NCBI RefSeq assembly: GCF_000425365.1
Contig: NZ_AUDH01000020.1
Span: forward strand, 1 to 57,990
Source: Rubritepida flocculans DSM 14296
GTDB taxonomy: Bacteria; Pseudomonadota; Alphaproteobacteria; Acetobacterales; Acetobacteraceae
Direction: 5' to 3'
Length of the DNA: 57,990 bases
Both the position numbers and the translations under genes were made by a program. Under the pieces are notes generated by a model. That model was not told where the DNA came from. It did not search any database and saw nothing but the letters and a program-made list of their open reading frames with translations. Positions 1 through 57,990 of this stretch are shown here, piece by piece (position 1 is the first letter of the stretch; every line of letters starts with the position of its first letter).

Positions 1-45
1 CGGCGCCCCTTCTCTTGGTCCGGACCTCGGGAGAGGCCCTGCGCC

Positions 46-1122
46 TCAGCGCAGGACGATCTCCACGCGGCGGTTCTGCGGCTCGCGCACGCCCATGGCC
101 GTCGGCACCAGCGGGCGGTCGAAGCCGAAACCCTGCACCGTGATCTGGTTGCGCTGGATGCCGCGGCGCACCAGCTCCGCCGCCACCGCCTCGGCGCGGC
201 GCACCGACAGGCGCTGGTTGTAGGCCGCCGAGCCCGTGCGGTCCGCGTGGCCCGACACCTCGATGCGCGTGGACCCCACCGTGCGGGCGTTGTTCGCCGC
301 CTCGGCGATGATCTGGCGCGCGCGGTCCGTCAGGTCGGCGCGGTCCCAGTCGAAGAAGACCAGGAAGGTGCGCGCGGGCGCGGGCGCCGCGGCCGGGGCC
401 GGGGCGGGCGCCGGGGTCGGCGTGTTGAAGGCGTAGCGCAGACCGACCAGCACGGAGTGGTTCGCGTTGGTGACCTCGCCCGCCACACGCGTCGGCGCCG
501 TGGCGCCGGTGTTGCGGTTCGCGCCCTTGTACTCGGTGTCGAGCGTGGCGTAGTAGCGATACTCGGTGGTCAGCGAGAGGCCGGGAACGAACTGGCCGAG
601 GCCGAAGGCCACGCCGCCGATCGCCTGATAGGCGAAGTTCCAGCCGGAGCTGTTGTCCACAGCGAACAGCCCGCCATTGGGGAAGGTGGCGCGCACATTG
701 CGCCCCTGGATCCAGCCGGCGCCCACGCCCGCGCCCACATAGGGGGTGATGCTGACGCCGGTGCCCAGCGGATCGCCCAGCGAGAGGTCGTAGAAGGCGT
801 TGGCCATCAGGCCGAGCTGACGCACCGTGCCGCCCACCACGAAGGGCCGCACCCCGTCGCGCAGCGCGCCGGTGGCCTGGTTGTCGCGGTAGCTGACCTC
901 GCCCTCGACGCGGAAGCCGTTGCCGAAGCCCCAGCCCAGGCTGCCCACGGCGGCCCAGCCCCAGCCCCAGTTGAAGCGGTTGCGCGGGTTCTCGCCCAGC
1001 GTCGCCTCGCGATAGTTGCCGCCGACGCCGGCGCCCACATAGAGCCCCGAGACGGGCTGCGCCGCCGCGCTGCCCGCCGCCAGCACGCCGGCCGCGAGAA
1101 CGCCCATTCCGATGCGAATCAT
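46..1122 (-). CDS. OmpA-family outer membrane protein
   Basis: The 358-residue protein starts with a signal peptide of about 21 residues ending in an AAAQ cleavage region. A glycine- and aromatic-rich beta-barrel domain follows (about 25-230), then a Pro/Ala linker (about 233-250) and a C-terminal OmpA domain (about 252-358) with the GHADRTG and NRRVEI signatures that bind diaminopimelate in peptidoglycan. By family it tethers the outer membrane to the wall. The ATG has a GGAGG ribosome site nine bases upstream. It is monocistronic as far as can be seen, with a tRNA upstream on the same strand. The barrel is not assigned to a specific porin type. Confidence 0.93.
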   Translation of the reverse strand: MIRIGMGVLAAGVLAAGSAAAQPVSGLYVGAGVGGNYREATLGENPRNRFNWGWGWAAVGSLGWGFGNGFRVEGEVSYRDNQATGALRDGVRPFVVGGTVRQLGLMANAFYDLSLGDPLGTGVSITPYVGAGVGAGWIQGRNVRATFPNGGLFAVDNSSGWNFAYQAIGGVAFGLGQFVPGLSLTTEYRYYATLDTEYKGANRNTGATAPTRVAGEVTNANHSVLVGLRYAFNTPTPAPAPAPAAAPAPARTFLVFFDWDRADLTDRARQIIAEAANNARTVGSTRIEVSGHADRTGSAAYNQRLSVRRAEAVAAELVRRGIQRNQITVQGFGFDRPLVPTAMGVREPQNRRVEIVLR

Positions 1123-1217
1123 GAATCCACCCCTCCGGCCAGTGCCTCCATGCAGGCAGTGTTAATCATCTTTCGTCGTCGGAGAACAGGCCAAAGCACG
1201 CATTTGCCGGCCCGCGT

Positions 1218-1237
1218 TGCCGTGTTGCAACACGGCA
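1218..1237. promoter_or_regulatory. 20-base perfect palindrome between tRNA-Val and ompA
   Basis: The sequence TGCCGTGTTGCAACACGGCA is its own reverse complement with no loop. It lies about 95 bases upstream of the OmpA-family start and about 78 bases past the tRNA 3' end, both on the minus strand. A loopless palindrome fits a dimeric regulator's operator better than a terminator. Neither role is proven. Confidence 0.4.
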
Positions 1238-1314
1238 GGGAGGCGGAGGCGGCGCACCCCCTGGGTCGCGAACGCAGATCAAAATGCCGACGCCGAGGGA
1301 AAGAGGCCGGGAAA

Positions 1315-1389
1315 TGGTGGGTGCGACAGGGATTGAACCTGTGACCCCTGCCGTGTGAAGGCAGTGCTCTCCCGCTGAGCTACGCACCC
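1315..1389 (-). tRNA. tRNA-Val (anticodon CAC)
   Basis: Read on the minus strand, a full cloverleaf of 75 bases can be drawn: 7-bp acceptor (GGGTGCG/CGCACCC), D-arm GCTC/GAGC, anticodon stem CTGCC/GGCAG with loop TTCACAC (anticodon CAC, reading GUG), and T-arm ACAGG/CCTGT with loop TTCAATC. The discriminator is A, and the CCA end is encoded in the DNA. GUG is a frequent codon in this GC-rich window. Confidence 0.97.
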
Positions 1390-1481
1390 GTCCGTTCGGG
1401 AGACGCCATGTGCGTCGGTTGCGCGGCGAAGTCAAGCGGGCCGCTTGCGCCAGGGCGTGCGCATCCCCTTATGGAGTGCCG

Positions 1482-2222
1482 ATGCGCCGCCTCCTCGCCC
1501 TTCTGCTCCTCGCCGCCGCCCCGGCCCAGGCCGAGGCCTGGCGGGCGAGCTACCTCGTCACCGTCGCCGGCGCGACGGTGATGGAGGCGGAGGTGGCCTT
1601 CGACCTCGGCGGCGCGGGCTATCGCGTGGAGACCCGCACCCGCCCGCGCGGCCTGGGCAGCCTGGTGCTGCGCGGCGAGAGCGTCTCGGTCAGCGAAGGC
1701 CGCTGGCAGGGGGCCGAGGCCCGCCCTGCCTATCACGAGGCGCGCAGCCACTGGCGCAGCGGCCCCCGCCGCACCCGCCTGGACTACGACGCGGCGGGCG
1801 AGCCGCGCGTGGCGGTGCTGGAACCCGCCGCGGACATCCCCCGCGCCCCGCTGCCCGCCGGCCCGCGCGCCGGCACGCTGGACAACCTCTCGGCGCTGGC
1901 GCAGCTCGCCCGCCATGTGCGCGACACGGGGCGCTGCGACACCGGCGCCACCGCCTTCGACGGCCGCCGCCTCACCCGCTTCGAGGCGACGCGCGACCCG
2001 GTGATGCAGGCCGCCGATGGCGGGCTGCTGCGCTGCGTGATCGAAAGCCGCCCGCTGGCCGGCTATGCGCTGGACCGGCCCGAATCCGCGCAGCCCACCG
2101 ACATCCACGCGCTGTTCGGCGTGCTGCGCCCCGGCGCGCCCGTGCTGCCCGTGCGGGTGGAGATCGCCGCGCGCTGGTGGGGGCGGATCGAGGCGCGGCT
2201 CGTCTCCGTCACGCGCGAGTGA
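1482..2222 (+). CDS. DUF3108 domain protein, exported
   Basis: This 246-residue protein begins with a signal peptide (MRRLLALLLLAAAPAQAEA) followed by a mainly beta-strand body typical of DUF3108: an opening WRASYLVTVAGATVMEAEV strand pair and a later R-W-W-G-R motif near the C-terminus. The family is periplasmic or envelope-located and has no settled biochemical function. The ATG at 1482 is chosen because it places the signal peptide at the N-terminus; a longer in-frame reading has no export signal. Its TGA stop coincides with the left end of intergenic repeat copy R1, and the next gene is convergent. Confidence 0.85.
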   Translation: MRRLLALLLLAAAPAQAEAWRASYLVTVAGATVMEAEVAFDLGGAGYRVETRTRPRGLGSLVLRGESVSVSEGRWQGAEARPAYHEARSHWRSGPRRTRLDYDAAGEPRVAVLEPAADIPRAPLPAGPRAGTLDNLSALAQLARHVRDTGRCDTGATAFDGRRLTRFEATRDPVMQAADGGLLRCVIESRPLAGYALDRPESAQPTDIHALFGVLRPGAPVLPVRVEIAARWWGRIEARLVSVTRE

Positions 2223-2348
2223 TGCGGCCAGCCCTCGGCCGGAGGTCTCCCGCAGGCCGGGTTGGCGGGCGGCGGCGTGGCGGAACGAAGACAGGCCAGC
2301 GGCCGCCCCGGCTCCTCAGGAGTCGAAATCAGCGGCCGCTGGCATGAG
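2220..2348 (+). repeat. Dispersed palindromic intergenic repeat, copy R1
   Basis: This copy starts on the TGA stop of the DUF3108 gene with a degenerate left part resembling GATACGGCCGGCAT. It then carries GGGTTGGCGGGCGGCGG, GGAACGAAGACAGGCCAGCG, and an arm AGGAGTCGAAATCAGCGG ending in GCTGGCATGA. It matches the copies at 13575, 18895, 29341, 37234 and 57607. Its right part is read in the opposite direction as the last ten codons and stop of gph. The two GCGGCCGC blocks can pair into a hairpin. Confidence 0.8.
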
Positions 2349-2972
2349 CAGCCTTGGCAGCTCCTCCGGCGCGGTCGCGACCAGCCCCGCCCCCTCGCCC
2401 GAGCCGTAGCCCCAGGCGGCGAAGACGCTGAGCACCCCCGCCCCCCGGGCGGCGCGGATGTCGTTCTGGTGGTCGCCGATCATCACCGCCCGCGCGGGCG
2501 GCACGCCCGCCGCCTCGAGCACGCCGAGCAGATGGCCCGGATCGGGCTTGCGCACGGGCAGGCTGTCGCCCCCCAGCACCACGCAAAAGCGCGGCGCGAG
2601 GCCCAGCGCATCCAGCAGCGCGCGCGTCGCCGCCTGCGGCTTGTTGGTGCAGACCGCAAGCGCCCAGCCCCCGGCCGAAAGCGCGGCGAGCGCCGCCTCC
2701 ATGCCCGGATAGGGGCGCGTGAGCCGCGCGCCGTTCGCCTCCAGATCCTCGAGGAAGGGCGGCAGCACCGCCGCCTCCTCGAGCGGCGCGCCGCGCGCGG
2801 CGAAGGCCTTGCGCAGCAGGGCGCGCGCGCCGTCGCCGATCATCGCCGCCACCTCGGGCAGGGCGAAGGGCGCGAGCCCCGCCCGCGCCATGGCGCGGTT
2901 CAGCACCGCCGCGATGTCGGGCGCGCTGTCCACCAGCGTGCCGTCGAGGTCGAAGACCGCAAGCCGCCTCAC
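2316..2972 (-). CDS. gph: Phosphoglycolate phosphatase (HAD superfamily)
   Basis: This 218-residue HAD hydrolase has motif I DLDGTLVDSA (catalytic D8, D10), motif II CTNKP with a threonine, and motifs III/IV ending in RKPDP and MIGDHQND. By family it removes phosphate from 2-phosphoglycolate formed by oxidative DNA damage repair or RuBisCO side reactions. The GTG start overlaps the stop of the M81 peptidase gene upstream (GTGA), implying translational coupling. The last residues (PAAADFDS) and the TGA come from the dispersed repeat R1, so the native C-terminus appears to have been replaced or extended. Confidence 0.9.
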   Translation of the reverse strand: MRRLAVFDLDGTLVDSAPDIAAVLNRAMARAGLAPFALPEVAAMIGDGARALLRKAFAARGAPLEEAAVLPPFLEDLEANGARLTRPYPGMEAALAALSAGGWALAVCTNKPQAATRALLDALGLAPRFCVVLGGDSLPVRKPDPGHLLGVLEAAGVPPARAVMIGDHQNDIRAARGAGVLSVFAAWGYGSGEGAGLVATAPEELPRLLMPAAADFDS

Positions 2973-4420
2973 GGGTTCTCGACCCGCGGCCAGTAGGGCC
3001 GGTCGAAGCGCCGATAGGGGATGGCCGCGAAGTCGCGCAGGATGCCCGCCTCGGCCGCGCAGTAGCGCACCTCGCGCGCGATGGGCGCGAAGCCCGCGTA
3101 GAAATGCTGCGAGGACTTCACCACCACGATGCGCTTGTCCTCCAGCCGGCAGCCGAGCCCCGTGAAGGCGTCGGGGTGGAAGCATTGCTGCCGCTCGGTG
3201 GCGAGGATGATGTGGATGCCCTCCGCCTCGATCCAGGCGGCGGGGCCCATGGCCGCCCGCCCGCCCGAGAGGCCCGACTGGAAGGCCTGCTCCGCCACCG
3301 CGTGCACGCGCACCGAAAGGTCGAGCGGATCGCCCGACATCGGCCCGCATTTGCCGCCGAGCCGCAGCGGCATCGCGGCCCCCGGCCCCGCCTCGCGGCA
3401 GAAGGAGACGGCGACGGGATCCCAGAAGATGCCGATGGCCGCGTCCTTCACCCCGCGCTCCAGCATGCGCCGCAGCACCGCCGTGCAGTCGGAGGGCGCG
3501 CCGCCGCCCGCATTGTCGGAGGTCTCGGCGATCACCGTGGTGCCGGAGGGCGCGGCGAGCGCGATGTCGAGCGCCTGGTCCACCGTGTCGAAGCGCTTGC
3601 GCGTGGCCTCGCGCATCGCCCAGAGGCGCTCGCCCCAGGCCCGGGCGGTGGCCTCCGCGAGCGCGGCGTCGCCATCCGTCACGGCGAGCATCCTGGCCCC
3701 CACATGCGGCACATCGCCCCAGGGAAAGCCGTGCGCGAAGGAGAGGGAGAGGAGGCCGCCCTTCCCCTCCGCCGCCTGCATGTCCGCGACGAAGGATTTC
3801 ATCGGCTCCACGGGCGTGTGCCACATGTGGATCATGCGCAGATCCCGCATCGCCATCACCGGGCGGATTTCGCGCCGCGCGGCGCGCAGCGCCAGTTCGA
3901 ACAGCTCGCGCCCGCGCTCGGCCATGTCGGTGTGCGGGTATTCCTTGTAGATCACCACGAGGTCGGCGTTGGCGAGCAGCGCCTCGTCCAGGTGGCAGTG
4001 CAGGTCGAGCTCCACGCCGATCACGACATCGGGGCCCACCATGCGGCGCACATGGGCCACGAGGTCGCTCTCGCAGTCGTCATGGCCCTCGGCGACCATG
4101 GCGCCGTGCAGGTTGAGCAGCACGATGTCCACCGGCCCGGCGGCGCGCAGATCCTCGAGGATCATGCCGCGCAGCTCCTCATAGACGGCGCGCACGGTGG
4201 TCCCGCCCGGCTGGGCGTTGGCGGTGATGCTCTCCACCACCTCGATCTGCGCGGCCTCGGCCATGCGGCGCCACTCGATGAGGGGGATGTTGCCCCAGAC
4301 CGGCTCGGCCAGGCTGCCGCCGGTGCGGTGGAAGCGGTTGCCGAAGAAGGCCTCGCGCCCGGTGGGGATGGGGGCGAAGGTGTTGGTCTCGGTCAGCAGC
4401 GCGGCCATGAAGAGTCGCAA
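2969..4420 (-). CDS. M81 family metallopeptidase (MlrC-like)
   Basis: The 483-residue protein opens with RLFMAALLTETNTFAPIPTG, the hallmark N-terminus of the M81/DUF1485 family. It continues with the conserved LNLHGAMVAEG and GVELDLHCHLD metal-site segments and an MlrC C-terminal domain (ETSDNAGGGAPSD). The type member MlrC cleaves linearised microcystin peptides. Most chromosomal relatives have unknown substrates, so the name is a family label. The TTG start at 4420 is chosen because the family consensus begins there and a GGGGGA site lies nine bases before it. An upstream ATG would add sixteen unconserved residues. It is cotranscribed with gph. Confidence 0.85.
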   Translation of the reverse strand: MRLFMAALLTETNTFAPIPTGREAFFGNRFHRTGGSLAEPVWGNIPLIEWRRMAEAAQIEVVESITANAQPGGTTVRAVYEELRGMILEDLRAAGPVDIVLLNLHGAMVAEGHDDCESDLVAHVRRMVGPDVVIGVELDLHCHLDEALLANADLVVIYKEYPHTDMAERGRELFELALRAARREIRPVMAMRDLRMIHMWHTPVEPMKSFVADMQAAEGKGGLLSLSFAHGFPWGDVPHVGARMLAVTDGDAALAEATARAWGERLWAMREATRKRFDTVDQALDIALAAPSGTTVIAETSDNAGGGAPSDCTAVLRRMLERGVKDAAIGIFWDPVAVSFCREAGPGAAMPLRLGGKCGPMSGDPLDLSVRVHAVAEQAFQSGLSGGRAAMGPAAWIEAEGIHIILATERQQCFHPDAFTGLGCRLEDKRIVVVKSSQHFYAGFAPIAREVRYCAAEAGILRDFAAIPYRRFDRPYWPRVENP

Positions 4421-4487
4421 GGCGGAAGATCCCCCGAAAGGACGTGGACGGGCGGCGCATCCTGCCACCGCCGCCCGCGCCCGGCCA

Positions 4488-7088
4488 TCACCGCCCCGGC
4501 GCGAAGAGCCGCAGCAGCGGCGGCAGCAGCAGCATCACCGCCGCGAGTGAGTAGAACAGGCTGATGGTGAGGATCACGCCCATGCTCGCCGTGCCGGGAT
4601 GGGGCGAGACCATCAGCGCGCCGAAGGCCGCCGCGTTGGTGATGGCCGAATAGATCACCGCGCGGTTCAGCGGGCTGGCGAGCAGGTCCCGCCGCCCCTC
4701 GCGCCAGGCGGCCACGTAGTAGATGTCGTAGGCCACCCCCATGCCGAAGAGCAGCGGCAGCGCGATGACGTTGGCGAGGTTGAGGTCGGGCCCCAGCAGC
4801 GCCGCATGGGCCATGGTCATCAGCCCGGCCAGCGCCAGCGGCGCCACCGCCAGCAGCGCGTAGCGCAGCGAGCGCAGCGTGAGCCAGAGCAGCGCCGTCA
4901 CCACCGCCACGCCGATCGCGCCCGAGATCGCGAAGGCCTGCTGGATGGTGGCCGAGGCGCCGAGGGTGGAGATGGCGAGCCCCGTGGCCTCCGGCGCCAG
5001 GGCCAGCACGGCGCGGGCGAAGCGGCGCATCTGCGCCGTCTCGTCGCCCGGCAGGGGCGCGGGGGCGATCTCCACCCGCGCGCGGCCGTCGGGCGTGATC
5101 CAGTCGGCGCGCAGCACGGCCGGCAGCGTCTCCAGCGTCACCTCGCCGGGCGAGAGCAGCAGCCGCACCCGAGCGAGCGTGTCGGCGAAGCCGGGCAGTG
5201 TGGCGCGGGCGAAGGCCGCGCGCGCCTCGGCCGGGCCCTCGGCCAGCGCGGCGAGCGCGGCGCCGAGCCGCCGCCCTTCCCGCGCCGCCGCCGCCTCGCC
5301 CGGCAGCGCCGAAAGCGCCCGCGCCGCGGCGCCGAGCGCCGCGCGCAGCTCCGCCTCATCCGGCGGCGCGCGGGGCTCGGGCTCGAGGCTGAGGCCGAGC
5401 AGCATCGCCGCATCCTCGATCAGCGCGCGCTTCTCCTCCTGCCCCTCGGGCAGGAAATCCGCGAGCGTGGTGGCGCGGGCCACCTCCGGCAGGGCGCGCA
5501 GCCGCGCCGCCAGGGCCTGCGCGGCGGCGAGGTCGGGGGCGAGCAGCTCCAGCGTGTTGGGGGTGGCGTCGGGGTCGCGCGCCAGCTCGCGCCAGGTGGA
5601 GACGGCCTCCGAGCCCGGGTCGCGCAGGTTGATCGGGTTGGTGTCGAAGCGCAGCCCGCTCGCCGCCGCGGCGCAGAGCAGGGCGAGCGCCAGCGCGCCC
5701 CAGGCCACGCCGCGCGCGTGCCGCCCGAGCCAGGCGTCGAGCGGCCGCAGCCCCGGATAGCCCACCTCGCGGTGCTCGGGCCGCGGGCGCGCCAGCAGCA
5801 TGAGCGCGGGCAGCATGGTCATCGCCAGCAGCCAGCCGATGCCCATGCCCACCCCGGCGATGAGGCCGAGCTCCGCCACGCCGCGGTAGTCGGTCGGGAT
5901 GAAGGCGAAGAAGCTGAGGCCGACGGAGAGCGCGGCCAGCGTCATCCCCGGCCCCGCCACCTCCCCCGCCGCCTCCAGCGCGGGCGCGACGGCGCCGAGC
6001 CGCGCGTTCTCGGCCCGGTACTGCACCGCGTATTGCGTGCCGAAATCCACGCCGAGCCCGATGAACATGACGGCGAAGGCGATGGAGAGCGGGTTGAAGG
6101 CGCCCACCGCCAGGATGCCGAAGGCGGCCGTCCAGAGAATGCCCGCCACCGTCAGCGCCAGCAGCGGCCAGATCAGCCGCCAGGAGCGCAGCGCCATCCA
6201 CAGCAGGAGGCTGACCAGCGCGAAGGAGAGCAGGGTGGAGGCCCAGGCGCCGTCGGCGATGGTGGCGAACTCCTCGTCGGCCATCGCCACATGGCCGGTG
6301 AGGCGCAGCCGCACGCCGCGCTCGGCGAAGCCGAGCCGGGCGGCCTCGGCGCGCACCACCTCCGAGGCCGCCGCCCCGGCCGAAAGCTGCCCGTAATCCA
6401 GCGCGGGCTGGATGATCACGAAACGGCGCAGCTCCGCCGGCCGCGGATCGCGGCCGGTGAGCAGGGCGCGCCAGTCGGGCGGGGCGAGGCGGCCCGCGCG
6501 CGCTTCCTCGGCCGCGCGGGCCAGCGCGGCGAGCGGCGCTTCCAGCCGCTCGGGCGCCGTCTCGCCGCGCGCCAGCCCCTCGGCCATCAGTCGCGCCACC
6601 TCGGCCACCCCGCGCGCCGAGGGGTCGGCCGCGATGGTGCCGAGCAGGGGCTGCGCCTCGATCAGCCGCTCCGTGACCTGCTGCACCTCCGGCAGCGAGA
6701 GGTAGAGCAGCCCGTGGCGGTCCCAGAACTCCCCGGCGTCGGGGCGGCGGACGTCGCGGAACAGGGGCCCGCGCGCGCGCAGCGCCCCGGCCAGCGCCTC
6801 GGCGGCCGCATCGAGCGCGGCGGGGGGCGCGCCGTCCAGCACCGCCACCACGAGGTCCATGCGCTGGGGGAAGGCGCGGTCGAGCGTGAGCTCCGCCACG
6901 CGCCAGGGCAGATCCTGCGGGAAGAGCTTGGTGACGTCGGAATCCAGGGCGAAGCGCGTGGCGGAGAGCCAGGTGGCGAAGGCCGTGACCAGCGCGCAGA
7001 GCAGCAGCACCGGCCAGGGCCGGCGCACCGAGAGGCGCACGAGGAAGGCCGCCGCGCCGCCCAGCGCGGCGGCAGGATCGCGCGTCAC
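4488..7088 (-). CDS. hpnN: Hopanoid-associated RND transporter HpnN
   Basis: This 866-residue MMPL/RND exporter has a first membrane helix near residues 28-47, a large periplasmic loop with the HpnN-type segments ALDSDVTKLFPQDLPW and EAQPLLGTIAADPSARG, then two bundles of membrane helices (about 280-430 and 720-860) separated by a second periplasmic domain. HpnN moves hopanoids from the inner to the outer membrane. It follows a CopD-like gene by six bases. The hopanoid radical-SAM gene hpnH lies close by on the other strand, which supports the assignment. A generic MMPL exporter is the alternative. Confidence 0.85.
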   Translation of the reverse strand: MTRDPAAALGGAAAFLVRLSVRRPWPVLLLCALVTAFATWLSATRFALDSDVTKLFPQDLPWRVAELTLDRAFPQRMDLVVAVLDGAPPAALDAAAEALAGALRARGPLFRDVRRPDAGEFWDRHGLLYLSLPEVQQVTERLIEAQPLLGTIAADPSARGVAEVARLMAEGLARGETAPERLEAPLAALARAAEEARAGRLAPPDWRALLTGRDPRPAELRRFVIIQPALDYGQLSAGAAASEVVRAEAARLGFAERGVRLRLTGHVAMADEEFATIADGAWASTLLSFALVSLLLWMALRSWRLIWPLLALTVAGILWTAAFGILAVGAFNPLSIAFAVMFIGLGVDFGTQYAVQYRAENARLGAVAPALEAAGEVAGPGMTLAALSVGLSFFAFIPTDYRGVAELGLIAGVGMGIGWLLAMTMLPALMLLARPRPEHREVGYPGLRPLDAWLGRHARGVAWGALALALLCAAAASGLRFDTNPINLRDPGSEAVSTWRELARDPDATPNTLELLAPDLAAAQALAARLRALPEVARATTLADFLPEGQEEKRALIEDAAMLLGLSLEPEPRAPPDEAELRAALGAAARALSALPGEAAAAREGRRLGAALAALAEGPAEARAAFARATLPGFADTLARVRLLLSPGEVTLETLPAVLRADWITPDGRARVEIAPAPLPGDETAQMRRFARAVLALAPEATGLAISTLGASATIQQAFAISGAIGVAVVTALLWLTLRSLRYALLAVAPLALAGLMTMAHAALLGPDLNLANVIALPLLFGMGVAYDIYYVAAWREGRRDLLASPLNRAVIYSAITNAAAFGALMVSPHPGTASMGVILTISLFYSLAAVMLLLPPLLRLFAPGR

Positions 7089-7094
7089 GCCCGC

Positions 7095-8102
7095 TCAGCC
7101 CCCGGCGCGGGCCAGCAGCAGCGCGAGCGGCAGGGCGAGGGCGAGCCCGGCCCAGAGCGCCTCGGCCAGCCGCGTCTCGCAGGCCCCCTCCGCCCCGCGC
7201 CAGGCGAGCCAGCGCGCCGCCCCGGCCAGCACCGCCAGCACCCCGGCCAGCGCCGCGCCCACGCCGAGGGCGAGCAGCCCCGCCGCGGCCAGCGCCAGCG
7301 CGGTGGCGCCCGAGACGAAGCCCGGCACGGGCAGCAGCAGCCCCGCGAGCAGCGCCAGCGCCAGCACCGCCGCCGGCAGGGCGGGCCACAGGGCGGGGCC
7401 CGCCTTCCCGGCCAGCAGCGCCGCGATGGGCGCGCACAGCGCCAGCGCGAGGATGATCGCCGCCTCCGCGAGCGGGCGCAGCCGCGCCGCCCCATCCCCC
7501 GCCCGCGCGCGCCAGGCGAGCCAGAGCGAGCCCGCCGCCAGCGCCAGCAGCAGCAGCCCCGTGGCGATGAGGGTGGGGATGGCGCCGCCGCCGAAGGGCT
7601 CGCCGGCGGCGATCAGCACGCCGGGCAGGGCCAGCGCCATGCCGCCGAGGGCGAGCAGCGTCCAGCGCCGCGCCGCCTCGCCGGCGCCCTCGCCCGCGAG
7701 GGCGAACCAGAGCAGGGGCAGGCTGCCCATCCACAGCGCCGCCCCCGCCTCGCGCAGCAGCGTGCCGAGGAAGGGCAGCGCCGCCTCGTGCACGCCCGCC
7801 TGCAGGATGGCCGCGGGCAGCAGCAGCCCGGCGAGCGCGACGAGCACCGAGGCCGGCGCGCCGCGCCAGGCCAGCGCCGCGAGCCCGCCCGCCGCGCCGA
7901 GGGCGCCCAGCGCGCCGATCCAGCCGCCCCAGCCCTGGGTGGCCGGGAGCCCGGCCAGGGCGGCCAGGAAGGCCGCCACCGCCGCCGCCAGGGTCACGCG
8001 CCGGGCCAGCGCCCCCTCGCCCGCCAGCAGCAGGAAGGTGGCGCCGCCCAGCGCCGCGCTGCGCGCCGCCATGGCCAGGGCGTAGAGCAGCGCGCCGTCC
8101 AT
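7095..8102 (-). CDS. CopD-like integral membrane protein
   Basis: The 335-residue protein is almost entirely hydrophobic, with eight or nine predicted membrane helices. The segment LREAGAALWMGSLPLLW followed by a polar loop resembles the conserved region of CopD copper-resistance membrane domains. Other parts are too low in complexity (Ala/Leu) for a firm assignment, and the metal-binding histidines expected of CopD are sparse. It lies between the ferritin-like gene (15 bases upstream) and hpnN (6 bases downstream) and is very likely translated from the same message. Its role there is unknown. Envelope metal handling or support of hopanoid export are both guesses. Confidence 0.6.
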   Translation of the reverse strand: MDGALLYALAMAARSAALGGATFLLLAGEGALARRVTLAAAVAAFLAALAGLPATQGWGGWIGALGALGAAGGLAALAWRGAPASVLVALAGLLLPAAILQAGVHEAALPFLGTLLREAGAALWMGSLPLLWFALAGEGAGEAARRWTLLALGGMALALPGVLIAAGEPFGGGAIPTLIATGLLLLALAAGSLWLAWRARAGDGAARLRPLAEAAIILALALCAPIAALLAGKAGPALWPALPAAVLALALLAGLLLPVPGFVSGATALALAAAGLLALGVGAALAGVLAVLAGAARWLAWRGAEGACETRLAEALWAGLALALPLALLLARAGG

Positions 8103-8117
8103 CGCCGCCTCCCCCCC

Positions 8118-9122
8118 TCAGGCCCGGGCCTGCTGCGCCATGCGGTTGGGCTTGCGCATGAACCAGCGCGCGAAACGCGCCAGCGCCGGCATGGTGGTGG
8201 GGCGCAGCAGCCGCGGGTCATAGCCGGCGAAGCGGCGGTCATTCTCGATCAGGCAGAGGTCGATGATGTCGGCCAGGCTGTAGTCCTCGGCCGAGACGGC
8301 CTTGGCGCCGGTCACGGTGAAGTTGTTGTCCTGGGTGCGCTCCCTGCCCTCGCCGTCCACGGTCTTGGCCAGCCCGATGCGCTCCCAGCCCAGGAACACC
8401 CAGACGGCGAGCACGCGCAGCTCGAACCAGGGCCGCTTCCACCACGGCATGGTCGCGCGGTGCCAGGCCAGCCAGTTGGCGAAGAGCAGGATGTGGCGGC
8501 ACTCCTCCTGGATCACCGGCTCGAAGGTGTCGGTGAGCTCCTGCGGGAAGAAGCCGGAGCGGCGCGCCATCTCGAACAGGCCGAAGGCGAAGAAGCTGTC
8601 CACGCATTCGCTGAAGCCGGTGACGAGATAGGCCCATTCGGGATCGCGGGGCGGGACGTATTCGGGCTCGGGCGCGAGCTGGATGCCATAGGCCTCGACG
8701 AGGCGCGAGAGCACCTCCTTGTGGCGGTTCTCCTCCCAGCCGTTGCGCGCGATGGTCTCGCGCATCTCGGGGTCGTCGATGGTGGCGGCGTAGGCGCTCA
8801 TGCGCAGCCGGGCCTTGCCCTCGGTCTGCACCGCGATGTCCCAGATGGGCAGGGAGGTGATGCGGGCCAGCGCCTCCGGCTCCAGCTTCGGCCAGGGGAT
8901 CACGCTCGGCTTGTAGGGGTTGAAGGTCTCCTCGAACATCCGGCACACGGCCTGCTTGTGCTCGGGCGAGCCGGGCTTGAGCGGGCCCTGGTGCGGGCTG
9001 ATCCAGTGGCGGGCGCGCGCGTCGGCGGCGGCGACGGTGGCGGCATCGGGCAGCCGGCCGGCGAGGTTGTCGTCCAGGCTGCCGGAGAGGCGGGCTTCGA
9101 GGTCGGAAAGGCTGTGGCTCAA
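8118..9122 (-). CDS. Ferritin-like di-iron domain protein
   Basis: This protein of about 334 residues shows two helical ExxH signatures, EENRHKEVL and EECRHILLF, with further acidic residues, as expected of a ferritin-like four-helix di-iron site. The surrounding sequence ([35 protein letters not shown]) is characteristic of a conserved but unnamed ferritin-like family. The TTG start at 9122 is preferred because an AGGAG lies ten bases before it; an in-frame ATG at 9161 is possible. It heads the run CopD-like, HpnN, M81 and Gph. The substrate is unknown; a lipid-modifying oxygenase is one possibility given the hopanoid context. Confidence 0.75.
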
Positions 9123-9357
9123 GGGGCTGGGGCTCCTGCGGGCGCCGTGTCGGCAGGCCATCTGGCCGTCGCGCCTGCATACCCCCCCGCGCCGCGCCGA
9201 GTCCACGCGCCGGGCGGAAGGGAAGCCTTCACCTTTCCTGCCGCATGACGCGGGCGCAACGCCGCGTTGCCGCGCCGAACGGCGCCGCGCCCCGGAAGGC
9301 GCGGCCGCGCAGCTCCGCGCGCCTCGGAACGACCTTCACCCAGAGGGAACCCTGCCG

Positions 9358-11052
9358 ATGAACGCGCTCTCGCGGCTGCCGCTGGCCTGGAAGGCCCTGG
9401 CGCCCATGCTGCTCATGGTGCTCGCCCTGGCGGGGACCACCACCCTCCTCGTCCGCCAGGTGCAGGAGACGGACGAGACCTACAGCCGGCTTCTGGCGCG
9501 CGAGGCGACCGGCGCGGTCCATGCGGCGCGCGCCAACATCGTCGCCTTCGACCTGTCCGTGGTGACCTGGCGCGCCCTCTCGCTCGACCAGCCGGAGGAA
9601 TACGCCACCTCGCTGCGACTGCTGGAGGCCATGCCCGCCGCCTTCGACCGGCAGATGCGCCGGCTGGCCCCTGCGGTGGCCGGCACGCCGCACGAGGCGG
9701 CGGCGGCCCGCCTGGCGCGGGACTTCCCGCCGCTGCACGCCCTCGCCCAGCGGGCGGTGCAGATGAGCGCGCGCGGCGAGCGCCCCGCCGCCCTCGAGCT
9801 TCTCAAGCGGGAGTTCGTGACGCCCGTCACCGCGCTGCGCGAACAGACCCAGGGCCTCACCGCCGCGCTGGCCGAGGCCGCAGAGGCGCAGAGCGCGGCC
9901 GTCACCGCACAGGTGGCGAGCGCGGCCCGCACCAAGCTGATGGTGGTGGGCGGGCTGGTGCTGGCCTGCCTGGTCTTCGCCGCCTGGCTGCTCTTCGCCC
10001 TCGTCAGCCGCCCCATCGCCGCGCTGCACGCGGCCATGCAGGGCGCCGCCGCCGGCAGGCTCGACGCCGCCGTGCCCGGCACGGGCCGCGGCGACGAGCT
10101 GGGCGCCATGGCCCGCGCCCTGGAGGGCTTCCTCGCCGGGCTGCGCGAGGCGGCCGGGCTGCGCGCGCAGCAGGAGGAGCAGCGCCGCGCCGCCGAGGCC
10201 GCGCGCCGGCAGGAGATGCAGCAGCTCGCCGACAATCTGCAGCGCGAGGTAGGGAGCGTGGTCGAGGGCATCGCCTCCGCCGCCACGGAGCTCGGCGCGG
10301 CCGCCAAATCCATGGCCGCCATCGCCGAACGCACCTCGCAGCGCGCCAGCACGGTGGCGCAGGCCACGGCCGAGGCGAACGCGAATGTCGGCACCGTCGC
10401 CTCGGCGGCGGAGGAGCTGACGGCCTCGGTCTCCGAAATCTCCCGCCAGGTGCAGGAGAGCACGCGCGTCACCCAGGCCGCGGTGGAGCAGGTGGAGCGC
10501 ACCAACAGCACGGTGGCCAACCTCAACGAGGCCTCCCAGCGCATCGGCGAGGTGATGCGCCTGATCGGCGACATCGCGAGCCAGACCAACCTCCTCGCGC
10601 TCAACGCCACCATCGAGGCGGCGCGGGCGGGCGAGGCGGGCAAGGGCTTCGCGGTGGTGGCCTCGGAGGTGAAGAACCTCGCCGGGCAGACCACCCGCGC
10701 CACCGAGGGCATCGCGGCCCAGATCCTCGCCATGCAGGAGGCGACGCGCAGCACCACCGCCGAGATCGAGGGCATCCGCGACACCATCCTGCGCGTGAGC
10801 GAGATCGCCATGGCCATCTCGGCCGCCGTCGAGGAGCAGGGCGCGGCCACGCGCGAGATCGCGCGCAACGTGCAGGAGGCGGCCGGCGGCACCGGCCGGA
10901 TCGCCGACCAGATCCAGGATGTGCAGCAGGCCACCGGCGAGACGGGGGGCGCGGCCGCGCAGGTCAGCGGCACCTCGGCCCAGCTCGCCGAACAGGCGGA
11001 GACGCTGCGCGCCCAGGTGAACGACTTCCTGGGCCGGGTGCGCGCGGCCTGA
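9358..11052 (+). CDS. Methyl-accepting chemotaxis protein
   Basis: The 564-residue receptor has a first membrane helix (about 13-33), a helical periplasmic four-helix-bundle sensor, a second membrane helix (about 197-220), a HAMP domain and a long cytoplasmic signalling coiled coil. The hairpin tip, [21 protein letters not shown] followed by [15 protein letters not shown], is the kinase-control region that binds CheA and CheW. The ATG at 9358 places the membrane anchor at the N-terminus. No che genes are nearby, so it is an orphan receptor. A GC-rich hairpin followed by TTT closes the gene. The ligand cannot be predicted. Confidence 0.93.
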
Positions 11053-11064
11053 GGCGCGGCACCT

Positions 11065-11093
11065 CGCCCCGGGCCGCGCGCCCCGGGGCGTTT
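11065..11093 (+). terminator. Intrinsic terminator after the chemotaxis receptor
   Basis: A perfect nine-pair stem CGCCCCGGG / CCCGGGGCG is followed by TTT and lies 13 bases after the receptor stop. The short T run is usual for terminators in very GC-rich genomes. Confidence 0.65.
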
Positions 11094-11201
11094 CATGCCG
11101 CCGCCCGCATGGGGGCCCGGCTCCGCCGCGGGCTTCGCAGCGCAGCACGCGGCGTGCTATCGCCTTCGGCTCCGAATCCGGACCGCAGGAGTCCTCCCCG
11201 C

Positions 11202-12374
11202 ATGGGCATCCCCTTGGCGCAGCAGGCGAAGGTCGCCGCCTACATCGTCCGGCAGCAGATGGCCGGGCGGAAGCGCTTCCCGCTCGTGCTGATGCTGGAG
11301 CCCCTGTTCCGCTGCAACCTGGCCTGCGCGGGCTGCGGCAAGATCGACTACCCCGACGAAATCCTGAACAAGCGCCTCTCCCTCGAGGAATGCCTCGGCG
11401 CGGCGGAGGAGTGCGGCGCGCCGGTCGTCGCCATCGCCGGCGGCGAGCCGCTGCTGCACAAGGAGATGCCGCAGATCGTCGAGGGGCTTCTGGCGCAGGG
11501 ACGCATCGTCATCCTCTGCACCAACGCGCTGCTGCTCGAGAAGAAGATCGACGCCTACAAGCCCCACCCGCGCTTCATCTGGGACATCCACCTGGACGGC
11601 GACCGCGCCCAGCACGACTGGGCGGTGAGCCAGGAGGGCGTGTACGACCGCGCCGTGGCCGCGCTGCAGACGGCCAAGCGCAAGGGCTTCCGCACCGCCA
11701 TCAACTGCACCCTGTTCAACAACGCCGACCCCGAGCGCACCGCGAAGTTCTTCGACGACGTGACGGCGATGGGCGTGGACAACATCATGCTCAGCCCGGG
11801 CTACGCCTATGAGCGCGCGCCGGACCAGAAGCACTTCCTCAACCGCCAGGCCACCAAGACCCTGTTCCGCGAGATCTTCAAGCGCAACACGGGCAAGGGC
11901 AAGCCGAAGTGGCGGATGGGCAACTCGCCCCTCTTCCTCGACTTCCTGGCCGGCAACCAGCGCTATCTCTGCACGCCCTGGGGCAACCCCACGCGCAACA
12001 TCTTCGGCTGGCAGCGCCCCTGCTACCTGCTGGGCGAGGGCTACGCGAAGAGCTTCCGGGAGCTGATGGAGACGACCGACTGGGACAAGTACGGCGTCGG
12101 CAACTACGAGAAATGCGCCGACTGCATGGTGCATTCGGGCTTCGAGGCCACGGCGGCGCTGGATGCGATCAACCGCCCCTGGAAGGCCATCGCCGCGCAG
12201 CTCCGCGGCCCGCGCACCGAGGGGCCGATGGCGCCGGAGGTGGATCTCTCGAAGCAGCGCCCGGCGGAATACGTCTTCTCCCGCCATGTGCAGCAGGCGC
12301 TGGCCGAGATGGCGCACGAGCCGAAGAAGGGCGCGAAGCACGGCGCCACCGCGCCGCAGGCGGCGGCGGAGTAG
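11202..12374 (+). CDS. hpnH: Adenosyl-hopene transferase HpnH (radical SAM)
   Basis: This 390-residue radical SAM enzyme carries the CNLACAGC motif (Cys 38, 42 and 45) for the [4Fe-4S] cluster, an AGGEPLL SAM-binding segment and the HpnH-specific C-terminal part with CTPWGNPTRN and EKCADCMVHSG. HpnH adds the 5'-deoxyadenosyl radical to diploptene, the first step in making C35 hopanoid side chains. The ATG has GGAG well placed before it. The gene is alone here; squalene-hopene cyclase and hpnG are not in the window. Together with hpnN it shows that the organism makes extended hopanoids. Confidence 0.95.
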   Translation: MGIPLAQQAKVAAYIVRQQMAGRKRFPLVLMLEPLFRCNLACAGCGKIDYPDEILNKRLSLEECLGAAEECGAPVVAIAGGEPLLHKEMPQIVEGLLAQGRIVILCTNALLLEKKIDAYKPHPRFIWDIHLDGDRAQHDWAVSQEGVYDRAVAALQTAKRKGFRTAINCTLFNNADPERTAKFFDDVTAMGVDNIMLSPGYAYERAPDQKHFLNRQATKTLFREIFKRNTGKGKPKWRMGNSPLFLDFLAGNQRYLCTPWGNPTRNIFGWQRPCYLLGEGYAKSFRELMETTDWDKYGVGNYEKCADCMVHSGFEATAALDAINRPWKAIAAQLRGPRTEGPMAPEVDLSKQRPAEYVFSRHVQQALAEMAHEPKKGAKHGATAPQAAAE

Positions 12375-12396
12375 CCCCGCCCCGCGCGGGCGGGGC
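12374..12396. terminator. Bidirectional terminator hairpin between hpnH and the Bug receptor gene
   Basis: A nine-pair stem GCCCCGCCC / GGGCGGGGC with a five-base loop begins on the last base of the hpnH stop codon and lies 13 bases from the stop of the convergent gene. No T run follows on the plus strand. Confidence 0.5.
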
Positions 12397-12408
12397 CGCC
12401 GCCCCGCA

Positions 12409-13368
12409 TTATTGCGGCTCGATCCCCGCCGCGCGGATGGCCTCGGTCCACTTCACCGTCTCGGCGCGGATGAAGGCCGCCGCCTCGTCCGGCGTGGAGG
12501 GCATGAGCTGCATGCCCAGCCCCTCGCCCAGCCGCTCGCGCAGCGTGGCGTCGGCGGCGGCGTGGCGCACCGCGGCGTTGAGGCGCTGGATGGGCAGGGC
12601 GGGCGTGCCGGCCGGCGCCAGCAGCGCGAACCAGGCGAAGAGCTCGTAGTTCGGCAGCCCCTGCTCGGCCACCGGCGCCACATCGGGCAGTTGCGCCGAG
12701 CGCGTGCGCGTCGTGATGCCGAGGGCGCGAAGCTGCCCGCCCTGCACCCCGGGCAGGATCACCGCCTGGTCGGCGATGAACAGGTCCACCCGGCCCGCGA
12801 TCAGATCCTGCACGGCGTTGGGCGAGGAGCGATAGGGCACATGCAGCATCCGCACCCCCGCCTGGGCCGCCAGCATGGCCGCCGCCACGCGCTGCGAGGC
12901 CGAGGCCTCGGCGTAGCTCAGCGCCTCGGGCCGGGCGCGCGCGGCGGCCAGCAGGTCGGAGAGGGTGCGATAGGGGCTGCCGGCCGAGACGGCCACCAGC
13001 AGCGGCACCGAGGCGAGCAGCGAAATGGGCGCGAAATCCCGCTCCATGTCGAAGGGCACGCGGCGGAACAGCGCATTGGCCGCGGCGTTGGTGGAGTTGG
13101 TGCCGAAGAGCACGGTGTGCCCGTCGGCCGCGGCGCGCACCACCGCCTCGGCGCCGATCAGGCCCGAGGCGCCGGCGCGGTTCTCCACCACCACGGGCTG
13201 GCCCAGCGCCTCGCGCATGCGCTCGGCGAAGAGCCGGGCCACCGTGTCGGTCGCGCTGCCGGCGGCGAAGGGCACGATGCCGCGCACCGGCTGGGTGGGC
13301 CAGGACTGGGCGAGGGCGGGGGCGGCCAGAAGGGCCGCGGGGGCGGCGAACAGGGCGCGGCGGCGCAT
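12409..13368 (-). CDS. Tripartite tricarboxylate transporter substrate-binding protein (Bug family)
   Basis: This 319-residue protein has an export signal (MRRRALFAAPAALLAAPALA). Mature Bug-family features follow: WPTQPVRGIVPFAAGSATDTVARL, the VVENRAGASGLIGAEAV loop and VPYRSSPNAVQDLIAGRVDL. These periplasmic receptors capture carboxylates or other small acids for TctAB-type importers. No membrane partner is encoded nearby, as is common for orphan Bug receptors. The ATG at 13368 is chosen because it opens the signal peptide; the open frame continues upstream without export features. The substrate is not predictable. Confidence 0.9.
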   Translation of the reverse strand: MRRRALFAAPAALLAAPALAQSWPTQPVRGIVPFAAGSATDTVARLFAERMREALGQPVVVENRAGASGLIGAEAVVRAAADGHTVLFGTNSTNAAANALFRRVPFDMERDFAPISLLASVPLLVAVSAGSPYRTLSDLLAAARARPEALSYAEASASQRVAAAMLAAQAGVRMLHVPYRSSPNAVQDLIAGRVDLFIADQAVILPGVQGGQLRALGITTRTRSAQLPDVAPVAEQGLPNYELFAWFALLAPAGTPALPIQRLNAAVRHAAADATLRERLGEGLGMQLMPSTPDEAAAFIRAETVKWTEAIRAAGIEPQ

Positions 13369-13574
13369 GGGTGGTGTCTCCTTCCCGGTGCGCGCGCCCG
13401 ATAGCGGCGCGCCTCGCCGCGCGCAATCCACCCGCGCCCGGCTTTCGCGGCCGCGAAGCACCCCGGTTGCACGCCCGCCGCACCGCGCGCAGGCTCGCCC
13501 CGCTTCCGGAGAGGACCGATGCCCCGACGCGCCCCGCCGCGCCCCCACCCCAGCCGGCGTGGCCGCGCCGCCTT

Positions 13575-13691
13575 CTCATCCCAGCGGCCGCTGCTGTGCC
13601 TTTGTTTCGCCGCGCAGCCGCCACGCCAACCCTGCGCGCGAGACGGTCGGCATGTCGTGCCGGCGGTATCGTCCCAGCGGCCGGCGGGATG
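13575..13691 (-). repeat. Dispersed palindromic intergenic repeat, copy R2
   Basis: Read on the minus strand this copy shows GCGCGCAGGGTTGGCGTGG, GGCGAAACAAAGGCACAGCA, a GCGGCCGCTGGGATGAG end, and a left palindrome part GGCACGACATGCCGACCG. Both ends carry CATCCCAGCGGCCG or its complement, so the copy is bounded by inverted ends. It fills the gap before the isoaspartyl peptidase gene, whose ATG lies in the GGGATGAGCCCC edge. That edge is identical to the outer edge of copy R3. The remaining 13369-13574 stretch holds the promoter side of the Bug gene and nothing else recognised. Confidence 0.8.
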
Positions 13692-14606
13692 AGCCCCGCC
13701 TGGACCCTCGCCCTGCACGGCGGGGCGGGCACCATCCCGCGCGAGGCGATGACCGATTCCGCCCGCGCGGCCCATCTCGAGGCGCTGCACGCCGCACTCG
13801 AGGCCGGGGCGGCGGTGCTGCGCGGCGGCGGCGCGGCGGAGGAGGCGGTGGTGGCCGCCGTCCTGGTGCTGGAGGACTGCCCGTTGTTCAACGCCGGCCA
13901 TGGCAGCACCCTCACCGCCGCCGGCACGGTGGAGATGGACGCCGCGCTGATGCTCTCCGATGGCCGCGCCGGGGCGGTGACGGGGGTGCGGCGGCTGCGC
14001 AACCCCATCCTCGCCGCGCGGGCGGTGCTGCGCGCGGGCGGGCCGGTGCTGCTGGCCGGCGAGGGGGCGGATTCCTTCGGCGAGGCGGAGGGCCTCGCCA
14101 CCGCCCCGCCCGGCTATTTCGAGACGCCGCACCGCCGCGCCCAGCTTCTCGCAGCGCGGCGGGCGGGCGCCATGGCGCTCGACCATGACGGGGCGCGGAT
14201 GGGCACGGTGGGCGCCGTGGCGCGCGACCGCGCGGGGCGGCTGGCCGCCGCCACCTCCACCGGCGGCATGACCAACAAGCCCCCCGGCCGGGTGGGCGAC
14301 AGCCCCATTCTCGGCGCGGGCACCTGGGCGGATTCGACCGTGGCCGTCTCCTGCACCGGCACGGGCGAGGCCTTCCTGCGCGTGGCCGCCGCCCATGAGG
14401 TCAGCGCGCGGATGCGCCACGCCGGCCAGCCGCTGGACGTGGCGGCGGGCCAGGTGATCCGGCGCGAGGTGCCGGCCGCGGGCGGGCGCGGCGGGCTCAT
14501 CGCGGTGGACGCGCGCGGCAACGCCGCCCTGCCCTTCGGCACGGAGGGGATGTATCGCGGCGTGGCGCGGGCGGGCGCCGCCCCCTGGGCGGCGATCCAC
14601 GCCTGA
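13689..14606 (+). CDS. iaaA: Isoaspartyl peptidase / type 2 L-asparaginase
   Basis: The 305-residue protein is an N-terminal-nucleophile hydrolase precursor. WTLALHGGAGTIPRE opens it and NAGHGSTLTAAGTVEMDA is the conserved GHGS region. The self-cleavage site precedes the threonine of GTVGAV near residue 178, followed by AAATSTGGMTNKPPGRVGDSP. The mature enzyme releases isoaspartyl residues from peptides or deamidates asparagine. The ATG lies at the edge of repeat R2 with no obvious purine-rich site apart from the GGCGGG just before it, so translation may be weak or use the repeat's sequence. The gene is convergent with tadA, 13 bases apart. Confidence 0.93.
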   Translation: MSPAWTLALHGGAGTIPREAMTDSARAAHLEALHAALEAGAAVLRGGGAAEEAVVAAVLVLEDCPLFNAGHGSTLTAAGTVEMDAALMLSDGRAGAVTGVRRLRNPILAARAVLRAGGPVLLAGEGADSFGEAEGLATAPPGYFETPHRRAQLLAARRAGAMALDHDGARMGTVGAVARDRAGRLAAATSTGGMTNKPPGRVGDSPILGAGTWADSTVAVSCTGTGEAFLRVAAAHEVSARMRHAGQPLDVAAGQVIRREVPAAGGRGGLIAVDARGNAALPFGTEGMYRGVARAGAAPWAAIHA

Positions 14607-14619
14607 GGGCTGCTGCCCC

Positions 14620-15060
14620 CTACCGCCGCGCGGCGAAGAAGGCGCCGAGCAGCGCCGCCGCCTCGGCCTCGCGCAGCCCGCCCAGCACCTCGGGCGCATG
14701 GTGGCATTGCGGGCGGGAGAAGACGCGCGCCCCGTGCTCCACCCCGCCGGATTTCGGGTCATAGGCGCCGAAGGCCACGCGCGCGACGCGGAACAGGCTG
14801 GCCGCCTGGGCGCACATGGCGCAGGGCTCCAGCGTCACCCACAGCGTGCAGCCATCGAGGCGCTTCCCGCCCCGCGCGGCGGCGGCGGCGCGCAGCGCCA
14901 GCATCTCGGCGTGCGCCGAGGGATCCTGGCGCGCCTCCACCTCGTTGCCCGCGCGCGCGAGCAGCCGGCCCTCGGCGTCGGTGACCACGGCGCCCACCGG
15001 CACCTCGCCGCGCGCCGCGGCGGCGCGCGCCTCCTCGAGCGCGATCTCCATCGGCGTCAT
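14620..15060 (-). CDS. tadA: tRNA adenosine(34) deaminase
   Basis: This 146-residue zinc deaminase has the HAEMLALR motif (zinc histidine and catalytic glutamate) and PCAMCAQA (two zinc cysteines). TadA converts A34 of tRNA-Arg(ACG) to inosine so that it can read CGN codons. The length is normal for the family. The ATG at 15060 gives MTPMEIALEEARAA, the usual first helix. A general nucleoside deaminase is the only realistic alternative. It is divergent from the glutamine amidotransferase gene 72 bases away, so the two probably have back-to-back promoters in that gap. Confidence 0.9.
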   Translation of the reverse strand: MTPMEIALEEARAAAARGEVPVGAVVTDAEGRLLARAGNEVEARQDPSAHAEMLALRAAAAARGGKRLDGCTLWVTLEPCAMCAQAASLFRVARVAFGAYDPKSGGVEHGARVFSRPQCHHAPEVLGGLREAEAAALLGAFFAARR

Positions 15061-15132
15061 GCGCCGCCTATGGCGCAGAACCGCCGCCGGCGCCACTTGC
15101 CCCGCCGCGCCCCCCCGCGCCACAAGGACAGG

Positions 15133-15856
15133 ATGACGCGCCGCCCCGTGATCGGACTGACGCTCGACTGCGAGCCCGCGGGCGGCTGGTCGAAGCTGCC
15201 CTGGTATGCGCTGCGGCAGAACTATTTCGAGGCGGTGATCGCCGCGGGCGGGCTGCCCGTGGCCCTGCCTCACGCCCCGGCGCTGGCGGCGGAGTATCTC
15301 GCCACGCTGGACGGGCTGCTCGTCACCGGCGGGGCCTTCGACGTGGACCCCGCCCTCTGGGGCGGCGGGCCGCCGCACCCCAAGGTGACGCTGAAGCCCG
15401 GCCGCACCGATTTCGAGCTCGCCGCCACCCGCGCCGCGCTGGCGCGCGACATGCCCGTGCTCGGCATCTGCGGCGGGCAGCAGCTCCTGGCCGTGGCGCT
15501 GGGCGCGACGCTGCACCAGCACATCCCCGACGAGGTGCCCGGGGCGCTGGCGCATGAGCAGCCCAACCCGCGCACCGAACCCGGCCATGCGGTGGAGATC
15601 GCGCCGGGCACGCTGCTCGCGCGCGTCACCGGGCGGGCGCGGATGGCGGTGAACTCGGCGCACCACCAGGCGGTGAAGGCGGCGGGGCCGCGCCTCGTGG
15701 TGAACGCCCGCGCCCCCGACGGCGTGATCGAGGGGGTGGAGAGCCCCGCGCACCGCTTCGCGCTCGGCGTGCAATGGCACCCCGAATACGCGGTGGACGA
15801 GGCCGACCCGCTGATCCTGCGGGCCTTCGTGGACGCCTGCCGCGGCGAGGCGCGCC

Positions 15857-15864
<8 letters not shown>
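15133..15864 (+). CDS. Gamma-glutamyl-gamma-aminobutyrate hydrolase family protein
   Basis: This 243-residue class I glutamine amidotransferase-like protein has the nucleophile elbow LGICGGQQLLAV (catalytic Cys) and the GVQWHPEY histidine-glutamate pair. The family includes PuuD, which splits gamma-glutamyl-GABA in putrescine breakdown, but no other puu genes are present, so the substrate is open. AAGGA lies before the ATG. The end overlaps the next gene by eight bases, starting a tightly packed run of five plus-strand genes. Confidence 0.87.
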
Positions 15865-16617
<753 letters not shown>

Positions 16618-16621
<4 letters not shown>

Positions 16622-17217
16622 CGCCGCCGGCCCGGGCGCGGATGGGCGCGGCGCCCGCCCCTGGCCTGCGCGTCATCGCCGGGCGCTGGAAGGGCCGCCG
16701 CCTGATCGCCCCGCCCGGCGCGGCCACCCGCCCCACCAGCGAGCGCGCCCGCCAGGCGCTGTTCGACATGCTCTGGCACGCCCCCTGGGCGGGGCGGGGG
16801 CGCATCGAGGGGGCGGAGGTGCTGGACGCCTTCGCCGGCACCGGCGCGCTGGGGCTGGAGGCGCTCTCGCGCGGGGCGGCGCGGGCGAGCTTCCTCGAGA
16901 GCGACCGCGCGGCGCTGGCCGCGCTGCGCGCCAACATCGCCGCCTGCGCCGCGGGCGAGGCGGCGCGCGTGATCCCCGCCGACGCCACCCGCCCGCCGCG
17001 CGCCGCCTCGCCGGCCAGCCTCGTCTTTCTCGACCCGCCCTATGGCGCGGGGCTCGCCGGGCCCGCCCTGGCGGCGCTGGAGGCGGCGGGCTGGATCGCG
17101 CCCGGCGCGCTGGTCTGCCTCGAGCTCGGCCCGCGCGACGCGCCGCCCGAAACCCGCCTCGCGCCCCTGGCCGAGCGCGCGCACGGCAAGGCGCGGCTGC
17201 TGGTGCTCGGCGCATGA
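16618..17217 (+). CDS. rsmD: 16S rRNA (guanine966-N2)-methyltransferase
   Basis: The 199-residue protein has the RsmD signatures VIAGRWKGRRL and TRPTSERARQALFDML, the SAM-binding DAFAGTGALGLEALSRGA and the catalytic FLDPPYGAG. It methylates G966 of 16S rRNA in the small subunit. It starts inside the stop of the pseudouridine synthase gene (ATGA) and ends inside the start of the glycosyltransferase gene (ATGA), so it lies in the middle of a translationally coupled run. The coaD gene that often follows rsmD in bacteria is absent here. Confidence 0.95.
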
Positions 17218-18299
17218 TCGCGGCGCGGCGGGTGCTGATCGCGCTGCCCGCCCCGGAGTTCGGCGGCGCGGAGCGGCAGAGCCTCGCGCTCGCGCGCGGC
17301 CTCGCGGCCATGGGGGCGGAGGTGGCGGTGGCGGCCGAGCCCGCCGTGCTGCGGGCGGCCGGCCCGGCGCTCGGCCCCTGCCGGCCGATCCCGGCCGCGC
17401 TGCGGGTGGACCCCGATCTCTCCACCGCCCTGCAGATGGAGATGCAGGCCGCCGCCCTGCGCCCCGCCCTGGCCGAGGCGCGGCCGGAGCTCGGGCTGGT
17501 CGCCCTGCCCCTGCCCACCGAGGGGCTGGGGGCGCTGGCGGCGCTGGCGGAGGCGCGCGTGCCGAGCCTCGGCGTGGCGCATCTGGTGCGGGCGGACTGG
17601 GCGCTCTCGGCCGCCGCGCGGGCGGCGGCCCGGGCGCTGCCGGTGGGCTGGGCCGCCGTCTCCGCCCCCGCCGCGCGGCGGCTGGAGGCGCTGTTCGGCC
17701 TGCCGCACGGGCGCGTCGCCACCCTGCCCAACGGGCTGCCCCCGCGCCCCCCCGCCGCCCCCGCCCGCGCCCGCTTCGGCCTGCCGGAAGCGGGGCCGCT
17801 GCTGCTGCAGATCGGCCGGCTCGACGAGCGCAAGGGCGCGCATCTCGCCCCCGCCATCGCCGCCGCCATCGCCCCCGCCCGGCTGGTGCTGGCCGGGACG
17901 GGGCCGCTGGAGCCGGCCCTGCGCGGCGCGCCGGGGGTGATCCTGCTCGGCCATGTCGAGGATGTGCCGGCGCTGCTCGCCTCGGCCGATGCGCTGCTGC
18001 TGGCCTCGCGCCATGAGGGCGCGCCGCTCGTGCTGCTGGAGGCGGCCTGGGCGGGGCTGCCGCTGCTCGCCACCGCCGAGGCCATGGAGGCCTGGGAGGA
18101 GCCCTCGGCCTGCGCGCGCCTGGTGCCGCGCGATCCGGCCGCCATCGCCGCCGCCTTCCGCGCCGCGCTGGCCGATCGGGCGGACACGGCCCGGCGGGTG
18201 GCGGCCGCGCGGGCCGCCGTCGCGGCCTGGGACGAGGCGGCGATGCTGGCGCGCGCGGCCCGGCTGCTGCTGGCGGAGGCGCTCCGATGCGCCGCCTGA
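17214..18299 (+). CDS. Glycosyltransferase family 4
   Basis: This 361-residue GT-B protein has an N-terminal acceptor domain (PAPEFGGAERQSLALARGLAAMG) and a C-terminal donor domain with LLLQIGRLDERKGAHL, LVLAGTGPLEPAL, LLGHVEDVPALLASADALLL and the SRHEGAPLVLLEAAWAG motif holding the EX7E-type nucleotide-sugar contacts. It transfers a sugar to a lipid, protein or polysaccharide acceptor that cannot be named from sequence. It overlaps rsmD by four bases and the next gene by thirteen, so it is part of the packed run rather than of a polysaccharide locus. Confidence 0.88.
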   Translation: MIAARRVLIALPAPEFGGAERQSLALARGLAAMGAEVAVAAEPAVLRAAGPALGPCRPIPAALRVDPDLSTALQMEMQAAALRPALAEARPELGLVALPLPTEGLGALAALAEARVPSLGVAHLVRADWALSAAARAAARALPVGWAAVSAPAARRLEALFGLPHGRVATLPNGLPPRPPAAPARARFGLPEAGPLLLQIGRLDERKGAHLAPAIAAAIAPARLVLAGTGPLEPALRGAPGVILLGHVEDVPALLASADALLLASRHEGAPLVLLEAAWAGLPLLATAEAMEAWEEPSACARLVPRDPAAIAAAFRAALADRADTARRVAAARAAVAAWDEAAMLARAARLLLAEALRCAA

Positions 18300-18889
18300 T
18301 CCTGGAGCGCGCCCCGGCCGGGCCGCTGATGTGGCTTACCGAGGCCCCCTTCCTGCTCGACGCCCCGCCCGGCGCGGCGCTGGCGCTGCACCTCGCCCGG
18401 CCTTCGCCGCTCGGCGTGCTGTGCGTGGGCGAGCGGCGCATCCCGGCCGGGCCGGAGGCGGGCTGGCGGCTGCTGGAGGCCCCCCCGCCCGGCCCGCTGG
18501 CGGTGCGGGCCGAGGGCGCGCCGCTCGCCCTCTCGCTCGACGCGGCCGCCCGCCCCGCGCTGCGCGTCTGGGAGGGCGCGGCGGAAGGCGACATTCCGGA
18601 GGGGCATTGGCAGGCGGCGCGCATCCTGGGCCGGGGCGCGGTGGCGGCGCTGGGGGCGGGGCCGGCGCGGCCCCTGCTGCGGCTCGCCGCCGGCGAGGCG
18701 GCCTGGATCACCCTGCCCGCCCTCGATCTGCCCGCCCTGCCCGCACCGCGCCTCGAGATGCTGCGCGGGCCGGCGCCGCGCCACCGGCTCCATTGGGGCC
18801 TGCCAGGGGCGCCGCGCGCGCGGGGCCCCGCGCCGCTCACCCTCGCGCTGCGGGCGGGGCTGGCTAGCGAGCTGGTCTGGGTGGGGTGA
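18287..18889 (+). CDS. Hypothetical protein downstream of a GT4 gene
   Basis: I do not recognise this 200-residue protein. It has no signal peptide, membrane helix or metal motif. It is rich in Ala, Leu, Pro and Arg, with short alternating beta-like stretches (ALALHLARPSPLGVLCVGERR, LALSLDAAARPALRVWEG). Good GC3 coding bias, a 13-base overlap with the glycosyltransferase gene and an ATG just inside it argue that it is real. The context hints at an accessory to the glycosyltransferase. The gene ends six bases before repeat R3. Confidence 0.6.
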   Translation: MRRLILERAPAGPLMWLTEAPFLLDAPPGAALALHLARPSPLGVLCVGERRIPAGPEAGWRLLEAPPPGPLAVRAEGAPLALSLDAAARPALRVWEGAAEGDIPEGHWQAARILGRGAVAALGAGPARPLLRLAAGEAAWITLPALDLPALPAPRLEMLRGPAPRHRLHWGLPGAPRARGPAPLTLALRAGLASELVWVG

Positions 18890-18894
18890 TGGGG

Positions 18895-19040
18895 GCGGCC
18901 GCTGGTATGATATGGCCGGCGGCTACGCCGGACTTATCTCGCACGCCGGGTTGGTGGGCGGCGGCGTGCCAAAACAAAGACATACCAGCGGCCGCGCCGC
19001 AGCTTCAGCGGTCAAAGCAAGCGGCCGCTGGGATGAGCCC
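18895..19040 (+). repeat. Dispersed palindromic intergenic repeat, copy R3 (most complete)
   Basis: It holds three copies of one 15-mer: GCGGCCGCTGGTATG at 18895-18909, its exact reverse complement CATACCAGCGGCCGC at 18981-18995, and GCGGCCGCTGGGATG at 19021-19035. Between the first two lies the family core GGGTTGGTGGGCGGCGGCG, then CCAAAACAAAGA. It fills the whole gap between two convergent genes: six bases from the stop on the left and abutting the TAG of the histidine kinase on the right. Strong foldback structures are possible in either transcript. Confidence 0.85.
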
Positions 19041-21650
<2,610 letters not shown>

Positions 21651-21761
21651 CGGCCCCGACTGTGCCAGGAAAACCGCGCCGCCGCGAGGCGCTTGATACG
21701 GGCGGCCGCGCCCGTTCCGCCGGCGATCCGGCGCCCGGCGCAGGGGCTCGGACGGCGCCGG

Positions 21762-23150
21762 CTACTCCGCCGCCGCCCGCGCCCCGCCGCCCAGTTCCGC
21801 CCAGGCCGCATCCAGCCCCTGCCCGAAGCGGCGGCACATCTCGGCGATCTCCGCCTCGGTGATGATCAGGGGCGGCGTGAAGGCGATGCGGTCGCCGATG
21901 GCGCGCACGATCAGCCCCGCCTCGTGGCATTTCTGCTGGACGAGGAGCCCCGCCTTGCGCGCGGGAGCGAAGGGCGCGCGCGTCGCCTTGTCCTCCACCA
22001 GTTCCACCCCCGCGATGAGGCCCACCCCGCGCACATCGCCCACCAGCGGATGGTCGCGGAAGGCGGCGAGCCCCTGCAGGAAGGCCGGCGAGACGCGCCG
22101 CACATGGCCCAGCATGTCGCGCTCCTCGTAGATCGCGAGGGTTTCCAGCGCCACGGCGCAGGCCACCGGATGCCCGCCATAGGTGAAGCCGTGCCCGAAG
22201 GTGCCGTGCCTGCGCGAGCCTTCGACCAGCGCCTTCTGGATCGGGCGCGAGATCAGCGTGGCCGAGAGCGGCTGATAGGCCGCGGTGAGCTGCTTCGCGC
22301 AGGTCAGGATGTCGGGCGTGATGCCGTAGGTCTGGCAGCCCCACATGTTGCCGGTGCGCCCGAAGCCGCAGATCACCTCGTCGGCGACGAAGAGGATGTC
22401 GTGCCGCTTCAGGATGGGCTGGATCAGCTCGAAATACCCCTCGGGCGGGGTGATGGCGCCGCCGCCGCCCTGCACCGGCTCGGCGAAGAAGGCGGCGATG
22501 GTCTCCGCCCCCTCGCGGGCGATCAGGGCCTCGAGCTCGGCGGCCATCCGTGCCGAGAAGTCCCGCTCGCTCTCGCCGGGCTGGCCGAAGCGATAGAAGT
22601 TCGGGTTGCTCACATGCAGGAAGCGGTCGCCGTAGGGCAGGTCGAAATCCGCCTGCATGTGCGGCTGGCCCGACAGCGAGGCGGTGGCGACCGTGTTGCC
22701 GTGATAGCCGCGGATGCGGCCGATGATCTTCTTCTTCGCGGGCTTGCCGCGCAGGTTGTTGGTGTACCAGATCAGCTTGATCGCGGCGTCGTTCGCCTCC
22801 GAGCCCGAGCACTGGAACAGCGCGTAGGGCAGATCGCCCGGCGCCAGCTCCGCGAGCTTTTCCGCCAGCCGCACCGCGGGCTCATGCCCCTTCTGGAAGA
22901 AGGTGTGGTAGTAGGGCAGGGCGAGGAGCTGCCGGTAGGCCGCCTCCGCCAGCCGCTTCTCGGAGAAGCCGAGCGAGGCGCACCACAGCCCGGCCATGGC
23001 CTCGATGTAGTCGCGCCCTTCCGTGTCCCACACGCGCACGCCCTCGCCGCGCGCGATGAGCACCGCGCCCTCGCTCTGATGGGCCGCGATGTCGGTCTGC
23101 TGATGGACCATGTGGGCGATGTCCGCCACATGGAGGTTGTTCGCGCGCAT
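21762..23150 (-). CDS. Class III aminotransferase (omega-amino acid:pyruvate type)
   Basis: The 462-residue PLP enzyme has GLWCASLGFSEKRLAEAAYRQ near the N-terminus, QCSGSEANDAAIKLIWYTNN for cofactor phosphate, FVADEVICGFGRTGNMWG with the ring-contacting aspartate, and the Schiff-base lysine in TCAKQLTAAYQPL. This pattern fits the large subgroup annotated as aspartate aminotransferase family or beta-alanine/putrescine:pyruvate transaminases. The amino donor cannot be set without assay. No partner dehydrogenase is next to it. The 111-base gap upstream of the kinase start holds a partial GATACGGGCGG match only. Confidence 0.9.
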   Translation of the reverse strand: MRANNLHVADIAHMVHQQTDIAAHQSEGAVLIARGEGVRVWDTEGRDYIEAMAGLWCASLGFSEKRLAEAAYRQLLALPYYHTFFQKGHEPAVRLAEKLAELAPGDLPYALFQCSGSEANDAAIKLIWYTNNLRGKPAKKKIIGRIRGYHGNTVATASLSGQPHMQADFDLPYGDRFLHVSNPNFYRFGQPGESERDFSARMAAELEALIAREGAETIAAFFAEPVQGGGGAITPPEGYFELIQPILKRHDILFVADEVICGFGRTGNMWGCQTYGITPDILTCAKQLTAAYQPLSATLISRPIQKALVEGSRRHGTFGHGFTYGGHPVACAVALETLAIYEERDMLGHVRRVSPAFLQGLAAFRDHPLVGDVRGVGLIAGVELVEDKATRAPFAPARKAGLLVQQKCHEAGLIVRAIGDRIAFTPPLIITEAEIAEMCRRFGQGLDAAWAELGGGARAAAE

Positions 23151-23220
23151 CCTCGGGCCTCCCGCCGGAAAGCGGGCAGGCTAGACCCGTCCGGGCGGGG
23201 CTGTCAGCGCCCAGCTGGCG

Positions 23221-23688
23221 TCAGGCCGGATCGCCCGTGTCGGCGACGAGCCCCGCGGCCTCGATGCCGGCCACCGCCGCCTCCTCGTCCTTGGCCGAGA
23301 GATCGCCCGAAATGCCGACCGCGCCGAGCAGGTTCATCGCCGCGTCGCGCACCAGCACCCCGCCCTGGGCGGGCACGGCCTTGCCGCCGGTGAGGTCGGA
23401 GAGCGCGTTGGTGAAGCCCGGCATGGACTGGGCGCGGCGGGCAAGTTCGCGCGTGCCGAAGCCCATGGCCAGCGCGCCATAGGCCTTGCCCGTCGCGATC
23501 TCGGGGCGCAGCAGGCTCGCCCCGTCCTCGCGCTTGGCCACCTTGAGGTGGCCGCCCGCGTCCAGCACCACCACGCAGAGCGGCAGCAGGCCGAGTTCGC
23601 GCCCCTTGGCCAGCGCCGCATCGGCGATGCGCTCGGCCTGGGCCAGGGTGAGGCCGTTCACGGCGGCGGGATGGGCGGGCTGGGGCAT
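23221..23688 (-). CDS. GlcG/HbpS-like protein (DUF336)
   Basis: This 155-residue protein has the DUF336 pattern: LTLAQAERIADAALAKG helix, LCVVVLDAGGHLKVAKREDGA strand pair, KAYGALAMGFGTRELA, and the C-terminal GAVGISGDLSAKDEEAA. Members include HbpS, which binds heme, and GlcG of unknown role beside glycolate genes. It may bind heme or corrinoid; no signal peptide is visible. It follows the EnvC-like gene by 51 bases on the same strand, without a functional link that I can see. Confidence 0.88.
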   Translation of the reverse strand: MPQPAHPAAVNGLTLAQAERIADAALAKGRELGLLPLCVVVLDAGGHLKVAKREDGASLLRPEIATGKAYGALAMGFGTRELARRAQSMPGFTNALSDLTGGKAVPAQGGVLVRDAAMNLLGAVGISGDLSAKDEEAAVAGIEAAGLVADTGDPA

Positions 23689-23739
23689 GGCGGGGCTCCG
23701 TGTTGTCGGGGCGGCGGATAGCGCCGATTCGCCGCCCCG

Positions 23740-24900
23740 TCACATCCGCAGCAGCGGGCGGGGGTCCACCGGCTCGCCGCCGCGTCGCCACTCGACATAA
23801 AGGGTGGGGCGGGGGCCCTGGCCCAGCACGCCCACCGGCTCGCCCGCGCGCAGGCGCTGGCCTGCCTGAACGTCGAGCCGCTCCAGCCCGCCGAGCACGA
23901 GGTGCTGCCCCGGCGCGCATTCGAGGATGACGAGCCGCCCATAGCTGCGGAAGGGCGCGGCGAAGGCGACGAGCCCGGCGCAGGGGGCCACCACGCGCGC
24001 CCCCGGCGCGGCGGCGAGGGTGACGCCCCGCGCCGGCCCGCCCTCGCCGGGCGAGGCGAAGCCGCGCACCACCTCGCCCACCACCGGCGGCGGGCCAGGG
24101 CCGAGGGCGGCCGCGGCGGGCGTTCCGGCGGGCGCGGGCGGCTCGGGCGCGCGGCCGCGGGCGGGGCGGCGGGCGGCGCGGCGCTCGGCGGCCTCGGCGC
24201 GGGCGCGGGCGCGCGCCTCCTCCTGCTCCAGCCGGGCCAGGGCTTCCTCCAGGCTGCGGGCGCGGGCCATCGCCTCCTCGGCGCGGGCGGCGGCGGCGCG
24301 CTCGGCCGCGCCATACTGGGCGGCGCGGCCATGCGCGGCCTCGAGCTGGGCGTCGAGGGCAGCGGCGGCCTCGCGGGCGGCGGCCTCGGCGAGGCGCAGC
24401 CGCGCGGCCTCGCGCAGCGCCTCGGCCGCCTCGCGCAGCGCGCGGGCCTCGGCCTCGCGCAGCGCCTCGGCCAGAAGCTGCGCCTCGCGCACCATCGCCC
24501 GCATGGCGGCGAGGCCGAGCGCGACCTCCTCCGGCGGCAGGGGGGCGGCGAGCAGCAGCGGCGCGGGCTGGGTGGCCACCCGCGCCAGCACGGGCAGCAG
24601 CGGGGCGATGCGGCGCGTCAGCGCCTCGGCCTCGGCGCGGGCGGCGCGCTCGGCGGCGCGGGCCGCTTCGGCGCGGCGGGCGGTGGCGAGCAGCTCGCGC
24701 TCCGTCGCCTGCACCCGGGCGGCGCCGGCCACGCGCGCCTCGGCCAGCCGCGCGGCCTCGGCCTCGGCGGCGGCGCGGCGCTCCCGCGCCTCGGCGGCGA
24801 TCCGCTCGGCCTCGGCGGCGCGCGCGCGCGCCTCGCGCGGGGTCTCGGCCAGGGCGGGCGGGGCGAGCAGGCAGAGCAGGGCCAGGAGGAGGCGGGCCAT
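23740..24900 (-). CDS. EnvC-like murein hydrolase activator with degenerate LytM domain
   Basis: The 386-residue protein has a signal peptide (MARLLLALLCLLAPPALA), a very long Ala/Glu/Arg coiled coil (about 20-250), a Pro-rich hinge and a C-terminal M23/LytM fold (about 275-386). The zinc ligands of active M23 peptidases are missing: the first His/Asp segment reads RGVTLAAAPG and the HxH segment reads PTLYVEWR. This matches EnvC-type proteins that do not cut peptidoglycan but switch on cell-division amidases. It acts in the periplasm at the septum. The usual partner ctpA is not adjacent. Confidence 0.85.
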   Translation of the reverse strand: MARLLLALLCLLAPPALAETPREARARAAEAERIAAEARERRAAAEAEAARLAEARVAGAARVQATERELLATARRAEAARAAERAARAEAEALTRRIAPLLPVLARVATQPAPLLLAAPLPPEEVALGLAAMRAMVREAQLLAEALREAEARALREAAEALREAARLRLAEAAAREAAAALDAQLEAAHGRAAQYGAAERAAAARAEEAMARARSLEEALARLEQEEARARARAEAAERRAARRPARGRAPEPPAPAGTPAAAALGPGPPPVVGEVVRGFASPGEGGPARGVTLAAAPGARVVAPCAGLVAFAAPFRSYGRLVILECAPGQHLVLGGLERLDVQAGQRLRAGEPVGVLGQGPRPTLYVEWRRGGEPVDPRPLLRM

Positions 24901-24972
24901 CGGCCCCGAGCCTAGCACCTGTTCCGCCCCGGCGCGCGCCATGCCAGAACCGGCGCGAGAAGGGAGACCGCC

Positions 24973-25629
24973 ATGCCCGAAGGCCGCCTGTTCCTTGGCA
25001 CCCGCCGCTATTCCTCCTGGTCGCTGCGCGGCTGGCTCGCGGTGCGCCTCGCCGGGCTCGATGTGGAGGAGGTGGTGATCCCGCTCGCCGGGGGGGCCAC
25101 CCCCGCCCTCAAGGGCGCCATGCCCGCAGGCCTCGTGCCGGTGCTGGAGCATCGCGGCCTGCGCATCTGGGACAGCCTCGCCATCGCGGAATACTGCGCC
25201 GAGCTCGCCCCCGGCCTCTGGCCCGCCGATCGCGCGGCGCGGGCCCATGCGCGCAGCGTCGCCGCCGAGATGCACGCGGGCTTCCGCGAGCTGCGCCTCG
25301 CCATGCCCATGAATCTCGGCCGCAGCTTCCCCGGGCGCGGCCGCACCCCCGGCGCGCTGGCCGACATCGCGCGCATCGAGGCGCTCTGGGCCGAGTGCCT
25401 GGCCGCCCATGGCGGGCCCTTCCTGTTCGGGGCGGGCTTCACGCTGGCGGACGCCTTCTACGCCCCGGTGGTGACGCGCTTCCTCACCTGGCAGCCCGAG
25501 CTCTCGGAGGCGAGCCGCGCCTACATGGCCGCGGTGCGCGCGCACCCGCTGGTCGGCGCCTGGTATGAGGCGGCCGCCGCCGAGCCGGCCGCCTGGCTGC
25601 TCGACAAGTACGAGAACCCGCCGGCATGA
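24973..25629 (+). CDS. Glutathione S-transferase family protein
   Basis: This 218-residue protein has a thioredoxin-like N-terminal half (LFLGTRRYSSWSLRGWLAVRLAGLDVEEV, with serines in the YSSWS position as candidate glutathione contacts and the GLVPVLEHRGLRIWDSLAIAEY cis-proline region). An all-helical C-terminal half carries the N-capping box TLADAFYAPVV. It probably conjugates or reduces small electrophiles with glutathione. The ATG follows AAGGGAGA. Its stop overlaps the start of the VOC gene (ATGA), the first of a three-gene coupled operon. Confidence 0.9.
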   Translation: MPEGRLFLGTRRYSSWSLRGWLAVRLAGLDVEEVVIPLAGGATPALKGAMPAGLVPVLEHRGLRIWDSLAIAEYCAELAPGLWPADRAARAHARSVAAEMHAGFRELRLAMPMNLGRSFPGRGRTPGALADIARIEALWAECLAAHGGPFLFGAGFTLADAFYAPVVTRFLTWQPELSEASRAYMAAVRAHPLVGAWYEAAAAEPAAWLLDKYENPPA

Positions 25630-26519
25630 GCGCCACCGCCCTCGCGCTCGACCATGTGGGCGTGTGCAACCGCGACCTCGCGCCCATGGCCGCGGCCTAT
25701 GAGGCGCTGGGCTTCACGCTGACGCCCATCGCCCAGCAATCGGGCCGCCGCACGCCGGAGGGGCCGCTGGAGCGCTTCGCCACCGGCAACCGCTGCGCCT
25801 TCCTCCGGCACGGCTACATCGAGCTGCTCGCCATCCTCGAACCCGGGCTGTTCGACAACCGGCTGGGCGAGTTCCTGGCGCGCTACGAGGGGCTGCACAT
25901 CCTCGCGCTCGCCATGGACGATGCGGAGGCGAACCTCGCCCGGCTGCGGCGCGGCGGCCTCGCCATTCCCGGCGTCGCGCCGCTGGAGCGGCCGGTGGAG
26001 GGGCCCGACGGGCCGCGCGCCCGCTTCTCGCGCCTGCCCTTCCCCGACGCGCCGGAGGGGCGCATCCAGCTCGTGCAGCACCACACGCCCGAACTGGTCT
26101 GGCAGGAGCGCTGGATGACGCACGCCAACGCCGCCGAGGCGCTGGAGGAGGTGGTGCTGGCCAGCGCCGCCCCGGCGGAGAGTGCGGCGCGCCTCTCCCG
26201 CCTCGCCGGGCTGCCGCTGGAGCCCGATCCGGCGGGCGGCTATCTGCTGCGCCTGCCGGGCGGCGAGGGCGCGGCGGGCCCCCGCGCCCCGGCCATGGAG
26301 ACGCGGGTGCGCATCCTCCCGCCCGAGGCGCTGGGCGAGGCGCTGCCCGGCGTGGCCGTCCCCTCCCTGCCCTTCCTCGCGGGCTTCGTGCTGCGCACGG
26401 GCGATGGCAATGCGGCGGCGGGGCGGCTGCTGGCGGGCAAGGCGCGCGCCCTGCCCGGCGGGCGGCTGATGGTTCCGCCCGCCCTGGCGGCGGGGGCGGC
26501 GGTGGTCTTCGCGCCATGA
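25626..26519 (+). CDS. VOC superfamily (glyoxalase-like) protein
   Basis: The 297-residue protein opens with LALDHVGVCNRDLAPMAAAYEALGF, the typical first beta-alpha-beta module of vicinal-oxygen-chelate enzymes with a metal-ligand histidine. A second module has IQLVQHHTPELVWQERWMTHANAAEALEEV. The length and layout fit the Glyoxalase_3-like group, whose reactions are mostly unknown. It is coupled at both ends by ATGA overlaps, between the GST-like and FkbM genes, which suggests metabolism or detoxification of a shared small molecule. Confidence 0.82.
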   Translation: MSATALALDHVGVCNRDLAPMAAAYEALGFTLTPIAQQSGRRTPEGPLERFATGNRCAFLRHGYIELLAILEPGLFDNRLGEFLARYEGLHILALAMDDAEANLARLRRGGLAIPGVAPLERPVEGPDGPRARFSRLPFPDAPEGRIQLVQHHTPELVWQERWMTHANAAEALEEVVLASAAPAESAARLSRLAGLPLEPDPAGGYLLRLPGGEGAAGPRAPAMETRVRILPPEALGEALPGVAVPSLPFLAGFVLRTGDGNAAAGRLLAGKARALPGGRLMVPPALAAGAAVVFAP

Positions 26520-27265
26520 CCACGGCGGCGGCCATCGCGCGCTCGCTGCGGCTCTACCACGCGCCGGAGCGGCGGGCGCTGCTCGATGGCTTCTATGCGC
26601 GCTTCCTGGGGCCCGGGGATCTCGCCTTCGACGTGGGCGCCCATGTGGGCGACCGCACGGCCTGCTTCCTGCGCCTGGGCGCGCGGGTGGTGGCGGTGGA
26701 GCCGCAGCCGCGCCTCGCCCGCGCGCTGCGCCTGATGTTCCGCGCCGAGCCGCGCTTCGCGCTGGAGGAGGCGCTGCTCGGCAGCGCCCCGGGCGAGGCG
26801 CTGCTGCGGCTGAACAGCGCCAACCCCACCGTGGCCACGGCGAGCGAGGCCTTCATCCGCGCCGCCGAGGGCGCGCCGGGCTGGGAGGGCCAGGTGTGGG
26901 ACGCCGCCCTGCCCCGCCCGCGCACCACCCTCGATGCGCTGATCGCCCGGCACGGCGCGCCGGGCTTCGTCAAGCTCGACGTGGAGGGCTACGAGGCGGA
27001 GGTGCTGCGCGGTCTCTCCCGCCCGCCGCCGGCGCTCAGCTTCGAGTTCACCACCATCCAGCGCGGGGTGGCGGAGGAATGCCTCGCCCGCCTCGCCGCG
27101 CTGGGCTTCCGCCATTTCAACGCCTGCCTGGGCGAGAGCATGCGCTTCTCCCTGCCCGGCCCGGTGGGCGCGGCGGAGATGGCCGCCTGGATCGCCGCCC
27201 TGCCGGCGGAGGCGAACAGCGGGGATGTCTATGCCGCGCTCGAGCCCGGGCCGCTCATGGCCTGA
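26516..27265 (+). CDS. FkbM family methyltransferase
   Basis: The 249-residue SAM-dependent methyltransferase shows GDLAFDVGAHVGDRTACFLRLGARVVAVEPQPRLA (SAM-binding strand and loop) and the FkbM-specific TTLDALIARHGAPGFVKLDVEGYEAEVLRGL. FkbM enzymes methylate hydroxyls of sugars or polyketides. The acceptor here is unknown. It starts inside the VOC stop codon. Its last 37 bases overlap the end of opgH on the other strand, so the two messages are complementary at their 3' ends. Confidence 0.88.
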   Translation: MTTAAAIARSLRLYHAPERRALLDGFYARFLGPGDLAFDVGAHVGDRTACFLRLGARVVAVEPQPRLARALRLMFRAEPRFALEEALLGSAPGEALLRLNSANPTVATASEAFIRAAEGAPGWEGQVWDAALPRPRTTLDALIARHGAPGFVKLDVEGYEAEVLRGLSRPPPALSFEFTTIQRGVAEECLARLAALGFRHFNACLGESMRFSLPGPVGAAEMAAWIAALPAEANSGDVYAALEPGPLMA

Positions 27266-28902
27266 CGCTCCTCCGGCGTCGCGCACAGCCCGCGCGCGAC
27301 GAGCCAGCGCCCGAAGCCCGGCGCGGTGGTGAGCACGCAGAAGGGAATCGCCACCAGAAGCCCCCCCGCCCAGAGCAGGGCGAAGGGCAGCGCCCAGGCC
27401 GCGGTGGCGGCCACCGCCGCCATCGCCAGCGCGCCGATCAGCGTGTGCGGCCAGAGCAGCCGCGCCGCATCCGCCCAGGACACCCCGCGATCCGCCCGGT
27501 TCTGCGGCTTCCAGCCCATCCGCAGCCCGAAGGGCAGGGCCAGCAGGAAACCCGACTGGTGCACCACCCGGATGGGCTGCAGCACCGCGCTGAAGGCGAG
27601 CTCGGCCAGCGCCCCGCGCAGGAAGGCCCCCCGCCCGCCATAAGCCGCCGCGCGCCCGGGCCGCAGCAGCATCTCGGCGTAGCCGGCGAGCTTGGGCGCA
27701 TGCACCAGCGCCCAGACCAGGAGGAAGACGCCGAGCATGCCGAGCGCCGAGGCGTGGTCGAAGCCGCCCGTGGCCGCGATCAGCAGCGCAAGTGCGAAGG
27801 CGAGCGCCCAGAGCGGCGCGCAGGCGAAGAGCAGCACCGCCTGCAGAAGCTGCCAGCGCGCCGCGAAGTCGAGCCCCGGGGCGCGCAGCAGCGCGAGGTA
27901 TTGCATGTTGCCCTCGGCCCAGCGCAGATCCCGCGCCAGGAACTCGGGCAGGGCGGGCGGGTTGCCCTCCAGGCTCCCCTCCTCCTCCGGCACGCCCCAG
28001 ACGCCCCAGCCGGCGCGCTGCAGGCGCACCGCCTCCACTTGGTCATGGCTGAGGATGGCCGAGCCGTCGGGCAGGGCCTCGAGCCGCCCATGCTCGCGGA
28101 AGGGGGCGATGCGGATCAGCGCATTGTGCCCCCAATAGGGGCCGCGCGCCTGCTGCCACCAGGCCTGGCCCGTGGCCCAGGCGCGCATGCCCGCGCGCAT
28201 GCCGAACTGGAACAGCCGCGGAAAGGGCGTGGCCACAGGCCGGCCGACGATGAGCTGCTGCAGGATGGCGGTGCGCGGGCTCGCCTCCATGGTGGCGATG
28301 AGGCGGGAGACGGCCAGCGGAGTCATCTGCGAATCCGCATCCAGGCAGAGGAAGAAGTCGTAGGCGGCGCCCTCGTTCTCCAGGAACTCCATCACATTGC
28401 CGGCCTTGAAGCCGGTGTTGCGGGCGCGGCGGCGCAGATGGATCCGCGGCGCGTGCTCCGGCAGCCGGGCGCGCAGGGCGGCGATGGCCGCATCCTCGGC
28501 GGAGCGGTGCGGCTCCTCGCTGGTGTCGGAGAGGAACCACAGATCCACCTGCGCCGCGGGCAGGCCGACGAGCAGCGGCTCGAGCGGGGGGATCACCGCC
28601 GCCATGTCCTCGTTGCGCAGGCAGACGCCGATGGCGGTGCGCGAGGCGAGCGGCCCCGGATCGCGCCGGAAGCCCGGCAGCACGGCCGCCACCGGATCCC
28701 GCGCGAGAAGGCGGATCGCGAGGCCGATCAGCGCATTGGCGGCGGAAAGCCCGATCCAGGGCGCGATCAGCGCCAGCGCGAGCCAGAACAGCGCATCGGA
28801 GACCGCGAGCCCGTCCCCGGCCAGCAGCAGGAAGAGCGCGGCCAGCGCGGCGGCGGCGGCGGCGAGGGCGAGCAAGAGAAAGGCGGCATGCCGGGGGGAC
28901 AT
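27229..28902 (-). CDS. opgH: Osmoregulated periplasmic glucan glucosyltransferase
   Basis: This 557-residue membrane GT2 enzyme has two N-terminal membrane helices, a cytoplasmic domain with the metal-binding FLCLDADSQMT, ILSHDQVEA and the Q/RxxRW-type LRWAEGNMQYL, then about five C-terminal membrane helices. OpgH/MdoH polymerises the beta-1,2 glucan backbone of periplasmic glucans from UDP-glucose. It is much shorter than the 847-residue E. coli protein: the long N- and C-terminal cytoplasmic extensions are absent. No opgG lies beside it. A 42-residue membrane protein gene precedes it by 60 bases. Confidence 0.87.
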   Translation of the reverse strand: MSPRHAAFLLLALAAAAAALAALFLLLAGDGLAVSDALFWLALALIAPWIGLSAANALIGLAIRLLARDPVAAVLPGFRRDPGPLASRTAIGVCLRNEDMAAVIPPLEPLLVGLPAAQVDLWFLSDTSEEPHRSAEDAAIAALRARLPEHAPRIHLRRRARNTGFKAGNVMEFLENEGAAYDFFLCLDADSQMTPLAVSRLIATMEASPRTAILQQLIVGRPVATPFPRLFQFGMRAGMRAWATGQAWWQQARGPYWGHNALIRIAPFREHGRLEALPDGSAILSHDQVEAVRLQRAGWGVWGVPEEEGSLEGNPPALPEFLARDLRWAEGNMQYLALLRAPGLDFAARWQLLQAVLLFACAPLWALAFALALLIAATGGFDHASALGMLGVFLLVWALVHAPKLAGYAEMLLRPGRAAAYGGRGAFLRGALAELAFSAVLQPIRVVHQSGFLLALPFGLRMGWKPQNRADRGVSWADAARLLWPHTLIGALAMAAVAATAAWALPFALLWAGGLLVAIPFCVLTTAPGFGRWLVARGLCATPEERQAMSGPGSSAA

Positions 28903-28962
28903 GCCGCCGAGACTACCCGTGTTGGCGGGCGGCGCGAGACCCGCCCGCCCGCTTCTTCTCCT

Positions 28963-29091
28963 TCAGGCGGAGACGATCTTCCAGGCCACATGCCCCAGCA
29001 CGCCCACCAGCGAGACGGCCGAGGCGATCAGCACGAAGCGGAGGGCGAGCAGCGCGACATCACCACGTTTGGACACCGAAGAGTTGGGCAT
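28963..29091 (-). CDS. Small single-helix membrane protein upstream of opgH
   Basis: A 42-residue product consists of a short polar N-terminus (MPNSSVSKRGD), one membrane helix (about 12-37) and a two- to four-residue tail. GGAG lies six bases before the ATG; an ATG twelve bases further upstream is in frame. It sits 60 bases before opgH in the same direction, behind a candidate sigma-70 promoter. I do not recognise a family. It may be an accessory peptide of the glucan synthase or a separate stress-type small protein. Confidence 0.5.
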   Translation of the reverse strand: MPNSSVSKRGDVALLALRFVLIASAVSLVGVLGHVAWKIVSA

Positions 29092-29129
29092 CTGCCTCTC
29101 CATGCAGCGGGGGGTTGTTACCGGACCGA

Positions 29130-29158
29130 TCCATAATGGAGGAACGAAAGCCTCACAA
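29130..29158 (-). promoter_or_regulatory. Candidate sigma-70 promoter for the small membrane protein and opgH
   Basis: On the minus strand TTGTGA and TATGGA are spaced by 17 bases, ending about 40 bases before the small ORF. The block from about 29100 to 29225 is distinctly richer in A and T than anything around it, as expected of a promoter island in this genome. Confidence 0.5.
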
Positions 29159-29340
29159 CCTGGATTCTTTCCGAAAATCGGGCAGGCAATCTCTTGGAAT
29201 AAGAATATCGCGAAAATGTCACAGTGGGGGTGGGTGATGCTGGCGCCGCGCGCCAGGGGAGAGGAATAGGGTCCATGATGCGGGCCCGCTTCGGAAAGCC
29301 CTCCTCCGGCGCGGAGGCGCCTGCGCGCGCCGCCCCGCGC

Positions 29341-29502
29341 GGATATATGGGCGGTCGCCATGCCGCCCGTCCCGCGTGCAGGGTCGGCGCCGCCCAAGGC
29401 GGCCCGCCGGCTCGGGGCCCGGCGTGGCGGCCGCGCGCCAAGACAGAGAGACACAAGCGACCGCGCCGCCTTCGCGCAGGTCGGAAACAGCGGCCGCGCG
29501 TA

Positions 29503-29505
<3 letters not shown>
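29341..29505 (+). repeat. Dispersed palindromic intergenic repeat, copy R4 (degenerate)
   Basis: It aligns along its whole length with the family: GGATATATGGGCGGTCGCCA with CATGCCGCCCGT, GCGTGCAGGGTCGGC, TGGCGGCCGCGCGCCAAGACA, and AACAGCGGCCGCGCGTATTA. An extra hairpin GCCGCC-CAA-GGCGGC sits between the GGGTTGG-like and TGGCGGC-like blocks. The right end supplies the TAA stop of ccrM on the minus strand. Between the promoter island and this copy (29226-29340) I see no gene. Confidence 0.65.
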
Positions 29506-30636
<1,131 letters not shown>

Positions 30637-31263
30637 TCAACCGCCCCGTGCCGCCAGGGCCTCCTCCACCGGGCCGAAGCCGCGGCGGTGGTGCGGAGAG
30701 GGCCCGTGCCGGGCCAGCGCCGCGCGGTGCGCCGCGGTGGGATAGCCCTGGTGCGTGGCGAAGCCGTAGTGCGGCCAGCGCCGGGCGAGCTTCGCCATGC
30801 CGGCGTCCCGCACCGTCTTGGCGAGGATGGAGGCGCCGGCGATGGAGAGCGAGCGCCCATCCCCCCCCACCACGCAGCGCACCGGGCAGGGCAGCGGGGG
30901 CGCGCGGTTGCCGTCCACCAGCGCGAGCGCGGGCGTCAGCGGCAGCCGCGCCAGCGCCCGCGCCATGGCGAGATGCGTGGCGCGCAGGATGTTCAGCCGG
31001 CCGATCTCATCCGCCGAGGCGGCGCCCAGCGCGAAGGCGAGCCCCCCCTGCGCCGCCGCCTCGCGCAGCGCCGCCGCCGCCCGCTCGCGCGCGGCGGGCG
31101 CGAGGCGCTTGCTGTCGTCCAGCAGGGCGGCGAGGGCCGGGGCGGGCGGGGCGAGAAAGACCAGCGCGGCCGCGACCACGGGGCCGGCCAGCGGCCCCCG
31201 CCCCGCCTCGTCGAGCCCCGCGACGGGGCCCTCGGCCTCGGCTTCCAGCGAGAGATCGGGCAT
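30637..31263 (-). CDS. rnhB: Ribonuclease HII
   Basis: The 208-residue enzyme has the type 2 RNase H active-site elements: [18 protein letters not shown] (D18, E19), [14 protein letters not shown] and LALVDGN with a third metal-binding aspartate, then [14 protein letters not shown]. It nicks DNA at misincorporated ribonucleotides and removes RNA from hybrids. The ATG at 31263 leaves a short acidic N-terminal extension. It ends 54 bases before ccrM on the same strand and begins 11 bases after the radical SAM gene, so the three may share a transcript. Confidence 0.95.
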
Positions 31264-31274
31264 GGCGCGCGGCG

Positions 31275-32363
31275 TCAGAACAACCGCATCTGCGCCTGCG
31301 CCGCGCCGCCGTCGAAGGCCTCGGTGGAGAGCCTCTCCACCTCCTCGCTCCGCCGCGCGAGGCCGCATTTGCGCATCGCGATCTCGAAGCGCCGCGCCAG
31401 CATCTCCGCATAGGCGCCCTCGCCCTGCTGGCGGCGCTCGAAATCCGCGTCGTAGAGCTTGCCGCCGCGCGTCTGGCGCACCAGCGCCAGCACCCGGGCC
31501 GCGCGGTCGGGGTAGTGGCGGTGCAGCCACTCCTCGAACAGCGCGCGCAGCTCGTGCGGCAGGCGCAGCAGCACATAGCCCGCGCTGGAGGCCCCCGCCT
31601 CGGCCGCGGCGGCCAGGATGCGCTCCAGCTCCGCGCCGTTGATGCCAGGGATCATCGGCGCGGCCAGCACCGCCACGGGAATCCCCCGCCCCGCCAGCGC
31701 GCGGATCGCCTCCAGCCGCCGCGCCGGGCTCGCCGCGCGCGGCTCCATGATGCGCGCGAGCCGCGCATCGAGCGTGGTGACCGAGACGCACACCCGCACC
31801 AGGTTGCGCGCGGCCATGCGCGCGAGGATGTCGGCGTCGCGCAGCACGCCCGCGCCCTTGGTGACGATGCTGACCGGGTGGCCGAAACGCTCCAGCACCT
31901 CCAGCGTGCGGCGCGTCAGCCCCGTGCTGCGCTCGACGGGCTGGTAGGGATCGGTGTTCGCGCCCAGCGTGACGGTGCGCGGCACATAGCCGGGGCGCGA
32001 GAGCTCCTTCTCCAGCAGCGCCGGCAGATCGGGCTTGAAGAGCAGCTTCGTCTCGAAATCGAGCCCGGGCGAAAGCCCGACATAGGCGTGCGAGGGGCGC
32101 GCGAAGCAGTAGACGCAGCCGTGCTCGCAGCCGCGATAGGGGTTGAGCGAGCGGTCGAAGGTGAGGTCGGGGCTGTCGTTGTAGGTCAGCGCCGATCTCG
32201 CCGCCTCGCGCGTCAGGGTGGTGGCGAGCGGCGGCATCTCCTCGGTCAGCGTGCCCCAGCCGTCGTCGAAGGCTTCCCTCGCCTCGCGCTCGAAGCGCAC
32301 GGCGGGGTTGGAGGCCGCGCCGCGGCCTTTCTGCGCGGGCGGGAAGCGGCGATCATCGGGCAT
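31275..32363 (-). CDS. PA0069-type radical SAM protein (Rv2578c-like)
   Basis: This 362-residue protein has the iron-sulfur motif [19 protein letters not shown] (CxxxCxxC), preceded by SLNP, followed by [12 protein letters not shown] and later [13 protein letters not shown], all diagnostic of the conserved PA0069 family of radical SAM proteins related to spore photoproduct lyase. The reaction is not established; DNA photoproduct repair has been proposed for relatives. The ATG at 32363 gives [16 protein letters not shown], matching the family's basic N-terminus. The glycosyltransferase gene diverges from it 21 bases away, so their promoters must overlap. Confidence 0.88.
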
Positions 32364-32384
32364 GCGCCTCGCTCCGTCCTGACC

Positions 32385-33092
32385 ATGCCAGACCCTGGGC
32401 AAACCCCGCCGCCGGGTCAATGCGCGACGGGCGCGCTTGCGTCTGTTTCGGTCGTGATTCCCACGCTGAACGCGGCGGCGCGCCTGCCGCCGCTGCTCGC
32501 CCAGCTCGCCGCCGCGGGGGTGGGGGAGGTGATCCTGGCCGATGGCGGCTCCACCGACGGCACGGCCTCCCTGCCCGGCCCGCGCGTCATCGCCGCGCCG
32601 CGCGGGCGGGGGACGCAGCTCCGCGCCGGGACGGAGGCCGCGCGCCACCCCTGGCTGCTGGTGCTGCACGCCGACACGCGGCTCGGCCCCGGCTGGGAGG
32701 CGGCGGTGGAGGCCGCCATGACCCAGCCCGGCCGCGCCCACCACTTCGCCTTCGCCCTCGACGACCCCTCGCCCGAGGCGCGGCGGCTGGAGCGCGCGGT
32801 GGCCTGGCGCTGCCGCGCCCTCGCCCTGCCCTATGGGGACCAGGGGCTGCTCATCCACGCCGCGCTGCTGCGCGCGCTGGGCGGCTACGCCCCCATCCCG
32901 CTGATGGAGGACGTGGACCTGGTGCGCCGCCTCGGGCGCCGCCGCCTCGCGGCCCTGCCCGCCAAGGCCATCACCTCGGCCGAACGCTGGAGGCGCGAGG
33001 GATGGCGCCGCCGCTCGGCCAGAAACCTCATCCTGCTCGCCCTGTGGTTCGCCGGCACACCCCCACGCCTCCTCGCCAGGCTCTACGGCTGA
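32385..33092 (+). CDS. GT2 glycosyltransferase, TIGR04283 family
   Basis: The 235-residue GT-A enzyme has SVVIPTLNAAARLPPLLAQL, ILADGGSTDGT, the HADTRLG metal-binding motif and LPYGDQGLLI, MEDVDLVRRL near the C-terminus, the pattern of TIGR04283. Members are named after arsenosugar biosynthesis in cyanobacteria, but most have unproven substrates. No TIGR04282 partner or arsenic gene is adjacent, so the arsenic link is not supported here. A series of hairpins begins 14 bases after the stop. Confidence 0.85.
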   Translation: MPDPGQTPPPGQCATGALASVSVVIPTLNAAARLPPLLAQLAAAGVGEVILADGGSTDGTASLPGPRVIAAPRGRGTQLRAGTEAARHPWLLVLHADTRLGPGWEAAVEAAMTQPGRAHHFAFALDDPSPEARRLERAVAWRCRALALPYGDQGLLIHAALLRALGGYAPIPLMEDVDLVRRLGRRRLAALPAKAITSAERWRREGWRRRSARNLILLALWFAGTPPRLLARLYG

Positions 33093-33105
33093 GGGGCGCG
33101 CCACC

Positions 33106-33323
33106 GGGGAAGGGCCCTGCCCTTCCCCGGACCCCATCCCGCAAAGGGGCAGTGGCCCCTTTGAACCCGGGACTTGGTGAGGGCGGAGGGAGGGGCCCGG
33201 AGGGCGCGCCGGGCCCGGCGCGTGATCGGGGGCCCCTCCCTCCGCCCTCACGAACTCAGGAGGTCAAGGAGCCCACTGGCTCCTTGCGGGGTGAGGTTCG
33301 GAGAGGGGCGGCGCCCCTCTCCG
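33106..33323. repeat. Cluster of five perfect hairpins between convergent genes
   Basis: In order: 33106-33128 (GGGGAAGGG / CCCTTCCCC); 33143-33162 (AAAGGGGC / GCCCCTTT); a 21-pair stem joining 33178-33198 to 33230-33250 (starts TGAGGGCGGAGG) around a GC-rich loop; 33265-33286 (CAAGGAGCC / GGCTCCTTG); and 33299-33323 (CGGAGAGGGGC / GCCCCTCTCCG). It lies between the convergent TIGR04283 and WD40-cytochrome genes. Termination in both directions is likely, but five consecutive stems exceed what a terminator needs. Confidence 0.8.
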
Positions 33324-33334
33324 ATGCCGCCTCC

Positions 33335-34591
33335 TCAGCGCGTGGCCTGTTCGAGGAAGCGCAGCAGGGCGGCCATGTCCTCGCTGTTGCCCACGGTCTG
33401 GACGGGCATACGGGTGCCTGGGGTCACCACGTCGGGTCCGCGGGTGAAGAGGTCGGCCACGGTTTCGTGTGTCCAGACGATGTCGCCGCGGGCGAGGCGT
33501 TCGGAGTAGGCGTAGCCTGGCACGCTGCCCATGCGCCGGCCGAAGAGGCGGTAGAGGTGCGGCCCGGCCATGGGCGGCGCGTCGGGGCGCAGGGCATGGC
33601 AGGCCTGGCAGGCGCGCCAGACCTCGGCGCCGTGCGGGTCGAGCGCGGCGAGGGCGGGTTCGGCGGCCTCCGCGGCGAGCGGGCCGAGGGGCTGGGCGTT
33701 GGCGGCGTTCCAGCGCCGCACCCGGCGGTCCTGCCCGCCGGTCCAGAGCGTCTGCCCATCCGCGGCGAAGGCGGCCGACCAGACGGGCAGCCCCGGCCCG
33801 TCGAGGGTGTGGCGCAGCCGCCCTTCGGGCAGGGCGTAGAGGCCCACGCTGCCGCCGATGGTGCCCACCGCGAGGGTCCGCCCGTCCGGGCTCGCGGCCA
33901 GGGCGATGACGGGGCGCGGCCCGCTGCGCAGTTCGCGCACCGCCCCGTCGGGGGCGACGAGGCGCACCGTCCCGTCCACCCCCGCGCTCGCCAGCGTGCC
34001 GTCGGGCAGGGCGAGCAGCGCGTTCTGGGGCAGGCCGAACTCGGCGATGGTGCGCGGGCTGCCGTCCGCCTCCCAGCGGCGCAGCGTGCCGTCCTGGCCC
34101 GTGGAGTAGAGCGCGCCGCCGGCGAAGGCCACCGCGTTCACATTGCCCTGGTGGCCCCGCAGCACCCGGGCCTCGCCCGTGGCGAGGGTCCAGAGCCGCA
34201 CCGTGCCATCCCAGGCGGCGGAGGCGAGCAGCCCGGGCGCGGCGGCGAGCCCGGCCACCGGCTCGCTGTGGCCCTCCAGCACCGCCTCGGGCGCTTCGCC
34301 CGCGCCCCAGAGGGCGATGCGCGCATCCTCGCCGGCCGAGGCCAGCCGCCCATCGGGCAGGGCGGCCAGCGCGTTCACCGCGCCCTGGTGCCAGCGGATC
34401 ACGCGCAGCGCCCGGCCCGCGGCGGGATCCCAGATGATCACCGCCTGGTCGAAGCCCCCGGAGGCGAGGCGGCCCTCCAGCACGGCGAGGGCGCGCACCG
34501 GCCCGCCATGGCCCGAGAGATCCTGCGCGGCGGCGCGCAGGGGCTGGGCGAGCGAGAGCGCCAGGAGAACCGCGAGGAATCGAGGAAACAT
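33335..34591 (-). CDS. WD40 beta-propeller fused to a C-terminal cytochrome c
   Basis: The 418-residue protein has a signal peptide (MFPRFLAVLLALSLAQPLRAAAQ), about seven WD40 blades with repeated SGHGGPVRALA, WDGTVRLWTLATGE and GQDRRVRRW units, and a C-terminal cytochrome c domain of about 90 residues. That domain has heme motif CQACH and a probable methionine ligand in GTRMPVQTVG. It should fold in the periplasm, with the propeller as a docking platform and the heme for one-electron transfer. The partner is unknown. The ATG at 34591 is chosen because it opens the signal peptide. The membrane-protein gene next door is divergent. Confidence 0.88.
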   Translation of the reverse strand: MFPRFLAVLLALSLAQPLRAAAQDLSGHGGPVRALAVLEGRLASGGFDQAVIIWDPAAGRALRVIRWHQGAVNALAALPDGRLASAGEDARIALWGAGEAPEAVLEGHSEPVAGLAAAPGLLASAAWDGTVRLWTLATGEARVLRGHQGNVNAVAFAGGALYSTGQDGTLRRWEADGSPRTIAEFGLPQNALLALPDGTLASAGVDGTVRLVAPDGAVRELRSGPRPVIALAASPDGRTLAVGTIGGSVGLYALPEGRLRHTLDGPGLPVWSAAFAADGQTLWTGGQDRRVRRWNAANAQPLGPLAAEAAEPALAALDPHGAEVWRACQACHALRPDAPPMAGPHLYRLFGRRMGSVPGYAYSERLARGDIVWTHETVADLFTRGPDVVTPGTRMPVQTVGNSEDMAALLRFLEQATR

Positions 34592-34658
34592 GCACCGATC
34601 ATGCCGGCCTGCGCCCGGCCTGCCCAGCCGGAGTTGCGCTCTCCACATGGCAGCCCCC

Positions 34659-34687
34659 TTGTTTGCGAATGGCCCACACATTACCTC
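34659..34687 (+). promoter_or_regulatory. Candidate promoter for the 165-residue membrane protein gene
   Basis: TTGTTT and TACCTC are spaced by 17 bases and end 35 bases before the ATG, inside a locally A/T-richer stretch. The -10 element is a weak match. Confidence 0.3.
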
Positions 34688-34722
34688 GCGGCCACCCGAC
34701 GGAAAGACAGGGAGGGAAATCC

Positions 34723-35220
34723 ATGCAGGCAAAGGAACAACGCGACGGGCTGGGGGTGGGGCTGCTCGTTCTCGGCGTGGCGCTGGCGGTGGGGGCGAGC
34801 CTCCTGCCGGCCATCCAGGTGAACGGCCGCGGCGGCGTGGTGGGGCTGACCACCTGGCAGGCGCTGCCCGTTTTCACCGCCCTCGAGATGGCGGCGCTGG
34901 CCGCGCTGCTGGCCGCCGCCGTGACGCCCGCTCTTCGTCCCTGGCGGCAGCCCATCGCGGCGGGGGCGATCATCATGCTCTTCGTGCCCGCCCTCTCCAC
35001 CTTCCTCTCGGCGCTCTACGCCTGGGGGGAGCTGCGGGCCGAGATCGCGCGCCTCTCGGGCGAGCGGCAGCCCTTCGTGCATCCCGGCCCCGGCAATGCG
35101 CTGCTGGTGGCGGCGGCCTGCCTGCTGACCTACGCCGCCTGGCGGATGGAGCGGCTGGCCGGCCCCGGGGCGGCCGCCACGCCCGCCGCAGCGGCAGGAA
35201 CCGAGCCCGCCGCCGCCTGA
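34723..35220 (+). CDS. Hypothetical membrane protein
   Basis: This 165-residue protein has four likely membrane helices: about 11-28, 44-64, 74-98 and 123-140. A short periplasmic loop (QVNGRGGVVGLTTWQALPVF) follows the first, and the C-terminus is an Ala/Pro-rich soluble tail. The ATG follows a strong GGGAGG. I do not recognise the family. The layout is reminiscent of small unknown integral proteins rather than transporters. It is divergent from the WD40-cytochrome gene. Confidence 0.7.
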   Translation: MQAKEQRDGLGVGLLVLGVALAVGASLLPAIQVNGRGGVVGLTTWQALPVFTALEMAALAALLAAAVTPALRPWRQPIAAGAIIMLFVPALSTFLSALYAWGELRAEIARLSGERQPFVHPGPGNALLVAAACLLTYAAWRMERLAGPGAAATPAAAAGTEPAAA

Positions 35221-35291
35221 GGGCGGCGGCGGCGATTCCGCCCCGCCCCGTCCTGGGCTAGATGGCGCGCTGCAGCGAAAGGGCAGGCGTC

Positions 35292-35711
35292 ATGGACGGA
35301 ATCGCGTTCGAGGATCTCGCCGTCGGCCAGACGGCGAGCTTCTCCAAGACCATCACCGAGGCGGACATCCTGATGTTCGCCGCCGTCTCGGGCGACACCA
35401 ACCCCGTCCACATCGACGCCGAGGCCGCCGCCGCCTCGATGTTCAAGGAGCGCATCGCGCACGGCATGCTCTCGGCGAGCCTCATCTCCACCGTTCTCGG
35501 CACGAAGCTGCCGGGGCCGGGGACGATCTATCTCGGCCAGAGCCTGAAGTTCCGCGCCCCCGTGCGCATCGGCGAGACGGTGACGGCGCGCGTCACCGTC
35601 ACCGCGCTCGACCCCGCGAAACGCCGCGCCACGCTCGAGACCGTCTGCACCGTCAAGGGCAAGCCCGTGGTGGAGGGCGAGGCGCAGGTGATGGTGGCGC
35701 CCCGTGCCTGA
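35292..35711 (+). CDS. MaoC-family (R)-enoyl-CoA hydratase
   Basis: The 139-residue hot-dog protein has the hydratase signature AAVSGDTNPVHID with the catalytic Asp and His, then AHGMLSASLISTVLG and GTIYLGQSLKFRAPV. This fits PhaJ/R-specific enoyl-CoA hydratase, which turns crotonyl-CoA-type substrates into (R)-3-hydroxyacyl-CoA for polyhydroxyalkanoate synthesis or fatty acid use. The 3' end overlaps the LOG gene by eight bases, and the run continues to ribF, so it shares a message with nucleotide and flavin genes. Confidence 0.88.
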   Translation: MDGIAFEDLAVGQTASFSKTITEADILMFAAVSGDTNPVHIDAEAAAASMFKERIAHGMLSASLISTVLGTKLPGPGTIYLGQSLKFRAPVRIGETVTARVTVTALDPAKRRATLETVCTVKGKPVVEGEAQVMVAPRA

Positions 35712-36318
35712 CGCCGCGCGCGAGGGCGGTGCGGGGCTGCGCCGCGTCTGCGTCTTCTGCGGCGCCCAGCCGGGGCGGGATCCGCGCCATGCCGAGCTCG
35801 CCGCCGCCCTCGGCCGGGCCATCGCCGCGCGCGGCCTCGGCCTCGTCTATGGCGGGGGCAAGGTGGGGCTGATGGGCATCGTGGCCGACGCCGCGCTGCG
35901 CGCGGGCGCGGAGGTGGTGGGCGTGATCCCCGAGGCGCTGATGGAGCGCGAGCTCGGCCATGGCGGCGTCACCACCCTGCACGTCGTGCCCTCCATGCAT
36001 GTGCGCAAGCAGATGATGAACGATCTCTCCGACGGCTTCGTGGTGCTGCCCGGCGGAATCGGCACGCTGGAGGAGAGCGTGGAGATCCAGTCCTGGGCGC
36101 AGCTCGGCATCCACGGCAAGGGCTTGGTCTATCTCGACGTGGACGGCTACTGGGATCCCTTCTTCGCGCTGCTGGCGCGCATGACGGAGGCCGGCTTCGT
36201 GCGCGCCGAGCATGCGGGCCTCGCCCTGCGCGCCGCAAGCCCCGAGGCCGCGCTCGATGCGCTGGCCGCCTGGCGCGCCCCGGCGCTGACGCGCTGGATG
36301 AGCGGGAAGGAGACGTGA
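35704..36318 (+). CDS. LOG family protein (nucleoside 5'-monophosphate phosphoribohydrolase)
   Basis: The 204-residue protein shows VCVFCGAQPGRDP at the N-terminus, GLVYGGGKVGLMGIVADAAL, and the catalytic and nucleotide-binding PGGIGTLEESVEI (PGGxGTxxE) motif of LOG/TIGR00730. These enzymes release the base from AMP or cytokinin nucleotides. The GTG start overlaps the MaoC gene and the stop overlaps the GTG of ribF (GTGA), consistent with translational coupling of the three. Confidence 0.9.
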   Translation: MPDAAREGGAGLRRVCVFCGAQPGRDPRHAELAAALGRAIAARGLGLVYGGGKVGLMGIVADAALRAGAEVVGVIPEALMERELGHGGVTTLHVVPSMHVRKQMMNDLSDGFVVLPGGIGTLEESVEIQSWAQLGIHGKGLVYLDVDGYWDPFFALLARMTEAGFVRAEHAGLALRAASPEAALDALAAWRAPALTRWMSGKET

Positions 36319-37235
36319 TCCACGAAGGCTGGCGCGCCCTGCCGCCCGAGGCGCGGGGCGGGGCGGTGGCGCTCGGGAATTTCGACGGCGTGCATCTCGG
36401 CCATGCCGAGGTGCTGCGCGCCGCGCACCAGGCCCGGCCCGAGCTGCCCCTGGTGGCGCTGACCTTCGAGCCCCACCCGCGCGAGCATTTCCGCCCCGAC
36501 GACCCGCCCTTCCGCCTCACCCTGCTGCCGGCCAAGGCGGCGGCGCTCGCGGCGCTCGGCGCGCGGGCCGTCATCGCCATTCCCTTCGACGCGGGCTTCG
36601 CGGCCCTCTCGGCCGAGGCCTTCGTGGAGGAGGTGCTGCACCGCGGCCTCGGCGCGCGGCACCTGGCCTGCGGGCCGGATTTCGCCTTCGGCCACCGCCG
36701 CGGCGGCGATGTGGCCTTCCTGCGCGCCGCGGCCGAGGCGCGGGGCATCGGGCTCTCGGTCGTGCCCAAGCTCGCGGACGGGGAGGGGCCGGTCAGCTCC
36801 TCGCGCATCCGCCGCGCCCTGCAGGACGGCTATCCCGAGCGCGCGGCGGCGCTGCTCGGCCGGCCCTGGGCCATCCGCGGCCCGGTGACGCGGGGCGACG
36901 CGCGCGGGCGCACCATCGGCTTTCCCACCGCCAACATCCCGCTCGGGCGGCATCTCGAGCCCGCGCGCGGCGTCTATGCGGTGCGCGCCCGCCTGCCGGA
37001 CGGGCGGATCGCAGCCGGTGTCGCCAATCTCGGCCGCCGGCCGACGCTGGGGGGCGATCCCGTCTCGCGGCTGGAGGCGCATCTGTTCGACCTCTCGGCC
37101 GATCTCTACGGGCAGGAGCTGGAGGTGGCGCTGCTGCATTTCCTGCGCGAGGAGCGGCGCTTCAGCGACTTCGCGGCGCTTTCGGCGCAGATCGCCGCCG
37201 ATGCGGCCGCGGCGCGGGCGCTGCTCGGGGCGTGA
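36315..37235 (+). CDS. ribF: Bifunctional riboflavin kinase / FAD synthetase
   Basis: The 306-residue enzyme has an adenylyltransferase domain ([16 protein letters not shown], with the nucleotidyl-transferase HxGH-like site, and [10 protein letters not shown]) and a C-terminal flavokinase domain ([45 protein letters not shown]). It converts riboflavin to FMN and then FAD. The GTG start is inside the stop of the LOG gene. Placement just before ileS-lspA is the common proteobacterial order. The stop codon is the first part of a repeat palindrome. Confidence 0.96.
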
Positions 37236-37264
37236 TACGGGCGGCATCACATGCCGACCGTATC
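37234..37264. repeat. Half copy R5 of the dispersed repeat (left palindrome only)
   Basis: GATACGGGCGGCAT and ATGCCGACCGTATC flank CAC, giving a near-perfect 14-pair stem. The TGA of ribF and the start of the element share bases. It equals the left palindrome of copy R6. With no core or NotI-like part present, this is a solo half element and could act as the ribF terminator. Confidence 0.75.
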
Positions 37265-37272
37265 AACCCCGC

Positions 37273-37302
37273 TTGACCGCGGGCCCGCCGCGTCCGCATA
37301 TC
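37273..37302 (+). promoter_or_regulatory. Candidate promoter upstream of ileS
   Basis: TTGACC is followed after 18 bases by CATATC, about 118 bases before the ileS ATG. The leader then contains a stem at 37343-37366 (CCCGGTCCTC / GAGGGCCGGG) of unknown role. The -35 is good and the -10 is weak. Confidence 0.4.
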
Positions 37303-37419
37303 GCGCCATGGCATTCCCGCTCGGCAGCCAGCGAATTCCGGGCCCGGTCCTCGCCTGAGGGCCGGGATCACCTCCGCCTGCCACCCCATCGCCCCGCGCG
37401 CGCGGGGGACGAGAGCCCG

Positions 37420-40209
37420 ATGAACGACGCCCCCGACGCCACCCCCGCGCGCGACTACCGCGCCACGGTGTTCCTGCCGCAGACCCCCTTCCCCATGCGC
37501 GGCGATCTGCCCCGCCGCGAGCCCGCGCTGCTGGCGCGCTGGCGCGAGCAGGATCTCTGGCGGCAACTCCGCGCGCGCGCGGCCGGCCGGCCGAAGTTCG
37601 TGCTGCATGACGGCCCGCCCTATGCGAACGGCCCGCTGCACATCGGCCACGCGCTGAACAAGATCCTCAAGGACGTGATCAACCGCGCCGCCCAGATGGC
37701 GGGCTACGACGCCGACTACGTGCCCGGCTGGGACTGCCACGGCCTGCCCATCGAGTGGAAGGTCGAGGAGGAATACCGCGCGAGGAAGAAGAACAAGGAC
37801 GAGGTGCCGGTGCTGGAGTTCCGCGCCGAGTGCCGCGCCTACGCCCAGCACTGGCTCGAGGTGCAGCGCGAGGAGTTCATCCGCCTCGGCGTGGCGGGCG
37901 ACTGGACGAACCGCTACGCCACCATGGATTTCGAGAGCGAGGCGGTGATCGTCGAGGAGATCGGCCGCTTCCTCATGAACGGCTCCCTCTACCGCGGCCT
38001 GCGCCCCGTGATGTGGAGCCCGGTGGAGAAGACCGCGCTGGCCGAGGCGGAGATCGAATACCACGACCACGTCTCGCCCACGCTCTGGGCGCGGTTTCCG
38101 ATCGTCGGCGGCCCGCAGGCCGGCGCCAGCGTGGTGATCTGGACCACCACGCCCTGGACCATCCCGGGCAACCGCGCCGTGGCCTACGGGCCGGAGATCG
38201 ACTACGCGATCGTCCATGTCGAGGGCGTGCGCGAGGGCAGCCATCTGCGCCCGGGCGAGACGCTGCTGGTGGCGCTGCCGCTGCTGCCGAAGTTCGAGGA
38301 GGATCCGGGCCTCGCCGCGCACACGCTCAAGCGCGTGATCAAGGGCGCGGAACTCGCAGGGGCCGTCTGCGCGCATCCGCTGCGCGGGGCGGGCTACGAG
38401 TTCGAGGTGCCGCTGCTGCCCGGCGAGTTCGTCACCACCGAGGCCGGCACGGGCTTCGTGCACATCGCGCCCGGCCATGGCGAGGACGACTTCGCCCTCG
38501 GCCGCGCGCACGGCCTGCCGGTGCCCGAGACGGTGAACGACGACGGCACCTTCACGGCGCAGGCGCCGGGCTTCGAGGGGCTGCACGTCTTCAAGGCGCA
38601 TGACGCGGTCTATGCCGCCTGCGAGAAGGCCGGCACGCTCGTCGCGAAGGGGAAGCTCACGCACAGCTACCCCCATTCCTGGCGCTCCAAGAAGCCGGTG
38701 ATCTTCCGCGCCACGCCGCAATGGTTCATCGGCATGGACGATGCGAACGCCATCCGGGAGAAGGCGCTCGCGGCCATCGCCGCCACGCGCTTCATCCCCG
38801 ATTCCGGGCGCAACCGCATCGGCGGCATGGTCGCCTCGCGGCCCGACTGGTGCATCAGCCGCCAGCGCGCCTGGGGCGTGCCCATCGCCGTCTTCGTCGA
38901 GAAGCGCAGCGGCCAGGTGCTGCGCGACCCCGAGGTGATGGCCCGCATCGTGGAGGCCTTCCGCCGCGAGGGCGCGGACGCCTGGTACCAGCCCGGCGCG
39001 GCGGCGCGCTTCCTCGGCAACGGGCGCAACCCGGCCGACTACGAACAGGTGATGGACATCGTGGACGTGTGGTTCGAGTCCGGCTCGACCCACGCCTTCG
39101 TGCTGGGGCCGCGCAACCTCCCCTTCCCGGCCGATCTCTACCTCGAGGGCAGCGACCAGCACCGCGGCTGGTTCCAGTCCTCGCTGCTGGAGAGCGTGGG
39201 CACGCGCGGCGTCGCCCCCTTCAAGGCGGTGCTGACGCACGGCTTCACGCTCGACGAGCAGGGCCGGAAGATGTCGAAGTCGCTCGGCAACGTGACGGCC
39301 CCGCAGGAGGTGATCGCCGCATACGGCGCCGACATCCTGCGCCTGTGGGTGATGAACACCGACATCACCGAGGACCAGCGCATCGGCAAGAACATCCTGG
39401 AGCAGCAGGCGGAGCTCTACCGGCGCATCCGCAACACGCTGCGCTGGCTGCTCGGCTCGCTCGCGGACTTCGACGCGGCGGCCGAGACGCCGCCCTACGC
39501 CGAGCTGCCCGAACTCGAGCGCTGGGTGCTGCACCGCCTCACCGAGCTCGACCAGCGCATCCGCGGCGCGGTGGCGAGCCATGACTGGACGGGCGTGATG
39601 CCCGAGATCCACGGCTTCTGCGCCACCGACCTCAGCGCCTTCTACTTCGACATCCGCAAGGACAGCCTCTACTGCGACGCGAAGGACAGCCCGCGCCGCC
39701 GCGCCTGCCGCACCGTGCTGGACCGGCTGCACCGCTGCCTCGCCATCTGGCTCGCGCCCATGCTGCCCTTCACGGCGGAGGAGGCCTGGCTCGCCCGCTT
39801 CGGCGAGGGGGCGGAGAGCGTGCACCTGCAGCTCTTCCCCGAGCTTCCCGAACAGTGGCGCGACCCGGCGCTGGCCGCGAAATGGGCGCGCATCCGCGAG
39901 GCGCGGCGCATCGTGACGGCGGAGCTCGAGCGCGCGCGCGCGGCGGGCGAGATGGGATCGAGCCTGCAGGCCGCCCCCGTCCTGGCGCTGCCGGCGGAGG
40001 ATCTCGGCCTGCTCGACGCCGCGGGCTGGGCGGAGGTGTGCATCACCTCGGGCTTCGCACTGGAGGAGGGGCCGCAGCCGGCCGCCCGCTTCGCCCCCGC
40101 CCCCGGCGCGAAATGCGCGCGCTGCTGGAAGGTGCTGCCGGAGGTCGGCGCCTCGGCCGCGCATCCGGGCCTCTGCCGCCGCTGCGAGGCGGTGGTGGAG
40201 GGGGGATGA
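37420..40209 (+). CDS. ileS: Isoleucyl-tRNA synthetase
   Basis: This 929-residue class I synthetase has the HIGH motif in [12 protein letters not shown] (about residue 74), the CP1 editing domain with [11 protein letters not shown] and [15 protein letters not shown], the KMSKS loop [10 protein letters not shown] (about 617), and a C-terminal zinc finger (CARCW and CRRCE). It charges tRNA-Ile. The ATG at 37420 gives the family's [22 protein letters not shown] start; longer frames run back into ribF. Its stop overlaps the lspA start. Confidence 0.98.
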
Positions 40210-40721
40210 CGCCGCCGCTGCGCCTCGGCCTCGGCCTCGCGCTGCTGCTGCTGGTTCTCGATCAGGCCAGCAAGTGGTGGATTCTCGAGGTCCTGGACCT
40301 GCCCTTCCGGCGCAACATCCCGCTCCTCGCGCTGGGGCCGCTGGGCCTCGACCTCACCATGGTCTGGAACCGGGGCGTGACCTTCGGCCTGCTCTCGGGC
40401 GAGGGCGCCTGGAACCAGGTGGCGCTGGGCGCCGTCGCGCTGGCGGTGGCGGGCTTCCTGGTCCACTGGCTGCGCCGGGCGGAGACGCGCCTCGTCGCGC
40501 TCGCGCTGGGCGGCGTCATCGGCGGCGCGCTGGGCAATGTCATCGACCGCCTCCGCTTCGGCGCGGTGGTGGATTTCGTGGATGTGCACGCCTGGGGCTG
40601 GCACTGGTATGTGTTCAACCTGGCCGATGCGGCCATCGTCTGCGGCGTGATCGTCCTCGTCGCGGATGCGCTGCTGCGGCCCCAGGGCGGCAAGCCCGGT
40701 TCGAAGAAGGAGGCCGCCTGA
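40206..40721 (+). CDS. lspA: Lipoprotein signal peptidase (signal peptidase II)
   Basis: The 171-residue protein has four membrane helices with the conserved [23 protein letters not shown], and the two catalytic aspartates in [18 protein letters not shown] and FNLADAAI. It cleaves the signal peptide of diacylglyceryl-modified prolipoproteins in the inner membrane. ATGA overlap with ileS, and TGATG overlap with the next gene. At least one downstream neighbour is a lipoprotein and a natural substrate. Confidence 0.97.
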
Positions 40722-40999
40722 TGGCCCGCATCGTCCTCGCCGCGCTGGCCGGTCTGCCGCTGGCCTGCGCCGCCCCGGCCCCGCCGCCCCCCGCCGCGCC
40801 CGCCCCCGCGCCGGGCAGCGTCACGCGCAGCGCCGCCCCGGCGCCGGTGCCCGGCGTGGCCGCGCGTCAGGTGCAGCCGGCCAAGGGCCCGGGCGTCACC
40901 CATCGCGAGAGCCTGCTGCCGGATTCGGGGGCGCTCGGCAATGCGGGGCTGGACGGCGCGCTGCCCGATCTCGCCCGCCCCGGCCTGCCGCGCCGCTGA
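40721..40999 (+). CDS. Small Pro/Ala-rich exported protein, possible lipoprotein
   Basis: The 92-residue product has a short hydrophobic start ([19 protein letters not shown]) with a cysteine at residue 16 that could be a lipidation site, although the preceding PLA is a poor lipobox. A long Pro/Ala tract follows, then a conserved-looking end (THRESLLPDSGALGNAGLDGALPDLARPGLPRR). Its start overlaps the lspA stop. Position between lspA and the DUF3035 lipoprotein, and the coupling, suggest a genuine envelope gene of the same run. I do not recognise a family. Confidence 0.6.
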   Translation: MARIVLAALAGLPLACAAPAPPPPAAPAPAPGSVTRSAAPAPVPGVAARQVQPAKGPGVTHRESLLPDSGALGNAGLDGALPDLARPGLPRR

Positions 41000-41059
41000 G
41001 GAGCACGCCGCATGCGCGCACGCCTTGATCCGGCCGGAAAGCCGGCGCAAGGAAGGGCC

Positions 41060-41617
41060 ATGAAGCCCGCCTTCGCCGCCCTCGCCAGCCTCGCCCTGCT
41101 CGCCGCCTGCGGGCCCGAGACCGCCCGCACCATCGGCCTGACGCGCGACGCGCCGGACGAGTTCCAGGTGACGACGCGCGCCCCCCTCTCCATGCCGCCC
41201 ATGCTGGGCCAGCTCCCGCCGCCCCGCCCCGGCGCGCCCCGCCCGCAGGAAATCCCGGCCCGCGAGCAGGCCGAGGCCGCCCTCGCGCCCGGGGCCATGC
41301 TCGGCAACCCGGGCCGCCCCACCGCCCCCACGCCGGGCGAGCAGGCGCTGCTGGCGCAGACCGGCCGCGCCGCCCCCGCCGACATCCGCGCCACCGTGGA
41401 TTCCGAAACCACCCGCCTCGACCGCGCGAGCCGCGGCCTGGTGGACCGGGTGCTCTTCTGGCAGCCCCCGCCGGAGCCCGGCATCCCCGTGGATCCGGCG
41501 CGCGAGGCGCAGCGCCTGCGCGAGAACGCGGCCCTGGGCCGCGACCCCGGCGACGGGCAGACGCCCATCATCCAGCCGCAGCGCCGCGGGCTGTTCACCG
41601 GCTGGCGGCTCTGGTGA
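41060..41617 (+). CDS. DUF3035 lipoprotein (BamF-type)
   Basis: The 185-residue protein has a lipoprotein signal with lipobox LLAAC (cysteine at residue 17) followed by GLTRDAPDEFQVTTRAPLSMPP, the DUF3035 hallmark, and a long Pro-rich, low-complexity remainder ending in FWQPPPEPGIPVDP. In alphaproteobacteria this family is a subunit (BamF) of the beta-barrel assembly machine. The start at 41060 follows AAGGAAGG. It lies downstream of lspA, the enzyme that processes it. A strong stem follows the stop. Confidence 0.83.
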   Translation: MKPAFAALASLALLAACGPETARTIGLTRDAPDEFQVTTRAPLSMPPMLGQLPPPRPGAPRPQEIPAREQAEAALAPGAMLGNPGRPTAPTPGEQALLAQTGRAAPADIRATVDSETTRLDRASRGLVDRVLFWQPPPEPGIPVDPAREAQRLRENAALGRDPGDGQTPIIQPQRRGLFTGWRLW

Positions 41618-41651
41618 GAGGGCCGGCATGAGGGGCCGGGCGCCGGCCCTC
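41618..41651 (+). terminator. Terminator-like stem after the DUF3035 gene
   Basis: GAGGGCCGGC pairs perfectly with GCCGGCCCTC across a 14-base loop, beginning immediately after the TGA. There is no T run, so the strength is uncertain. Confidence 0.45.
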
Positions 41652-41683
41652 CCGCCCGCGCCCCCGCGCGCTATATCGGGGGC

Positions 41684-43081
41684 ATGACCGCCATTCCCCG
41701 CCGCACCGCGCTCAAGGGCGCCGCCGCCACGCTGGCCCTGCCCGCCCTCGCGGAGCCCGCCCTGGCCCAGCCCGCCCTCGCCCGGGGCGCGCCGACGGCC
41801 CCGCGCCCGGCCGACGTCCCGCTCTTCGGCGCCGTCACCTGGACGCTGGACAACGGGCTGCGCGTGGTGCTCGCCGAGAACCGCCGCGCCCCCGTGGCCG
41901 CGCATTACCTCTACGTCGCCGCCGGCGCGGGCGAGGATCCGCCCGGCCGCTCCGGCCTCGCGCATTTCCTCGAGCACATGATGTTCAAGGGCAGCCCGCA
42001 CGTCCCCTCGGGCGCCTTCAGCCGCACCGTGGCGCGCGAGGGCGGGCAGGACAACGCCTTCACCAGCCGCGACGTGACGGGCTATTTCCAGACCGTCGAG
42101 GCCTCGCGCCTGCCGCTGATGATGCGCATGGAGGCCGACCGCCTCGCCGCCCCCCTGCTGCCGGAGGCGGAGCTGGAGCCCGAGCGCGGCGTGGTGCTGG
42201 AGGAGCGCCGCCAGCGCACCGACGCCAACCCCCGCGCCCGCTTCCGCGAGGCCTTCGACGCCGCCATGTGGGGCGCGCAGCACTGGCGCGGCCGCCCGCT
42301 GATCGGCTGGGAGGACGAAATCCGCGCCATCACCCGGCAGGACATGGCGGCCTTCCACGCGGCGCACTACGCGCCGGGCAACTGCGTGCTGGTGGTGGCC
42401 GGGGATGTGCGCGAGGCCGATCTGCGCCGCTGGGCCGAGGAGTTCTACGGCCCCATCCCCGCCCGGCCCGCCGCCGGCCGCCGCCGCGCCGACCCGCCCG
42501 CCGCCGCGCCCGAGGCCCGGCTCGACCGGCGCGACCCCGCGGTGCGCGAGGCGAGCTTTCTTGCCGCCTTCGCCGCCCCCTCCGCCACCTGGGGCGAGAC
42601 GGCGCTGGCCGATCCGCTGGAGGTGCTGGCGCATCTGCTGGGCGGCGGCCCCGGCTCGCGCCTGCACCGCGCGCTGGTGGAGGGCGGGCTCGCGGTCACC
42701 GCCGGCGCCGCCTATGACGGCGATGTGGCGGGGGTGGGCAGTTTCCTGCTCTTCGCCACGCCGCGCCCCGGCGTCTCCCCCGAGCGGGTGGAGCAGGCGC
42801 TCCGCGACGAGGTGGCGCGCCTCGTGCATGAGGGCGCGACGGAGGCCGAGCGCGCCCGCAGCGTGCGCCAGCAGACGGCCGGCGCGCTGCTCGCCCTCGA
42901 CGGGCTGGGCGCCGCGCCGCGCATGCTGGGCGGCGCGCTCGCGATCGGATTGCCGCTCGAGGCGGTGGAGCATTGGCCGCAGCGCCTGGCGGCCGTCACG
43001 CTCGAGCAGGTGAACCGCGCCGCGCGGCTGGTGCTGGGCGCGCCCGGCCTCGCCGCCTCCGGCTGGCTGCTGCCCGCATGA
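41684..43081 (+). CDS. M16 family zinc peptidase (catalytic subunit)
   Basis: The 465-residue protein has a twin-arginine-like export signal (IPRRTALKGAAATLALPALA). Its M16 N-terminal domain carries the inverted zinc motif HFLEHMMFKG (H94, E97, H98) and a distal glutamate in PERGVVLEERRQR. The second half is the M16C domain. It should cut peptides in the periplasm, as a dimer with the product of the next gene. The two together resemble the split PqqL/mitochondrial processing peptidase arrangement. Confidence 0.92.
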   Translation: MTAIPRRTALKGAAATLALPALAEPALAQPALARGAPTAPRPADVPLFGAVTWTLDNGLRVVLAENRRAPVAAHYLYVAAGAGEDPPGRSGLAHFLEHMMFKGSPHVPSGAFSRTVAREGGQDNAFTSRDVTGYFQTVEASRLPLMMRMEADRLAAPLLPEAELEPERGVVLEERRQRTDANPRARFREAFDAAMWGAQHWRGRPLIGWEDEIRAITRQDMAAFHAAHYAPGNCVLVVAGDVREADLRRWAEEFYGPIPARPAAGRRRADPPAAAPEARLDRRDPAVREASFLAAFAAPSATWGETALADPLEVLAHLLGGGPGSRLHRALVEGGLAVTAGAAYDGDVAGVGSFLLFATPRPGVSPERVEQALRDEVARLVHEGATEAERARSVRQQTAGALLALDGLGAAPRMLGGALAIGLPLEAVEHWPQRLAAVTLEQVNRAARLVLGAPGLAASGWLLPA

Positions 43082-43120
43082 GCCCCGCCACGCCCCCGCG
43101 CCCCAGCAAGGCCCGCTGAC

Positions 43121-44401
43121 ATGTCCGAGACGGTGTTCGGGGTGGCGCTGCCGCCCCGCCGCGGCTTTTCCGTGCCCATCCAGATCGTCGAGGCCGGCGG
43201 GATCACCGCCTGGCTGGTGGAGGAGCATTCCCTCCCCGTCGTCTCGCTCGCCTGGTCCTGGCCCGGCGGCCAGGCGATGGACCCGGCGGGGCGGGAGGGG
43301 CTCTCGGGCCTCGCCGCCGGGATGCTGACCGAGGGGGCGGGCGATCTCCCCTCCCTCGCCTTTCAGGATGCGCTGCGCGATTCGGGCATCGGCCTCTCCT
43401 TCTCGGCGGGGCGGGACGCCTTCGAGGGCGGCTTCCGCTCGCTGAGCGAGGCGCTGCCCGAGGCGCTGCGCCTCGCCCGCCTCGCCATGGCCGCCCCGCG
43501 GCTCGACGCCGATGCGCTGGCTCGGCTCAAGGCGCGGGCGGTGCTGGGCGCGCGCCAGCAGCTCGAAACCCCGGGCGGGCTGGCGCGCCGCGCCTTCTGG
43601 GAGGCGGGCTTCCCCTCCTCTCCGGCCGGGCGGCTGAGCAGCCCCGAGAGCCTCGCCGCCGTCACCGCCGAGGAAATCCGCGCCGCGCTCGCCGCGCAGC
43701 TCCGCCGCGAGGGGGTGCTGGTGGTGGCCGCCGGGGCGCTGGACGCGGCGGGGCTGCGCGCGGTGCTGGAGGCGCTTTTCTCGCCCCTGCCGGCCGGGGC
43801 CCCGCCCGCCCCCGCGCCCCTGCCGCCGCTTTCGCCCTTCGGCGTGGCGCGCCGGGCCATCGCCGCGCCGCAGTCGAGCCTCGTCTTCGGGCAGGAGGCG
43901 CTGCCCCCCGCCGACGCGGACTGGGAGGCGCAGCAGGTGATGCTGCGCATCCTCGCCGGCGGCGGCTTCACCTCCCGCCTCATGCGCAAGGTGCGCGAGG
44001 AGCGCGGGCTGACCTACGGCATCGGCGCGGGGCTCGAGGTGCTGCTCGGCCGGGCGCTGATCGTCGGGTCCGTCGCCACCGAGAACGCCCAGGTGGGCGA
44101 GGTGTGGCGGCTGATCCGCGCCGCCTGGGCCGAGATGGCCGAGGCCGGCCCGACGGAGGAGGAGGTGGCGGACGCCATCGCCTTCCTCGCCGGCTCGCTG
44201 CCGCTGCAGTTCACCGACAGCCGGCGCACCGCCTCGCTGCTGCTCGGGCTGCGCCAGGCGGGGCGCGCGCCCGAGTGGCTCGCGGGCCGGCCGGCCCGCC
44301 TCGCCGCGCTGACCCGCGCCGATGTGGCCCGCGCCGCCGCCCGCGCCCTGCGGCCCGCGGCGCTGGCCCTGGCGGTGGCCGGGGAGCCGCAGGGGCTGTA
44401 A
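43121..44401 (+). CDS. M16 family peptidase homologue, non-catalytic subunit
   Basis: The 426-residue partner protein keeps the M16 fold but has GLSGLAAGMLTEGAG where the HxxEH zinc motif should be, so it cannot bind the catalytic zinc. It does retain the substrate-binding R/Y pair in REERGLTYGIGAG. An active subunit followed by an inactive one is the usual tandem arrangement. No classical signal peptide is visible at its N-terminus (MSETVFGVALPPRRG), which is odd for a partner of an exported subunit; an upstream start cannot be excluded. Confidence 0.9.
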   Translation: MSETVFGVALPPRRGFSVPIQIVEAGGITAWLVEEHSLPVVSLAWSWPGGQAMDPAGREGLSGLAAGMLTEGAGDLPSLAFQDALRDSGIGLSFSAGRDAFEGGFRSLSEALPEALRLARLAMAAPRLDADALARLKARAVLGARQQLETPGGLARRAFWEAGFPSSPAGRLSSPESLAAVTAEEIRAALAAQLRREGVLVVAAGALDAAGLRAVLEALFSPLPAGAPPAPAPLPPLSPFGVARRAIAAPQSSLVFGQEALPPADADWEAQQVMLRILAGGGFTSRLMRKVREERGLTYGIGAGLEVLLGRALIVGSVATENAQVGEVWRLIRAAWAEMAEAGPTEEEVADAIAFLAGSLPLQFTDSRRTASLLLGLRQAGRAPEWLAGRPARLAALTRADVARAAARALRPAALALAVAGEPQGL

Positions 44402-44440
44402 CCTTTCCCCCTGCGTGCAAACGGAGTCGGGGGGCGGACC

Positions 44441-46060
44441 ATGACGGCAGCGGAACGGGCCTGGGCGGAGCTGGCGGCCCTGGCCGCGGCGCCGGGGGCC
44501 TCGGCCATCCGCCCCCTCTTCGCCGCCGATCCGGCGCGCTTCGCCCGCTTCCACCGCGAGGGGGCGGGGCTGCTGCTCGACTTCTCCAAGACCTCGATCA
44601 GCGAGGCGGTGCTGGCGGCGCTGCTGGCCCTCGCGCGCGCGACCGGCGTGGAGGCGGCGCGCGACGCCATGGCCCGCGGCGAGCCGGTGAACGTCACCGA
44701 ACGCCGCGCCGCCCTGCACATGGCGCTGCGCGGGCCCCTGCCCGGCGCGGGCGCGGCCGCCCATGCCGAGGCGATGGAGGTGCTGGCCCGCATGCGGGCC
44801 TTCACCGAGGCGGTGCACCGCGGCGACATCCGCGGCGCGACCAACCAGCGCTTCGACACGGTGCTGAACATCGGCATCGGCGGCAGCGATCTCGGGCCCG
44901 TCATGGTCTGCCGGGCGCTGTGGCGCGCGGGCGATCCGATGCGGCCCATCCACCTCGCCAATGTGGACGGCCATGGCTGGGAGGCGGTGCTGCCCCAGCT
45001 CGACGCGCGGCGCACGCTGGTGCTCGTCGCCTCCAAGACCTTCACGACGCAGGAGACGATGGCCAACGCCCATCTCGTGCGCCGCTGGATGGAGGCGAGC
45101 GTGGGGAAGAACGGCGCCTCGGCGCATTTCGCCGCCCTCTCCACCAACCTCGCCGCCACCACCGCCTTCGGCATCGGCGAGGACCGGGTCTTCCCCTTCC
45201 GCGACTGGGTGGGGGGGCGATTTTCGCTGTGGTCGGCCATCGGGCTCTCGCTCGCCCTCTCGCTCGGCTGGGACCGTTTCGCGGCGCTGCTCGAGGGGGC
45301 GCGGGCGATGGACGCGCATTTCCTCGCCGCACCGCTCGCCGACAACCTGCCCGTGCTGCTCGCGCTCACCGAGTGCTGGCATGTGAACGGGCTCGGGCTG
45401 CATCGCCGCGCCGTGCTGCCCTATGATGAGCGGCTGCGCCGCCTGCCCGCGCATCTGCAGCAGCTCGAGATGGAGAGCCTGGGCAAGGGCGTCACGCTCG
45501 CCGGCGCGCCCGTTTCGCACGCCACCGGCCCCGTGGTGTTCGGCGAGCCGGGCACCAACGCGCAGCACAGCTTCATGCAGCTCGTGCACCAGGGGCCGCG
45601 CCCCGTGCCGGTGGACTTCATCCTGGTCGCGCGCCCCGACCACGGCCATGCCGAGAACCACCGCATCCTGCTCGCCAACGGGCTCGCCCAGGCCGAGGCG
45701 CTGCTGATGGGGCGCGAGGCGGCGGCGGTGGAGGCCGAGATGCGCGCCGCCGGCCTGCCCGAGGCCGAGATCGCGCGGCTGCTGCCGCACCGCGTCTTCC
45801 CCGGCGACCGGCCCTCGGTGACCATCCTCCTGCCGCGGCTCGATGCGCATCACCTGGGCGCGCTGATCGCGCTCTACGAGCACAAGGTGGCGGTGCTGGG
45901 CGCGCTCTGGGGCATCAACCCCTTCGACCAGTGGGGGGTGGAGCTCGGCAAGGTGATGGCCGCGCCCATCCTGCGCGAGCTGGAGGCCGGCCATGTCGGC
46001 GCGCATGATTCCAGCACGGCGGGGCTGATGCAGGCGCTCTTGCGGCTGCAGGCCGAATGA
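44441..46060 (+). CDS. pgi: Glucose-6-phosphate isomerase
   Basis: The 539-residue enzyme has NIGIGGSDLGPVM, signature one DWVGGRFSLWSAIGLS and signature two FDQWGVELGK. It interconverts glucose-6-phosphate and fructose-6-phosphate. Length is normal for the long bacterial form. The TGA overlaps the ATG of mutL, so the two are coupled, which is accidental as far as function goes. A short AT-poor gap upstream contains no clear promoter, so it may be read from the M16 genes. Confidence 0.97.
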   Translation: MTAAERAWAELAALAAAPGASAIRPLFAADPARFARFHREGAGLLLDFSKTSISEAVLAALLALARATGVEAARDAMARGEPVNVTERRAALHMALRGPLPGAGAAAHAEAMEVLARMRAFTEAVHRGDIRGATNQRFDTVLNIGIGGSDLGPVMVCRALWRAGDPMRPIHLANVDGHGWEAVLPQLDARRTLVLVASKTFTTQETMANAHLVRRWMEASVGKNGASAHFAALSTNLAATTAFGIGEDRVFPFRDWVGGRFSLWSAIGLSLALSLGWDRFAALLEGARAMDAHFLAAPLADNLPVLLALTECWHVNGLGLHRRAVLPYDERLRRLPAHLQQLEMESLGKGVTLAGAPVSHATGPVVFGEPGTNAQHSFMQLVHQGPRPVPVDFILVARPDHGHAENHRILLANGLAQAEALLMGREAAAVEAEMRAAGLPEAEIARLLPHRVFPGDRPSVTILLPRLDAHHLGALIALYEHKVAVLGALWGINPFDQWGVELGKVMAAPILRELEAGHVGAHDSSTAGLMQALLRLQAE

Positions 46061-47817
46061 ACCTCATCCGCCTGCTCCCCCCCGCCACCGCCGACCGCAT
46101 CGCCGCCGGCGAGGTGGTGGAACGGCCGGCGGCGGTGGTGAAGGAGCTGGTGGAGAACGCGCTCGACGCCGGCGCGCGCCACATCCGCGTGGAGATCGAG
46201 GAGGGCGGGGCGGGCCGCATCCTCGTCGAGGACGATGGCTGCGGCATGTCGCCCGAGGATCTGGCGCTGAGCGTGGAGCGCCACGCCACCTCCAAGCTGC
46301 CCGAGGAGGCGATGCTCTTCGCCATCGGCACGCTGGGCTTCCGGGGCGAGGCGCTGCCCTCCATCGGCGCGGTGGCGCGGCTCGCCCTCACCAGCCGCAC
46401 GAAGGAGGGCGCGGCGCATCGCCTCACCGTGGAGGGCGGACGCAAGGGGGCGGTGACCCCCGCCGCCGGCCCGCCGGGCACCCGGGTGGAGGTGCGCGAC
46501 CTCTTCTTCGCCACCCCCGCCCGGCGGAAATTCCTGCGCAGCCCCCGCGCCGAGGGCGATGCGGCGCTCGATTCGCTGCGCCGCCTGGCGCTCGCCTGGC
46601 CGCAGGTGGGCTTCGAGGCGCTGCTCGAGGGGCGGCCCGTGCTGCGCCTCGCCCCCGAGGGGCGGGAGGCGCGGATCGCCGCCATACTGGGCCCCGACTT
46701 CGCCGCCGCCGCCCGGCCGGTGGAGCGGCGCGGCGAGACGCTCTCGCTCTGGGGCCTCGCGGGCGGGCCGGCGCAGGGCCGGCCCACCACGGCGGGGCAG
46801 CATCTCGTCGTGAACGGCCGGCCGGTGAAGGACCCCCTGCTGCGCATGGCGCTGCGCGCCGCCTATCGGGACGTGATGGCCCCCGGACGCCACCCCGCCG
46901 CCGCCCTCTTCCTCGAACTGCCGCCCGCGCTGGTGGATGTGAACGTCCACCCGATGAAGACCGAGCTGCGCTTCCGCGAGCCGGAGGCGGTGCGCGGCGC
47001 GGTCGTCGCGGCGCTGCGCCGCGCCCTTGGCCTGCCGCTGGGCGAGGCCGGGGCGCGGCTCGGCTATGCCGGCCCGGCGGCGCTGCGCCGCGCCCCGCCC
47101 CTGTCCGCGCCCCTGTCCGCGCCCCCGCCCGCGGGGTTCGCCGAGGCGCGGCTGCCGCTCGCCTTCGCGCCGCCGCCCCCGCTCGCCGCCGCCGCCGAAC
47201 CCCCTCCCCCGGCCGAGCCGCCCGCCGCTCCCCCGGCCGACCACCCGCTGGGCCGGGCGCTGGCGCAGGTGATGGACACCTACATCCTGGCCGAGGCGCC
47301 CGATGGCGCGCTGATCCTGGTGGACCAGCACGCCGCGCATGAGCGCCTCACCCACGAGCGCCTGCACGCCGAGCTGGTGGCGGGCGGGGTGCGCGCCCAG
47401 CCCCTGCTGCTGCCCGCCGTGGTGGAGCTGCCCGGCGCGGCGCGGCTGCTCGAGGCGGCGCCCGATCTCGCGCGGCTCGGGCTGGAGATCGAGGGCTTCG
47501 GCCCCGGGGCGGTGCTGGTGCGCGCCCTGCCCGCCCTGCTCGGCGCCCCCGACCCCGCGCCGCTGCTGCGCGACCTCGCCGAGGAGCTGGCCGAGGAGGG
47601 CGAGGGCGCCGCGCTCGCGCTGCGGCTCGACGCCGCCATCGCGCGGCTCGCCTGCCACGGCTCGGTGCGGGCGGGGCGGCGGCTCGCGCCCGCCGAGATG
47701 GACGCGCTGCTGCGCGCCATGGAGCGCACCCCCCGCGCGGCCACCTGCTCGCATGGCCGGCCCACCTTCCTGCGCCTCGGGCCCGGCGAGATGGCGCGGC
47801 TCTTCGGGCGCGGATAA
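46057..47817 (+). CDS. mutL: DNA mismatch repair protein MutL
   Basis: The 586-residue protein has the GHKL ATPase motifs KELVENALDAGA, DDGCGMSPEDL, GTLGFRGEALPSI and GTRVEVRDLFFATPARRKFL. A Pro/Ala linker (about 340-400) precedes the C-terminal dimerisation and nuclease domain, with the endonuclease motif DQHAAHERLTHE plus ACHGS and CSHGRPTF. The endonuclease motif marks organisms that lack MutH. It starts inside the pgi stop codon. Confidence 0.97.
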   Translation: MNLIRLLPPATADRIAAGEVVERPAAVVKELVENALDAGARHIRVEIEEGGAGRILVEDDGCGMSPEDLALSVERHATSKLPEEAMLFAIGTLGFRGEALPSIGAVARLALTSRTKEGAAHRLTVEGGRKGAVTPAAGPPGTRVEVRDLFFATPARRKFLRSPRAEGDAALDSLRRLALAWPQVGFEALLEGRPVLRLAPEGREARIAAILGPDFAAAARPVERRGETLSLWGLAGGPAQGRPTTAGQHLVVNGRPVKDPLLRMALRAAYRDVMAPGRHPAAALFLELPPALVDVNVHPMKTELRFREPEAVRGAVVAALRRALGLPLGEAGARLGYAGPAALRRAPPLSAPLSAPPPAGFAEARLPLAFAPPPPLAAAAEPPPPAEPPAAPPADHPLGRALAQVMDTYILAEAPDGALILVDQHAAHERLTHERLHAELVAGGVRAQPLLLPAVVELPGAARLLEAAPDLARLGLEIEGFGPGAVLVRALPALLGAPDPAPLLRDLAEELAEEGEGAALALRLDAAIARLACHGSVRAGRRLAPAEMDALLRAMERTPRAATCSHGRPTFLRLGPGEMARLFGRG

Positions 47818-47844
47818 AGATTGCGCGGCCGTTAGATTCGCGGC

Positions 47845-48474
47845 ATGGGCGCGCGCATGATGCGGCGCCGCCAGCTTCTCGCCCTGCCCCTCCTCGCACC
47901 CGGCCTGGCCGCCGCGCGCGTCGGCTTCATCCCGGACCAGCAGGCGCTGGCGCTGCTGCGCGCGGGGGGGCTGAACCTCTACATCCGCCACGCCATCACC
48001 GACCGCGCGCAGATGGACACGGGCCGGCGCGGGGACCGCGCGGGGCAGCGCAACCTCAGCGAGGCCGGCCGCCGCCAGGCCACCCGGCTGGGCGAGGCCT
48101 TCCGCGCCCTGGACATCCCCGTGGCCGAGGTGCTGACGAGCGAGGTCTTCCGCTCCCTCGACACGGCCGAGCTCGCCTTCGGCGCCGCCCGCGTGCGGGT
48201 GGAGCGCGACCTGATCGCCGACGACTACACGCCCGGCGACGCGCGGGAGGATGCGCGCGCCGTCTCCCGCCGCCTCGGCGAGCCGGTGGCGGGCGGCAAC
48301 CGGGTGATGGTGGGCCACATCATCCCGCTGGCGATGATCCTGGGCCGGGGCCTCGCGCAGGAGGAGTTCCCCGAGGGCGCGCTGGCGGTGTTCCGCCCCC
48401 TTGGCGGGCGCTGGGAGCATCTGGGCTTCATCGCGGCGGAGCAGCTCATCCGCGCCGCCGGGCTGCCGGGGTGA
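47845..48474 (+). CDS. Histidine phosphatase family protein, exported
   Basis: The 209-residue protein has a signal sequence of Tat type (RRRQLLALPLLAPGLAAA) and a histidine phosphatase core: LYIRHAITDRAQ in place of the usual RHG(E/Q) and a second histidine in VMVGHIIPLAM. TSEVFRSLDTAELAFG is the phosphate-pocket helix. Substrate unknown. A stem overlapping the stop codon probably ends its transcript, which separates it from the mgtE leader. Confidence 0.85.
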   Translation: MGARMMRRRQLLALPLLAPGLAAARVGFIPDQQALALLRAGGLNLYIRHAITDRAQMDTGRRGDRAGQRNLSEAGRRQATRLGEAFRALDIPVAEVLTSEVFRSLDTAELAFGAARVRVERDLIADDYTPGDAREDARAVSRRLGEPVAGGNRVMVGHIIPLAMILGRGLAQEEFPEGALAVFRPLGGRWEHLGFIAAEQLIRAAGLPG

Positions 48475-48489
48475 CCGGGGGGCGGTCAC
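48471..48489 (+). terminator. Stem overlapping the stop of the histidine phosphatase gene
   Basis: GTGACCG and CGGTCAC pair perfectly around GGGGG; the TGA stop lies in the first arm. No T run follows. Confidence 0.4.
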
Positions 48490-48613
48490 GCCGCCCGCAT
48501 CGCGCGCGGAGTTGCCGCCACAAGGGCCGCGCCGAAAAGGGTTGATCCGCGCCGCGTCCTGCGGCATGGGGCGCCAGGTTGCCGGCTTCGGCCGGCGTCA
48601 GGAACGGAACCGA

Positions 48614-48736
48614 ATGGACTGCCACCAACGCCGTGGCGCCCTCCGCCCAAGCCGGCCGGGGGCGCCCTGGCCGACAACACGGGGGCTTCCGGCGCTGCGG
48701 TGCCGGGCGTTCCGGTCGGGGCCGCTGGCCGCCTGA
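48614..48736 (+). CDS. Possible first small ORF of the mgtE leader
   Basis: A 40-codon frame starts at ATG 48614 with a weak GGAA before it and is rich in Arg and Pro (RPSRPGAPWPTTRGLP). It follows a GCCGGC-TTCG-GCCGGC tetraloop hairpin (48581-48596). Support is weaker than for the two ORFs downstream; chance open reading is likely in this base composition. Confidence 0.2.
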   Translation: MDCHQRRGALRPSRPGAPWPTTRGLPALRCRAFRSGPLAA

Positions 48737-48781
48737 CCACGCCCACCTCCGCCGGGCCGCGCCGGCCCCAGGAGGTGCTCG

Positions 48782-48922
48782 ATGCGTCTCTTTGCCGCCC
48801 TTCGCCGCTGGCTGCGTCCGGCCGCGGCGCCGCAACTCCTCCCCGGCCCGGAGCCTGTCTGGGCCGGCGTGGTGCGGCTGCGCCTCTCGCGCGCCCGCGC
48901 CACCCACCCCGACCCGCAGTGA
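48782..48922 (+). CDS. Small ORF 1 in the mgtE leader (46 residues)
   Basis: The ATG is preceded by a full AGGAGGT five bases away, one of the strongest ribosome sites in the window. The product is basic at first (MRLFAALRRWLRPAAAP), then Pro- and Arg-rich, with no membrane helix. Its stop is eleven bases before the ATG of small ORF 2, and the ribosome site of ORF 2 lies between them, so the two are probably coupled. Sensor-type leader peptide or small protein are both possible. Confidence 0.45.
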   Translation: MRLFAALRRWLRPAAAPQLLPGPEPVWAGVVRLRLSRARATHPDPQ

Positions 48923-48933
48923 CGGAGGTCGCC

Positions 48934-49056
48934 ATGGACGAAGGCAGTAGTCCCGCGGCCGTGCCGCCGGCATGCGGCGCGGCCCGCCACACCCCGCCAA
49001 CCCACCCCATCGCCATCCCGCGCCCGCCCGGGGCCGCGGCCGCGCCCTTCGCATGA
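48934..49056 (+). CDS. Small ORF 2 in the mgtE leader (40 residues, proline-rich)
   Basis: GGAGGT four bases before the ATG gives good initiation. Ten of the 40 residues are proline, several in pairs (VPPACG, HTPPTHP, PRPPG). The stop codon at 49054 is ten bases before a stem that hides the mgtE ribosome site, so the position of a ribosome on this ORF could control mgtE. Proline-rich leader peptides are known before Mg2+ transporter genes in enterobacteria (mgtL before mgtA). Homology is not implied. Confidence 0.45.
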   Translation: MDEGSSPAAVPPACGAARHTPPTHPIAIPRPPGAAAAPFA

Positions 49057-49066
49057 GGTGAGCGGC

Positions 49067-49093
49067 CGTCTCCGGCCGGCGCGACCGGAGACG
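49067..49093 (+). promoter_or_regulatory. Stem sequestering the mgtE ribosome-binding site
   Basis: CGTCTCCGG pairs perfectly with CCGGAGACG around a nine-base loop. The GGAGA at 49087-49091 in the second arm is the only plausible Shine-Dalgarno for the mgtE ATG at 49098. Folded, it would block initiation; a ribosome finishing small ORF 2 would reach the first arm and could open it. Confidence 0.55.
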
Positions 49094-49097
49094 CCCC

Positions 49098-50477
49098 ATG
49101 ACCCAGCGCCTCGAAGCGAAGGCCCTCGCCGCCTTCCTCGCCCGCGACGACGCCGATTCGGCCCGCGCCGCCCTTCTCGCCCTCCACCCCGGGGACAACG
49201 CCCAGATCCTCGGCGCGCTCGCCGCGGAACAGGCGGTGCGCGCCCTCGGCCTGCTGCCCGTGCGGCAGCGCGCGCAGGTGTTCGGCTACCTCGAACCGGC
49301 CGAGCAGCTCCGCCTCGCCGCGCTGCTGCCGCGCGGGGAGCTCGGCGCGCTCTTCGCCGCCATGGACCCGGACGAGCGGGCCGACCTCTACAAGCGCCTG
49401 CCCGAGCCGGTGCGCGAGGCCATCATGCCCGGCCTCGCCGCGGCCGAGCGCGAGGACATCCGCAAGCTCGCCGCCTATCCCGAAACCCAGGTGGGGGCGG
49501 TGATGACCTCCGCCTACGCCGCGCTGCGCGCCGAGCAGACGGCGGCCGAGGCCATCGAGACCCTGCGCCGCGAGGCGCCGGACCGCGAGACCATCTACGA
49601 CGCCTATGTGATCGACGAGGCGCGCGCGCTGCTCGGCGTGGTCTCCCTGCGCGACCTGCTGCTCGCCCCGCCCGAGGCGCCGCTCAGCCGCTTCATGAAG
49701 CGCGATGTCGTGAAGGTCGCCGCCGAGGCGCCGCGCGCGGAGGCGGTGCGGCTGATCCGCGAATACGACCTGATCGCCCTGCCCGTGACCAATGGCGGGG
49801 GCAAGCTCGTGGGCATCGTCACCGCCGATGACGCGATGGACGTGGCCGAGCGCGAGGAGCTGCGCCGCATCCAGGCCTTCGGCGGGGCGGCGGCGCTGGG
49901 CGGGCCGGATCTCGACCTGCTGAACTCGCCGCTCGGGCGCCTGTTCTCCGCGCGCTTCCTCTGGCTCGCCCTCCTCACCGTCTTCGGCCTCGGCACCAGC
50001 CACATCGTGGCGGGGCAGCAGGAGATGCTGGAGAAGGTCATCGTGCTCGCCGCCTTCATCGCCCCCATCGTGGACATGGGCGGCAACACGGGCAGCCAGA
50101 CGGCGACCATGGTGATCCGCGCCATGGCGCTCGGCCAGGTCCGGCTGCGCCTTGCGGATGTGTGGTGCGTGCTGAAGCGCGACCTGCCCGTGGCGCTGGC
50201 CCTCGGGGTGGGGGTGGCGCTGCTCGAGGCGGTGCTCGCCTTCACCACCAAGCCCATCGGCTGGGAGGTGGTGGCGGTGGTCGGCCTCTCCATGCTGGCC
50301 TGCACCGTGATCGGCAGCCTGGTGGGGATCGCGCTGCCCTTCGCCGCGCGCGCCCTGCGCCAGGATCCGGCGACGCTCTCCGCACCTGTCATCACTTCGA
50401 TCATGGATATGGTGGGCGTGCTGATCTACTTCGGCATCGCCTGGATCTTCCTCGGCCACCTGCTGGCCGGGGGCTGA
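49098..50477 (+). CDS. mgtE: Magnesium transporter MgtE
   Basis: The 459-residue protein has the superhelical MgtE N domain (about 1-130), paired CBS domains (about 135-250, ending LPVTNGGGKLVGIVTADDAMDV) that sense intracellular Mg2+, and a C-terminal membrane domain of five helices with IAPIVDMGGNTGSQTATM and the ion-pathway segment DPATLSAPVITSIMDM. It imports Mg2+ when the cell is low in it. The ribosome site lies in a leader hairpin. It is followed by an OprB-like porin and an MgtC gene. Confidence 0.96.
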   Translation: MTQRLEAKALAAFLARDDADSARAALLALHPGDNAQILGALAAEQAVRALGLLPVRQRAQVFGYLEPAEQLRLAALLPRGELGALFAAMDPDERADLYKRLPEPVREAIMPGLAAAEREDIRKLAAYPETQVGAVMTSAYAALRAEQTAAEAIETLRREAPDRETIYDAYVIDEARALLGVVSLRDLLLAPPEAPLSRFMKRDVVKVAAEAPRAEAVRLIREYDLIALPVTNGGGKLVGIVTADDAMDVAEREELRRIQAFGGAAALGGPDLDLLNSPLGRLFSARFLWLALLTVFGLGTSHIVAGQQEMLEKVIVLAAFIAPIVDMGGNTGSQTATMVIRAMALGQVRLRLADVWCVLKRDLPVALALGVGVALLEAVLAFTTKPIGWEVVAVVGLSMLACTVIGSLVGIALPFAARALRQDPATLSAPVITSIMDMVGVLIYFGIAWIFLGHLLAGG

Positions 50478-50486
50478 CGCTCCGCC

Positions 50487-50502
50487 GGGCGGCGCGCCGC
50501 CC
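50487..50502 (+). terminator. Palindrome after mgtE
   Basis: GGGCGGCGCGCCGCCC is a perfect 16-base palindrome nine bases after the mgtE stop. It may attenuate transcription into the porin gene. No T run follows. Confidence 0.35.
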
Positions 50503-50548
50503 TCCCGCCCACCCCAACCCCGCTCCCCCTCGCTGGACGAGACGACCC

Positions 50549-51949
50549 ATGCGCCAGACCCCGTCCCGGCTCTCCCTCGCCGCCCTTTTCGCCGCCTTCG
50601 TGCTCGGCGACGCGCATCGCCCCGCCGCCGCCCAGGGCTTCGGCAGCCCGGCGGTGCCCAATGTGGGCCCGCCCGAACTCGCCCTCTTCCCCGAGCTCGC
50701 CGCCCGGCAGGACAGGCTGGAGGAGGAGGGCTGGCTGTTCCGCGGCCAGGCCACCTTCGTGCTGCAGGGCCACCCGCGCTTCCGCTCGCCCTATCGGGGC
50801 GAGGGCTCGCTGCACCCGGCCGCCCAGGCGCGCAACACCTTCGCCACCGACCTCGTGCTCGGCCGGCGGCTGTGGGAGGGGGCGGAGCTGATCTTCAACC
50901 CCTCGGTCACGCGCGGCTTCGGCCTGTCCAACGCCACCGGCATCGCCGCCTTCCCGAACAACGAGGCCTTTCGCCTCGGCTCGCGCGAGCCGACCTTCTT
51001 CGTGCCGCGCCTGTTCCTGCGCCAGACCATCGCCCTCTCGGGCGAGACCGTGCCCAACGAGGACGACCCGCTGCGCTTCAACGCGCCCCTGCCGCGCGAG
51101 CGCATCACCATCACCGCGGGCAAGTTCTCCGCCTGGGACATCTTCGACGACAACCGCTACGCCCATGACCCGCGCACCCAGTTCCTGAACTGGGCGCTGG
51201 TGGGCGGGGCGGCCTTCGACTACGTGGCCGATGCGCGGGGCTGGACCGAGGGCCTCGCCCTCGAATGGGACAACGGCGCCTGGGGCGTGCGGCTCGGCGC
51301 CTTCCGCGTGGCGCGGCGCGTGAACGGCCTGTTCCTCGACCCCGCCATCACCCGCGCCTGGCAGGCGCTGGCGCAGCTCGACCGCTTCTACGAGATCGGC
51401 GGGCGGCCGGGGGCCCTGCGCATCACCTACGGCGCCTCGCGCGCGCGCATGTCGAGCTGGAGCGAGCTCTTCGCCCGCGGCTTCGAGACCTTCGACCAGA
51501 ATCCGCGCGGCTACCGCCTCAAGCACAATCTCAGCCTGAACTGGGAGCAGGAGCTGGCCGACGACCTCGGCGTCTTCGCCCGCGTTTCCTGGAATGACGG
51601 GCGCACCCAGAACTGGATGTTCACCGAGATCGACTTCGCCGTCTCGGGCGGGCTGTCGCTGCGCGGCGCGCGCTGGGGCCGGCCGGCGGACACGGTGGGG
51701 CTCGGCACCAACATCGGCTGGGCCTCCTCCGGGCGGCGGCGCTACCTCGCGGCGGGGGGCATCGGCTTCATCACCGGCGACGGGCGGCTGAACTACGCCC
51801 CCGAATGGGTGAGCGAGGCCTATTACGACGCGCGGGTGGCGGCGGGGCTCAATGTGGCGCTGAACTACCAGCTCGCCGTCAACCCGGCCTTCAACGCCGA
51901 TCGCGGGCCGGTGCACATCTTCGCGCTGCGCCTTCGCACCGCCTTCTGA
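50549..51949 (+). CDS. OprB-like carbohydrate-selective porin
   Basis: The 466-residue outer-membrane protein has a signal peptide ending near AAAQ and a body of amphipathic strands with OprB features: FRGQATFVLQGHPRFRSPYRG, ITAGKFSAWDIFDDNRYAHDPRTQFLNWALVG, GLALEWDNGAWGVRLGAF, and a terminal phenylalanine (RLRTAF) that serves as the BamA recognition signal. By family it lets sugars through the outer membrane. Its place between mgtE and mgtC suggests that it could also serve cation entry, which is a guess. Confidence 0.85.
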   Translation: MRQTPSRLSLAALFAAFVLGDAHRPAAAQGFGSPAVPNVGPPELALFPELAARQDRLEEEGWLFRGQATFVLQGHPRFRSPYRGEGSLHPAAQARNTFATDLVLGRRLWEGAELIFNPSVTRGFGLSNATGIAAFPNNEAFRLGSREPTFFVPRLFLRQTIALSGETVPNEDDPLRFNAPLPRERITITAGKFSAWDIFDDNRYAHDPRTQFLNWALVGGAAFDYVADARGWTEGLALEWDNGAWGVRLGAFRVARRVNGLFLDPAITRAWQALAQLDRFYEIGGRPGALRITYGASRARMSSWSELFARGFETFDQNPRGYRLKHNLSLNWEQELADDLGVFARVSWNDGRTQNWMFTEIDFAVSGGLSLRGARWGRPADTVGLGTNIGWASSGRRRYLAAGGIGFITGDGRLNYAPEWVSEAYYDARVAAGLNVALNYQLAVNPAFNADRGPVHIFALRLRTAF

Positions 51950-51959
51950 GGCCCCAGCC

Positions 51960-52688
51960 ATGCAGCCCGTTCTCATGCCCGTCCTGACCCTGCCCGAGGT
52001 GGCCTTCAACCTCGCCCTCGCCCTGCTGCTCGGGGCGGCCATCGGCTTCGAGCGGCAGTGGCGGCAGCGGCTCGCAGGGTTGCGCACCAACACGCTGGTC
52101 GCGCTCGGCGCGGCCGGCTTCGTGGTGTTCTCCCAGCTCGTCTCGCACGAGATGAGCCCGACGCGCGTGGCCGCCCAGGTGGTCTCGGGCATCGGCTTCC
52201 TCGGCGCGGGCGTGATCTTCAAGGAGGGGCTGAACGTGCGCGGCCTCAACACGGCCGCCACGCTCTGGTGCTCGGCCGCGGTGGGGCTTCTGGCGGGCAT
52301 CGGCCAGGCGCCGGCGGCGCTGCTGCTGACGGCGCTGATCGTGGGCGTCAATCTCGGCCTGCGCCCGCTGGTGGCGCGCATAGACCGCCAGGTGGCGCGC
52401 GGCGCGGGGGCGGAGACGCCGCACGGCTACCGCCTCTCCCTCGCCTGCCCCTCGGGCGAGGTGGCGCGGCTGCGCGCCCGGCTGCTGCAGGAGGTGGCGG
52501 CGGAGGCCAGGCTCCATCTGCGCCGCCTCGCCAGCCGCGATGTCGAGGAGGCCGACCAGGTGGAGGTGGTGGCGAGCCTCTGGTCCGAAGGCGCATCGGA
52601 CGCGGCGGTGGAGGCGATGGTGGGCCGCCTCGCCCTCGATCCGGCCGTGACGGCCGCCGCCTGGAGCCAGGAGGCGACGGCCGAGTAG
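51960..52688 (+). CDS. MgtC/SapB family membrane protein
   Basis: The 242-residue protein has about five membrane helices in its first 140 residues with the MgtC motifs LLGAAIGFERQWRQRLAGLRTNTLVALGAAGFV and GIGFLGAGVIFKEGLNVRGLNTAATLWCSAAVGLLAGIG. A cytoplasmic ACT-like C-terminal domain follows. MgtC proteins support growth in low Mg2+ and modulate the ATP synthase or phosphate uptake in some bacteria. The ATG lies ten bases after the porin stop, so the two share a transcript, and mgtE is two genes upstream. Confidence 0.9.
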   Translation: MQPVLMPVLTLPEVAFNLALALLLGAAIGFERQWRQRLAGLRTNTLVALGAAGFVVFSQLVSHEMSPTRVAAQVVSGIGFLGAGVIFKEGLNVRGLNTAATLWCSAAVGLLAGIGQAPAALLLTALIVGVNLGLRPLVARIDRQVARGAGAETPHGYRLSLACPSGEVARLRARLLQEVAAEARLHLRRLASRDVEEADQVEVVASLWSEGASDAAVEAMVGRLALDPAVTAAAWSQEATAE

Positions 52689-52742
52689 CCCCGCGCCGCG
52701 TGCCCTTGCGCGCCGCCCGCCGCTGCGGCATCGCCTCGCCCC

Positions 52743-53795
52743 ATGCCGCTTCCCGAAAGCCTCGATCGCCTGCTGGCGCGCGCCGAGACGCTGCGCGCCG
52801 CGCTGGACCACGCCGAGGGCGCCGAGATCGGCGCGCTGTCCAAGGAGCTCGCGCAGCTCGAGCCGCTGGTCGAGAAGGTCGCGGCCTATCGCGCGCTGGA
52901 ACGCGCCGAGGCCGAGGCGGAGGCCCTGCTGGCCGACCCCGAGATGCGCGAGCTGGCCGAGGCCGAGATCGCGGAGGCCAAGGCGAGGCTGCCGAAGCTG
53001 GAGCGCGAAATCCGCCTCATGCTGCTGCCGAAGGACGCGGCGGACGAGCGCAGCGCCATCCTCGAAATCCGCCCCGCCGCGGGCGGCGACGAGGCGGGGC
53101 TCTTCGCCGCCGAACTCTTCCGCGCCTACCAGCGCTACGCCGAGTCCCGCGGCTGGCGCTTCACCGTGCTCGACTACGACGAGAACGAGCTGGGCGGGGT
53201 GAAGGGCGCCACCGCCGAGATCGAGGGCGAGGGCGTCTTCGCCCGCCTCAAGTTCGAGAGCGGCGTGCACCGCGTCCAGCGCGTGCCGGCCACCGAGACG
53301 CAGGGGCGCATCCACACCTCCACCGTCACCGTCGCCGTGCTGCCCGAGGCGGAGGAGGTGGACGTGAGGATCGAGGAGAAGGATCTGCGCGTGGACACCT
53401 ACCGCGCCTCCGGCGCGGGCGGGCAGCACGTGAACAAGACCGACAGCGCGGTGCGCATCACCCACATCCCGACCGGGATCGTGGTGGCGATGCAGGAGGA
53501 GAAGTCGCAGCACAAGAACCGCGCCAAGGCGATGAAGGTGCTGCGCGCGCGCCTCTTCGACGCGCAGCGCCAGGCCGCGGATTCCGCCCGCGCGGCGGAC
53601 CGGCGCGCCCAGGTCGGCACCGGGGACCGCAGCGAGCGCATCCGCACCTACAACTTCCCGCAGGGGCGCGTGACCGACCACCGCATCGGCCTGACCCTGC
53701 ACAAGATCGAGCGGGTGATGCTCGGCGAGTTCGACGAGATCATCGACGCGCTGATCGCCGAGGACGAGGCGCAGCGCCTGGCCGCTGCGGGATGA
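52743..53795 (+). CDS. prfA: Peptide chain release factor 1
   Basis: The 350-residue factor has the codon-recognition PAT in [14 protein letters not shown] and the peptidyl-hydrolysis motif [16 protein letters not shown] with the GGQ glutamine. It ends translation at UAA and UAG. Its TGA overlaps the ATG of prmC, which methylates that glutamine. A long acidic N-terminal coiled region (about 40-90) is usual for RF1. Confidence 0.98.
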
Positions 53796-54673
53796 GCAAG
53801 GGCGCCACGGTGGGGGGGCTGCTCTGCGCCGCCGGGGCGGCGCTGCGCGCGGCCGGGATCGGCAACGCGCGGCGGGAGGCGCGCCTGCTGCTCGCCCATG
53901 CGCTGGAGGCCACGCCCGAGGCGCTGCTGCGCGAGCCCGGCGCCCCCGTCCCGCCCGCCCTGGCCGCGCGCTTCGAGGCGCTGCTGGCCCGGCGCGCGGC
54001 GCGCACGCCGCTTGCGCTGCTCACCGGGCGCACGGGGTTCTGGACGCTCGATCTTGAGGTGAACGCCGAGACGCTGATCCCCCGCGCCGACAGCGAGGCG
54101 CTGGTGGAGGCGGTGCTCGCCACGGGCCGCGCGCCGCGCCGCGTGCTCGATCTCGGCACCGGCACGGGGGCGCTGCTGCTCGCCGTGCTGAGCGCCTTCC
54201 CCGAGGCCCGCGGCGTGGGGGTGGATCTGCGCCCCGGCGCGGCGGCGCTGGCCGCGCGCAACGCGGCGCGCAACGGGCTTTCGGCGCGCGCGGCCTTCCT
54301 GGCGGGGGATTGGGCGGCGGCGCTGGCCGCGCGCTTCGACCTCGTGCTCTCCAACCCGCCCTATGTCCCGAGCGGCGAGATCGCGGGGCTGATGCCCGAG
54401 GTGGCGGCGCATGAACCGGCCTCGGCGCTCGATGGCGGGCCGGACGGGCTCGCCGCCTACCGCGCGCTCTGCGCCGCCCTGCCCGGGCTGATCGCGCCCG
54501 GCGGGCTCGCGGTGCTGGAGCTGGGGGCGGGCCAGGCGGAGGCGGTGGGGGCGCTCGCCGCCGCCGCCGGGCTGCGGGTGGCGGGGCTGCGGGAGGATCT
54601 CGGCGGCGTGCCGCGCGCGATCCTGCTGGAATCCGGGCAGAGCCCCATTGTTGGAACCGCGCCGAGGGGCTAA
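53792..54673 (+). CDS. prmC: Release factor glutamine methyltransferase
   Basis: The 293-residue enzyme has an N-terminal helical domain, [30 protein letters not shown], the SAM-binding [16 protein letters not shown], and the catalytic [12 protein letters not shown]. It N5-methylates the GGQ glutamine of RF1 and RF2. ATGA overlap with prfA ensures paired production. The promoter of the next gene appears to begin inside its last codons. Confidence 0.97.
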
Positions 54674-54676
54674 TGT
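54648..54676 (+). promoter_or_regulatory. Candidate sigma-70 promoter for the DUF4167 gene, in the end of prmC
   Basis: TTGTTG and TAATGT are spaced by exactly 17 bases and straddle the prmC stop; a 127-base leader follows before the DUF4167 ATG. TAATGT is one of the few AT-rich hexamers in this region. Confidence 0.5.
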
Positions 54677-54802
54677 CGTGCTGCTTGTCAGGGTGCTGCC
54701 CGGCAGGCACGCCCGGGGCGGAAGGCCCGGGCGCGTGGCAGCGGACCGCGCGCGACGCCGAGAGCGGCGCGCCCTCGTGAGACAGCGGAAGCGCAACAGC
54801 GG

Positions 54803-55285
54803 ATGAACATGAAGCGCATGCGCCGTGGCCATCGCCACGGCGGCGGTGGTGGCGGGCAGTTCCGGCACAGCGGCGGCGGCAGCGGGCAGCAGCCGCTCAA
54901 CCGCAACCACGTCTTCGACTCGAACGGGCCGGATGTGCGGCTGCGCGGCACGGCCCAGCAGCTTTTCGAGAAATATCTCCAGCTCGGCCGCGACGCGACC
55001 AGCGCCGGGGACCGTGTGGCGGCCGAGGGCTATTTCCAGCACGCCGAGCACTACTTCCGCATCCTCGGCGCGATGAACGCCGCCCAGCAGCAGCAGGCCC
55101 AGCAGCAGCAGGACCGCCGCTTCCGCGAGACTCCCGTGGAGATCGCCCTGCCCGAGCCCGCCGAGGGCGAGGCCAATGGCGAGGTGCACCCGCTGGAGGC
55201 GGAGCTGGCCGGCGAGGCCGAGACGCTGCCCCTGCCCCAGGCCCGCCGCCCGGCCGCCCAGCCCGAGGAACCCCCGGCGCAGTAG
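54803..55285 (+). CDS. DUF4167 domain protein, putative RNA-binding
   Basis: The 160-residue protein starts with a basic Gly/His/Arg-rich arm ([19 protein letters not shown]). The DUF4167 core follows (about 30-95) with [31 protein letters not shown] and [12 protein letters not shown], then a Gln/Ala and acidic Pro-rich tail. The family is alphaproteobacterial and often sits next to prmC, as here. A role in RNA or ribosome binding is plausible from the arm but untested. A candidate promoter and a 127-base untranslated leader lie upstream. Confidence 0.88.
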
Positions 55286-55313
55286 CCGGCCGCGCCCCGC
55301 CCCGCTCTGGCAG

Positions 55314-55343
55314 GCCCCGTTCTTGCACGCCCCGTTCTTGCAG
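55314..55343 (+). repeat. Two tandem 15-base units before aat
   Basis: GCCCCGTTCTTGCAC is followed directly by GCCCCGTTCTTGCAG. Each unit contains a TTCTTGCA segment that is unusual in this base composition. The block lies about 77 bases before the aat ATG and may be a small duplication or paired binding sites. Confidence 0.5.
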
Positions 55344-55419
55344 ACAGGGCGGGGGCGGAGCGCCTACACTCCCCCTATGCGCGGGCCCGCCACGAGTCCG
55401 GCGCGGGGCTGAGGGCGAC

Positions 55420-56094
55420 ATGTCCTCCCGCCGCCAGATGGAGATCACGCCGGAGCTTCTGCTCCGGGCCTATCGCATCGGCCTGTTTCCCATGGCCGAA
55501 AGCCGCGAGGCGCGCACCCTCTACTGGCTCGACCCCGAGCAGCGCGGGGTGATTCCGCTCGATGGCTTCCACCTTCCCCGCCGCCTCGCCCGCACCCTGC
55601 GCAAACGCCCCTATGAGGTGACGGCGAACCGCGCCTTCGAGGCGGTGATCGACGCCTGCGCCGCGCCCCGCCCCGGCAGCCCGGACAGTTGGATCAACGC
55701 CGAAATCCGCCGCCTCTTCATCGCGCTGCACCGGCAGGGCCACGCCCATTCCCTCGAAGCCTGGCGGGAGGGCGAGCTGGTGGGCGGGCTCTATGGGGTG
55801 GCCCTGGGCGCCGCCTTCTTCGGCGAGAGCATGTTCTCCCGTGCCGACGACGCCTCGAAGATCGCACTGGTGCATCTCGTCGCGCGGCTCAGGCTCGGCG
55901 GCTTCACGCTGCTGGACGCGCAGTTCCAGACCGAGCATCTGGCCCAGTTCGGCACGGTGGAAATCCCGCGCGCCGAGTACAAGCGCCTTCTGGCCGCGGC
56001 CGTGGACCGGCCGGCCGCCTTCCCCGCCGAGCCCCCGCCCGAGGCGCTGGAGGCCGAGATCGCGCGGCTGCGCGGCCCCGCTACACCATCCTGA
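55420..56094 (+). CDS. aat: Leucyl/phenylalanyl-tRNA--protein transferase
   Basis: The 224-residue GNAT-fold enzyme has [22 protein letters not shown], the [17 protein letters not shown] segment and [31 protein letters not shown], all diagnostic of Aat. It adds Leu or Phe from aminoacyl-tRNA to proteins with N-terminal Arg or Lys, marking them for ClpAP. Its last 14 bases overlap the convergent cytochrome b561 gene. Confidence 0.96.
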
Positions 56095-56602
56095 GCAGCG
56101 TGCCGTCGCGCCGGATGGCCTGGTGGAACACCACCGCGCCGATGTGCAGCGCGAGAAGCCCGGCGATGAGCCACCCCAGCCAGGCGTGGAACATCAGCAG
56201 CCATTCCGCCAGCGGCGTGTTGGCCTCCATGAACTTCGGCAGGTCGAACAGGCCGAGATAGGCGGTGGCGCCCTGCATCGGGAAGCCGAAGGCGTTGGTG
56301 GCGAGGAAGCCCAGGATGGGCTGGATGATCAGCGCGGCGTAGAGCGCGTGATGCACGCCATCGGCCGCCTTGCGCATCCAGGGCGGGATGCCCTGCTGCG
56401 GCGGCACGGGATGGGCGAGCCGCCAGGCGAGCCGCGCGAGCGCGACGAGGAGGATGGTCAGCCCCGCGCTCTCGTGGATGGCGTAGAAGGCCATCTTGTC
56501 GCTGTCCTTGATGTGCTCGATGACCACGCCCGTGGGCAGCGCCACGAGCATCAGCCCGGCCGTGACCCAGTGGAACCATTTGGCGAGCGAGGTGTAGCCC
56601 AT
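56081..56602 (-). CDS. Cytochrome b561 family protein
   Basis: The 173-residue protein has four membrane helices carrying the heme histidines: [51 protein letters not shown] and [23 protein letters not shown]. It transfers electrons from the quinone pool, typically to oxygen or superoxide (CybB type). The ATG at 56602 gives the compact family N-terminus [11 protein letters not shown]. It is divergent from the DUF429-like gene 33 bases away. Confidence 0.92.
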
Positions 56603-56635
56603 GGCGGCCTCCTGCAGCGGCCCTGCCATGCTGCC

Positions 56636-57586
56636 ATGGCGCTGATCGCCGCGCACGCCGATTGGTCGGTGGATCCGCGCAAGCGCTGGGCGGCGCTGGC
56701 CCGGCGCGAGGGCGGGCGCTGGCGCGTCGAGGCGCCGCGGCCGGTCGGCGATCCGCGGGGCTTCGCGCAGGCGCTGCTGGCCGAGGGCGCGCCGGCCGCC
56801 CTCGGCCTCGACCTGCCGCTCGGCCTGCCGCGCGCCTATGCGGCCGGGCGGCCGGAGGCGGATTTCCCCCGCTTCCTCGCCGCCCGCGCGGGGAATCGCC
56901 GCTTCTTCGCGGTGAACGAGACGCTGGCGACGGTGGGCCCCGATTCGCCCTTCTACCCGCGCCGCCCCGCCCGCGGCATGACCCGCGCGGCCCATGCCGC
57001 GGCGCTCGGCCTGCCCGGGCCCGCCGCGCTCAGCCGCTGGTGCGACCGCGCCACGGCCGAGCGCCCGGCCGGCGCGCCGCTGTTCTGGACGCTGGGGGCG
57101 AACCAGTCGGGCAAGGCCGCCATCGCCGCCTGGGAGGGCTGGCTGGCCCCCGCCCTGGCCGCGGGCGCGCCGCTCGATCTCTGGCCCTTCGCGGGGCCGC
57201 TCGCGGGGTTGCTGCGGCGCGGCCGCCTCGCGCTCGCCGAGGTCTATCCGGCCGAGGCGCTGCGCCAGCTCGGGCTGCGGATGCCGGGCAGCAAGCGCGC
57301 CGAGGCGGCGCGCCGCGCCCTGGCCGAGCCGCTGCGCGCCTGCATGGCCGCGCTGGGCGCGGAGCCCGCGCCCGCGCTGCGCGAGGCCATCGCGGAGGGC
57401 TTCGGCGCGGACGCCGCCGGCGAGGACCGGCTGGACTGCGTGCTGGGCCTGCTCGCCCTCATCCAGGTGCTGGACGGCCGGCGCGCCGATCTCGTGCCGG
57501 AGGACGAGGCGGTGCGCCGCTGGGAGGGCTGGGTGCTCGGCCAGCACGCGCTGCCGCGCGGCGAAGCCTCGAGCGTCCCGGCGTGA
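56636..57586 (+). CDS. DUF429-like protein (predicted RNase H-like fold)
   Basis: The 316-residue protein has an opening beta strand with an aspartate (ALIAAHADWSV), GLDLPLGLPRAYA (Asp-x-Pro-Leu-Gly), AEVYPAEALRQLG and a C-terminal DRLDCVLGLLALIQVL helix with an acidic pair. This arrangement of Asp/Glu on a strand, a YPAE segment and a late acidic helix resembles DUF429 and related proteins predicted to be RuvC/RNase H-like. No activity is known for the family. Its upstream gap to the b561 gene is only 33 bases. The gene ends 20 bases before repeat R6. Confidence 0.5.
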   Translation: MALIAAHADWSVDPRKRWAALARREGGRWRVEAPRPVGDPRGFAQALLAEGAPAALGLDLPLGLPRAYAAGRPEADFPRFLAARAGNRRFFAVNETLATVGPDSPFYPRRPARGMTRAAHAAALGLPGPAALSRWCDRATAERPAGAPLFWTLGANQSGKAAIAAWEGWLAPALAAGAPLDLWPFAGPLAGLLRRGRLALAEVYPAEALRQLGLRMPGSKRAEAARRALAEPLRACMAALGAEPAPALREAIAEGFGADAAGEDRLDCVLGLLALIQVLDGRRADLVPEDEAVRRWEGWVLGQHALPRGEASSVPA

Positions 57587-57606
57587 TCCGACCGGCGCTC
57601 ACGCGC

Positions 57607-57778
57607 CCGTATCATACCAGCGGCCGCTGATTTCGACTCCTGAGAGGCCGGTGCGGCCGCTGGTATGTCTTTGTTTTGGCGCGCAGCCGCCACACCGGGT
57701 CCCATCGAAGCAAAGCTTCGATGGGTGCCCACCAACCCTGCGCGCGATACGGTCGGCATGTGATGCCGGCCGTATCAG
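57607..57778 (-). repeat. Dispersed palindromic intergenic repeat, copy R6 with nested hairpin
   Basis: Read on the minus strand: TGATACGGCCGGCAT-CAC-ATGCCGACCGTATC, GCGCGCAGGGTTGGTGGGC, then an inserted hairpin (TCGAAGC-TTT-GCTTCGA within GGG/CCC ends), TGGCGGCTGCGCGCC, AAAACAAAGACATACCAGCG, AGGAGTCGAAATCAGCGG and CCGCTGGTATGATACG. It is the best preserved full copy and shares the gph-tail block with R1. The inserted hairpin is absent from R1, R2 and R3. Confidence 0.85.
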
Positions 57779-57990
57779 TTACCCACCGGCGATCCCGACC
57801 CGCCGTGGATGAAACTGTGGCACTGTGATTTGGCTGGTGGCGAGGTCGGCATGGTCATGGTGCGCCAGAGCCCGCGTATCAGTTGGACCCGGAAGGCCCC
57901 GAGCACCCTCGCTTGCGCCAAGGGCGGCGACGCCTGGGAGCGCGCTGTCTAGACTTCCCTTCTTGGGCCTTCTCCACCGGTCTTGGCAGA
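57779..57990. other. Unassigned end of the window
   Basis: After R6 the sequence is less GC-biased than the genes to its left. The only short frame of note is a 47-codon one at 57809-57952 (MKLWHCDLAGGEVGMVMVRQ at its start), without a ribosome site. I do not recognise it. It could be the remnant or edge of a gene or mobile element outside the window. Confidence 0.3.

Follow-up and report, generated by a model that had tools for sequence, protein, structure and literature searches.

The window, the whole stretch of 57,990 nt that was analysed, belongs to a genome of 3.83 Mb in 74 contigs and has a G+C content of 75%. A gap of 623 nt (48475–49097) lies between a histidine phosphatase gene and mgtE, which encodes an Mg2+ transporter of the MgtE family. 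An OprB-family porin gene and an MgtC-family gene are found closely behind mgtE (50546–52688), suggesting that the three constitute a single Mg2+-related operon. The gap is made up of two like-built units in series, each with a leader peptide, its stop, a hairpin over a Shine-Dalgarno (SD) sequence, and a gene. The first unit consists of leader A (the ORF at 48614) followed by ORF1, the second of leader B (ORF2) followed by mgtE. The features are:

47845–48474, + strand: histidine phosphatase gene, directly 5' of the 623-nt leader gap
48599–48605, + strand: CAGGAAC box (from the sequence), candidate weak ribosome site of leader A
48614–48736, + strand: leader peptide A, MDCHQRRG..., 40 codons, with motif A that is found in 8 loci
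48744–48777, + strand: hairpin CACCTCC (48744–48750) / GGAGGTG (48771–48777), enclosing the ORF1 SD, 7 nt past the leader A stop
48782–48922, + strand: ORF1, a 46-codon small protein with the end EPVWAGVVRLRLSRAR..., and an AGGAGGT SD at 48770–48776
48934–49056, + strand: leader peptide B (ORF2), MDEGSS..., 40 codons, with a GGAGGT SD and a start motif that occurs before mgtE
48954–48987, + strand: GC-rich hairpin within leader B; a hairpin of differing sequence lies at a similar place in other loci
48980–49030, + strand: C-rich, G-poor stretch within leader B (by C minus G), possible Rho entry site
49067–49093, + strand: nine-pair hairpin enclosing the mgtE SD, 10 nt past the leader B stop
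49098–50477, + strand: mgtE (ATG at 49098), MgtE-family Mg2+ transporter (Pfam MgtE, MgtE_N, CBS)
50546–51949, + strand: OprB-family porin, the gene after mgtE (Pfam OprB, 7.9e-32)
51960–52688, + strand: MgtC-family gene (Pfam MgtC, 3.4e-38)

The anatomy of the second unit agrees with the original prediction, which had described ORF1 and ORF2 with good SD sequences at these places, 11 nt between the stop of ORF1 and the start of ORF2, ten prolines in the 40 codons of ORF2, and a perfect 9-bp stem 10 nt after the ORF2 stop with the mgtE SD in its second arm. The arms of this stem are CGTCTCCGG (49067–49075) and CCGGAGACG (49085–49093), the second of which contains the GGAG of mgtE. A possible third ORF at 48614 had also been mentioned; it is present (48614–48736, 40 codons) and is the true first leader. 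The location of the ORF1 SD within a hairpin of its own is an additional point. A consensus scan of 48400–49150 found neither a sigma-70 promoter nor an intrinsic terminator. Just 3' of mgtE there is a very C-rich stretch (50490–50540, C minus G up to 23 per 40 nt), a possible Rho site. Judged from sequence comparison, the arrangement is real and wider than originally stated, and seems to represent an undescribed family of switches, operated by translation, before Mg2+ transporter genes.

Leader peptides before mgtE genes of the family

Comparison of mgtE upstream regions among relatives, which had been proposed with the original prediction, revealed conserved starts, stop positions and start residues of the leaders, and covariation of the stem. 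The sample consisted of 33 mgtE genes of the family with 260 nt upstream, among the matches listed (genes outside the sample include those in G368 and G395). Four more mgtE places were left out, their upstream sequence being too short, and G407 also gave no entry. A leader of one of three types, with its stop 37–66 nt before mgtE, occurs at 29 of these 33 listed genes, and at the other four (G011, G016, G030, G131) no such leader is present. Ten of the 29 are of class B1 (MD[DE]GS[SR]), ten of class B2 (MPEEGDSRP, MDEASGSSR, MDDGSGSPR and the like) and eight of class C (MPSDSPSDSHSRLS, MPSDSHSRSR and the like); G349 has an outlier, MPDIPGRS. The mgtE behind B2 leaders is a paralogue (44–47% identity to the MgtE of the window), and that behind class C leaders represents a third group (32–36% identity). 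The leaders hold their start, length (17–43 codons) and stop position while most of the sequence changes, although the loci are not independent, owing to shared descent, and the window (G000) and G018 are nearly identical.

A fixed rule (ATG, 17–43 codons, stop 37–66 nt before the gene, SD-like bases ahead) is passed by 24 of the 33 mgtE genes among the matches listed versus none of 77 gene starts other than MgtE, taken both from the window and from the related loci. The limits of the rule were derived from the leaders themselves and set after these had been seen, so the evidence is the contrast and not the exact number. The 77 controls are 105 starts minus 28 MgtE-like ones; in an earlier control set of 89 starts, in which some MgtE genes had been missed by a motif filter, all uORF hits were at mgtE starts. 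GC-rich DNA abounds in open frames and stems, and many mechanically called ORFs overlap here, but the notion of chance ORFs and a chance stem is contradicted by recurrence of the layout at 29 mgtE genes, and in other orders too, and is extremely improbable.

The start motif of leader B, ATGGACGANGGNAGTAG, has nine exact matches in 8 genomes among 319 of the family, each 150–181 nt 5' of an mgtE, while the reversed-pattern control gave none among the matches listed for the same 319 genomes. With G018 added, there are ten leader B loci. All ten start with MD[DE]GS[SR], have 31–43 codons, and stop 37–54 nt before mgtE, with residues past the start varying freely. When the window is aligned to G018, the best-conserved stretches are the starts of the 48614 ORF, ORF1 and ORF2, together with the mgtE hairpin. 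The ORF2 tail of G018 contains indels (a net 5-nt deletion) that alter the frame, and still the stop lies 5 nt before the stem. A proline-rich peptide had been envisaged as the signal, but only MD[DE]GS[SR] is conserved and the rest of ORF2 is not. Proline attenuation was dropped because proline content varies freely among relatives.

In every leader B locus the segment between leader stop and mgtE start folds into a hairpin whose 3' arm contains SD bases: all four GGAG bases in six loci, three in G347 and G327, and two in G130 and G065. A perfect stem of at least 8 pairs over the GGAG is present in 6 of the 10 class B1 loci (shuffle frequencies 0.005–0.022) and in none of the other four. Shuffled versions of the stop-to-SD DNA of the window give a stem as long as its nine-pair one over the SD in 1.0% of cases. 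Classical attenuation by competing hairpins was rejected, as no conserved alternative partner for the first arm was found in the ten loci (not significant in eight, significant only in the window and G018). As a class, the inner GC-rich hairpin of leader B (at the place of 48954–48987) is weak; 4 of the 10 loci are at or below 5% of shuffles. C minus G in the C-rich stretch of leader B reaches 22 per 40 nt, among the highest values in the window, and ranges from -3 to 22 across the ten loci, so the stretch is not conserved.

Two further observations concern mgtE copies with a leader of their own. Tandem mgtE paralogues occur in G238, G196, G130 and G327 (L080, L081, L079, L089), the second of them preceded, in the short gap, by a leader B of its own. 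In G088 (C1:634316–635669), a second mgtE with its own leader B was matched in two pieces in different frames, and may be frameshifted.

Fold strength of the stop-to-start segments averages z -2.30 for the 29 leader loci versus -0.27 for the 77 controls (58-nt segments; Mann-Whitney p 2e-10). Values at or below -1.64 are seen in 20 of the 29 leader loci, nine falling short, against 10 of the 77 controls. At least three SD bases lie in the 3' arm at 24/29 leader loci versus 31/77 controls (Fisher p 1.5e-4), the two scores being close, not identical (the control score requires 3 of 4 bases within segments fixed at 58 nt, the leader score 3 of 4 or 5 with each segment at its native length). The five leader loci with fewer bases are G065, G003 (no SD recognised), G013, G202 and G201. 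Pairing of the SD as such is common in GC-rich DNA here, as the 31/77 controls demonstrate, and what distinguishes the leaders is therefore fold strength, place and covariation. The latter was examined in 15 trimmed class C segments, comprising 7 of the 8 class C loci of the family and 8 of 11 plasmid loci (see below); G201, the outlier G349, L125, L126 and L128 were left out. For an 8-pair stem, GGCTCACC/GGTGAGCC, 90% of cells are paired, and pairing falls to 35–43% when the partner is slid by 1–3 columns. Five cells are changed on both sides, a number reached in 0 of 500 shuffles; the count of pairs with a double change (2) is not above shuffles (147/500).

Leader A and ORF1, a probable small protein

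A search of 397 family genomes gave 7 perfect matches to motif A (ATGGAYTGCCACC-N5-CGTGGC), located in 6 genomes; G018 brings the number of loci to 8. Four more places in the 397 genomes match with one mismatch; they are without the remaining layout and look like chance matches. The leader A peptide begins MDCHP[SR]RG in six of the eight loci and MDCHQRRG in the window and G018. Its start lies in the best-conserved part of the region, 72 nt (48577–48648) that are identical between the window and G018, the only other genome found to carry the whole leader. The start is able to form a hairpin, GCCAC/GTGGC (5 bp, 7-nt loop). The local fold of 48570–48660, around the identical block, is not above shuffles in stability (z 0.82). 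By eye, CAGGAAC is also seen 5' of most class C leaders, and AGGAAC or GGAAC 5' of leader A in G012a and G065; a box of this kind is absent before leader A of G155, G068, G214 and G012b.

When a 91-nt stretch was searched in the 397 family genomes, the sole full copy was that of the window, with short matches in 26 other genomes, two of which (G155, G068) represent leader A. A leader A consensus (CTAGN form, up to 2 mismatches) was found in 0 of 385 genomes across the class, a result that says little on leader A variants since the pattern misses the variant of the window itself and only 5 of the 385 genomes are of the same family. A mobile element was considered and rejected: a 37-nt stretch was matched exactly once in genome_contigs (by G018; the window's own genome was possibly excluded) and a 34-nt stretch not at all in viral_contigs.

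An SD hairpin lies 5–7 nt past the leader A stop in G018, G065 and G012a also. Its distance from the stop is 53–54 nt in G155 and G068 and 14 nt in G214, making unit A less uniform. Small ORFs directly follow leader A across its loci. The C-terminal motif W-x-G-V-V-x-x-R-L is common to ORF1 of the window and to the corresponding ORFs of G018, G155, G068, G214 and G012a, while those of G065 and G012b end otherwise, in a stretch with W and C-x-W. Neither ORF1 nor ORF2 has a Pfam match at cut-off, and ORF1 has NCBIfam matches below cut-off only. ORF1 had been taken for a leader like ORF2, but no ORF1 can be made out ahead of leader B in G238 and G196, which have another mgtE there, and the C-terminal motif of ORF1 is that of a small protein. 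ORF1 therefore looks like a small protein and not like a second leader of the leader B kind.

The C-terminal motif shared by ORF1-like small proteins across loci, and the small proteins that follow the class C leader as well, could be taken to mean that the small ORFs chiefly encode functional peptides, acting for example on MgtE, instead of serving as switches in cis. For ORF1 such a reading may hold. For the arrangement as a whole it is very unlikely, since the leaders are conserved in their first 6–12 residues only, the remainder being free, and in most cases have an SD hairpin near the stop. Of the switch originally predicted, the SD hairpin soon after the leader stop has stood, recurring with compensatory changes and with start and stop position kept; the proline signal and the role of ORF1 as a leader have been given up.

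The genes further downstream of leader A are mgtE in the window, G018 and G065, an MgtC gene in G012b (L113; Pfam 2.9e-38), an OprB porin in G214 (L104; 6e-16) and a truncated porin-like gene in G012a (L111; 0.0091, under the Pfam cut-off). No Mg2+ gene was seen near leader A in G155 and G068. Short membrane-like ORFs are found near leader A in G068 and G155 (L035, L036).

Class C leaders in other orders

Six mgtE upstream regions on plasmids of other groups were examined. A class C leader is present in Aureimonas sp. AU20, Methylobacterium bullatum and Sphingomonas parapaucimobilis, and absent in Palleronia and Shinella; the Sinorhizobium meliloti plasmid has a differing uORF before mgtE. A 42-nt class C query matched 13 plasmid records, and the regions of ten were examined (left out were H28, H34, which is the Aureimonas record, and H38). 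In three Microvirga loci the class C leader is followed by a 75-aa protein and then CorA, confirmed by Pfam in all three. In M. lotononidis it is followed by an MgtE_N-like ORF just below the Pfam cut-off, and in four Methylobacterium loci by a small ORF with an end like that of G012b. The 11 plasmid loci from other families have a mean z of -3.34 (weakest L126 at -1.21 and L132 at -1.60). The class C pattern was not found in 11 other large genomes of the class, making its distribution patchy, nor in viral_contigs. An Agrobacterium match lies inside a permease gene and was discarded as chance. The leaders are missing from the gene table of the plasmid records examined (which is incomplete for that collection), so a family of this kind is easily missed.

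Some minor features of these loci may be mentioned. The 75-aa protein of Microvirga (L131 2617–2844, L133, L134) likely has a membrane segment, as judged by eye. A Sinorhizobium medicae plasmid (L138, ~2501) has the class C nucleotides AGCGACAGTAACAGTCGATC with ACG at the place of the start codon. Ends resembling W...[DN]P..G...C.W (by eye) occur in small proteins after leaders in L113, L083, L132, L135, L137 and L139, from the family of the window and from Methylobacterium; those tested had no Pfam or NCBIfam match.

Conserved leader starts and the proposed switch

The conserved first 6–12 codons specify acidic, serine and proline residues and then usually Ser-Arg, with the rare codons AGT, CGA or AGA. 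AGT, AGA, CGT and CAA do not occur at all in five neighbouring genes (1968 codons), and such codons are present in the conserved leader starts. Of the 82 serine codons among codons 1–14 of the 29 leaders, 46 are AGT, versus 7 of 440 among codons 1–400 of the mgtE genes; for CGA, AGA, AGG and CGT together, the share of arginine codons is 21/54 in leaders versus 73/973 in mgtE genes. This bias is consistent with control through slow codons, or with selection at the level of the RNA.

It is likely, as far as can be judged from the sequences, that translation of the mgtE operon is under the control of two leader-peptide switches, one after the other. A ribosome at the leader stop would cover or melt the first arm of the hairpin and free the SD, and ORF1, then mgtE, would be translated mainly when the preceding leader has been read to its end. 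Control would be exerted at the conserved first 6–12 codons, by pausing or drop-off of ribosomes according to the state of the cell. The conserved start would set how many ribosomes arrive, and the window would possess two gates in series. More tentatively, the state being read could be Mg2+ supply, as the genes controlled include MgtE, MgtC and CorA; their identities make Mg2+ a plausible signal. The broadest form of the proposal is somewhat more doubtful than sound: a family of nascent-peptide (or rare-codon) sensors in several orders of Alphaproteobacteria, in three classes (MDCHPSRG, MD[DE]..S[SR], MPSDS..SR), that would open an SD hairpin at the leader stop, sometimes in two stages per mRNA, would control mgtE, corA, mgtC, OprB porins and small proteins, and would read Mg2+ via the translating ribosome.

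The anatomy alone would be enough for plain translational coupling without regulation, the leaders merely bringing ribosomes to a closed SD. Coupling of this kind needs no conserved start peptide, and yet the first 6–12 codons are kept, with codons that are near-absent nearby; moreover, the layout stands before mgtE but at 0 of the 77 control genes. Plain coupling is accordingly considered unlikely. Less likely again is that the conserved starts are RNA elements, bound by a protein, an sRNA or a ligand, with an incidental frame. AGTAG and AGTCGA are conserved at the nucleotide level including third positions, and the start of leader A has its 5-bp hairpin with a 7-nt loop. Against this, 29 loci maintain start, frame length and stop position, exchanges between D and E and synonymous ones at Gly are tolerated, and the ORF end in G018 is unmoved despite the net 5-nt deletion. 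In the leader of the window Rfam has no match at the gathering cut-off, only three unrelated sub-threshold hits (E up to 10), and in ten related loci no hit with E up to 1 overlaps a leader, which also argues against a known riboswitch. No NCBIfam match reached the cut-off.

According to the part of the EttA paper that was available (PMC11282234), drop-off of ribosomes from MgtL at low Mg2+ turns mgtA on through Rho, and MgtL contains an EPDP motif. Leaders of the MgtL kind, on whose acidic N-terminus low Mg2+ would destabilise ribosomes so that drop-off alters folding or Rho access, represent a possible but rather doubtful explanation here. A di-acidic start (among the first ten residues, two acidic ones next to each other or one apart) was seen by eye in 10 of 10 B1 and 9 of 10 B2 leaders, or 19 of the 20 in class B; this type of motif and the EPDP of MgtL are described in the same source, and leader B contains a C-rich stretch. 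However, none of the 8 class C and 8 class A leaders has the di-acidic motif (by eye), the C-rich stretch is not conserved, and drop-off would close the SD hairpin, the wrong sign for an importer barring an unseen refolding, of which none is conserved. The sign is also a problem for the two switches in series if Mg2+ is what they read, since drop-off at low Mg2+, as on MgtL, would shut mgtE when Mg2+ is scarce. Ways round it would be a different signal, an added melting or Rho step, or low Mg2+ favouring reading through.

Both kinds, the leader peptide with an SD hairpin and the Mg2+ leader peptide, are known. The translational attenuators of erm and cat genes combine a leader ORF with a hairpin hiding the SD, as here, but the present leaders are without a known drug link, their conserved codons are far 5' of the hairpin, and there is no conserved alternative pairing. 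With MgtL of enterobacterial mgtA they share a short leader ORF 5' of an Mg2+ transporter and, in class B, the acidic N-terminus. In the accessible part of its description, MgtL leads to Rho-dependent termination (PMC11282234), whereas the visible output here is an SD hairpin near the stop; the transporter is of another class, no sequence relation was noticed, and the leaders are doubled. The M-box (ykoK) riboswitch likewise lies in the 5' leader of Mg2+-related genes, and the portion consulted of one report describes a small conserved uORF in the M-box of Mycobacterium tuberculosis pe20, with control at the SD level (PMC12810186); the leader here has neither an M-box nor another Rfam family at cut-off. 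Finally, the Thioalkalivibrio mgtE motif is a riboswitch candidate from one genus, a structured RNA with a large P4 stem, also 5' of mgtE and with SD and AUG in a stem. It was compared by description only, and the part of that description at hand has no leader peptide (PMC11109978).

No description of such leaders, or of mgtE control in Alphaproteobacteria, was found in the open-licence literature, which is weak evidence of absence. What appears to be new is this family of leaders, its occurrence in doubled form, and its extension to both MgtE and CorA. If the proposal is true, a leader peptide common to unrelated Mg2+ transporters (MgtE, CorA) would represent a second, independently built form of ribosome-based Mg2+ sensing beside MgtL or, alternatively, a translation-state sensor coupled to Mg2+ uptake.

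A minor observation concerns the residues of the conserved starts. Codons for Asp, His, Asn and Tyr are read by queuosine-type tRNAs, and many of the conserved leader residues are Asp, His, Asn or Tyr, possibly by coincidence.
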